Position numbers and translations under genes: made by a program. From positions 1 through 31,956 of the IMG/VR virus record IMGVR_UViG_3300025132_000017: a DNA stretch of 31,956 nt. One strand, given 5' to 3'. This document shows positions 1 through 31,956 of this stretch, one piece after another. Position 1 is the stretch's first letter. Every line of letters starts with the position of its first letter. The notes under the pieces were generated by a model. The model searched no databases and was not told the origin of the DNA. It saw only the letters and a list, made by a program, of their open reading frames with translations. The DNA is from a virus.

Positions 1-99
1 TTGGTCTGGCTCTTGTGTTGATTCTGTGGTTGTTTCTGTATTCTCTTCTCCACCCACATTTGTATCAACCTCTATTTCAGTTTCTAAGTTCATTTCTAA
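1..99. repeat. Terminal direct repeat (circular assembly overlap), left copy
   Basis: These 99 bases are identical to 31858-31956. An exact 99-base overlap at contig ends is what a de Bruijn assembler leaves on a circular molecule or a circularly permuted phage genome. A single reading frame runs through the overlap from the left end into the right end, which supports true circularity. The non-redundant length is 31,857 bp. Confidence 0.95.
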
Positions 100-1149
100 T
101 TCCATTTCAATCTCCGCCTCTACCTCAATAACATTGATCTCAACCTCAGTTTCAGGCATATCAATACTAACAACTTGAATCTCTTCTATTTCTATTTCTG
201 CAATTTCTATTTCAACAGACTCGTAAGTTATATCTTCGGTCTCAACAGGCTCGAAATCTAAACCAACATCTGTTTCAACTGGGGCATTCGTCTCAAATAT
301 ATCTTCAACAACATCAATAATTTCTTCGGGTGCATCTGTATTTAAGGCAACAAACATTTCAACGCTTGTTATAGTTTGCTCAACAATAGTATTAATAACA
401 TTATATAAAACATTTACTTTTACATCATCAAACATAGGGCCAACGGCCATATTAATATCTCTACCACCAACCTCAATTATGACAGATGTAAGGCTACCAG
501 AAAAATCAAAGCCCCCTGTATATTGGCCATACTGACTGTTTGTTCCACTAGCACTAAGTACATCAGTGCCACTAAATACATTAGTTGTCCCATTTTTTCC
601 TGTGATGTGCATATAAATTGAGTCTTGTGCATCTGGCTTATAAACCTTTATTTCATAGTTAGTTTTGCCTCCATGAGTAAAATTTAGGTCTTGTATGTTT
701 ACTGTATTAATAAAAGTAGTCCCCATGTTAGATACACCCATAGTAGAGGTTGAGTTTCCACTACCAGTAATCATGGCACATTTATCAGTGCCTAGTTGGC
801 CGCAAGTAGAACCAGATGGCATAGTTGCTGAACCCTGACCTCCCCAGTCAATATCCATGTCTCCCTCTTTAGAAGAGACCACATAATCATTATCTCCGTC
901 TAAAATATCGCCTGAGTTTTCATTTGTGACTGTGGTTGTTGTTGTGACAGTAGTTGTTTCAGTTGTTGTATTTATGCCACCATCTTTGAACTCAATAATT
1001 TCAATGCTTGATTCTTCAATAATCTGTTCAATAGTTGGCGTGCAAAGTCCAACTGTATCAGTAGTGCAATCAACAGCTTTACTATAAGAGGGGAACAAGC
1101 ATAAAACTAGCCAAAGTAAAAAAAATCCTCCAACCGCTTGCCTTACCAT
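1..1149 (-). CDS. Large exported Thr/Glu-rich protein, N-terminal part (continues at right end)
   Basis: This is an open frame on the minus strand running off position 1. Because the molecule is circular, it continues at 31857 down to 31366, giving about 546 aa. The N-terminus is a clear signal peptide: MVR, then a hydrophobic stretch over residues 7-20, then SYSKA as a likely signal peptidase I site. A Thr-rich stretch follows at about residues 57-70. A Gly/Ser/Thr-rich domain with Cys pairs (GSTCGQ, DKCAM) covers about residues 95-260. From about residue 280 there is a long alternation of Glu with Val, Ile and Thr. I recall similar exported proteins in marine phages, but the function is unknown. 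An ATG at 1185 would add 12 mostly Lys residues; 1149 was chosen because AGAGA precedes it. It overlaps the upstream 192-aa gene by 68 nt. Confidence 0.85.
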   Translation of the reverse strand, partial: MVRQAVGGFFLLWLVLCLFPSYSKAVDCTTDTVGLCTPTIEQIIEESSIEIIEFKDGGINTTTETTTVTTTTTVTNENSGDILDGDNDYVVSSKEGDMDIDWGGQGSATMPSGSTCGQLGTDKCAMITGSGNSTSTMGVSNMGTTFINTVNIQDLNFTHGGKTNYEIKVYKPDAQDSIYMHITGKNGTTNVFSGTDVLSASGTNSQYGQYTGGFDFSGSLTSVIIEVGGRDINMAVGPMFDDVKVNVLYNVINTIVEQTITSVEMFVALNTDAPEEIIDVVEDIFETNAPVETDVGLDFEPVETEDITYESVEIEIAEIEIEEIQVVSIDMPETEVEINVIEVEAEIEMELEMNLETEIEVDTNVGGEENTETTTESTQEPDQ

Positions 1150-1660
1150 CTTTTTCTCTTTGTTTTTTAATTTTTTCTTTTTCATCTTCTTTCATGCTGG
1201 CAAATATTAAACTGCCATTTGGTATTTTATCTTTGTTTTCTTCCCAACCTTTTCTTGCGTCCTCTCCAATGCTAGCATTATAGGGGCAGTAAGTTCCCGC
1301 ATTCCACATCGCATCAAATACTCTTGCATCAGCACACAATGTAGAAATAGCGGCTACTTTCATACCCATAGCATAGAGAGATCGAGAGAGTTTTATACGT
1401 TCACAGTTTTCGTCTGTTACTGTAATTCCTGATGCAATTCCTAAAATCTGTGTCTGAACACCAGCCGATGCCGCTGTCTTACATACATCAGAATTATTAA
1501 CGACAACACTTGGTGCATTAGCTGTTGGTGGTGTATTGTTAGTGACGACTGTTGATGAAACTGTATTCGTATCTGCCCCAAGAGCAGAGTTCATTAGACC
1601 ATTAAGAAACCAAATTAATATTGATGCTATTATAATTCCTATAATAAAAGGGTTTCTCAT
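1082..1660 (-). CDS. Membrane-anchored Cys-containing protein, function unknown
   Basis: This 192-aa protein has an N-terminal hydrophobic segment (residues 5-20) ending near SALGA, so it is a signal peptide or anchor. A Thr/Val/Asn-rich linker follows, then a domain of about 80 residues with four cysteines (VCKTAAS, ENCERIK, TLCADAR, TYCPYN) that probably folds outside the cytoplasm with disulfides. A Lys/Glu-rich stretch and a C-terminal hydrophobic segment (WRIFFTLASFMLVPLL) complete it, so it may be anchored at both ends. The ENCERIKLSRSLY...KVAAISTLC...VFDAMW pattern resembles proteins I remember from marine phage genomes without assigned function. It sits between the fibre genes and the large exported protein, suggesting an envelope or virion-surface role. 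Confidence 0.8.
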   Translation of the reverse strand: MRNPFIIGIIIASILIWFLNGLMNSALGADTNTVSSTVVTNNTPPTANAPSVVVNNSDVCKTAASAGVQTQILGIASGITVTDENCERIKLSRSLYAMGMKVAAISTLCADARVFDAMWNAGTYCPYNASIGEDARKGWEENKDKIPNGSLIFASMKEDEKEKIKKQREKDGKASGWRIFFTLASFMLVPLL

Positions 1661-1663
1661 TTA

Positions 1664-1966
1664 TCATTCTGGCTTTGGGTATTTAGTTTTAGTTGCTGTT
1701 CTTTTTGCTTGTAAATCAGTAAGTGTATCGCCACCATCTAACAGTGCGTGAATGCAATCGTCATGTGATGGATATTCTGATTGTCTATTTCTTTTCCATT
1801 CTTCGCCATCATACTCTGCTTGTAATTCGTTCATCTTAGTTTCTATGTCAGCTTTAGATATTTCTGATGTTCCATCTAACCATTCTATTTTACAAGTGTT
1901 AATATCATTTCCTGTTACTCCTACTTTAGCATTAGGATTTATTTTTAGTATTGCGTCTATAATCAT
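1664..1966 (-). CDS. Small tail accessory protein (XkdW/chaperone-like)
   Basis: This 100-aa soluble protein has a compact N-terminal half (IEWLDGTSEISKADIETKMNEL) and a C-terminal EYPSHDDCIHALLDGG...LQAKRTATKTKYPKPE pattern. That Tyr-Pro-Ser then KYPKP arrangement is typical of short phage proteins encoded beside tail-fibre genes and often called XkdW-like or fibre-assembly chaperones. The assignment is by recalled pattern only. The start is coupled to the preceding gene by a TAATG overlap at 1966. A role in fibre folding or attachment is inferred from position. Confidence 0.7.
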   Translation of the reverse strand: MIIDAILKINPNAKVGVTGNDINTCKIEWLDGTSEISKADIETKMNELQAEYDGEEWKRNRQSEYPSHDDCIHALLDGGDTLTDLQAKRTATKTKYPKPE

Positions 1967-2469
1967 TATCCCTCTATTTCCATTAATAACATATAACTTT
2001 GCGAACTATCTGGTTGACATTTTGTTGTACCACTATTCGCGGCGTTATTGAATTGTGTTTTGTATGTGACGGCTGAACTAGAAGATGGACTATCTTGAAA
2101 CGAATAGTTAAATGCCATTCCCATATAAATTTCTATAGTAGTTCCAGTATAACCTACTGCTCTAAGAGGTATAGCACCCCCAATATCTGTTGAATCTCTT
2201 AACATTTTAAAATTTGCATGAGATGAACCAATTTTTTGAAATGATTGATTTACAAAAACTACAACTTTGTTTGATGATGAAGATGGAGTAATTGAAGCAG
2301 TTAAAGTGGTATCAATATAGGTACTAGATGTGCATGATGTTATTGTTGCAGTATGAGCTGAAACAACTTGTAAAACTTTCCCAGCACTTACCCCTGTTAA
2401 GTTCGCACCACTAACTGCTGGTAATGCTCCTGTAAGTCCTTGTGTTGCGTTTAATTTTATTAATGCCAT
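1966..2469 (-). CDS. Short tail fibre / receptor-binding-like protein
   Basis: This 167-aa protein begins with a low-complexity adaptor (TGALPAVSGANLTGVSAGKVLQVV), a pattern common at the N-terminus of short phage fibres. Beta-rich, Ser/Thr-rich sequence follows (TLTASITPSSSSNKVVVFVNQ), ending in SYMLLMEIEG. This fits a small trimeric fibre tip or accessory fibre exposed on the virion. It lies in the run of fibre genes downstream of the gpJ-like tip protein and overlaps the next gene by TAATG. The receptor is unknown. An SD-like AGGA lies upstream of the ATG. Confidence 0.75.
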   Translation of the reverse strand: MALIKLNATQGLTGALPAVSGANLTGVSAGKVLQVVSAHTATITSCTSSTYIDTTLTASITPSSSSNKVVVFVNQSFQKIGSSHANFKMLRDSTDIGGAIPLRAVGYTGTTIEIYMGMAFNYSFQDSPSSSSAVTYKTQFNNAANSGTTKCQPDSSQSYMLLMEIEG

Positions 2470-2472
2470 AAT

Positions 2473-2811
2473 TTAATCCTTTGGGTTATCCGATCTTACC
2501 TTATCACAGTGATCTTTGAAAGTTGTTGTTCCGTCTTTTTGATCTTTGTAAATCATTTCCATTTGTGATTGCCATGAACCATATTGAGTTTGTCTTGTTG
2601 CATCTATACCATCATTTGTTTCAGCAGTGTCGCCAGCAGAATCATAACTATTTAATTGACTATCAGTTGGTTTATCTAAACCATCTACTGACCATGTATG
2701 GATATAATCGCCTGAGCCATCATTTTCTAAAACTATATTATCTTTTTCAGCCTCCCAAGTCTTTGAGTTAGCCTCTAAAAAAAGTTTTGTTTTTGTAAAA
2801 AGTGTAGCCAT
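2473..2811 (-). CDS. Small acidic tail accessory protein
   Basis: This 112-aa acidic, soluble protein has no signal peptide or membrane segment. The middle reads GLDKPTDSQLNSYDSAG, resembling short phage tail accessory proteins with a KP...QL motif (chaperone-like, DUF4376 type). The C-terminus is charged (DHCDKVRSDNPKD). It sits between the C1q-like fibre gene and a short fibre gene, so a role in fibre assembly or attachment is the simplest inference. No enzymatic motif is visible. Confidence 0.65.
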   Translation of the reverse strand: MATLFTKTKLFLEANSKTWEAEKDNIVLENDGSGDYIHTWSVDGLDKPTDSQLNSYDSAGDTAETNDGIDATRQTQYGSWQSQMEMIYKDQKDGTTTFKDHCDKVRSDNPKD

Positions 2812-2812
2812 A

Positions 2813-3778
2813 TTAGACTCCTCCTAATTTAAATGCAGAAAATTCAGTATTTTCAATTTGAGCACCTGTATTGAGATTACCACCCGAACCTTGATAAATC
2901 CATAACTCATAATAATCACTTGAACTTGTGTGATTAATAATTCTAACACCCCCTGTAAGCCATTCTGCTGTCGGCTGGGTATCTGCTAGTGTTATATAGG
3001 TACTTCCATTTTTTCTTAATTGTACCCAAACTTCATCATCTGACGCTTGAAGTCTTGTATATCCAGCAACTAAATATTTTCCTGTTGTTTGTGGCGACCA
3101 TCTATAATTAGTACTATGGTCAAATTCCCCAGCAGTATCATAAGTTTCAGCATTAAAATTTAATTTTGTGTGAGTGCCTGTTGATATTGTTTGTGCGGCA
3201 TTCATATAAGCTGAAAAAGATGGTGCATTTCCTCCAGCAGATGCCCAAGTTAAAACACCAGAGCCATTTGTTTGCAAAAATTCTTCATTGTTTCCATCTG
3301 TTGTTGGAAAAGTTAAAGTGTATGAAGCACCAGCACTGTGGGCTGGGGATTTTAATTTAATACCATGACTGTTTTGTGAGCAATTAAGTTGTAGTGTTCC
3401 GTCAGTAGTACCATCGCCTTTGATCTGTAAACCAGCGGCAGATGATGTTGATACAAAATTAGTTTTAGCATTTGTTACTGTTGCATCAGAGGGAACTCCC
3501 AAGTCGAGTACATTCCCATATACCATTATGAAATCAATACTATCTGATGATGATAAAGTTCCTGATGATGGTATGAAAGTTATAGTTGAACCAGATATTG
3601 AAAAAGATGTTGAGGGACTCTGAATTACACCATTCAAACTTACCAAACAATGATTCGGTGATTCTGGCGAGAATGCTACTGAATCTAATGTAAGATTGTA
3701 TGTGTTTGTTGAACTCGTACTAATCGCATCAAGTTTAACGAAATTTCCAATAGTGGGTTGTTTACCTATAAATGCCAC
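2813..3778 (-). CDS. Tail fibre with C1q-like C-terminal domain
   Basis: This 321-aa protein uses a GTG start with AAGGA eight bases upstream. The N-terminus (AFIGKQPTIGNFVKLDAI) is the kind of adaptor seen in marine phage fibres. A beta-rich middle (SLNGVIQSP, FIPSSGTLSSSDSIDFIMVYG) and a shaft carrying AGASYTLTFPTTDG and EEFLQTNGSGVLTW follow. The last 130 residues (SFSAYMNAAQTISTG, KLNFNAETYDTAGEFD, YRWSPQTTGKYLVAGYTR, VQLRKNGS) match the strand order of the C1q/TNF jelly-roll used by many phage fibres as a trimeric receptor-binding head. I judge it the main host-recognition fibre; the receptor is unknown. Confidence 0.8.
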   Translation of the reverse strand: MAFIGKQPTIGNFVKLDAISTSSTNTYNLTLDSVAFSPESPNHCLVSLNGVIQSPSTSFSISGSTITFIPSSGTLSSSDSIDFIMVYGNVLDLGVPSDATVTNAKTNFVSTSSAAGLQIKGDGTTDGTLQLNCSQNSHGIKLKSPAHSAGASYTLTFPTTDGNNEEFLQTNGSGVLTWASAGGNAPSFSAYMNAAQTISTGTHTKLNFNAETYDTAGEFDHSTNYRWSPQTTGKYLVAGYTRLQASDDEVWVQLRKNGSTYITLADTQPTAEWLTGGVRIINHTSSSDYYELWIYQGSGGNLNTGAQIENTEFSAFKLGGV

Positions 3779-3784
3779 TTTTTA

Positions 3785-4066
3785 TTATCCTTTATTTGCT
3801 ATTAATGTATTTTTCCAAGAAAGTTTTATTGCATCTGTCCATACTGCATTACAAACAGCTTGAACTTCAGAAGATTCTCCAGAAATATCAGTATCTATAA
3901 AATCATCATTATCATCTATTGTCCCACAATTTAAAGCGTGTCTATGGTACTTTCTTGATAATTCTTGGTTATCTTCCATAACTACTGTATCTGTTCTTAC
4001 TTGAACTGATTTGTATTTTCCGACCACTTCGATTTTACCAATCTGTGTCTCTTTAGTTATTGCCAT
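3785..4066 (-). CDS. Small conserved tail-module protein
   Basis: This 93-aa protein begins AITKETQIGKIEVVGKYKSVQVRTDTVV and continues EDNQELSRKYHRHALNCG. I recall this pattern from many marine phage tail modules, where the function is unassigned. It has no membrane segment. The conserved aromatic-rich C-terminus (CNAVWTDAIKLSW) suggests a small folded adaptor. It has its own SD (AAAGGAG) before ATG and lies between two fibre genes, so a structural or fibre-attachment role is inferred. Confidence 0.7.
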   Translation of the reverse strand: MAITKETQIGKIEVVGKYKSVQVRTDTVVMEDNQELSRKYHRHALNCGTIDDNDDFIDTDISGESSEVQAVCNAVWTDAIKLSWKNTLIANKG

Positions 4067-4090
4067 GTTATGACTCCTTTGTTGTTAATA

Positions 4091-4777
4091 TTAAGCATCT
4101 GTAAAATATGTTATATTTACTAATAATCTTGAAGTTCCAATATTTGCTAATGAAATATCTGCTTTATTAGAACCAATATCTTTTTGTAAAAAAATTCTCG
4201 TGTTTAAATAATCTCCATAAATTTGTGCTATTAAATTTGTTCCTGATAAATCTGTACTCCAATTATCGTCGCCACCAATAGTCCCTACATAACGACTAGA
4301 TGTTGGTGTATTAGATGCGGCAAAAGGTACTCCAGTAATATCAGCACCTCCACTACCACCTCCAAGACTACTAATACTTATGTTACACGCTAAAGTAACA
4401 AGTCGTCCAATTTTTGTATAACTGCCTTGTTGTCCATTTGTGTTAAAACTAGCAGAACCAGCGTTTGCAAATGCTGGTGTCCATGTTCCCTCTTCGTAAT
4501 CATTCAATAAATTTGCGGCTGTTGCAGAATTAACTCCTAAATAAATTCCATAAGACGCATTACTAGGTAATAAATTACCTGAATTTTCTGACCAATTATC
4601 TAAACCACCACCAACTAAACTTGCGTCTAATCTTTTTAAGACTCCAGCATCACTAATTAAAAATTCATCTGTATCTGCTGGTGCTTGTGTTAAAGCTGTT
4701 TGACCACTAATAACTGTTGAGTCAAGATCACTAGCTACAACTGGTTTGTTTGCTGGTTTAGAACCTATATAAGACAA
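4091..4777 (-). CDS. Tail fibre protein with GTWTP-type beta domain
   Basis: This 228-aa protein uses a TTG start supported by AGGAG about six bases upstream. The N-terminal segment (SYIGSKPANKPVVASDLD) resembles the adaptor of the C1q-like fibre and is followed by TDEFLISDAGVLKRLDASLVGG. The central NDYEEGTWTPAF followed by GSYTKIGRLVTLACNISISS is a widespread phage fibre/appendage pattern. It probably forms a second short fibre or a shaft component on the same baseplate hub. The receptor cannot be read from sequence. Confidence 0.75.
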   Translation of the reverse strand: MSYIGSKPANKPVVASDLDSTVISGQTALTQAPADTDEFLISDAGVLKRLDASLVGGGLDNWSENSGNLLPSNASYGIYLGVNSATAANLLNDYEEGTWTPAFANAGSASFNTNGQQGSYTKIGRLVTLACNISISSLGGGSGGADITGVPFAASNTPTSSRYVGTIGGDDNWSTDLSGTNLIAQIYGDYLNTRIFLQKDIGSNKADISLANIGTSRLLVNITYFTDA

Positions 4778-4786
4778 TTACAACTC

Positions 4787-5137
4787 CTATGTTATCTCTA
4801 ATATACTTAATGTTGCGTCTATCTTTGCGGCAACGGAACAATCAATTTGTAAAACATCAGTAGCTTGAACTACATATTTTCCGCCCGTTAAAACCTCTAA
4901 TGATGCCCCTTGTGGTATGCTTACATCTTTGATTAACAAAACATCTTCATTGGTTTCTGTATCTGATGTATTTGAAACTAATTTTACTGATGCAGTCACA
5001 GCAGTTGTGTGAACATTACAAAGAGTTAATCCAATAACGATAGTTTGAGTTGAAGCTGGGCCAGTATATAAAGTTAAAAAAGTTCCCGCACTGGCTGGCA
5101 TCGCCGCATTTGTTTTTACCTTAAAAGTGTTTGCCAA
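4787..5137 (-). CDS. Small beta-rich tail-associated protein
   Basis: This 116-aa protein starts with TTG, preceded by GGGGGA four bases away. It is almost entirely alternating beta-like sequence (FLTLYTGPASTQTIVIGLTL, ASVKLVSNTSD, DVLQIDCSVAAKIDATLSILE). I recall similar short proteins beside fibre genes in marine phages. The composition fits an Ig-like or jelly-roll decoration or adaptor. No signal peptide or catalytic motif is visible, and the function is inferred only from location. Confidence 0.7.
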   Translation of the reverse strand: MANTFKVKTNAAMPASAGTFLTLYTGPASTQTIVIGLTLCNVHTTAVTASVKLVSNTSDTETNEDVLLIKDVSIPQGASLEVLTGGKYVVQATDVLQIDCSVAAKIDATLSILEIT

Positions 5138-5147
5138 TGTTTCCCCC

Positions 5148-5462
5148 TTATCCTAAAGCAATACTTAGAGCCGCCGCCTGTGGGTCTGTTTCTGAAATAG
5201 TACCCGTCACTGACATTGTGCTTGTGATTGCATTACTTGTAATATTAATTGATAATATTTCAATATTATCTGTTCCGTCGTTCATCTTTAATTTTAAAAA
5301 ACCTGATGTCCCTGTATCTACCCATAGTGTCCCAGCCGCAACCGAACTAGGTGCTGAACTCCCACTGTGTTGAGAATTTAAAGCTGTTAAAATATTATTA
5401 AGTTCAGTACGAAATGCACTGAAACCTTGATTCGCTAAACTTACATCTGATACCTGAGCCAT
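5148..5462 (-). CDS. Tail fibre adaptor-like protein
   Basis: This 104-aa protein opens with VSLANQGFSAFRTELNNILTALNSQHSG, a helical adaptor commonly seen directly downstream of the tail tip gene in marine phages. It continues SSAPSSVAAGTLWVDT...LKLKMNDGTDN, a short beta region that in longer homologues reads as a fibre head. It is likely a trimeric linker joining the tip protein to the side fibres. Its position immediately after the gpJ-like gene fits that reading. Confidence 0.72.
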   Translation of the reverse strand: MAQVSDVSLANQGFSAFRTELNNILTALNSQHSGSSAPSSVAAGTLWVDTGTSGFLKLKMNDGTDNIEILSINITSNAITSTMSVTGTISETDPQAAALSIALG

Positions 5463-5485
5463 AATAAATCTATATCCTTTCTTGT

Positions 5486-8400
5486 TTAACTTTGCAACCC
5501 GAAACCTTTAGCAATATAATCAAAAGTTCTATCGACAGCCGCACCGCTAGAATTTACAAAAGCAATACTGAAACCATTAACAGTTTTTGAACTGATTGTA
5601 AATGTATCTCCCGTAGCCATATTTTGAGCCGCTATACCTAAAGCTGGCACTTCAAAAAATGGATTTGTAAATGCAACTGTTTTAGAACCTGACGATGTTG
5701 CTAAGTTACTTTCAGCAAAAGTTCTTTCTTCAATATTTAATTTAATAGCTATTGTTTTAACATTACTAGAGGTTTGGTCATCATCGTTAGTAAGTTTCAA
5801 TCTAAACTTTGCAAACTTAAATTTAAAAGTAGCAGATTGGGTTATATCTACAAAGTTAGTACAATTAGCTAAAGATGTTGTTGAGGTTGCTATTTGTACT
5901 CTGTGAAAAGCGTGTAATTGTTCAGTCCCATCAAACGGGGCTTTAGCAGAGTCAAAGAATAAAGAACCTCTACCATTATCAAACAAATCATAAGGGTTTT
6001 CTGCATCAAGCGTAATACTAGGCACGACATCGCCATCATATATTTGCGATAAAGATATAGAGTTTGAAAAATTATAAAAACCTTTTGCGTCTCTATTTGT
6101 ATTGTTTTTATTAGGATTTGAGGTTGTATCTGTACCACCTAACTCAAAATCTCCACTTGGGCTGTCAAAATTACCAACTGTTTCATCAAAATTTGTTACT
6201 GTATCTAGCGTTAAAATTGTGTCTCCAGATGGGTCTATTTTTACAGCTAGTGGTAAAGTTCCGTCCATCTGATCTGCCGCTGTAAATACATCAGGTGTTT
6301 CAGTAAAACTAGAAACTGTTTTATAGGCTTGTATGCCAGAAATATTTGTAGTTACGATTGTTTCGGTTGCAGAACTATTGCCGTTTTTATCAACCGCTTT
6401 TATAAGATAGCTACCGACCCTTGCTGGAACTATTGCCGAATCGCATTTTCTTCTTGGACATCTAACTAAATTAGTTGAGTTATTCCATACAGAACCAGTA
6501 AGTACATCTTGAAATCTTATGTCATAAAAAGAAATATCTAAATCACTGTTTTGGCTTGGTGGAGTCCAAGTTAATTTCATGTGGTGTGAGCCGTGCATTT
6601 CAACTGCAAAATCTTCCACATTTGAGGGTACTTCTACACCTCCAACAATCTTACGAGTTGCAGATACAAATGTTGACTTGGCATTAATAGTATTTACGGC
6701 CCTTACTCTTATTTGATAAGTGGCCTCATCTATTACGTTTAAGTGTTGGTAACTTAATATTTTTCCAGTTGCAATTTCTCTAAACGAATCACTTACAGCA
6801 TTTCCGTTGGGGTCTAATGTCTGTTTTATTTGAACTTCATAATTTTCAACAAATTTATCTGGCGATGCACCAACAGATATTAATAATCTTGTTATTACAA
6901 TTCCGTCTGCATATTCAATTAACTCATCATCTAAAGTAACACTAGCTGGTGGTTGGACACTAAATGGGTTTGGCAAAGTCGTATCTGGTATTGTTGCGGG
7001 TGCTACCTGAGTACCAAAAGCATAGTAACTATCTTGATGCTCTGATAACTGCAAAGTAATTGTGTGATCTGTATTTATAGTCATTCCTTGAATACGGAAA
7101 GGTTTTGCCGAGAAACTTGGCGTAGCATGGGTTATATTAACAATATCTCCAATAGCTAAATCTAAGGCAGTACCATCACATTTGAGTGAAACATCTAAAC
7201 TTGATCTTGACCTACGCAGTATAATCTCTGCAAGTTCTTGGGCCTGATGTTGATTTACAATCATAGGGAAATCAAACTTACCCTCTAATAATATGCCCCC
7301 ATCTGCTGTTTTCATGTTGCTATGTGTATCTGCACTTGCAAGTCCTGTTTCGTCCACAGGGGGAAACTGTGCGGTATCTGATTGATAATTTTTCGATGGG
7401 TTAGTGAAATTTACGATCACACGATTATAACGAGAATTTTTGTTTTTACTTGATACATTTATTCCACCTATAATATTATCTTCGGTTAGTGTAACGCTTG
7501 CACTACCAGATGTTTCAACTAATACTTTATACTTACCAGCAGTGAAATTTAAGTATGATCTAGTTCCTTTTACAAAGTCAGCTACAAGATCAATAGATTT
7601 TTTTGATGTATCTACGACTGGGTGGCTATCTAATAAATCAATCTGACTTGCACCACTAAAAGGTGTAATATTAGCATCAACGACATCGCCAGCAGTTTGC
7701 CAGTCTGCAAAGTTACTATCAAAATAACTGTCTGCAATACCCATACCAAATCTTTCGTTTCTTAAATAATCTAGCATTTGATAAATACCATTATCTGAAT
7801 ATTCCCAAGTAGTGCTATCGCCTTTTCTGTGAGAACCAGAACCACCAGTAACAGTGCTGTCTAAGTTAGGATTGTAAACTTTTCTACCTTTAACTATTGC
7901 TGTAACTTGGGGTATAGAACCAAAGGCATCTGAGTTCCATTTAAATTTAAGTGCTATATATGCAAGCCCTCTAAGTCTATGGTTTGATGTCCATGATGAT
8001 AAACCTGATAATAAACTTGATGCACTTTGCGAATCAGTTCCATAGTGAGGTTCAACAGTAATTAAACTTTCAGCACTCGAATCATCATCTGGTGCTTTAA
8101 AATAGTTTGCATCAGAACTAGCAACTGTTCTTTGAGTGTTGTCTGCCAAGTCGCCACTAAAAGTTACCTCGTTATCATTAATAAATATTTTAGTTATATC
8201 GTCTATTTCTCCCTCAGATAACACTATGGCTAAATATAGAAATTCGTTGTCAGTCCCCGAAGTTTCTACAAAAATTACATTCCCCCCTACCTTTCTTGTT
8301 CCGTAAACTATTGGTATGCTTGCATTTGCACTAATTTTATTAACTAAAACACCTCTAGCATTTAAGTCTGGCTGATTACCACCAAAGTCAGGTATTTCAG

Positions 8401-8509
8401 GAATAGGATTTAGCCAGCTAATAACATCGACTACAAGATCAACAACAAAATCTACAACGTCTGAAATAACGTCTAATGCGTCATCTATAATATCGCCTGG
8501 GTCACACAT
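5486..8509 (-). CDS. Tail tip / host specificity protein (gpJ-like)
   Basis: This is a central tail-tip protein, about 1007 aa from the ATG at 8509. That start is chosen over 8542 because GGAGGT lies seven bases upstream. The N-terminus is hydrophobic and acidic (DIIDDALDVISDVVDFVV), then NARGVLVNKISANASIPIVYGTRKVGG begins the lambda gpJ-like core. Phrases such as GEIDDITKIFINDNEV, LRGLAYIALKFKWN and NERFGMG match that family. Two fibronectin III-like segments lie roughly at residues 510-720 (TYQIRVRAVNTIN; MKLTWTPPSQ). A beta-rich C-terminus (FNFSNSISLSQIYDGD; AFTNPFFEVPALGI) may contact the host or anchor the fibre adaptors downstream. The gene overlaps the GNAT gene's end by 8 nt. Confidence 0.88.
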   Translation of the reverse strand: MCDPGDIIDDALDVISDVVDFVVDLVVDVISWLNPIPEIPDFGGNQPDLNARGVLVNKISANASIPIVYGTRKVGGNVIFVETSGTDNEFLYLAIVLSEGEIDDITKIFINDNEVTFSGDLADNTQRTVASSDANYFKAPDDDSSAESLITVEPHYGTDSQSASSLLSGLSSWTSNHRLRGLAYIALKFKWNSDAFGSIPQVTAIVKGRKVYNPNLDSTVTGGSGSHRKGDSTTWEYSDNGIYQMLDYLRNERFGMGIADSYFDSNFADWQTAGDVVDANITPFSGASQIDLLDSHPVVDTSKKSIDLVADFVKGTRSYLNFTAGKYKVLVETSGSASVTLTEDNIIGGINVSSKNKNSRYNRVIVNFTNPSKNYQSDTAQFPPVDETGLASADTHSNMKTADGGILLEGKFDFPMIVNQHQAQELAEIILRRSRSSLDVSLKCDGTALDLAIGDIVNITHATPSFSAKPFRIQGMTINTDHTITLQLSEHQDSYYAFGTQVAPATIPDTTLPNPFSVQPPASVTLDDELIEYADGIVITRLLISVGASPDKFVENYEVQIKQTLDPNGNAVSDSFREIATGKILSYQHLNVIDEATYQIRVRAVNTINAKSTFVSATRKIVGGVEVPSNVEDFAVEMHGSHHMKLTWTPPSQNSDLDISFYDIRFQDVLTGSVWNNSTNLVRCPRRKCDSAIVPARVGSYLIKAVDKNGNSSATETIVTTNISGIQAYKTVSSFTETPDVFTAADQMDGTLPLAVKIDPSGDTILTLDTVTNFDETVGNFDSPSGDFELGGTDTTSNPNKNNTNRDAKGFYNFSNSISLSQIYDGDVVPSITLDAENPYDLFDNGRGSLFFDSAKAPFDGTEQLHAFHRVQIATSTTSLANCTNFVDITQSATFKFKFAKFRLKLTNDDDQTSSNVKTIAIKLNIEERTFAESNLATSSGSKTVAFTNPFFEVPALGIAAQNMATGDTFTISSKTVNGFSIAFVNSSGAAVDRTFDYIAKGFGLQS

Positions 8510-8948
8510 CTGAGTACCTCCATAAACCGCCCATCTTTTCAAAGCCGTATCTATCTAATAATTTATCTGCTACTAATTTTGTTGATATAGTTAAATGTAT
8601 GTGCCTACCTTTTGCCTGATTTTTAATTATATCCATAGTTTGATTAAATAAATTTAATGATCGATATTCTTTTAATATATAAATTACTTGAACTGTTAAT
8701 AGTTGCTCTTTAGACCACAAATACTCATTAAACATAAAGATTGTTATTCCAACTATTTTATTTTTATCTAAATCTTTAACTAAAATTATTTTTCCTTTTT
8801 GTAAAAACATCATCAAAGTTTGTTTCATTTTAGGTCTATTAATATGAGGATAGTCTAATGCTGGGGCCTCTTTTTCAAACTCATGTAATATTTCAAATAT
8901 CTCGTCCATGTTTTTATTAGTTGCCTCGTAAAAATGAAAACTTGTCAT
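8502..8948 (-). CDS. GNAT-like acetyltransferase in the tail module
   Basis: This 148-aa protein has the overall layout of a GCN5-related N-acetyltransferase. An N-terminal helix pair (DEIFEILHEFEKEAP) precedes central strands (IILVKDLDKNKIVGITIFMFNEY). Then come a YILKEYRSLNLFNQTMDIIKNQAK segment at the acetyl-CoA loop position and a C-terminal LLDRYGFEKMGGLWRY, the classic GNAT ending. The canonical Q/RxxGxG/A loop is degenerate here (EYRSLNLF), so activity is uncertain. It is coupled on both sides to minor tail genes and occupies the place where many siphophages encode an NlpC/P60-type tail peptidase. Its substrate is unknown. Confidence 0.7.
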   Translation of the reverse strand: MTSFHFYEATNKNMDEIFEILHEFEKEAPALDYPHINRPKMKQTLMMFLQKGKIILVKDLDKNKIVGITIFMFNEYLWSKEQLLTVQVIYILKEYRSLNLFNQTMDIIKNQAKGRHIHLTISTKLVADKLLDRYGFEKMGGLWRYSDV

Positions 8949-9514
8949 TAATCCCTACCCCATTTTATATCTCTTACTGTTAAAGCCGCAAACTCCATAC
9001 CTTTATCTCCACTAAAAAATCTTTGTTGTGAATTGTCTGTTGTTACTCTACCACTTGTTTTTTGAAAATTACCCCAATGTGAAGTTAAATTTAATACTAA
9101 GTTTGCACTGCTTGTATTATCAGTAATTCTATACTCATCAATCGTTCCAAAGAATAATAAAAAAGGGTCAGATATAAGAGCATTACTTGAGTCTAAGAAA
9201 CCTCTGTATATATAAACTTCTTTATTAATTATGTTTTCTGATAAAGCTATTGATATGTATGTTTGATCGACTCCAGAAAGTGTTAGCTGTAAACTATTCT
9301 TAGTAGGTTTATTAGTTTCATTTATTCCACTAATATTTTTTAAGTGACCATTTTTTAAATAAGTTCTTGATGAACCTGATACACTTGATGTGATATCAAA
9401 GGGTGCATTTGTTAAATAGATTGGTGTTCCAAATTCTATTTCAACTAATAATACAGGGTCAATAACCCCTGTTGCTAATTCTGTTTTTACCGAACTCGAT
9501 AATCCTCTTGCCAT
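8948..9514 (-). CDS. Minor tail protein (gpL / DUF2163-like position)
   Basis: This 188-aa protein is beta-rich throughout. It opens ARGLSSSVKTELATGVIDPVLLVEIEFG, continues LTNAPFDITSSVSG and SLQLTLSGVDQTYISIAL, and ends RFFSGDKGMEFAALTVRDIKWGRD. The opening and ending match minor tail proteins I recall from marine siphophages, where they sit between a gpM-like protein and the tail tip protein. It probably forms part of the distal tail hub. A TAATG overlap couples it to the GNAT gene. The assignment rests on order and recalled pattern. Confidence 0.72.
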   Translation of the reverse strand: MARGLSSSVKTELATGVIDPVLLVEIEFGTPIYLTNAPFDITSSVSGSSRTYLKNGHLKNISGINETNKPTKNSLQLTLSGVDQTYISIALSENIINKEVYIYRGFLDSSNALISDPFLLFFGTIDEYRITDNTSSANLVLNLTSHWGNFQKTSGRVTTDNSQQRFFSGDKGMEFAALTVRDIKWGRD

Positions 9515-10122
9515 TATAAACTCTCAATAACATCTATTTCATATTTAAATAATAAATTTCCATCTTTGTCGTTTGAGTTTGTTTGAAACTCTTGAACATC
9601 GTTAGTCATGTGAACTGTAACTGGTATTGATTTATAAGTCACAGCACTATTATCAGCTAAAGCAGTTCTAAGTGGTGGCTCTATTGTAACAGTTGCGGCG
9701 TTACTAGATGAGGTTACATCATCAATAATCATATAAACTTTATCGTGAGCAAACTTTATAAAGTCTCCAGCTTTTAATCTACCAGCACCATCGCCAGCAA
9801 AAGCATCAATAGCAATAGTTGTATCTCCAGCAGTGTGAGAACCATTTACTAATAAAGTTCCTGTTTCATTACCTTGACTGTCTAAGCTAGTTGGTAAAGT
9901 AATAGTAAAATTTTCTTTTCGACTTCTTTGTTTAACCATAAAGGCCATAATTGGTGCAAAATCTGCTCTAGTTAATAAAGGATAAGATACTGTAAAACTA
10001 AATCTTTGGCCTTGTACTTGTCGTCTAAATGTTTTGCCACTATCAGTTTCACTAAATAAAGTTTTCTGATTTGATCTTAAATTAATTGCCTGAAAGTTTG
10101 TGTTTGGTAAAGACCCACTCAT
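9514..10122 (-). CDS. Minor tail protein (distal tail, gpM-like position)
   Basis: This 202-aa protein lies directly after the tape measure gene, overlapping it by ATGA. An N-terminal half of mixed beta sequence (FRRQVQGQRFSFTVSYP, RADFAPIMAFMVKQRSRKENFTITLP) precedes a second domain (GAGRLKAGDFIKFAHDKVYMIIDDVT, TIEPPLRTAL, PVTVHMTNDVQEF). The DFIKFAHDKVY...EPPL...A portion resembles the beta-barrel of distal tail proteins. The position predicts a ring at the tail end binding tape measure and hub. No enzymatic motif is visible. Confidence 0.75.
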   Translation of the reverse strand: MSGSLPNTNFQAINLRSNQKTLFSETDSGKTFRRQVQGQRFSFTVSYPLLTRADFAPIMAFMVKQRSRKENFTITLPTSLDSQGNETGTLLVNGSHTAGDTTIAIDAFAGDGAGRLKAGDFIKFAHDKVYMIIDDVTSSSNAATVTIEPPLRTALADNSAVTYKSIPVTVHMTNDVQEFQTNSNDKDGNLLFKYEIDVIESL

Positions 10123-12026
10123 ATCAATGCCGCCTTACCTTTTTCATTAACAGCACTGTTAATCATGTTTACAATTACACCTCTACTATTAACTAATAAT
10201 TCATTAAATCCTCTTGCATCAACAGTATTAATATTAAAGTTTACTGTTACTGGTTGTCCACCACCAAGTTGATTATTTGGCACTACATTTGATGCTCTAT
10301 CAGGAACTACCATTTCTGGCCCCGCCTCCCCAACCATATACGGCTGTCCTTGATTCATTCTACCACCAAGCCTACGACCTTGATATTTTTGTGATGCTAT
10401 TGTTGCAATCTGGGCCGCACCAAGTCCACCAATAACTGCCGCTAAAGGAATACCAAACGGGCCAAGTGCTAATGCTTTTGTTATACCTCTTGCAGTATTT
10501 ACTATTGCATCTTTAATCGCTAATGCTTTGTTAATTTGAAACATTGTTTTATTGTGTTTTGCAAGTTCTCCAAGTAACTCTCTACCACTAGCATTTGTTA
10601 AATCTTTTATTTGTTCTTTTGTAAGTTTTTCTAATTCTAACTCACTAAAGTTTCTGTCTTTTATTGCTTGTAAGTTTTTATCATACAACGCTTGTTTTAT
10701 TCTTAGTTCTTCTTCGACAGATGCTTTGACCATAGCTAGTCTTTCTTTAATTCCCTCTAATCTAACTTTCATTTCTAACTCGTTTAAATCTTTTAAGTGT
10801 TTTTCAAGGATTTGTGTTTCAAGTTCTCTATCAGAACCTTTCATAATTCTTTCTTCGGTTAAAAATTTTAGTTTGTTTCTCTGATCTTCAATAAGTTCTA
10901 ATTCTCTTGCTTGTTTGTCCTCTAATAATTGTAATTCTGATTTATGAGATTCTTTTATTTTTTCTAAAAGTTTTTTATTTGCCTCAACACTTTTTTCAGT
11001 TTCTTTAACTAAATCAAATATTGGGCTATCTTTTAATTCTATTGCCTCTAATGCCTCGCCAGTTTTTTTTGTGGCATCAGCTAAATCATTCATAGCATCA
11101 ACATTGGCTTTTACCTCTTTATCTACAATTCCTAAAAATTGTAAAAATTGATCGAATTTAGTAACAACAAAAGCAACTGATTTACCTACTGTTTCAAAAG
11201 CGACATTAACAGCCATCAAAGCAAATGATGCAAGTTTACCAAGTAGTTTTATTAATGGTTCTACAAATTGTATTACAGCGGCTAAATTATTTGTAAATCT
11301 AGTAACCTCTGGCGAGACCTCTTGTCCAAAAGCATCTTTAAGATTATCTAATGCAATACCAAAGTTTGAAAATGATACTGATAAGTTATCAAGTTTTTCT
11401 TCGGTAGCACCAGCAAATGTTTCTCCTAAACCTTTTTCTAATGCTTTTAATATCTTAGCCGCACCCTCTGTTGTTTGGCCAAACTTAGATATTTCTAAAC
11501 GAGTTATTCCTAGTTGTTGTTCTAATATTTTAAATACAGGAATACCACGATCAGCTATTTGGTTAAGTTCTTCTAAACCTAGTCCACCTTGAACACCTCT
11601 ACTGAATACTCTTGTCATAGCCTCTAAGACACCAAGTTGATCGGTAGTCACAGCGGCAGTATCAGTAAATACTCTTAAAAGTTTTTCTGTTGGTTCAATA
11701 CCACTAGCTTTTAAAGTGATAAATGATCTTGCCAAATCTTGTACTGTGAATTGAGTTCTTGTTGCAAACTCAGATATAAAATCAAATGCTTTACCACCAG
11801 CCTCAGCAGAACCAGTAACAGATTTTAACGAGTCTCTTAAATCCTCAAACTCTGCTGTTACTCTTAATACTTCTCTAACAACTAATGCACCTCCAATAGC
11901 CGCCAACGCCGCTTTTAATTTACCAGCAGAACTTTTAACTTTATCTAAATTACCTTGAACATTTTTAAGGGCTTGTTTGGATTTATCCTTTGCAATTATA
12001 TCTATGTTTACTTTTTTAGTTGCCAT
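10119..12026 (-). CDS. Tail tape measure protein
   Basis: This 635-aa protein has a Lys/Asn-rich N-terminal helix (KKVNIDIIAKDKSKQALKNVQGNLDKVKSS), a conserved N-terminal tape-measure region (FATRTQFTVQDLARSFITLKASGI; ADRGIPVFKILEQQLG) and a hydrophobic segment near residues 255-285. A long charged coiled coil covers about residues 330-450. A second Gly/Ala hydrophobic stretch (LGPFGIPLAAVIGGLGAA) and the C-terminal MVGEAGPEMVVPDRAS motif, common in tape measure proteins, complete it. It sets tail length; its modest size predicts a short siphovirus tail. It starts in TAATG overlap with the frameshifted chaperone, the canonical arrangement. Confidence 0.93.
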   Translation of the reverse strand: MATKKVNIDIIAKDKSKQALKNVQGNLDKVKSSAGKLKAALAAIGGALVVREVLRVTAEFEDLRDSLKSVTGSAEAGGKAFDFISEFATRTQFTVQDLARSFITLKASGIEPTEKLLRVFTDTAAVTTDQLGVLEAMTRVFSRGVQGGLGLEELNQIADRGIPVFKILEQQLGITRLEISKFGQTTEGAAKILKALEKGLGETFAGATEEKLDNLSVSFSNFGIALDNLKDAFGQEVSPEVTRFTNNLAAVIQFVEPLIKLLGKLASFALMAVNVAFETVGKSVAFVVTKFDQFLQFLGIVDKEVKANVDAMNDLADATKKTGEALEAIELKDSPIFDLVKETEKSVEANKKLLEKIKESHKSELQLLEDKQARELELIEDQRNKLKFLTEERIMKGSDRELETQILEKHLKDLNELEMKVRLEGIKERLAMVKASVEEELRIKQALYDKNLQAIKDRNFSELELEKLTKEQIKDLTNASGRELLGELAKHNKTMFQINKALAIKDAIVNTARGITKALALGPFGIPLAAVIGGLGAAQIATIASQKYQGRRLGGRMNQGQPYMVGEAGPEMVVPDRASNVVPNNQLGGGQPVTVNFNINTVDARGFNELLVNSRGVIVNMINSAVNEKGKAALI

Positions 12027-12543
12027 TATTTAATTCTTACATTTTGTTTTTTTTGTTCGTTTTCTATTTCTTCTCTTTGTTGTTCAAAATATGCAATCCA
12101 CATATTAAACTCAAAGCAACTCATTTGCAATATTTCAGGGATAGTTTTATGTAATCTTTCTGCAAGAGCGATTACGTTATAGACTTCAGGATTTTTTAGT
12201 TTTTTTTTGCGTCCTCGTAGTCAGAACCTAAAATTTGATTAGAAACTCTGGCGATGACATCTGTATCTGCTTTTGTTTTAAAACTAAGTATGTGAGTAGC
12301 ATTAAACATTTTGTTATGGTCTTTATCTAATGCTTTTTCAATTATGACATCAATAAGAATATTAAGGTCTCCACTATTAGCACCCTTAAATAATTTGGAT
12401 TTCTCCGCCATATTAAATGGTTTTGCGTAAATAGCTTTATCGCCTACAAGTCCCCACTCAGGTACTTCTATAACTCTTATTTCTGTTTCTTCAAAGTGAC
12501 TACGAATTCCGTCAAAATAATCAGGTTTATTATCGTCTGGCAT
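12026..12543 (-). CDS. Tail assembly chaperone, -1 frameshift fusion (gpGT-like)
   Basis: The upstream frame ends ...DYEDAKKN-stop at 12196-12198. On the coding strand the end of that frame reads GC, nine A (12208-12200), CTAA. A -1 slip there avoids the stop and opens a frame continuing K-L-K-N-P-E-V-Y to a TAA at 12026-12028, which overlaps the tape measure start (TAATG). The extension contains RLHKTIPEILQMSCFEFNMW then IAYFEQQREEIE, typical of the T part of lambda-like G/GT chaperones. The fusion would be 172 aa, 114 in frame 0 and 58 after the slip. The ratio of G to GT proteins controls tape measure chaperoning. The extension has no good start of its own, which supports frameshifting. 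Confidence 0.85.
12196..12543 (-). CDS. Tail assembly chaperone, unshifted form (gpG-like)
   Basis: This 115-aa acidic protein (MPDDNKPDYFDGIRSHFEETE) lies between the tail tube gene and the tape measure gene, the invariant position of the first chaperone. The core EWGLVGDKAIYAKPFNMAEKSKLF and a VIEKALDKDHNKMFN region are soluble and helical. It ends just after the A-tract used for frameshifting, so most ribosomes should make this short form. Together with the frameshifted form it probably coats the tape measure during tail assembly. Confidence 0.85.
   Translation of the reverse strand: MPDDNKPDYFDGIRSHFEETEIRVIEVPEWGLVGDKAIYAKPFNMAEKSKLFKGANSGDLNILIDVIIEKALDKDHNKMFNATHILSFKTKADTDVIARVSNQILGSDYEDAKKN
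12199..12210 (-). promoter_or_regulatory. Programmed -1 frameshift slippery site (A9)
   Basis: The coding strand reads GC, nine consecutive A, then C. Frame 0 reads GCA AAA AAA AAC TAA, and the slip gives AAA AAA A followed by AA CTA AAA AAT. Both P- and A-site tRNAs (Lys/Lys) can re-pair after a -1 slip. It sits six bases before the frame-0 stop and between G- and GT-type coding segments. Confidence 0.85.
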
Positions 12544-12551
12544 AAATTATA

Positions 12552-12938
12552 TTATACTGTGCCGATAGTTAGACCGCCGTTACCTTGTATAGATACTGTT
12601 CTTGTAGTTACTCCATCAAGAGTTACACCAACTGACATTCCTGTAACAATTCCTGTTCCTGACAATTTTTGTTCGCCTGAACTTGAACCCTCTGGCATAA
12701 ATTCAAAACTCAAACTAGAGCCTTGTAATAATGTACCCTGAGCAGTATCGTCATCGTCAAAATTCATATCAATAGACGCTGTAAATGTACCTCTACCAAC
12801 TACATAAGATTTCATAGAATTACCTAAAGCAGTGTCCTCTACGATATCGTGTGTTGTATCAACAGTAAATCCAGTTGCTTTACCAATGCTTGTTCCACCA
12901 ACATGAACTACTGCATCTTTTCCATGATGAGTTGCCAT
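12552..12938 (-). CDS. Major tail tube protein
   Basis: This 128-aa protein (MATHHGKDAVVHVGGTSIGK) has the beta-rich pattern GFTVDTTHDIVEDTALGNSMKSYVVGRGTFTASIDMNFD, followed by FEFMPEG, LSGTGIVTGMSVGVTLDGVTT and the ending SIQGNGGLTIGTV. This order matches small siphovirus tail tube proteins as I remember them from marine phages. It lies directly upstream of the tail chaperones. It should polymerise into the tail tube around the tape measure. A good SD (AAAGGAG) precedes the ATG, consistent with high expression. Confidence 0.88.
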   Translation of the reverse strand: MATHHGKDAVVHVGGTSIGKATGFTVDTTHDIVEDTALGNSMKSYVVGRGTFTASIDMNFDDDDTAQGTLLQGSSLSFEFMPEGSSSGEQKLSGTGIVTGMSVGVTLDGVTTRTVSIQGNGGLTIGTV

Positions 12939-12944
12939 AATTTA

Positions 12945-13115
12945 TTACTCCTTTTCTTTCTTTAACTCTTTTATAACTTTTTGAGTTTCTTTTTCAACAG
13001 ATATTTTTTTATTTTTCTCTCCAACAGTAAAACCTTTTTTCTCGTAATACTCTCGAAAATCAGGCGAGACTTTTATTGTCATGTCTCCCTTAGTCATTGT
13101 TATGTCCATAGCCAT
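12945..13115 (-). CDS. Small charged protein in the tail module
   Basis: This 56-aa protein begins MAMDITMTKGDMTIKVSPDF and continues REYYEKKGFTVGEKNK, ending in a Lys/Glu-rich helix (KETQKVIKELKKEKE). The start overlaps the preceding tail gene's stop as TAATG (13113-13117), and the tail tube gene follows within 10 bases. The tight coupling on both sides and the SD for the next gene inside its 3' end (AAAGGAG) support it being real. It is probably a small tail assembly or connector factor; no family is recognised. Confidence 0.7.
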   Translation of the reverse strand: MAMDITMTKGDMTIKVSPDFREYYEKKGFTVGEKNKKISVEKETQKVIKELKKEKE

Positions 13116-13558
13116 TATGCAGTCCCCCTTGTAAATTCATACATTACACGCACTGTTATTCTAACTCCACCATAAGGATAAATAGTACCCTCGTCTGATG
13201 ATGCCTCAACAATTTGTGTGTCTAACGCATTTCCATTTCTTGTTATATCATTATCAAGTGTTTCTTCAACTACTTCAATAATTTGATTTCTAACTGTATC
13301 TATATTTGCAGTTGTGCCTTTTCCAAATGCAACTACAAGAAAATCTATTGTTCCCATATATGTACCAGCACCAGTAGCACCCATAGACGCTGGTTCTCTT
13401 GTTTCGTCCCCTGACTGAATAAATGCGGCTGGAAATTGTGCATCAGATAATTCTTCAACCTCAAATGGTTCTCTAGTTAATTTTTTAAACTCAATAGGGC
13501 TAGTAACAGCATCAAGTTTTGTAATTATATCGTTTGCTATATCTTCTCTTTTGCTCAT
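13115..13558 (-). CDS. Tail terminator / tail completion protein
   Basis: This 147-aa protein begins with a helical segment (REDIANDIITKLDAVTSP) followed by mixed alpha/beta sequence (FPAAFIQSGDETREP, GTYMGTIDFLVVAFGKGT, IIEVVEETLDNDITRNG). It ends in a strand (YGGVRITVRVMYEFTRG). This layout and the position between the gpG/gp10-like gene and the tail tube gene match tail terminator proteins of the lambda gpU / DUF3168 type, which cap the tail tube and join it to the head. ATGA overlap couples it upstream. Confidence 0.75.
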   Translation of the reverse strand: MSKREDIANDIITKLDAVTSPIEFKKLTREPFEVEELSDAQFPAAFIQSGDETREPASMGATGAGTYMGTIDFLVVAFGKGTTANIDTVRNQIIEVVEETLDNDITRNGNALDTQIVEASSDEGTIYPYGGVRITVRVMYEFTRGTA

Positions 13559-14025
13559 ATTCCTAATTGTTTAAAATAAAATTGTGTAAATTCATTAATT
13601 ATTTTTGGTTCTTCTTTATTGCCAATAGCAAAAAATGGTCTTTTTACTTTTCTTTTACCTACACCAAAGCTATCGTGAAAACTAGCTATCTTTTCTCTTT
13701 CTTTATTAGCAAACATTAATGTATTTTTAAAACCTCTTTTTCTAAAATCTAACGATCTAAACATCTTACCAGTATCAGTTAAATCTACAAACCCTGTTTG
13801 TCTGCCTCTGTTTTTTCTGTCCTTTTTAGTTGATTGTGCATAAGGCAACATTTTACCACCATCAGGTAATCTACCTTTTTGTGTTCTTTTAGTTATCATT
13901 AAGATTGCCATATTAGAAACTCTGTTAAGAGAAGTTTGTATTGCTTTTCTTTGTTTTCTACTGATTCGTTTTAAAAGTTTTTTTACCTCAATGTCATTGA
14001 CATTAATTTTAATGTCAGCGACCAT
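13555..14025 (-). CDS. Head-tail joining / tail completion protein (HK97 gp10-like)
   Basis: This 156-aa basic protein contains KLLKRISRKQRKAIQTSLNRV, then MAILMITKRTQKGRLPDGGKM and FVDLTDTGKMFRSLDFRKRG, and near the end SFGVGKRKVKRPFFAIGNKEEP. The order 'T-G-x-M-x-x-S' followed by 'RPF' and an aromatic end is typical of phage virion morphogenesis proteins of the HK97 gp10 / gpZ class. These sit at the head-tail junction or guide joining. The TAATG overlap with its upstream gene supports it being part of the connector set. Confidence 0.78.
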   Translation of the reverse strand: MVADIKINVNDIEVKKLLKRISRKQRKAIQTSLNRVSNMAILMITKRTQKGRLPDGGKMLPYAQSTKKDRKNRGRQTGFVDLTDTGKMFRSLDFRKRGFKNTLMFANKEREKIASFHDSFGVGKRKVKRPFFAIGNKEEPKIINEFTQFYFKQLGI

Positions 14026-14501
14026 TACCTAACTAATCGTAATTGGTGTAACGACTCTTTTTCGCTATCAGATACAGTACCCCCGCCGTCCTCATCATAT
14101 TCTACCCCGTCCCGCAAAATTGCTTGGAACTCTTCTTCGTATCTGTCCCTGTAAAAATCTATTTGTACTTGAAATGTATCTTTACCCTCGCCTGTGTCTG
14201 GGTCTCTCCATTTAGTAAGAATTGGATATATATATTTCCATAGTGCTAGATAAACAACAGATTGAGTCCATTGTGAGTTAGTGAGTTTACTGTTGGTCAT
14301 TTCAACAGATGTAACTTTTGTTATGTCTTTGTATCTTACTTGGTGTCTGTATCTTTCCCACCATTCCTCTCGTATTCTACGAAGAACATCATTTTCGGCA
14401 AATTGTAATTGATCTCCAAAGTCTGAAATACCAAACCCTAATATGTCAGGCTGTATCTTTTGCAAATTAGTATTTGCAACTGCAAACTCTGAGGTTGCCA
14501 T
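14025..14501 (-). CDS. Head-tail connector / head completion protein
   Basis: This 158-aa acidic protein contains an aromatic-rich helix (NDVLRRIREEWWERYRHQVRYKDIT). It continues TQSVVYLALWKYIYPILTKWRDPDTGEGKDTFQVQIDFYRDRYEEEFQAILRDGVEYD. The helical bundle pattern and position, second gene after the capsid gene and before the gp10-like gene, fit a gp6/gp15-type head completion adaptor. It should bind the portal and close the head after packaging. This is assigned by order and overall pattern; no catalytic motif is seen. Confidence 0.72.
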   Translation of the reverse strand: MATSEFAVANTNLQKIQPDILGFGISDFGDQLQFAENDVLRRIREEWWERYRHQVRYKDITKVTSVEMTNSKLTNSQWTQSVVYLALWKYIYPILTKWRDPDTGEGKDTFQVQIDFYRDRYEEEFQAILRDGVEYDEDGGGTVSDSEKESLHQLRLVR

Positions 14502-14713
14502 TATTTTTTACTTTTCTTTTTTTTCGTAACTTTCTTAATAACTTTTTTAACCGCTTTAACTGGTGTTTCAGTCTTAGCTTTTACAGCTTTGCCATCATGT
14601 AAACTCCAACCACGCTGTGTCCAAATGCTCACATTGTTTTCGTAATCTACTTTTTTTCTTTCAATGACAGAGCCGTTTTTATTATTAATAAGTTTTACAG
14701 TTTCAATAGTCAT
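14501..14713 (-). CDS. Small Lys-rich protein downstream of the capsid gene
   Basis: This 70-aa protein has a short folded N-terminal part (TIETVKLINNKNGSVIERKKVDYENNVSIWTQRGWSL). The last 30 residues are a Lys-rich tail (KAVKKVIKKVTKKKKSKK) that could bind DNA or the capsid interior. It is separated from the capsid gene by a hairpin and coupled to the connector gene by TAATG. I recall similar 'ER..DY..N...W..RG' proteins after capsid genes in marine phages, without assigned function. A head-associated role is an inference. Confidence 0.65.
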   Translation of the reverse strand: MTIETVKLINNKNGSVIERKKVDYENNVSIWTQRGWSLHDGKAVKAKTETPVKAVKKVIKKVTKKKKSKK

Positions 14714-14730
14714 AATTTTTTATATCAGAT

Positions 14731-14753
14731 AAGGGGTGGGTGTACCACCCCTT
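14731..14753 (-). terminator. Strong hairpin after the major capsid gene
   Basis: AAGGGGTGG and CCACCCCTT form a perfect 9-bp stem with a 5-base loop in an otherwise AT-rich background, just 14 bases past the capsid stop codon. In the transcribed (leftward) direction no U-run follows immediately, so it looks like a weak or partial terminator, or a hairpin stabilising the upstream capsid mRNA. In either case capsid would be made in excess over downstream connector genes. Confidence 0.6.
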
Positions 14754-14767
14754 AATTGTTTTGTTTA

Positions 14768-15607
14768 TTAAGCCGCTAAAGTGTCAGCAGTTATTTTAAC
14801 TCCATAAGAATCATGAAGTTCGCCAACGCCAAACACCGCCGTAGCTACGATCTCATCTGCTCTTAAACTTGCGTCACGCTGAGACTCAATTTTCAAGTCT
14901 TGCATCATCGCTAAGCCTAAAGCGTCTTGTGAGAACACGCCACCGACAGAGTCATCTGAACCATCTACTGCTATGTTTGAACTTTCAAAGATTTGTATTC
15001 CAGCAACATTGCCGACAAATCCAGTTCTCATAGCCTCATTAGATAGGTCTGTGTCTCTACCAACAAAAGTATTAGTCAAAGATTTTTTGACATTAAAAAT
15101 TTGTTTAGGGTGGAACACGCCGTAGTATGGGCCGGGTGCTTTATTAGTTTTTAGTTCAGCCGCACATTCAAATAAATCTTGAACTGTGATTTCAGCACCA
15201 GCACCGGGGCCTTTTTCTGTTGAGAACCCTGAAAACAAAGCCGCTAAATCAGTATCAATTTTAGTAGCAACTGCCTCGCCAAATAATCTGCCGATGTCAG
15301 CCGCAACATTTCTTGATGCTGAGTTTCTTGCTAAGTCTGTTAGTGTTGTCATAATACCAATCTCTGATGCTGTAATAGTAACAGATACTGGATTGACTGC
15401 CGTGTTAGAAAGATCAGTTGCCTCATTTACTGCCGCCGCCGCAACATTTGCATAAATCGGTACTTCTACTGATTTACCACCGCCAGCGATAGTATAGTTT
15501 CTGACAAGACCTCTCATAATGCTTTGCTCTTGTGCTACAAACAAAGCCTCTGCAACGATTTCAGTATATAGTTCTGATATCGTGCTACTTGTCGTTTCAT
15601 TAGCCAT
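14768..15607 (-). CDS. Major capsid protein (HK97 fold)
   Basis: This 279-aa protein directly follows the scaffold gene. N-terminal helix TISELYTEIVAEALFVAQEQSIMRGLVRNY leads into GGKSVEVPIYANVAAAAVNEATDLS and VTITASEIGIMTTLTDLARN. A spine-helix region (LFGEAVATKIDTDLAALFSG) and A-domain features (FHPKQIFNVKKSLTN, NVAGIQIFESSNIAV, KIESQRDASLRADEIVATAVFGVGEL) follow. These match small HK97-fold capsid proteins of siphophages. No protease is encoded and the N-terminus looks mature, so the separate scaffold protein rather than a cleaved delta domain probably guides assembly. A good SD (AAAGGAG) and a downstream hairpin fit high expression. Confidence 0.9.
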   Translation of the reverse strand: MANETTSSTISELYTEIVAEALFVAQEQSIMRGLVRNYTIAGGGKSVEVPIYANVAAAAVNEATDLSNTAVNPVSVTITASEIGIMTTLTDLARNSASRNVAADIGRLFGEAVATKIDTDLAALFSGFSTEKGPGAGAEITVQDLFECAAELKTNKAPGPYYGVFHPKQIFNVKKSLTNTFVGRDTDLSNEAMRTGFVGNVAGIQIFESSNIAVDGSDDSVGGVFSQDALGLAMMQDLKIESQRDASLRADEIVATAVFGVGELHDSYGVKITADTLAA

Positions 15608-15625
15608 TTTTAACTCCTTTAATGG

Positions 15626-16351
15626 TTATTTATTGTTAAGAACAATCTTTGTGGGTTGAGAATCTCTTTGCTTTCTGTACTCAGCATATCTTTTCTTATC
15701 CGCTGGATTGTTCATATTTAAATCACTCAGATTGAAAGGTTTACTGAGTTCTGACCTATCCACATTCGACACTGAGCCACTACCACTAGGGGTAGCAACG
15801 ACAAAGTGCGGGTTCTGTGTTAAAAACTCTTGAACATACTCGTCAGTTGTTAAAAGTTCCCCCTTGTTGTTATATCTAGCTATACCATTTTTATCTAGAA
15901 TTTCAACACTACCCGAATCATTTAATTTTATATTTTTATTAAGTAACTCGACAACTTGATCTGGGTTTACTGCTCTATTCTTTGATGCAGATGACAGTAA
16001 AGATTTATTTACTTTAATATCTCTTAACTCTGTTTCTAAACCACTAAGTTTTTTTCCATACTCATCAGATTTTTCTTTAAGTATTTTTTCAAACTCTCCC
16101 TTTTGAATTTGTTTTTGTTGCTCTGCCTCTTTAGTTGCTTTGACTGCATTAACGGCTGTATCTAAATCCTCAACATCTAATTTTTTATAAATTGATGCTC
16201 TTTCTTTTGCCAATCTTTGTTTGACAATATTATTTACGTCGTCCTCTGTAAATTTAGTCTCAGGTGCTTTTGCAACTTCTTGATTTGTCTGCTCTTCTTT
16301 TGTTTCTTGATTTTCAGTAGTTTGTTCTACTTTTGGTTGTTCTTCGGCCAT
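15626..16351 (-). CDS. Capsid scaffold protein
   Basis: This 241-aa, strongly charged protein has an acidic, low-complexity N-terminus (AEEQPKVEQTTENQETKEEQ) and FTEDDVNNIVKQRLAKERASIYKK, a widespread opening of phage scaffold proteins. A long coiled coil (KEAEQQKQIQKGEFEKILKE; LSGLETELRDIKVN) and the typical C-terminal part with NPDQVVELLNKNIKLND and a basic end (KKRYAEYRKQRD) follow. The C-terminal basic segment usually contacts the capsid protein. It is placed between the minor head and capsid genes, the standard order, and should be absent from mature virions. Confidence 0.87.
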   Translation of the reverse strand: MAEEQPKVEQTTENQETKEEQTNQEVAKAPETKFTEDDVNNIVKQRLAKERASIYKKLDVEDLDTAVNAVKATKEAEQQKQIQKGEFEKILKEKSDEYGKKLSGLETELRDIKVNKSLLSSASKNRAVNPDQVVELLNKNIKLNDSGSVEILDKNGIARYNNKGELLTTDEYVQEFLTQNPHFVVATPSGSGSVSNVDRSELSKPFNLSDLNMNNPADKKRYAEYRKQRDSQPTKIVLNNK

Positions 16352-16361
16352 TTATATCTCC

Positions 16362-17267
16362 TTATATGTTCCAATCAGGATTTGTTGGAATCCAAGTATG
16401 GCGGCAACGATATCCCCCTCTAACTATAAAAGGGTCTCCAGAACTTTTGCCTTTCCACGACTGTGAGTTCCATCTATCCCGAATTTGTTTTTCGGTTAAT
16501 GTTCTTCCTACCATATTTACACAAAAAGGTCTAGAGTCTCGAACCAAAGTACCAGTATAAGTAAAATGATTTAAACCACTTTCTTTTGCTTTTTTAACTG
16601 TAAATTGTCCATGAACTTGCATAACTGAATCATGTGCTATTTGACCAGCATATCTTCTAAGGTTTTCTCCAGCCCTATCAGCGGCATATTCTGTTTGTAG
16701 TTTTGTAACTGCATTTTGAACAGCAGTTTTTTGAGACTCTACAAATTTGTTTTCATTAATAAAATCAACTAACTCGTTAATTTCTGTTTGGTTTGATTGT
16801 TGATATACTCCGTTAATATGTGATCTTATGTTTTTTTCTACATCAGCAAAGGGCCTCCCAACTATTGCACTTTGGTAAACTTCATCATTAATAACTTTAA
16901 GAAATCTCTCAGCAATATCCTCAAAACCACTAAATGATTGATATTTTAAAGCAGTGATTGTTTGTAAATCTATTTTAGTTAAATTTTTAAATCTTGCGGG
17001 TATAGGCATTTTACCAAATGTATCTAAAACCTCCTTTGCAATCTTATTATAATCCTCATTAATAATTAAATCTGCCTCTTCTAAAAATGTACTTTCTATA
17101 ATTGATCTAAGTTCAGGTTGTAATTCAATAGCTAGTTTAGTTGTTAAAGTTGTTCCAGCAACAGTAGTCTTTCTTACAGAATTTATAATATCATTTTCTA
17201 AAGTATAGAGAACATTGATAAGTCTCTCTTCGTGTTGATCTGCAAGTTTATCTAATATTGCACTCAT
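16362..17267 (-). CDS. Minor head protein (SPP1 gp7 / Mu F-like)
   Basis: This 301-aa, mostly helical protein carries the C-terminal signature of phage head morphogenesis proteins. KKAKESGLNHFTYTG is followed by TLVRDSRPFCVNMVGRTLTEKQIRDRW, and the protein ends FIVRGGYRCRHTWIPTNP. The RDSRPFC...GYRCRH arrangement keeps the two conserved Cys and the His seen in this family. The N-terminal 200 residues are helices likely to contact the portal and scaffold. It is thought to be packaged in a few copies and to aid DNA ejection or head assembly. ATGA overlap couples it to the upstream basic protein. Confidence 0.87.
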   Translation of the reverse strand: MSAILDKLADQHEERLINVLYTLENDIINSVRKTTVAGTTLTTKLAIELQPELRSIIESTFLEEADLIINEDYNKIAKEVLDTFGKMPIPARFKNLTKIDLQTITALKYQSFSGFEDIAERFLKVINDEVYQSAIVGRPFADVEKNIRSHINGVYQQSNQTEINELVDFINENKFVESQKTAVQNAVTKLQTEYAADRAGENLRRYAGQIAHDSVMQVHGQFTVKKAKESGLNHFTYTGTLVRDSRPFCVNMVGRTLTEKQIRDRWNSQSWKGKSSGDPFIVRGGYRCRHTWIPTNPDWNI

Positions 17268-17539
17268 TTTATACTGTTACGCCATGAATAAAGCGACCAG
17301 TATGCGGGACTCAAAGTCTTTTGGCCACGAACTCTTTTAAGAACTCCACCCATACGGGCCATAAAACTACGTTTCCTTGCTGGTATGTTTGATTTGATTG
17401 ACATTGTTTTATCTCCAAATCTTACTTTTTTAACATTACCGCTTTTTCTATCTTTAACGTAAACAGCAAACTTTTTACTTTGACTTGGTGTTCTAAATGG
17501 CTTTCCCAGCTTAACTGTCTTTCCCTGATACTTAGCCAT
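17264..17539 (-). CDS. Small basic protein with FGD...RRSF motif (DUF6321-like)
   Basis: This 91-aa, very basic protein has the pattern GKTVKLGKPFRTPSQSKKFA followed by VYVKDRKSGNVKKVRFGD, then PARKRSFMARMGGVLKRV and SPAYWSLYSW. I recall this as a recurring family in marine phages in which the last part reads RRKSFRARHxC...ARYWSCxxW; here both usual Cys positions are replaced (ARMGG, YWSLY). The function is unknown. It lies between portal and minor head genes in a cluster of three basic proteins, which suggests an internal capsid or DNA-associated role. Confidence 0.7.
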   Translation of the reverse strand: MAKYQGKTVKLGKPFRTPSQSKKFAVYVKDRKSGNVKKVRFGDKTMSIKSNIPARKRSFMARMGGVLKRVRGQKTLSPAYWSLYSWRNSIK

Positions 17540-17778
17540 TATTTCTTTCTTTTTCTTAAATCTAAATCATGTTTTCTTGAACCACGAAGAAACGAGTTGA
17601 CTCGGCCCATACTCCAAGCCGCCATCGGTACTCTTCTACTACCAGCCGATAAAAACGCCCCTTGGCCTCGTCTATACACTTTTGCTAATGTTCCATAAGT
17701 ATATCTTTTAGATGCTTTAGCTTTTCTTTTTAGAGTAGCTTTAGTTGCCGCTGATAAAGGTTTTCTTCTAACTGCCAT
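17539..17778 (-). CDS. Small basic protein (DUF5824-like motif)
   Basis: This 79-aa, Arg/Lys-rich protein contains TYGTLAKVYRRGQGAFLSAG followed by SRRVPMAAWSMGRVNSFLRG. The 'VYxRGxxA...P...W...RVNSF' arrangement is one I associate with DUF5824-type phage proteins of unknown function. The N-terminus (KPLSAATKATLKRKAKASKR) is poly-basic and could bind nucleic acid. It is coupled by TAATG overlaps to both neighbouring basic proteins. No membrane or signal segment is present. Confidence 0.7.
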   Translation of the reverse strand: MAVRRKPLSAATKATLKRKAKASKRYTYGTLAKVYRRGQGAFLSAGSRRVPMAAWSMGRVNSFLRGSRKHDLDLRKRKK

Positions 17779-17966
17779 TATGCCTTTGTCCTTGCTCTTA
17801 ATAAACTTTTTGGAATTACTCCACCTGATTTATAAATTGATGAAACTCTTTTGATAAGGCTTGCTCTTCTTTTTCTTTTACTACCTTTAAGGCCAGATAA
17901 ATACTTTTTTGGTAATCCTGTATCTTTATCTTTTGGTGGTTTTCTAACTTTCTTCTTCTTCGCCAT
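17778..17966 (-). CDS. Small Lys/Arg-rich protein after the portal gene
   Basis: This 62-aa protein starts at the ATG at 17966 (MAKKKKVRKPPKDKDTGLPK). A longer frame from 18038 would overlap the portal gene by nearly 100 nt and its extra residues read as portal antisense-free overlap, so the shorter start is preferred. It contains KYLSGLKGSKRKRRASLIKRVSSIYKSGG and is extremely basic. It overlaps the portal end by 23 nt and the next gene by TAATG. It may neutralise packaged DNA or be an internal head protein; no enzymatic motif is seen. Confidence 0.65.
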   Translation of the reverse strand: MAKKKKVRKPPKDKDTGLPKKYLSGLKGSKRKRRASLIKRVSSIYKSGGVIPKSLLRARTKA

Positions 17967-19371
17967 CTGGAGTCTGTCCCTCAATTTCAGTTGTCGTAAA
18001 TTGTCCTCTAGTAGTTCTGGTGTTATCAATCTCATCATTAATTGTTCTAATCATTTCGTTATCATCAATAACTGCCTCAGCAATTTGTTTATCTAATTCT
18101 TTATTAAATGTTTCTGATTTAATTCCACTAGCTTTTGCCATCTGTAAGAATTGTAAATCATTGGCCCAGTCTCTAACATCAAATGTATCAGGATAATCTA
18201 CTGCCCCGTCCCATTCTTTGTCTTGCCATAAAGCAAACAAATCCCAAATCTGCTCTTCCGCATTTTCTAAATAATCTGCTTTCTCTGATAGTCTTGCATT
18301 CAATAATTGAAACTCTGTTTGTAACGCAATACCTGATGATATTTGATTTCCTGATGTACCTCTAACTGAACCCATGTGAGTGATACGATCTATTGCATCA
18401 ATTTTATTTTGAATACATTTCATAATACCCTCTAAGTTTTGACCACTAGGTTGAATGATGTAAGGTTTAAGATCAGCTTGCATATCCTCTGGTATTTCTA
18501 TGATAGAACCAGCACCAGCACTCGCCTCAACATTTGGAGTCTTAACAAGACTTGGGTGGTTTGCTAATCTAATAAGCTGTTCTTTCTCTGAGTAATCGTT
18601 GTAAATAGACTGTTGTAAAAAAGCCACATCAGCAAGATCACTAATACCTACTGGTCGTTTACCACCTTTTAAATTGTAAACATTAACACATGGTATTTTA
18701 CCGATAGCATTTGGCACTTGATCTATAATCTTTACATCGCCCTCTGCATATTCTTTTTCGTAATCTGATACCTCGTAAGTTGTTATCTCTTCCTCAGTAA
18801 ATAATTTTAATACTGCTCTTTCAGAATTAATATCTTCTACAACTAAAAGCATATCTAAATAGAACCTACCACTTGCGGCTCTACTATAATTCCAATTAAC
18901 AATATTCTCTGGTGTATAGATAGACATATAAGGTCTAATGTCTTGATTTAGTTCCTCTGCTCTAGTTCTTGAATTTGTTTGTGGCTTATCAATAATTACC
19001 CAACAGTTACCATAGATGCTGGCGTTCATTTGCACCTCTCTCATAACAGTATCAAATGATCTGCCGTCTAAGTCTGCATCATTAACAAAAGACTCTAAAG
19101 CTGGGTCTCCATCTAAAGAACCATAATCTCTAGTTGGTGGTACTCTCCATAAAAAACTTGTGTAGATTTGAACTACATTTTTACAGTGGTTATCAACGGG
19201 TGTGTGTCTAATTCTTTGATCGTATTCCTCTGGTGTTTCTAAAATATATCTATGTAAGTAATAACCATTTTTATAATCATTACCTCCAAGATAACTACGA
19301 ATATAAAATTCCCAATTAGAAATATTAGCGTGCCATAGAGGGTGCTTGTTTGTTAAAAATTTTCTATCCAT
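17944..19371 (-). CDS. Portal protein (DUF4055-like)
   Basis: This is a portal protein of about 475 aa. I chose the ATG at 19371, which overlaps the terminase stop as TGATG and has GGTGGAG upstream, rather than the GTG at 19380. The N-terminal half (YLHRYILETPEEYDQRIRHT, VDNHCKNVVQIYTSFLWRVPP) and LVVEDINSERAVLKLFTEEEITTYEV with PCVNVYNLKGG resemble the DUF4055 portal family. A helical stem region (MKCIQNKIDAIDRITHMGSVRG) and long C-terminal crown helices follow (SEKADYLENAEEQIWDLFALW). It forms the dodecameric DNA gate and docks the terminase and connectors. The C-terminus is acidic and Thr-rich. Confidence 0.9.
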   Translation of the reverse strand: MDRKFLTNKHPLWHANISNWEFYIRSYLGGNDYKNGYYLHRYILETPEEYDQRIRHTPVDNHCKNVVQIYTSFLWRVPPTRDYGSLDGDPALESFVNDADLDGRSFDTVMREVQMNASIYGNCWVIIDKPQTNSRTRAEELNQDIRPYMSIYTPENIVNWNYSRAASGRFYLDMLLVVEDINSERAVLKLFTEEEITTYEVSDYEKEYAEGDVKIIDQVPNAIGKIPCVNVYNLKGGKRPVGISDLADVAFLQQSIYNDYSEKEQLIRLANHPSLVKTPNVEASAGAGSIIEIPEDMQADLKPYIIQPSGQNLEGIMKCIQNKIDAIDRITHMGSVRGTSGNQISSGIALQTEFQLLNARLSEKADYLENAEEQIWDLFALWQDKEWDGAVDYPDTFDVRDWANDLQFLQMAKASGIKSETFNKELDKQIAEAVIDDNEMIRTINDEIDNTRTTRGQFTTTEIEGQTPDGEEEES

Positions 19372-20579
19372 CAACTCCACCTTTTAAGAGGGCTAGGTTT
19401 AAAATCCCTTTTGACAGGAAAGTTATACTCTACCAAATATCCTAACGAATCATTAAAATGGTCGAAACCAGAGTCTTTGTCAGGCACACTTGTTCCCTCT
19501 TTGTATATCTGTCTTTCTATCGACTTAATAACATTTTTGCAAGATTTTAAAACATATAAACTATTTACACCTTTAGCATTTTTAAATTTAGAATTGACTG
19601 CATTTATTCTGTCTCTAACTAATGGTGCTTTGTTTCTGACACGAACCTCAAAGCCAGCATTTTTTAAAAGTGCAAGATCAGTCATGCCACCAGCAGATGT
19701 CTTTCTAGCTTTAGAACTTGGGTCAGGATAAGAAATAATTTTTTTGTTTGGATATCTAGTTTTTATTTCGTCTATCATTTCATTTGTGTTTGATGACCAT
19801 ATTTGTATTTCGTCAATAATAGTTATCTTATCATTTTCTATCACAGAAACAACCGCCGCCATCGGCGATATATTAAAATCTTGTCCAATGTGTATTGTGT
19901 TAAATTTGTGTTTGTATGTATCAATAATATTTTTATCTCTATCAAAGTTATAATAAATAATACCAGCATAATTAACAAAGGTTGCTAAATACTCTTGCTG
20001 GAAAGTTCTCTCATCTAAATCATTCTTTGCTTGTTCTATTTCAGACTCAGATACCTGACCACCCTCTAACGTAGTATATTTAAAACTTTGCCACTCAGGG
20101 TCTTGTTTACTGTATAGATCATAAGCAAAGTTAAAGCCTTTAGGCGAAGAGCAAAACAAGGCATGGCCTAATGTGTCAGATAATGTAGGTCTTAATACCT
20201 CGTACCAAGCCTGTGGTTTGATGTCAGCAAATTCGTCTAGCACAATAAAGTTTAACCCAACACCACGCAAAGATTGGTCGTTATCTGCCCCTTTTAAACT
20301 AATCAGTGTATTGTTTTTTAATAATAAGGATAAATCAGACTCATTTATTCTTTTTACCCATCTATGCCTTAACATCATTTCTTTAAGCATATCCCAACAA
20401 ATAGTTTTACTTTGACGATAACTAGGGGACACATACCAAACACGCTGATTTGGAAATCTAGCAAACTTGGCCATTTCTTGTATTGCTAAAAATGTTTTAC
20501 CAAACCTACGGCCAGATATTAAAACTCTAAATCTTTTGTTGCATTTAATAACCTCTCTTTGAGGGTCAGTAAGTGGCAT
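19371..20579 (-). CDS. terL: Terminase large subunit
   Basis: This 402-aa protein has the full two-domain layout of a DNA packaging motor. Walker A is SGRRFGKT (residues 22-29) and Walker B is LNFIVLDE (109-116), with the catalytic Glu at 116. The coupling motif is CSSPKG (143-148). The RNase H-like nuclease has acidic residues at D234 (GQDFN), D286 (YPDPSS) and D373/D377 (FDHFNDSLGY). All key residues are present, so it should be active. The start overlaps the methyltransferase gene's stop by TAATG. Whether packaging is cos or headful cannot be read directly; circular assembly fits headful or cos concatemers. Confidence 0.95.
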   Translation of the reverse strand: MPLTDPQREVIKCNKRFRVLISGRRFGKTFLAIQEMAKFARFPNQRVWYVSPSYRQSKTICWDMLKEMMLRHRWVKRINESDLSLLLKNNTLISLKGADNDQSLRGVGLNFIVLDEFADIKPQAWYEVLRPTLSDTLGHALFCSSPKGFNFAYDLYSKQDPEWQSFKYTTLEGGQVSESEIEQAKNDLDERTFQQEYLATFVNYAGIIYYNFDRDKNIIDTYKHKFNTIHIGQDFNISPMAAVVSVIENDKITIIDEIQIWSSNTNEMIDEIKTRYPNKKIISYPDPSSKARKTSAGGMTDLALLKNAGFEVRVRNKAPLVRDRINAVNSKFKNAKGVNSLYVLKSCKNVIKSIERQIYKEGTSVPDKDSGFDHFNDSLGYLVEYNFPVKRDFKPSPLKRWS

Positions 20580-21118
20580 TAAATCTGATCTCCCCAGCTA
20601 TCCCAACCATCTGCTTTTTGTCTAGCAAACAATTCTATTCTAGGTAGATCGCCACATAACTCTACAATGTTATCTCTGATAATAGCTGGTTTCTTACTAT
20701 GCTCTTGTCTTTTACTAATTACTAATTGTTTTACTGATTTAGAAACTCTTTGTGGTTTACCTTTAGTAGCTAATAAACACTGCTCAGGATTACATCTTGT
20801 CCAGTAGCCCATGCCAGTAAAATATCCATCAGATTTTATATTTTGTTTGGCCCATGTAAAACCAACTGTTTTAAACGTGAACCCCCATTCTTTAATAACA
20901 CGTAAAGCCTCTGGCAACATCGAATCAATAGCCCAAAGAAATAAAGTGCAATCATCGTCAGAAATATCAGAAATAGGTAGCTGACAAATATCGTCAATAC
21001 TAAGGGTATTATAATGGCGGGTAGCAGATCGTTTCTGGCCCTTTTCAGAGTATGTTTTAAATGTCCATGCTGGGTCTGCATATATTATATTATAGCGTTT
21101 CTTTGGAAATGGTATCAC
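20579..21118 (-). CDS. MT-A70-family adenine N6-methyltransferase
   Basis: This 179-aa protein uses a GTG start overlapping the small terminase stop. Motif IV is NIIYADPAW (D15-P16-A17-W18), a DPPW variant, followed by the family's TRHYNTLSIDDI segment. LFLWAIDSMLPEALRVIKEW and FKTVGFTWAKQN come next. The C-terminal half keeps TRCNPEQCLLATKGKP, RQEHSKKPAIIRD and RIELFARQKADGWDSWGDQ, all MT-A70 hallmarks. It should methylate adenine in DNA using SAM, probably protecting phage DNA or marking the packaging site. Its position between the terminase subunits is suggestive of a packaging link. No partner endonuclease is adjacent. Confidence 0.92.
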   Translation of the reverse strand: MIPFPKKRYNIIYADPAWTFKTYSEKGQKRSATRHYNTLSIDDICQLPISDISDDDCTLFLWAIDSMLPEALRVIKEWGFTFKTVGFTWAKQNIKSDGYFTGMGYWTRCNPEQCLLATKGKPQRVSKSVKQLVISKRQEHSKKPAIIRDNIVELCGDLPRIELFARQKADGWDSWGDQI

Positions 21119-21417
21119 TCAACTGACCAAGCCAAAGGTTCGTCATCTTCCGTAATAGTATTCTCCGATTGACCTAAAATTTGTTTTCCGAGCCAGATTT
21201 GCATAACTACATTCCCTTTGGTAGCGGACTTCCATTGTAGCTGTCTAAGTCTCATTTTCATTTCGGCTCTGCCTTTTGTCAGAAATTCCGAATAACTCTT
21301 TTCAATAAGATCAGCACTACAACCGAAGAAATCCCCGATCTCTTTATTCGTACACCCAAGAATAGCTAATTTTTTTACTTGTTCAGTATCAATGTTATAT
21401 TTTTTTGGTCTCGCCAT
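21115..21417 (-). CDS. terS: Probable terminase small subunit
   Basis: This 100-aa protein has an N-terminal helix-turn-helix (NIDTEQVKKLAILGCTNKEIGDFFGCSADLIEKSY). A helical segment (EFLTKGRAEMKMRLRQLQWKSATKGNVVMQIWLGKQILGQ) and an acidic tail (ENTITEDDEPLAW) follow. This is the common form of small marine phage TerS proteins, which recognise pac/cos DNA and stimulate TerL. Location two genes upstream of terL supports it. The GTGA overlap couples it to the methyltransferase. GAGGA lies upstream of its ATG. Confidence 0.8.
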   Translation of the reverse strand: MARPKKYNIDTEQVKKLAILGCTNKEIGDFFGCSADLIEKSYSEFLTKGRAEMKMRLRQLQWKSATKGNVVMQIWLGKQILGQSENTITEDDEPLAWSVE

Positions 21418-21482
21418 AATCCTCTTACCCTATGAGTTAGGTAAGTTTTGTTTATCATAAAAACATAATAAATACAGTAAAT
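21418..21482 (-). promoter_or_regulatory. Gap before terS: possible promoter and small hairpin
   Basis: This 65-base non-coding gap holds, on the coding strand, TTTACT (21481-21476), 16 bases, then TATGAT (21459-21454), resembling sigma70 -35/-10 boxes. Closer to terS, CTTACC and GGTAAG form a 6-bp stem with GAGGA just after it. It could start a late transcript for packaging and structural genes, or contain the terminase recognition site. Both readings are inferences. Confidence 0.35.
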
Positions 21483-22331
21483 TTATCTATACTCGTTTTT
21501 CATACCAAGATCATTAATCGCTTGTTCTTTAGTTAAAAATCCTTTCCTTATACCCATATCAATAATATCTTTATTTTTAGCGGCATAATCTTTAATAAAC
21601 CTAGTTACTTTGTTGTTTTTAATAGCATCAGTAAACATTTTAACCCTGTCCTCATCTTTGGTTATAGTGATACCAAAATTATATTCTTTCTTAGGAACGA
21701 CATCTAAATATTTCTTTGCTGATAGCCAGAATGCGGGCTGTTTGGCAAATTCTTTATCTTTTACAGAATCATAATAAGAATTATACATATCAGCTAATTC
21801 CTCTGGTTTATCTAGCCAATCTTTCTCAATCTTATTAAAGTTTTTTTCTGCTATTCCTTTACTAACCTTATTACTAATCTTATCCCAGAACTTGTTAAAA
21901 TTTGGAGAGTATTTATTAGTAGATGTATTGGTAGGGGTAGAGGTAGGGGTAGGGGGGTTATCGCTAGGTTTTTTTGGTCTGCCCCCTAGTTTACCATTTA
22001 CTTTAGACGCATCTATTCTCTTACGAATATATAAATATTCTTGTAGCTGTCTTTCATTTTGATAGTGATTTTCTACAACAATAAAAAATTCTTCTAAAAT
22101 CTTTTCACATGAAACTTTCTCACTATCCGTATAACAGCTAGCGATTCGTTTTATTCTATCAATATTTTTAGGTAGCCCAATACAACGCTTGTTCCAGTTC
22201 CAGCAAAGCAATCGAATATATATTCCAATTTCTTCACTACTTAAATGTGATGTGCCAGCAATAAAATCTTCGGTAAATAAATACCATGCTTTTAATTTTT
22301 CTTTAGGTTTCGAGTTCTCGTCTATAAACAT
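21483..22331 (-). CDS. Replication-associated protein (YdaU/DUF1376-like)
   Basis: This protein is about 282 aa from the ATG at 22331, which has GGGGGA five bases upstream; an ATG at 22343 is also possible. The N-terminal domain has KLKAWYLFTEDFIAGTSHLS, then EEIGIYIRLLCWNWNKRCIGLP, the DUF1376/YdaU signature of phage replication-initiation proteins. It continues IRKRIDASKVNGKLGGRPKKP and a Pro/Thr linker (PTPTSTPTNTSTN). The C-terminal domain (NFNKFWDKISNKVSKG; AKQPAFWLSAKKYL) looks like the replisome-loading half. No polymerase, helicase or primase is encoded, so it probably recruits host replication proteins. It is second in the leftward unit. Confidence 0.8.
   Translation of the reverse strand: MFIDENSKPKEKLKAWYLFTEDFIAGTSHLSSEEIGIYIRLLCWNWNKRCIGLPKNIDRIKRIASCYTDSEKVSCEKILEEFFIVVENHYQNERQLQEYLYIRKRIDASKVNGKLGGRPKKPSDNPPTPTSTPTNTSTNKYSPNFNKFWDKISNKVSKGIAEKNFNKIEKDWLDKPEELADMYNSYYDSVKDKEFAKQPAFWLSAKKYLDVVPKKEYNFGITITKDEDRVKMFTDAIKNNKVTRFIKDYAAKNKDIIDMGIRKGFLTKEQAINDLGMKNEYR
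21923..21959 (-). repeat. CCCTAC-type short tandem repeat inside the replication gene
   Basis: The coding strand holds a run of pyrimidine-rich hexamers of the CCCTAC/CTCTAC type, encoding the Pro/Thr/Ser linker. It is the most G/C-skewed short stretch of the gene. Lambda-like phages carry origin iterons inside the initiator gene, so this could be an origin, but it could equally be only a linker of low complexity. Confidence 0.5.
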
Positions 22332-22554
22332 TGTTTCCCCCATTTCTTAGTTGTTTATAAATTTTGTAAGTGACCTCATCTACTTTGTCGTCAAATTCTT
22401 CTTGAGAATAAGTTTTAAAAATAAATTCGTCTGTTACCTTTGTAATAGCTTTTGACTGTGCTTGCAACCACAAACCTATAAACTCGTCTTGGTTTTTATA
22501 ACCTGATGGTAAAAAGATTTTTTTGTTTTTTGATATTTCTATTACTAACGACAT
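22303..22554 (-). CDS. Unknown 83-aa protein, first gene of the leftward unit
   Basis: This 83-aa protein (MSLVIEISKNKKIFLPSGYK) continues FIGLWLQAQSKAITKVTDEF and has an acidic/basic C-terminal helix (FDDKVDEVTYKIYKQLRNGG). It is soluble, with no recognised domain. No clear SD precedes the ATG, where the sequence is AATTTAAA, so it may be leaderless or weakly translated. As the promoter-proximal gene next to a replication protein it could be a replication or regulatory partner. The next gene's likely start lies inside its 3' end. Confidence 0.65.
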   Translation of the reverse strand: MSLVIEISKNKKIFLPSGYKNQDEFIGLWLQAQSKAITKVTDEFIFKTYSQEEFDDKVDEVTYKIYKQLRNGGNNVYRRELET

Positions 22555-22565
22555 TTTAAATTATT

Positions 22566-22603
22566 GGGGGCGGGAGAAAAAAGCATTCGAGCAACCCACC
22601 CCC
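22566..22603. other. GC-rich imperfect hairpin
   Basis: GGGGGCGGG (22566-22574) and CCCACCCCC (22595-22603) pair over 9 bp with one central mismatch and a 20-base loop. It lies just upstream of the first leftward gene, in very AT-rich surroundings. It could be a leader hairpin, an operator or part of an origin. Confidence 0.55.
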
Positions 22604-22608
22604 GAATC

Positions 22609-22643
22609 GGCAGATGAAATGGGTTATCTGCCTAGTTCAGATA
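22609..22643. promoter_or_regulatory. Three alternating CAGAT/ATCTG half-sites
   Basis: GGCAGAT (22609-22615) pairs perfectly with ATCTGCC (22626-22632). The overlapping TATCTG (22625-22630) pairs with CAGATA (22638-22643). The two stems exclude each other because they share the middle arm. This is either a three-half-site operator for a dimeric regulator or two alternative RNA hairpins. Confidence 0.55.
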
Positions 22644-22746
22644 GCTACAATGCCTCGCTAAGAAAAGAACTATTTATATTATTAGTTAAAAATCGTTGGG
22701 AATCAAGGCTTTTTTTATGTAAAAATAATTAAAATAACTATTGTAA

Positions 22747-22770
22747 AAACCTAATAAATTTTGTAGGTTT
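22747..22770 (+). other. 7-bp perfect hairpin before the first rightward gene
   Basis: AAACCTA and TAGGTTT pair perfectly around a 10-base AT-rich loop, 37 bases before the start codon at 22808. It could shape the early mRNA leader or mark a protein-binding site. Confidence 0.45.
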
Positions 22771-22780
22771 AGGAATGATT

Positions 22781-22801
22781 AATAATAATAATAATAAGGA
22801 G
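22781..22801 (+). promoter_or_regulatory. AAT-repeat / AAGGAG leader cassette 1
   Basis: Five AAT units run directly into AAGGAG, followed by ACTACA and the ATG at 22808. The perfect Shine-Dalgarno decides the start of the first rightward gene, rather than the in-frame ATG at 22775 that would translate the repeat itself. Confidence 0.8.
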
Positions 22802-22807
22802 ACTACA

Positions 22808-23272
22808 ATGCCAAAGACAGACAAATACGGAATAGAAATTAGAGTTGGAGATTTTGTATATATAGACTCTTATACTGGAATGGAGTTTGGTACATCTGCT
22901 GGAACAATCCAACAAATAAAAAAAATAGGTAGTAGAAGAATATCTTTTGACGCTGGTTATACAAATTTAAGATCAGCACAATTTGAATATATTACAAAAT
23001 ATAGTTTGATTTCTGTTGAAAAGAAAACTGAAACATACGGAACTTTTTATTTTCCATTGTTTGTAAGAACTGCAACAAATGATGAAATGTATAAATCTAA
23101 TGTTTCAAAACTAAAAAAAGGTTCTGATGATTTATTATCAGAGGCTTTAATTAAAAACGAAACACATAAATATGAAAACTTATTAGGCAATTATAAGTTA
23201 AGAAATAGTGGATATGGTTTCAGTGTAATTTGGAGTAAAGAGAAATATTCTAAAATATTAACCAACAAATAA
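22808..23272 (+). CDS. Unknown early protein with SH3-like N-terminus
   Basis: This 154-aa protein from the ATG at 22808 begins PKTDKYGIEIRVGDFVYIDS and has GTSAGTIQQIKKIGSRRISFD, a small beta-barrel-like stretch reminiscent of KOW/SH3 segments. The second half (ETYGTFYFPLFVRTATNDEM; LGNYKLRNSGYGFSVIWSKE) is mixed alpha/beta. No catalytic motif is visible. It is the first gene of the rightward unit, so it may act early against or on the host. The stop is the first TAA of cassette 2 (TAATAATAA). Confidence 0.7.
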   Translation: MPKTDKYGIEIRVGDFVYIDSYTGMEFGTSAGTIQQIKKIGSRRISFDAGYTNLRSAQFEYITKYSLISVEKKTETYGTFYFPLFVRTATNDEMYKSNVSKLKKGSDDLLSEALIKNETHKYENLLGNYKLRNSGYGFSVIWSKEKYSKILTNK

Positions 23273-23282
23273 TAATAAGGAG
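23268..23282 (+). promoter_or_regulatory. AAT-repeat / AAGGAG leader cassette 2
   Basis: Three AAT units followed by AAGGAG supply tandem stop codons (TAA TAA TAA) for the upstream gene and a perfect ribosome-binding site for the ATG at 23289. The spacer is AATACA. Confidence 0.8.
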
Positions 23283-23288
23283 AATACA

Positions 23289-23471
23289 ATGCCTAAATAT
23301 AAATTTACTTTTGTTTCATCAAGAAAAGTAAGAACAGATGATTCATTAGAAAATCATAGAACCATAGAGGCTGAAAATATTGAGATAGCTATTTCAAAAT
23401 TTTTTGTTTTTATAAAAGCCTTTTATGGTTCAGCACCTTTAAAAAGTTTTAAAGTTGAGGAGGTGTCATAA
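23289..23471 (+). CDS. Small unknown early protein
   Basis: This 60-aa protein (MPKYKFTFVSSRKVRTDDSL) has a short strand-rich start followed by a helix (EAENIEIAISKFFVFIKAFYG) and a Lys-rich end. It has a strong SD from cassette 2. It ends in overlap with the next gene's ATG. No family is recognised; the beta-alpha-beta pattern resembles many small phage host-takeover proteins, which is only an impression. Confidence 0.65.
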   Translation: MPKYKFTFVSSRKVRTDDSLENHRTIEAENIEIAISKFFVFIKAFYGSAPLKSFKVEEVS

Positions 23472-23665
23472 TGCCTAAACTAAACAGACTTTTTAAGAAG
23501 ATACAAAAGTTTGATGTTATTGAAAATAATAGCATCATTCATCTTTTTAAAATTACGCATCTTGATAACTCTACTGCCGTTTATAATAACGATGGTAAAT
23601 TAGTTATGAAGAGTACAATCAACAAACCTAATAATAATAAAGGAGAAAACAATGCAAAAAAATAA
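23471..23665 (+). CDS. Small unknown early protein, translationally coupled
   Basis: This 64-aa protein (MPKLNRLFKKIQKFDVIENN) starts at an ATG overlapping the previous stop (TAATG) with GAGGAGG upstream. A short beta-hairpin-like middle (LFKITHLDNSTAVYNNDGKLV) is followed by an Asn-rich tail (NKPNNNKGENNAKK), which is simply cassette 3 and the next start read in frame. The tail is therefore probably not functional protein. It overlaps the GHKL gene start by 14 nt. Confidence 0.6.
   Translation: MPKLNRLFKKIQKFDVIENNSIIHLFKITHLDNSTAVYNNDGKLVMKSTINKPNNNKGENNAKK
23630..23645 (+). promoter_or_regulatory. AAT-repeat / AAAGGAG leader cassette 3
   Basis: Three AAT units, then AAAGGAG and AAAACA before the ATG at 23652. 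Here the repeat lies inside the coding frame of the upstream 64-aa protein, showing that the cassette is kept for the downstream gene. Confidence 0.75.
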
Positions 23666-25070
23666 TTGGTTTGAGATAGATAAAAAAGGATTGCAACAAG
23701 TCCAAAGTGAGAAAGATAAATTCTTTATCATTAAGGAATTAGTAAGTAATTCTTTTGATGAGGTTATAACTTTATGCAAATTAGATATTGGTAAAACAAC
23801 ATCTTACAAAAGTTATATTGATTGCATGGATAATAGCATAGATGGTTTTAAGGATTTAAAAGATTCTTATACTATGTTTGCACCAAGCTACAAAAAAGGT
23901 ATCGTAGAAAAAAGAGGCAGATTTAATGTTGGAGAAAAATTTGCTTTAGCTATGTTTGATTTTGCAAACATAAAATCTACAACTGGTTCAGTCATCTTTT
24001 CTAAAGATGGTTCAAGAAACAAAACAAAAGCAAAAACTGAACTAGGAACTATTTTTTCTGGAGAGTTAAAATTAACTTATGAAGAAATAGACGACCTTAC
24101 ACAAAAGGCAAAAATGATTATTCCACCAATAGGTGTTGAATATTTAGTAAATGGAAATTTAGTTTCTAGACCAGAAATATATAAATTTTTTACTGAAACT
24201 TTGCCTACTGTTGTTTCTGATGATGAGGGTAATTTAGTAAGATCATCAAGAAATACTAATATTGAGTTGTTCAAAACAGATGAACATTTTATTTATGAAA
24301 TGGGTATTCCTGTTGTTGAGACTGATATTGGCTTTTCAATAAATGTCGATCAGAAAATTCCTCTTAACAAAGATAGAGATAATGTAAGTCCTAGCTATCT
24401 TAAAAAGCTAAAGACTTATGTACTTAATCATACATCATCTGATTTAACTGATGAGCAATCTAAATCTGCTTGGGTAACTGAGGCTCTTGAAGATGCTAAT
24501 GTTGATGCAGTTAAAGATGTTGTTGAATCTAGATATGGAGAGGACGCTGTTGTTTTTGACCCAACTGACCATGAGGCTAACAAAAAAGCATTTGCAGATG
24601 ATGTGAATGTTATTACTGGTGGTAGTTTCAACTCTAAAGTTTGGGACAATATCAAAAGAACTAGAGAAGAGCATCAAGACTTTGCTAGACCATCTGGTTC
24701 TGTTGGCCAATATGCTAGTCCTACTTTGACTGGTGGTGCTAAAGAAATTGATACCTATACTGATGGAATGAAAGAGGTAATAGATTATGCAAAAGAATTG
24801 CATTTATATTTATTTAACTCTTCTTGTTCTGTAAGTATTCACAATGGTAATGGTGCTTTAGCAACTTATGGAAGAGGCAACTTACAGTTCTCTTATAAGA
24901 TGTTAGGTAAGAAATGGTTTGATATTGCCAACAACAAACAGAGAATATTGGAGTTGATAATTCACGAGTTTGGACACTGGTATTCGGGAGATCATTTAAG
25001 TGAAAGATATTATGATGGTCTTTGTGAAATCGGGGCAAAACTTATTATAAGGGAGTCCAATGAAAAATAA
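23652..25070 (+). CDS. GHKL-type ATPase with C-terminal HExxH metallopeptidase-like motif
   Basis: This 472-aa protein has an N-terminus with the three GHKL/Bergerat ATP-binding boxes. The N-box is KELVSNSFDE (E29, N33, D36), a DNG-like box is DCMDNSIDGF (D60, N61, G65), and a G-rich lid is KRGRFNVGEKF (88-97). A middle portion (VVETDIGFSINVDQKIPLNKDRDN) resembles the second, transducer-like half of GHKL proteins. The C-terminus carries IIHEFGHWYSGDH. H438, E439 and H442 form a zinc-peptidase HExxH motif, and H448 sits at the spacing of a metzincin third ligand, although Gly is at position 9 rather than 8. I know no named phage protein with this combination. It is soluble and early, with a strong SD. 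A GHKL switch controlling a peptidase is an inference. Confidence 0.8.
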   Translation: MQKNNWFEIDKKGLQQVQSEKDKFFIIKELVSNSFDEVITLCKLDIGKTTSYKSYIDCMDNSIDGFKDLKDSYTMFAPSYKKGIVEKRGRFNVGEKFALAMFDFANIKSTTGSVIFSKDGSRNKTKAKTELGTIFSGELKLTYEEIDDLTQKAKMIIPPIGVEYLVNGNLVSRPEIYKFFTETLPTVVSDDEGNLVRSSRNTNIELFKTDEHFIYEMGIPVVETDIGFSINVDQKIPLNKDRDNVSPSYLKKLKTYVLNHTSSDLTDEQSKSAWVTEALEDANVDAVKDVVESRYGEDAVVFDPTDHEANKKAFADDVNVITGGSFNSKVWDNIKRTREEHQDFARPSGSVGQYASPTLTGGAKEIDTYTDGMKEVIDYAKELHLYLFNSSCSVSIHNGNGALATYGRGNLQFSYKMLGKKWFDIANNKQRILELIIHEFGHWYSGDHLSERYYDGLCEIGAKLIIRESNEK

Positions 25071-25515
25071 AAAATCAAAATTATTTCCCTACGGCTTTGA
25101 ACGTAGGGAGGTAATCGGTTACTCGATGGATAAGGATAAGACTCCACTCTATCGAATTACAAGAGTTTTACCCAAAAAGAAAACTAACTATAAGTCTATT
25201 TTTAGGGTATCAATAGTTTTGCTTTTACTAATATGTGGTGCTGTGTTCCTTGCTGGGTGTAGCACCACGCCAATAGTAGATAGTAGGGGCAAAAGTTCCG
25301 CCAATATTGAGGGGACGGCGGAACGATATCACGATGACTATTATACTTGCGTTAGTATTGTTGATGACAATACCAATGTCTTTGTTGATACGTCTAAAGT
25401 CGTGTATAATAAACTACGATGGAGAGTTCTTTGGCTATCGCCTAAGCTACAAACTAAAAACGATTTAGTGAATAATTGCTTAGAGGGTCGAGGGTACTCT
25501 GTCTTAAATAAATAA
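25060..25515 (+). CDS. Membrane/lipoprotein-like early protein
   Basis: This 151-aa protein has a charged cytoplasm-like N-terminus of about 47 residues, including KKKTNYK just before the membrane segment. A hydrophobic segment (SIVLLLLICGAVFLAGC) follows, ending in a lipobox LAGC and STTPIVDSRGKSSANIEG. The Cys could be lipidated if signal peptidase II accepts the long N-terminus; an internal ATG at residue 23 would shorten it. The remaining domain has two further Cys (YTCVSIVDD, NNCLEGRGYSV) and probably lies in the periplasm. Starting in overlap with the GHKL gene suggests a joint function, for example at the envelope or in superinfection exclusion, but this is unproven. Confidence 0.7.
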   Translation: MKNKKSKLFPYGFERREVIGYSMDKDKTPLYRITRVLPKKKTNYKSIFRVSIVLLLLICGAVFLAGCSTTPIVDSRGKSSANIEGTAERYHDDYYTCVSIVDDNTNVFVDTSKVVYNKLRWRVLWLSPKLQTKNDLVNNCLEGRGYSVLNK

Positions 25516-25528
25516 TAATAAAAAGGAG
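25511..25528 (+). promoter_or_regulatory. AAT-repeat / AAGGAG leader cassette 4
   Basis: AAT units and AAAAAGGAG follow the stop of the lipoprotein-like gene (TAATAATAA) and precede AAACTACAATG at 25537. It is the same stop/SD design as cassettes 1-3. Confidence 0.8.
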
Positions 25529-25536
25529 AAACTACA

Positions 25537-25995
25537 ATGTCGAATATAGTTGATAAAGTCTTTGATAATACCGAAGATGGAAAACCAAACTACGCAATAC
25601 AATTAGTTGATGGCACTAGGTTATATTGTCGGGGGCAAGTATTGAACCCGTTACCACAGTCAGGCGATGCGATTGATTTTACAGTAATCAACGTAAAAAC
25701 ATCTGACAAAGGCAATCAATATACTAATGTCAAAGATGTAACTGTTGCACATAATCATACACTCGATGATGATTTGCCAACTGGAAACCCTGTTGTGACT
25801 CAATCAAATCCTAATTATCAATATACGCCGCCAGCACCAAAAGCGAATGATGCTCAAACAAGACAAAGAATGGATATTTTCGTGACTGGTGTTGTTGGTC
25901 GATCAATGGGTAGTGGTCATTTCAGTGTCGAAGATATAAGCGATTTGACTAAAAATGCAGTGAGAGCATTTAATGACAACCTCAAAAATATCTAA
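25537..25995 (+). CDS. Possible ssDNA-binding-like (OB-fold) early protein
   Basis: This 152-aa protein begins SNIVDKVFDNTEDGKPNYAIQ and has a strand-rich portion (QLVDGTRLYCRGQVLNPLPQ, DAIDFTVINVKTSDKGNQYT). That pattern could form an OB-fold. A Pro/Asn/Gln-rich linker (VTQSNPNYQYTPPAPKANDA) and a C-terminal helical segment (RMDIFVTGVVGRSMGSGHFS; ISDLTKNAVRAFNDNLKN) follow. Folded domain plus flexible tail and proximity to nuclease genes suggest a single-strand or recombination-associated role, but the acidic SSB tip is missing. Confidence in function is low; the gene itself is clear. Confidence 0.6.
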   Translation: MSNIVDKVFDNTEDGKPNYAIQLVDGTRLYCRGQVLNPLPQSGDAIDFTVINVKTSDKGNQYTNVKDVTVAHNHTLDDDLPTGNPVVTQSNPNYQYTPPAPKANDAQTRQRMDIFVTGVVGRSMGSGHFSVEDISDLTKNAVRAFNDNLKNI

Positions 25996-26275
25996 AAATT
26001 ACCGAAAGATATTTTTCGATTACTGGGGGCTATCTATCGTAGATATCCCTCAGTGTTGGGGTTGCTATCAAAGGCCAGCAGTCGAAATACATCATTTGAA
26101 ATCAAAAGGTTTTGGTGGCAGTAAAAAAAACTCTTACAATGTACCAAGCAATTTATTTCCTGTTTGCCGTCCATGTCATACTTTGGCCCATAGCAACAGA
26201 CAAGTTAATGAAGAATTTAAAAAAGAATTACAACAAAAGATAGACGATAAGGAATTTGAAAAAAATGACATCTGA
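25973..26275 (+). CDS. HNH-type endonuclease-like protein
   Basis: This 100-aa protein shows Cys28-x2-Cys31 (QCWGCYQ), the EIHH motif (His40-His41, VEIHHLKSKGFGG), Asn60 and Cys65-x2-Cys68-His69 (PVCRPCHTLAH). That is a zinc-ribbon HNH arrangement with the catalytic His, Asn and His all present. It should bind a structural zinc and a catalytic metal and cut DNA. Placed before a RecB-like nuclease, it could process junctions or host DNA, as with small phage NinG/Ref-type recombination nucleases. It overlaps both neighbours. Confidence 0.82.
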   Translation: MTTSKISKNYRKIFFDYWGLSIVDIPQCWGCYQRPAVEIHHLKSKGFGGSKKNSYNVPSNLFPVCRPCHTLAHSNRQVNEEFKKELQQKIDDKEFEKNDI

Positions 26276-26624
26276 TATTTATTCACTAGATTTTAACCCA
26301 AATATTCTATCCACTAAACAAGAGGAATTAGGTTTGGTATTTTCAGATAATGATACAGCAGTAGAATTGATGAAAAAAGAAGAGAAAATGATTATTGCAG
26401 AATTAACGCTGGAACATACTCGTAACAGCAGTTATAAGAATACAACAGAATTAAATGGACTCATTTATTCTGATAACAAGTTTAAGCAGTGGTTTGACAG
26501 ATATAAAACTACTCTTAAAGAAAGGAATCGTTCTAAAATTAGATACGAGACCTTTAAGGCTTTTCGTGATGACCTCAGAACTAAGGTCGTAAACGAAAGG
26601 GAATTGGCAAAAAATAACTTATAG
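26265..26624 (+). CDS. Unknown helical early protein
   Basis: This 119-aa protein from the ATG at 26265 is preferred over an in-frame TTG at 26256; AAGGA lies 12 bases upstream. It is highly charged and helical (MKKEEKMIIAELTLEHTRNS; KFKQWFDRYKTTLKERNRSK; YETFKAFRDDLRTKVVNERE). A coiled-coil or nucleic-acid-associated fold is likely. It overlaps the HNH gene's end, suggesting joint translation. No domain is recognised. Confidence 0.65.
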   Translation: MTSDIYSLDFNPNILSTKQEELGLVFSDNDTAVELMKKEEKMIIAELTLEHTRNSSYKNTTELNGLIYSDNKFKQWFDRYKTTLKERNRSKIRYETFKAFRDDLRTKVVNERELAKNNL

Positions 26625-26636
26625 AAAGGAGTCATT

Positions 26637-26840
26637 ATGCCAGAACTAACACAAAACCAACAAATACTTGATTATCTAAAATCAGGTAAAAAGATAACCC
26701 CACTTACAGCGTTAAAAAAGTTTGGCTGTTTTAGATTAAGTGCAAGAATATTTAATTTAAAAGAAGAGGGACACGCAATCATAACTAACAATGTTACTCG
26801 AAAAGGTAAAACTTTTGCTGAGTATTCACTAATGGAGTAA
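26637..26840 (+). CDS. Small winged-helix DNA-binding protein (HTH_39-like)
   Basis: This 67-aa protein reads ELTQNQQILDYLKSGKKITP, then LTALKKFGCFRLSARIFNLK and EEGHAIITNNVTRKGKTFAEYS. The pattern 'I..L..G..IT...AL..FG..RL..RI..L...G..I' is that of the small phage HTH_39 family with a C-terminal wing. It should bind DNA, and is a candidate regulator of the CAGAT sites or a nuclease-associated factor. It has the strong SD AAAGGAG. It is the only clear small DNA-binding regulator in the rightward unit. Confidence 0.82.
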   Translation: MPELTQNQQILDYLKSGKKITPLTALKKFGCFRLSARIFNLKEEGHAIITNNVTRKGKTFAEYSLME

Positions 26841-26842
26841 TT

Positions 26843-27103
26843 ATGAGTTTAGAAGATAAAAAATTATTTTGTATTAGTGAAGATCAAATTGCAGAAATGG
26901 AAGATGGTCTCGATTTAGATAAAATGAGGGCTTTTGATAAGCATAATAGTGATATTGAAACTATGACATTATGTAAGGCTGGTCTTAATATGTATATCAA
27001 GAGGTTTGGTAAGGAGAGCAATATCTATGAAAAGTGTAAAGAACTTATTGTAGAACTTGATAACAATATCAAACACACTCAAAACTATATGGACGTATTA
27101 TGA
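26843..27103 (+). CDS. Small acidic unknown early protein
   Basis: This 86-aa acidic protein (MSLEDKKLFCISEDQIAEME) continues LDLDKMRAFDKHNSDIETMT and is helical at its end (KCKELIVELDNNIKHTQNYM). It has an SD (GGAG) inside the end of the previous gene and overlaps the nuclease start by ATGA. It could be a small partner of the nuclease; no family is recognised. Confidence 0.65.
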   Translation: MSLEDKKLFCISEDQIAEMEDGLDLDKMRAFDKHNSDIETMTLCKAGLNMYIKRFGKESNIYEKCKELIVELDNNIKHTQNYMDVL

Positions 27104-27900
27104 TTGAGCATTTCAAAAAGTTTGATACGAAAGATAAAGATGGTAACATTAAAAGTTTGTTACCCTTATCCTTTAGTCATATTAATGAGTTCGCATTTCA
27201 AAGAGATCGTTGGGCCTTAAAGCGTATCTTTGGTTACGAATTCCCATCATCTGCGGCGGCAGAAAGAGGTAAATCCGTAGAGTCTGGTCTTAATATGTGG
27301 CTAAATGGAATAGATAAACAAGAGGCAATAGATAAGATGTTTGATGAGTTCCAAGCTAATTGTAAATTGTTTGATGACCCTAAACAAACTGAGGAAGAAT
27401 ATAATCTTATTCCTTTGTTCGATCAGGGAGTCAAAGCATTTAATGAGTTTGGTTTCAAATGGAATCTTATAGGCTATCAAAAAAAAGTAGAACTCGATAT
27501 TCATGGAATACCGATGATCGGGTACACTGACTTTCATTTTGAGGATAAGCAAACAAAAGAGGATTTTTACATTGATCTTAAAACGACCAAGCGTAAACCT
27601 ACTGGCTTATCTATGTCTCATGCTATGCAACAATCTATTTATCATAGAGGGACAAACGCAAATCAAAAACTTTGGTATCTAATAGCAAATAAATCTGGTG
27701 CTAAATTTGAACCTATGAACTTAACTGATTATGATAGTCCTATGAAAGTATGTGAGCATATTATTTCTGTTATGGGAAAATATCTTGAATTGGTAAATTC
27801 TAAGGAAGATGTCAAAAATAGCATTATTCCGAACCCTGACGATTGGATTTGGCGTGATACAGCCGTCCTAGAGGCTAGAAAAGAGGTTTGGGGTTACTAA
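27100..27900 (+). CDS. RecB/Cas4-type PD-(D/E)XK nuclease
   Basis: This 266-aa protein has the order of motifs seen in PDDEXK_1-type nucleases. LSFSHINEFAFQRDRWALKR is followed by ERGKSVESGLNMW (the RGxxxH-like motif with Ser for His). IHGIPMIGYTDFH has the active-site Asp144, and FYIDLKTTKRKP has Asp159 and Lys161. QQSIYHRG supplies the QxxxY motif. All catalytic residues of motifs II-III are visible. It probably acts as an exonuclease in phage recombination or host DNA breakdown, with the upstream possible ssDNA-binding protein as partner. It is the last gene of the rightward unit. Confidence 0.85.
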   Translation: MIEHFKKFDTKDKDGNIKSLLPLSFSHINEFAFQRDRWALKRIFGYEFPSSAAAERGKSVESGLNMWLNGIDKQEAIDKMFDEFQANCKLFDDPKQTEEEYNLIPLFDQGVKAFNEFGFKWNLIGYQKKVELDIHGIPMIGYTDFHFEDKQTKEDFYIDLKTTKRKPTGLSMSHAMQQSIYHRGTNANQKLWYLIANKSGAKFEPMNLTDYDSPMKVCEHIISVMGKYLELVNSKEDVKNSIIPNPDDWIWRDTAVLEARKEVWGY

Positions 27901-28042
27901 GTACCCCTGACCTTTAAAAGTCGCTGTGTGGCCCTTAAATTGCGATTCTGAGGTGCTTTAAGAGTAATCTTAACTTTCCTTTTGCGATTTATGGGCCTTT
28001 TGTTAATTAACTCAGATATTGTTGATGATGTTGTAAATCCAC
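27901..28042. terminator. Convergent intergenic region with weak terminator
   Basis: Here the two transcription units meet. TTAAGA-GTAA-TCTTAA (27958-27973) is a perfect 6-bp stem with a 4-base loop followed by CTTTCCTTTT, a plausible weak terminator for rightward transcripts. A longer weak stem (CTTAAA/TTTAAG) overlaps it. I see no gene in this stretch. Confidence 0.45.
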
Positions 28043-28225
28043 TCATTTGCCAACTGATCTCATGGCTCTATTATGGGCCTGTGAAAAGGTTGCACCCTTT
28101 TTCATAGCAGTAGCCATAGACCTCATGTGTTTCAATGAATGATGCCTAGCGTGGCGGTTCATTGTTTGTCGCTGTCTAGGCTTTAAATCTTTCACTATGT
28201 TTTTTATAGATGCAACCTTAACCAT
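28043..28225 (-). CDS. Small His/Arg-rich conserved protein, last leftward gene
   Basis: This 60-aa basic protein (MVKVASIKNIVKDLKPRQRQ) continues MNRHARHHSLKHMRSMATAM and KKGATFSQAHNRAMRSVGK. The 'PRQ..TM.RH..HH...H...M...M..G.TF.QAH..AM..VGK' pattern recurs in marine phage genomes as I remember, always small and unassigned. It could bind nucleic acid or metal through its His cluster. It overlaps the upstream 32-aa gene by TAATG and ends the leftward unit. Confidence 0.7.
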   Translation of the reverse strand: MVKVASIKNIVKDLKPRQRQTMNRHARHHSLKHMRSMATAMKKGATFSQAHNRAMRSVGK

Positions 28226-28323
28226 TATTTCTTTTTCTTTTTCTTTTTAGGTTTTGTCATCTTAGACATTTTAGATTTCTTTTTGCCTTTTGAATGACTA
28301 CCCTTACCATAATGATACGGCAT
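28225..28323 (-). CDS. Very small Lys-rich protein
   Basis: This 32-aa protein (MPYHYGKGSHSKGKKKSKMS...) ends in seven lysines. AAGGAG is seven bases before the ATG, and the start codon of the next gene overlaps its stop (TAATG). Both features support translation despite its size. Its role is unknown; it may bind nucleic acid or membranes. Confidence 0.65.
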   Translation of the reverse strand: MPYHYGKGSHSKGKKKSKMSKMTKPKKKKKKK

Positions 28324-28333
28324 TTATTTCTCC

Positions 28334-28462
28334 TTAATGTAGAATATAATTATGTGCCGCAATTACTACCGCAACTGCTATCACGATTTGCACCCAAGAT
28401 TTTAATTCAGTGAATGCGTGCCACCATTTAGTAATTTTCTGTTCTACAAATTTTCTAGCCAT
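28334..28462 (-). CDS. Small single-TM protein next to the holin
   Basis: This 42-aa protein (MARKFVEQKITKWWHAFTEL) has a C-terminal membrane segment (WVQIVIAVAVVIAAHNYIL). It lies directly downstream of the holin-like gene with AAAGGAG before its ATG. Size, single TM and position fit a holin partner, antiholin or small pinholin. The positively charged N-terminus predicts N-in orientation. Confidence 0.68.
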   Translation of the reverse strand: MARKFVEQKITKWWHAFTELKSWVQIVIAVAVVIAAHNYILH

Positions 28463-28465
28463 AAA

Positions 28466-28897
28466 TTACTCCTTTCCTTTGTCGGTGTTTATTTTCTTTA
28501 ATTTCTCGAAACTACGAATACCTGACATTCCAAGTAAAGCCATAACGAGGGGCATTAAAGTACCCATATCCATTTGCGGTACATTCAAAACTTCATATTG
28601 AAATAGTCCACAAAAGAATAAGATAAATTTACTCAATACATATTCCCAAAATATTGCTAACGCACAACTAAAGCCTATAAGTGGCCTCCAAGCACGCTGT
28701 AAAAAGCCACTAATACCACCCGCTTTGCTTGACGCATCAGCCAAGTTAATAGACATTTGTTTTTCTTTAAGTTTTGCCTCTATCTCAGCAAATCTATTTT
28801 TTAATTGTAGTTTTTCTTCATCACTGGTGTGTAAGTCATCAATGACTCCAGCAACAGCCTTAATAGTACCACCACTTAATAATTTTCCTAAAACCAT
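28466..28897 (-). CDS. Holin-like protein (GTA-type 3-TM holin family)
   Basis: This 143-aa protein has an N-terminal amphipathic coiled coil (DDLHTSDEEKLQLKNRFAEIEAKLKEKQMS), then AGGISGFLQRAWRPLIGFSCALAIFWEYVL. Hydrophobic segments (FILFFCGLFQYEVL; LMPLVMALLGMSGIRSFEKL) follow. The 'RPL(I)GF' element before the first TM is a hallmark of the GTA/phage 3-TM holin family. It should form the inner-membrane lesion that releases the lysozyme. The lysozyme gene lies immediately upstream, completing a classic lysis cassette. Confidence 0.88.
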   Translation of the reverse strand: MVLGKLLSGGTIKAVAGVIDDLHTSDEEKLQLKNRFAEIEAKLKEKQMSINLADASSKAGGISGFLQRAWRPLIGFSCALAIFWEYVLSKFILFFCGLFQYEVLNVPQMDMGTLMPLVMALLGMSGIRSFEKLKKINTDKGKE

Positions 28898-28906
28898 TAT
28901 TGTCTC

Positions 28907-29353
28907 CTATACATCAGCAGTAATAGATTTTTGCATTTTAGCAATTATACGATTAGCCCTGTTAGTTGTTTGATTATACCAACGGGAGTCTTTCATTTCG
29001 ACCATCGCACCGGCAATATCTTTATTTTTAAGACATTCTTTAAACTTAACAAATTTTTGTAAACGAGGTAAACCAAGTTGAAATACCATGTGAGCAACAC
29101 ATTCTTTGGCGTTATCATCTAAACTCATATCCTCAGTAAATATTTCCATGTCATTTAAAGCAACATTAAAATCTTTCATAAAAAGTTCTACTGCTCTTTC
29201 TTTAGTTATTGGTTTCATTAACTCATCTTTTTCATTATCTCTAATAAGATGGCCAGCACCAATAGTCCAATAACCTAGATGATCTTGATAAGGCTTTAAT
29301 ATTATTCCGCCCTCTTCTTTGATTATATCGTCTCTTAAAGTTTCTATATCCAT
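28907..29353 (-). CDS. T4-type lysozyme (GH24 endolysin)
   Basis: This is a 148-aa lysozyme from the ATG at 29353, chosen over 29377 because it overlaps the upstream stop as TAATG. Catalytic Glu14 (IIKEEGG), Asp24 (YQDHLG) and Thr30 (YWTIGAGHLI) are present. E-to-D spacing is one residue longer than in T4 lysozyme. The rest of the fold is recognisable (NAKECVAHMVFQLGLPRLQK; WYNQTTNRANRIIAKM). No signal or SAR segment is present, so it must be released by the holin. It cleaves peptidoglycan glycan strands. Confidence 0.92.
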   Translation of the reverse strand: MDIETLRDDIIKEEGGIILKPYQDHLGYWTIGAGHLIRDNEKDELMKPITKERAVELFMKDFNVALNDMEIFTEDMSLDDNAKECVAHMVFQLGLPRLQKFVKFKECLKNKDIAGAMVEMKDSRWYNQTTNRANRIIAKMQKSITADV

Positions 29354-29541
29354 TATCCTACCATTCTTAGAATCCATGCAATAAATTGAGTAGCAACCAT
29401 AAACCCAATTCCGTATAAAATTCTATTTAGTTTTTTTACTTCAATCTGTAAATGATGAATATGATTCGTTTCTAACAACTCAATCTTATTGTAAATATTT
29501 ACAATATGCTCTTTTGTTGTTTTTGGTGTTATTTTATTCAT
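29353..29541 (-). CDS. Small coiled-coil protein with C-terminal TM
   Basis: This 62-aa protein (MNKITPKTTKEHIVNIYNKI) has a short helical coil (ELLETNHIHHLQIEVKKLN) and one C-terminal membrane segment (ILYGIGFMVATQFIAWILRM). Such tail-anchored small proteins recur in marine phage lysis regions. It lies directly upstream of lysozyme and is coupled to it by TAATG. A role in lysis timing or membrane organisation is possible. Confidence 0.7.
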   Translation of the reverse strand: MNKITPKTTKEHIVNIYNKIELLETNHIHHLQIEVKKLNRILYGIGFMVATQFIAWILRMVG

Positions 29542-29842
29542 ACTCTATTCCTATTACCAAACCATAATTACCTGACATTTCATAAGCTGGTGCAATAAAA
29601 AATTTATTCTTTTTATATCGAACCATAGGTAAAATATCTCCCCCTGAATATCCTGTAACTACTCCATATTCAATATTTTTGTATTTCTTTCCGTAAAAAA
29701 GACTAACATTTTTTTCACTATTGTAAAACCCCCCATAAATTGTTTGATCGTCAGTGCATCTAATCTGTGGGTGTATATTATTATAATTATTTTCTAATCC
29801 TAAATGTAAACTAACAGCTAACAAAAAGCTAAGACAAGTCAT
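29534..29842 (-). CDS. Small exported beta-rich protein
   Basis: This 102-aa protein starts with a short signal-like hydrophobic stretch (MTCLSFLLAVSLHLGLE). It continues with beta-rich, Tyr/Gly-rich sequence (NNIHPQIRCTDDQTIYGGFY, NVSLFYGKKYKNIEYGVVTG, FIAPAYEMSGNYGLVIGIEY). I recall this pattern in cyanophage and marine phage genomes as an unassigned exported protein. Alternating aromatic residues suggest a small beta-barrel or outer-membrane-associated fold. It overlaps both neighbours. Confidence 0.72.
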   Translation of the reverse strand: MTCLSFLLAVSLHLGLENNYNNIHPQIRCTDDQTIYGGFYNSEKNVSLFYGKKYKNIEYGVVTGYSGGDILPMVRYKKNKFFIAPAYEMSGNYGLVIGIEYE

Positions 29843-30075
29843 GTATTTTCAACTTTTAATCCCTTGCACTCAAATTTAATTACTAATTTTTCTTGCTCTA
29901 TATAATCTTTTTCTAATTCTTCCATTTTTTCTAAACTACGAAAACTATTATAAGCCTCTTTATAACCAGCAACTACACAGTCATAATGATTATTGAATTG
30001 ATAACCAGATATACTATTTGATGGACACTCTCCACTAACCATACTGCACATATATAAAATTAAAACGTATTTCAT
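29839..30075 (-). CDS. Small exported Cys-containing protein
   Basis: This 78-aa protein has a signal peptide (MKYVLILYMCSMVSGECPS) followed by a small domain with GYQFNNHYDCVVAGYKEAYN and a C-terminal IKFECKGLKVEN. Cys residues near the mature N-terminus, centre and end suggest disulfides outside the cytoplasm. It belongs to a type I have seen in many marine phages without assigned function. It is coupled by ATGA to both neighbours. Confidence 0.72.
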   Translation of the reverse strand: MKYVLILYMCSMVSGECPSNSISGYQFNNHYDCVVAGYKEAYNSFRSLEKMEELEKDYIEQEKLVIKFECKGLKVENT

Positions 30076-30191
30076 TTATATTTATTCCAATTATATTGAT
30101 AACAATTAGTGTATTTTGTTTTATCGCAATCTGTTGGTATGAGTGATATGGAACAGCTATTCAATAAAAATAATAATATTAAATATTTCAT
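30072..30191 (-). CDS. 39-aa lipoprotein, candidate o-spanin
   Basis: This very short protein (MKYLILLFLLNSCSISLIPT...) has a lipoprotein signal peptide ending in LLNSC. Only about 27 residues remain after the Cys. It overlaps the upstream TM/coiled-coil gene by ATGA, and the next gene's start overlaps its stop. Size, lipobox and pairing fit an Rz1-type outer-membrane spanin, although it lacks the usual Pro-richness. It has three more Cys/Tyr-rich positions. Confidence 0.7.
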   Translation of the reverse strand: MKYLILLFLLNSCSISLIPTDCDKTKYTNCYQYNWNKYK

Positions 30192-30682
30192 TTCCTAGTG
30201 CTTAGTGGATTTTCTAAAGCAATTCTGATTTGTTTTTGTATTTTTTCCTCTAAATCAGCCATTTCTTGTTTTAGTTCACTAATAGTTTCTTTTAAATCCT
30301 TTGAGTTTTCTCTGCTATCTTCTTTTACTCTTTGTTCTACATCTTCAACTATTGTCTCAATTCTTCGTACATCTGCTTTCAAATCATTTTTAAGTTCTTT
30401 AGCAACATCAGCTACTAACGAAACCTCTTCTAATATTATTGATATTTCTGATTGCAACATATCAACCTCAGTATTTACAACCTCTAATTTCTTATCAAAG
30501 CCTGACATATCAGGGCTAACAAAAGAATTAATTTTGGCCTCCATATCTAAATATCTTTGGTATGCCTCAAACCCACCCCATAAAACACCAATAAATGAAC
30601 TTAAAATAGTGATTATGAGAAACACCCTACCGCCCTTAAATTTAATACCGCCTATATCTATTTCTGTTTGTTGTTTAGCCAC
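30188..30682 (-). CDS. Membrane coiled-coil protein, candidate i-spanin
   Basis: This 164-aa protein uses a GTG start (MAKQQTEIDIGGIKFKGGRV), overlapping the 47-aa gene. A TM segment (VFLIITILSSFIGVLWGGF) at residues 20-38 is followed by a long periplasmic coiled coil (about residues 65-155; VRRIETIVEDVEQRVKEDSR; LKQEMADLEEKIQKQIRIAL). N-in/C-out topology, coiled coil and immediate downstream lipoprotein gene match an Rz-type inner-membrane spanin. A virion or tail role cannot be excluded. Confidence 0.75.
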   Translation of the reverse strand: MAKQQTEIDIGGIKFKGGRVFLIITILSSFIGVLWGGFEAYQRYLDMEAKINSFVSPDMSGFDKKLEVVNTEVDMLQSEISIILEEVSLVADVAKELKNDLKADVRRIETIVEDVEQRVKEDSRENSKDLKETISELKQEMADLEEKIQKQIRIALENPLSTRK

Positions 30683-30818
30683 GCCCTTGCCCCCTATATT
30701 TCTTTGAAAATCCTCGTCTTTTATCTTTATTCATTTTTTGTTTACTAGGATTACGGCCAATACTTGTCTTATGATGTACTGGCTCATGTGCCTCAAAGTT
30801 TTTAAATTTCTTTGCCAT
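30675..30818 (-). CDS. 47-aa basic protein
   Basis: This small basic protein (MAKKFKNFEAHEPVHHKTSI) ends KDKRRGFSKKYRGQGRG. The start overlaps the upstream stop as TAATG, and the stop overlaps the next GTG start. No family is recognised. Its basic Gly/Arg tail could bind nucleic acid. Confidence 0.65.
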   Translation of the reverse strand: MAKKFKNFEAHEPVHHKTSIGRNPSKQKMNKDKRRGFSKKYRGQGRG

Positions 30819-31033
30819 TATTTTAATATTAATTTGTTTATATGTTTACTACCAAATTTATCTACCTCAATCTCAGCCATCGACTTTATGCACTGATACT
30901 CAACTGAACTACCAACATTACGAGAGGCAATTCTTTTACCTTTTAAACATTCACTCATAGATTCTTGTATTCTATGCTCAGTAATTTCTCCTTGCACAAT
31001 CATAAGTAGAGCAACCACTAACTCAGTGACCAT
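30818..31033 (-). CDS. Small exported protein with two Cys
   Basis: This 71-aa protein begins with a short hydrophobic stretch (MVTELVVALLMIVQGEI) that could be a signal peptide. A small domain (SMSECLKGKRIASRNVGSSVEYQCIKS) has two Cys likely to form one disulfide. It lies in the row of envelope genes and overlaps both neighbours. No function is known. Confidence 0.68.
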   Translation of the reverse strand: MVTELVVALLMIVQGEITEHRIQESMSECLKGKRIASRNVGSSVEYQCIKSMAEIEVDKFGSKHINKLILK

Positions 31034-31379
31034 TTTCTCTCACTTTATCTTTTAATTTTTCTATATCCTCTAATGCTTTTTCTAACTGTGTTTGAGTAAA
31101 TTCTATATTAACTTTATTTGTCATATTTTGCTCTTGGGTTTCTTGTAGTTTTTCAACAGTTTTATATAAATCCTCAATTAACATATACTGCTCTTGGTCG
31201 GTAGGTAATTGTTCTGATTTTTTAAGAAGATCAGCTTGGAATAACTCTCTTGAGGTCTCTAATGATGTTAGCCTCCCAGTCAATTCGGTGTAACCAATTA
31301 CGCCAGCAATTATTCCAGCTACAATAGCCAACATATTTTTGATTGGCATACTTACGCTTGTATTTTCACTTACTTTCAT
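31023..31379 (-). CDS. Single-TM coiled-coil protein
   Basis: This 118-aa protein has an N-terminal membrane segment (MLAIVAGIIAGVIGYTELTG) and a long charged coil (RLTSLETSRELFQADLLKKS; IEFTQTQLEKALEDIEKLKD). The middle (PTDQEQYMLIEDLYKTVEKL) resembles a recurring marine phage membrane protein as I recall. It overlaps the end of the 546-aa exported protein by 14 nt. It could be a second spanin-like or virion membrane component. Confidence 0.7.
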   Translation of the reverse strand: MKVSENTSVSMPIKNMLAIVAGIIAGVIGYTELTGRLTSLETSRELFQADLLKKSEQLPTDQEQYMLIEDLYKTVEKLQETQEQNMTNKVNIEFTQTQLEKALEDIEKLKDKVRENGH

Positions 31380-31956
31380 ACTGGCTTTCTATAATCTCAT
31401 TCATTAATCCATCACTCCCTACAAATAAAAAGTAACCAGCCATATTATTATCAGAAATGACGGCATCTGGCAAAGTGAAGTCTGTAAAGAACTCGGCCCT
31501 GTCATTTAACTGTTGTTGGCTATCAAAAAATGTTTTAGTGTTCCCTAATACTTGCATAACAACAAGAGTTTTTATTTGACTAGATTCATCATACCTTTTT
31601 TTATCATCAATTTTTTTCATAACCTTTTTGGCGGCTTTTTCTTTTGATGACTGTTTTTTCTCTGCTGTCTTGGTTTTTTCGCTTTTCTTTGTCTCTTGTT
31701 GTGGCTCTTCTTTCTTTTCTTCTTTTATTTTTTCAACTACTTTGGTTTTCTCTTCTTTGGATTCCTCGTCTGATTGCGTCTCTTGTTTTTCCTCTTTTGC
31801 CTCTGAGGTTTGTTCGTTGGTTTCTTCCACATCGTTCTCGGATTGGGTACTTTCTGTTTGGTCTGGCTCTTGTGTTGATTCTGTGGTTGTTTCTGTATTC
31901 TCTTCTCCACCCACATTTGTATCAACCTCTATTTCAGTTTCTAAGTTCATTTCTAA
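31366..31956 (-). CDS. Large exported Thr/Glu-rich protein, C-terminal part (continues at left end)
   Basis: This is the other half of the 546-aa protein that begins at 1149. The segment continues the Glu-rich stretch (NVGGEENTETTTESTQEPDQ) into a very long Glu/Lys/Gln-rich region (KVVEKIKEEKKEEPQQETKK). It ends in a folded domain (KKIDDKKRYDESSQIKTLVV, MQVLGNTKTFFDSQQQLNDR, FFTDFTLPDAVISDNNMAGY). I recall 'KTLVVMQVLGNTKTFF' in exported marine phage proteins, without an assigned function. The apparent start at 31950 is only an internal Met; the frame stays open to the window edge and across the junction. Confidence 0.85.
   Translation of the reverse strand, partial: LEMNLETEIEVDTNVGGEENTETTTESTQEPDQTESTQSENDVEETNEQTSEAKEEKQETQSDEESKEEKTKVVEKIKEEKKEEPQQETKKSEKTKTAEKKQSSKEKAAKKVMKKIDDKKRYDESSQIKTLVVMQVLGNTKTFFDSQQQLNDRAEFFTDFTLPDAVISDNNMAGYFLFVGSDGLMNEIIESQYESK
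31858..31956. repeat. Terminal direct repeat (circular assembly overlap), right copy
   Basis: Identical to 1-99; this is the second copy of the assembly overlap and should be trimmed when the genome is closed. Confidence 0.95.

Follow-up and report, generated by a model that had tools for sequence, protein, structure and literature searches.

The window, by which we mean the whole 31,956-nt stretch of viral DNA analysed here, carries a 99-nt exact direct repeat (positions 1–99 and 31858–31956). Its presence at each terminus shows the record, though classed as open, to be a complete circular genome of 31,857 bp from a tailed phage. By eye, the list of open reading frames (ORFs) shows on its − strand what look like genes for terminase, portal, capsid, tail and lysis proteins. 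On the + strand, behind a strong Shine-Dalgarno-like sequence, lies an uninterrupted frame whose product runs from a GHKL ATPase and transducer through a linker to a C-terminal HExxH zinc-peptidase domain (Table 1). The translation places the three ATP-binding boxes and the HExxH segment at the residues given in the earlier note on this DNA. Full-length homologues of the protein were recovered in viral, cellular and plasmid sets. The next gene (25060–25515, +) starts a few bases before the stop of this frame, as in a phage operon. Its product has a transmembrane segment that includes a LAGC resembling a lipobox, and some relatives have the same flanking genes but lack this one between them.

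Table 1. Coordinates of the gene under study, of its motifs and domains, and of a gene run that contains a relative on Picosynechococcus plasmids (window positions unless a locus is named)
Feature	Position	Strand	Basis or remark
CDS, 472 aa: GHKL ATPase, transducer, helical and alpha/beta linker, C-terminal HExxH zinc-peptidase domain	23652..25070	+	without internal stops
Shine-Dalgarno-like AAGGAG before the ATG	23640..23645	+	sequence reading; strong
ATPase and transducer region, about residues 1–245	23652..24386	+	Foldseek, VIA-align
N box ELVSNSFD, residues 29–36 (E29, N33, D36)	23736..23759	+	invariant in 74/74
G1 box DNSIDG, residues 60–65 (D60, G65)	23829..23846	+	invariant in 74/74
G2 box/lid GRFNVG, residues 89–94, then E95 and K96	23916..23933	+	G89, G94, K96 invariant
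Transducer motif QKIPLNKDR, residues 234–242	24351..24377	+	candidate gamma-phosphate contacts; Q234 and R242 invariant, K235 is K/R
Helical region and small conserved segment RYGEDAVVFDPTDHEANKKA...VITGG, about residues 246–340	24387..24671	+	common to small GHKL proteins of cultured phages
Zinc-peptidase domain, Wss1/SPRTN/minigluzincin-like, residues 366–472 (107 residues)	24747..25067	+	model and VIA-align
Zinc site HEFGHWYSGDH, residues 438–448 (H438, E439, H442, H448)	24963..24995	+	conservation; predicted ligands
Diadenylate cyclase – GHKL/protease – CHAT run	L262 (PCC 7002 pAQ6) 9388–15859; L263 7386–12663	one strand	

The window protein alone gave nothing significant against Pfam, PHROGs or NCBIfam; Pfam HATPase_c_3 emerged only via its relatives, being matched by 28 of 33 family members at E ≤ 0.1. 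The AlphaFold2 model of the whole protein, made from a 33-member alignment, had a mean pLDDT of 89.1 and a pTM of 0.71. Its best solved matches in Foldseek were TRAP1/Hsp90 (E = 7e-13), followed by MORC (MORC3), HtpG, MutL and topo VI, and VIA-align ranked GyrB, topo II and TRAP1 equally (Z 15–16) over residues 7 to about 310. A Bergerat fold with a transducer domain is present in these structure comparisons, and on the model the first ~310 residues match GHKL ATPase-plus-transducer clamps of the GyrB/topo II/Hsp90/MORC/MutL type. The transducer motif QKIPLNKDR we take to resemble the QTK loop of GyrB and PLNxSR of Hsp90, a likeness of motif that lies beyond the end of the HtpG profile alignment. 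Equating R242 with the catalytic Arg of Hsp90 was rejected on the same ground, since that alignment stops short of R242. Membership of Hsp90 (HtpG/TRAP1) itself was also rejected, as the profile alignment to HtpG spans residues 21–148 only and the C-terminal part of our protein is a zincin.

The last 107 residues, modelled alone, gave a pLDDT of 96.3 and a pTM of 0.88, with a fold running helix, three strands, HExxH helix, His, helix. The closest structure in VIA-align was S. cerevisiae Wss1 (5xbn; Z 8.6, 2.9 Å, 102 residues), followed by S. pombe Wss1, selecase (Z 8.0), jannalysin and SPRTN (Z 7.0), matches with Z below 8 being ones that may reflect merely a common arrangement. For a modelled domain of 107 residues, the Wss1-like Z of 8–9 is good yet modest. 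The spacing of H438, E439, H442 and H448 (0, 1, 4, 10) is that of the ligands in ScWss1, whose zinc site consists of H115, E116, H119 and H125 (PMC5557861). When the protein was shuffled 200,000 times, HExxH appeared in 1.1% of the shuffles and HExxHx5H in 0.017%. Chance is thus unlikely for the longer motif but the shuffles are not decisive, and we regard the zinc motif as real because it is conserved across the homologues. The tails of the PCC 7002 member HEAAHAMNMHHGEDF, of L094 HELAHALSDKPMEHGPSW and of a divergent member HELGHSEADGGTDHGPTW are written in the SprT-like HExxH...HGxxF/W style. No family member had a Pfam WLM or SprT-like match above cut-off; the divergent ones gave sub-threshold matches (WLM E = 0.022, SprT-like 0.16, YgjP 0.13), and the domain is therefore classed as Wss1/SPRTN-like and not as a member of either. 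With that qualification, the C-terminus is, on its predicted fold, a zinc-peptidase domain of the Wss1/SPRTN/minigluzincin type in which all catalytic residues are conserved.

The description of this end as metzincin-like, offered in the earlier note, was not upheld. The diagnostic Gly of HExxHxxGxxH was found in one of the 61 members having the His at +10. A Met within 34 residues of the third His, as for a Met-turn, was present in 19 of those 61, without a conserved Met column. Furthermore, ~24 residues follow the third His before the chain ends, divergent members differ in the spacing of their His residues, and the fold is that of Wss1, minigluzincins and SPRTN. A weak PDB sequence match of the zinc motif to myroilysin (E 0.003–0.02) reflects the shared HExxH only, since both fold and Gly misfit.

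Conservation was assessed in samples of increasing breadth. A scan of IMG/VR with the protein gave 20 close relatives, and a small profile search extended this to 47 viral loci with identities down to 32%, ranging from small contigs, and marine ones like the window, to a 485-kb phage (LR745208). Across 27 viral representatives below 70% identity, E29, N33, D36, the G1-box Asp, the Gly, Glu and Lys of the G2 box and the four zinc-site residues were invariant. In the widest set, of 74 intact members from viruses, cells and plasmids, E29, N33, D36, D60, G65, G89, G94, K96, Q234 and R242 were invariant, with R90 kept in 73, E95 in 72 and N92 in 71. In the zinc site, H438, E439 and H442 were present in 74/74; H448 aligned in 71/74, and most of the others carry a His at a different nearby spacing. 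The 74 leave out contig-end fragments, L079 (one internal stop), L091 (frame-shifted) and L084 (C-terminus lost). In L091 an HELAH tail can be read in another frame. L084, from the complete genome of Candidatus Desulfobacillus denitrificans, has lost the C-terminal zinc domain and is possibly a decaying copy. The earlier note's pairing, within a single chain, of a GHKL ATPase and a true HExxH zinc-peptidase domain is thus borne out: the two halves are conserved together and modelled with confidence, the HEFGH lies in a Wss1-like zincin fold in the model of the protease domain, and the residues singled out there (E29, N33, D60, H438, E439 and H442) do not vary among the intact members.

Searches with each half separately showed how closely the two are tied. 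A search with the protease domain only found 73 viral loci, and the ATPase was in the same ORF in all 69 that were untruncated. With the ATPase part as query, at least 219 viral loci came up; 80 of them were retained, and nearly all the intact ones carry the protease. Five viral relatives (L217, L219, L232, L247 and L248) keep the ATPase and transducer, stop at about the start of the protease and end in a CPxCG (CPxCGR/K) tail with no HExxH nearby. The protease domain is thus always joined to the clamp, and the clamp can occur without the protease; the ATPase may therefore have a function of its own. The G2 box of the same five relatives is GRFCLG, not GRFNLG.

Outside viruses, 36 contigs were found when each species was scanned through a single genome; they come from Planctomycetota, Pseudomonadota, Verrucomicrobiota, Actinomycetota, Acidobacteriota, Chloroflexota, archaea and others. 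Six plasmids carry the family (from Methylibium petroleiphilum PM1, Rhodovastum, Bosea and three Picosynechococcus strains). Cellular copies are rare, with one in 298 other genomes within one order, and in the tree they are sporadic and interspersed with viral branches, as expected of mobile genes. When the bacterial contigs were checked for prophages with the terminase and portal models of Pfam, whose coverage is poor, most gave no match; a single tested contig had the portal-protein family on it, and one contig, L065, shares a portal homologue with phage loci. Few of the cellular copies are thus demonstrated prophages.

The closest kin of the family were found among small GHKL ATPases of cultured phages (Vequintavirinae, Vibrio phages, Pseudomonas Ab18 phages and others), which align to residues 26–358 (hhalign E = 1.8e-10) and share with it the ATPase, the transducer and a small alpha/beta segment. 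Ten that were sampled are 307–408 aa long and have no HExxH. A relative on L216 is matched by 112 records, and the annotations in this set read 'hypothetical', 'histidine kinase-like ATPase' or 'RIIA lysis inhibitor'. Since these nearest proteins have no protease, the window protein is, as far as profile alignment can tell, a protease-bearing relative of a little-known small phage GHKL core. A different kinship would be with T4 rIIA, a membrane-associated GHKL protein, of which ours might be a variant whose C-terminus is inactive or resembles a zinc finger. In rIIA orthologues, according to a review, a GHKL domain precedes a C-terminal domain that is highly variable (PMC7824862), and many RIIA proteins appear among the structural matches in the viral library, all of them weaker than the closest unnamed ones. 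However, a profile of seven diverse rIIA proteins aligns to residues 22–173, in the ATPase, only (probability 64%), none of the seven contains HExxH, and no rIIB was recognised in the ORF list of the window. The conserved catalytic Glu and three His also argue against an inactive domain, and we consider an rIIA origin very improbable.

Two other readings of the protein's role draw in part on the genes around its relatives. No neighbour recurred across unrelated viral loci, or across bacterial loci outside close relatives; this fits a gene acting alone, and the context names no single pathway. Two plasmid settings are notable. On the Picosynechococcus plasmids a diadenylate cyclase (DisA_N), the GHKL/HExxH protein and a CHAT/TPR protein are encoded consecutively. 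This run is a possible conflict operon and looks like an undescribed immune-type module. On a Rhodovastum plasmid (L260), the family member has HerA and SIR2 anti-phage genes (5767–8798) some 3 kb away, and an integrase gene as well as phage tail genes are close by.

Such neighbours could mean that the protein is a defence or superinfection-exclusion effector, a toxic protease held off by the clamp and freed when the ATPase senses another invader. On this reading the cellular copies would be immune genes, and a cyclic-dinucleotide signal would drive the Picosynechococcus one, with the CHAT protease as its partner. A known precedent for the design is also a defence system: in the bacterial anti-phage Shedu protein VcSduA a GHKL clamp is proposed to govern a C-terminal effector enzyme, which differs from ours in being a PD-(D/E)XK nuclease with DUF4263 (PMC12137116). 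The best match in PADLOC was likewise to a defence protein, TmtA of Tiamat; it was rejected as an identity, since it covers about 100 ATPase residues of profiles of 1300–1650 positions and includes no zinc-peptidase match. Against this reading, the three Picosynechococcus strains are closely related and their layout counts as one event, and PADLOC, like Pfam, PHROGs and NCBIfam, has no model that spans the whole protein. Furthermore, viral genomes carry most of the copies, and these genomes span all sizes, down to small ones in which immune cargo is less usual. We regard the defence reading as doubtful.

Alternatively, the protein could maintain the phage's own DNA, as a viral counterpart of Wss1/SPRTN that removes covalent DNA-protein crosslinks and stalled proteins from the path of replication, with the GHKL part as a DNA clamp and no role in conflict. 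Wss1 and SPRTN depend on DNA-, SUMO- or ubiquitin-binding parts. The family resembles Wss1, SPRTN and the minigluzincins in fold, in the three-His zinc site with Wss1 spacing and in the HGxxF tail of divergent members; unlike Wss1 and SPRTN, it is fused behind a GHKL clamp and has no SIM, VCP or ubiquitin-binding parts. That these are its nearest folds speaks for repair, as Wss1 and SPRTN clear DNA-protein crosslinks (PMC5557861, PMC4559962, PMC5127644). So do some of the neighbours: by eye, ORFs near the copy in the 485-kb phage resemble SbcD, SbcC, a PD-(D/E)XK nuclease and a sliding clamp, and RecA, a topoisomerase and SRAP occur, once each, among the bacterial neighbours. However, these neighbours are inconsistent from locus to locus, most phages manage without the gene, and neither a DNA-binding domain nor the DNA-, SUMO- or ubiquitin-binding parts were found in the family. 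A pure repair role seems unlikely to us, somewhat more so than the defence reading.

We instead favour, at slightly better than even, an ATP-gated zinc peptidase, or clamp-protease, that acts in conflict between the carrier element and its host. The patchy, mobile distribution over viruses, plasmids and sporadic cells would argue for such a role, as would the HerA/SIR2 and diadenylate cyclase/CHAT genes beside some copies. That an ATP-driven clamp controls the peptidase, as the earlier note proposed, may soundly be inferred by analogy. The steps envisaged are as follows. Clamp closure: ATP binding, judging from the class of ATPase, would bring two chains together as a closed clamp, in which Q234/K235 and R242 would lie close to the gamma-phosphate as probable phosphate contacts. 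Gating: closure would trap a substrate, bring the zinc site of the C-terminal domain into working position, or both, the clamp thus controlling the peptidase as the GHKL part is proposed to control the nuclease in VcSduA (PMC12137116). Reset: hydrolysis of ATP would return the clamp to its starting state. Action: less certainly, the enzyme would serve the element that carries it against the host by cleaving proteins that sit on DNA or are crosslinked to it, candidate targets being covalent adducts as well as complexes of the host, of restriction or of defence. DNA-bound substrates are the most plausible because both halves resemble machines that act on DNA (topo II, MORC and MutL on the one side, Wss1 and SPRTN on the other), although that they are the substrates specifically is put forward only tentatively. 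ArdC, the anti-restriction protein of plasmid R388, is likewise a mobile-element protein with a SPRTN-like metalloprotease domain; it differs in having an N-terminal ssDNA-binding domain in place of GHKL, a Glu as third ligand and a protease activity that is dispensable (PMC7213743). By this analogy, such a domain on a mobile element may work without proteolysis.

In outline the GHKL-gated effector is a known design, from the GHKL and nuclease of VcSduA, and its protease version appears undescribed. The individual parts are known; their fusion is outside the models of Pfam, PHROGs, NCBIfam and PADLOC, no paper on GHKL fusions to SprT or WLM domains was found in the open-access literature, and the earlier remark that no named system has this layout agrees with both results. 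The nearest published statement found there is that rIIA proteins join GHKL to variable C-termini and that SprT-like peptidases occur in some jumbo phages as separate proteins (PMC7824862). A viral protein of clamp-protease design is a natural candidate for stripping DNA-bound proteins or disabling host defences. Well-known ATP-dependent proteases run on AAA+ motors. If the reading is true, a GHKL clamp joined to a Wss1/SPRTN-type peptidase would couple ATP to proteolysis in a different way. The family is large, has conserved catalytic residues and is unnamed in the profile libraries used. In its fullest form, the proposal is an undescribed class of ATP-gated GHKL clamp-proteases, mainly of viruses and plasmids, that cut DNA-bound host or defence proteins and in some cyanobacterial plasmids form part of a cyclic-dinucleotide/CHAT immune-like operon; taken whole, this is speculative and we would not expect it to hold. 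The clamp-protease idea is directly testable, since members occur in culturable strains, among them M. petroleiphilum PM1 and the genetically tractable cyanobacterium Picosynechococcus PCC 7002.

On L216, a 147-kb viral contig, a second and different GHKL protein (5628–6971, +) with its own tail HELAHYYGRDGTVDH (HELAH) is encoded about 1 kb downstream of the family member, which suggests that the combination of GHKL with an HExxH tail arose or was retained more than once.
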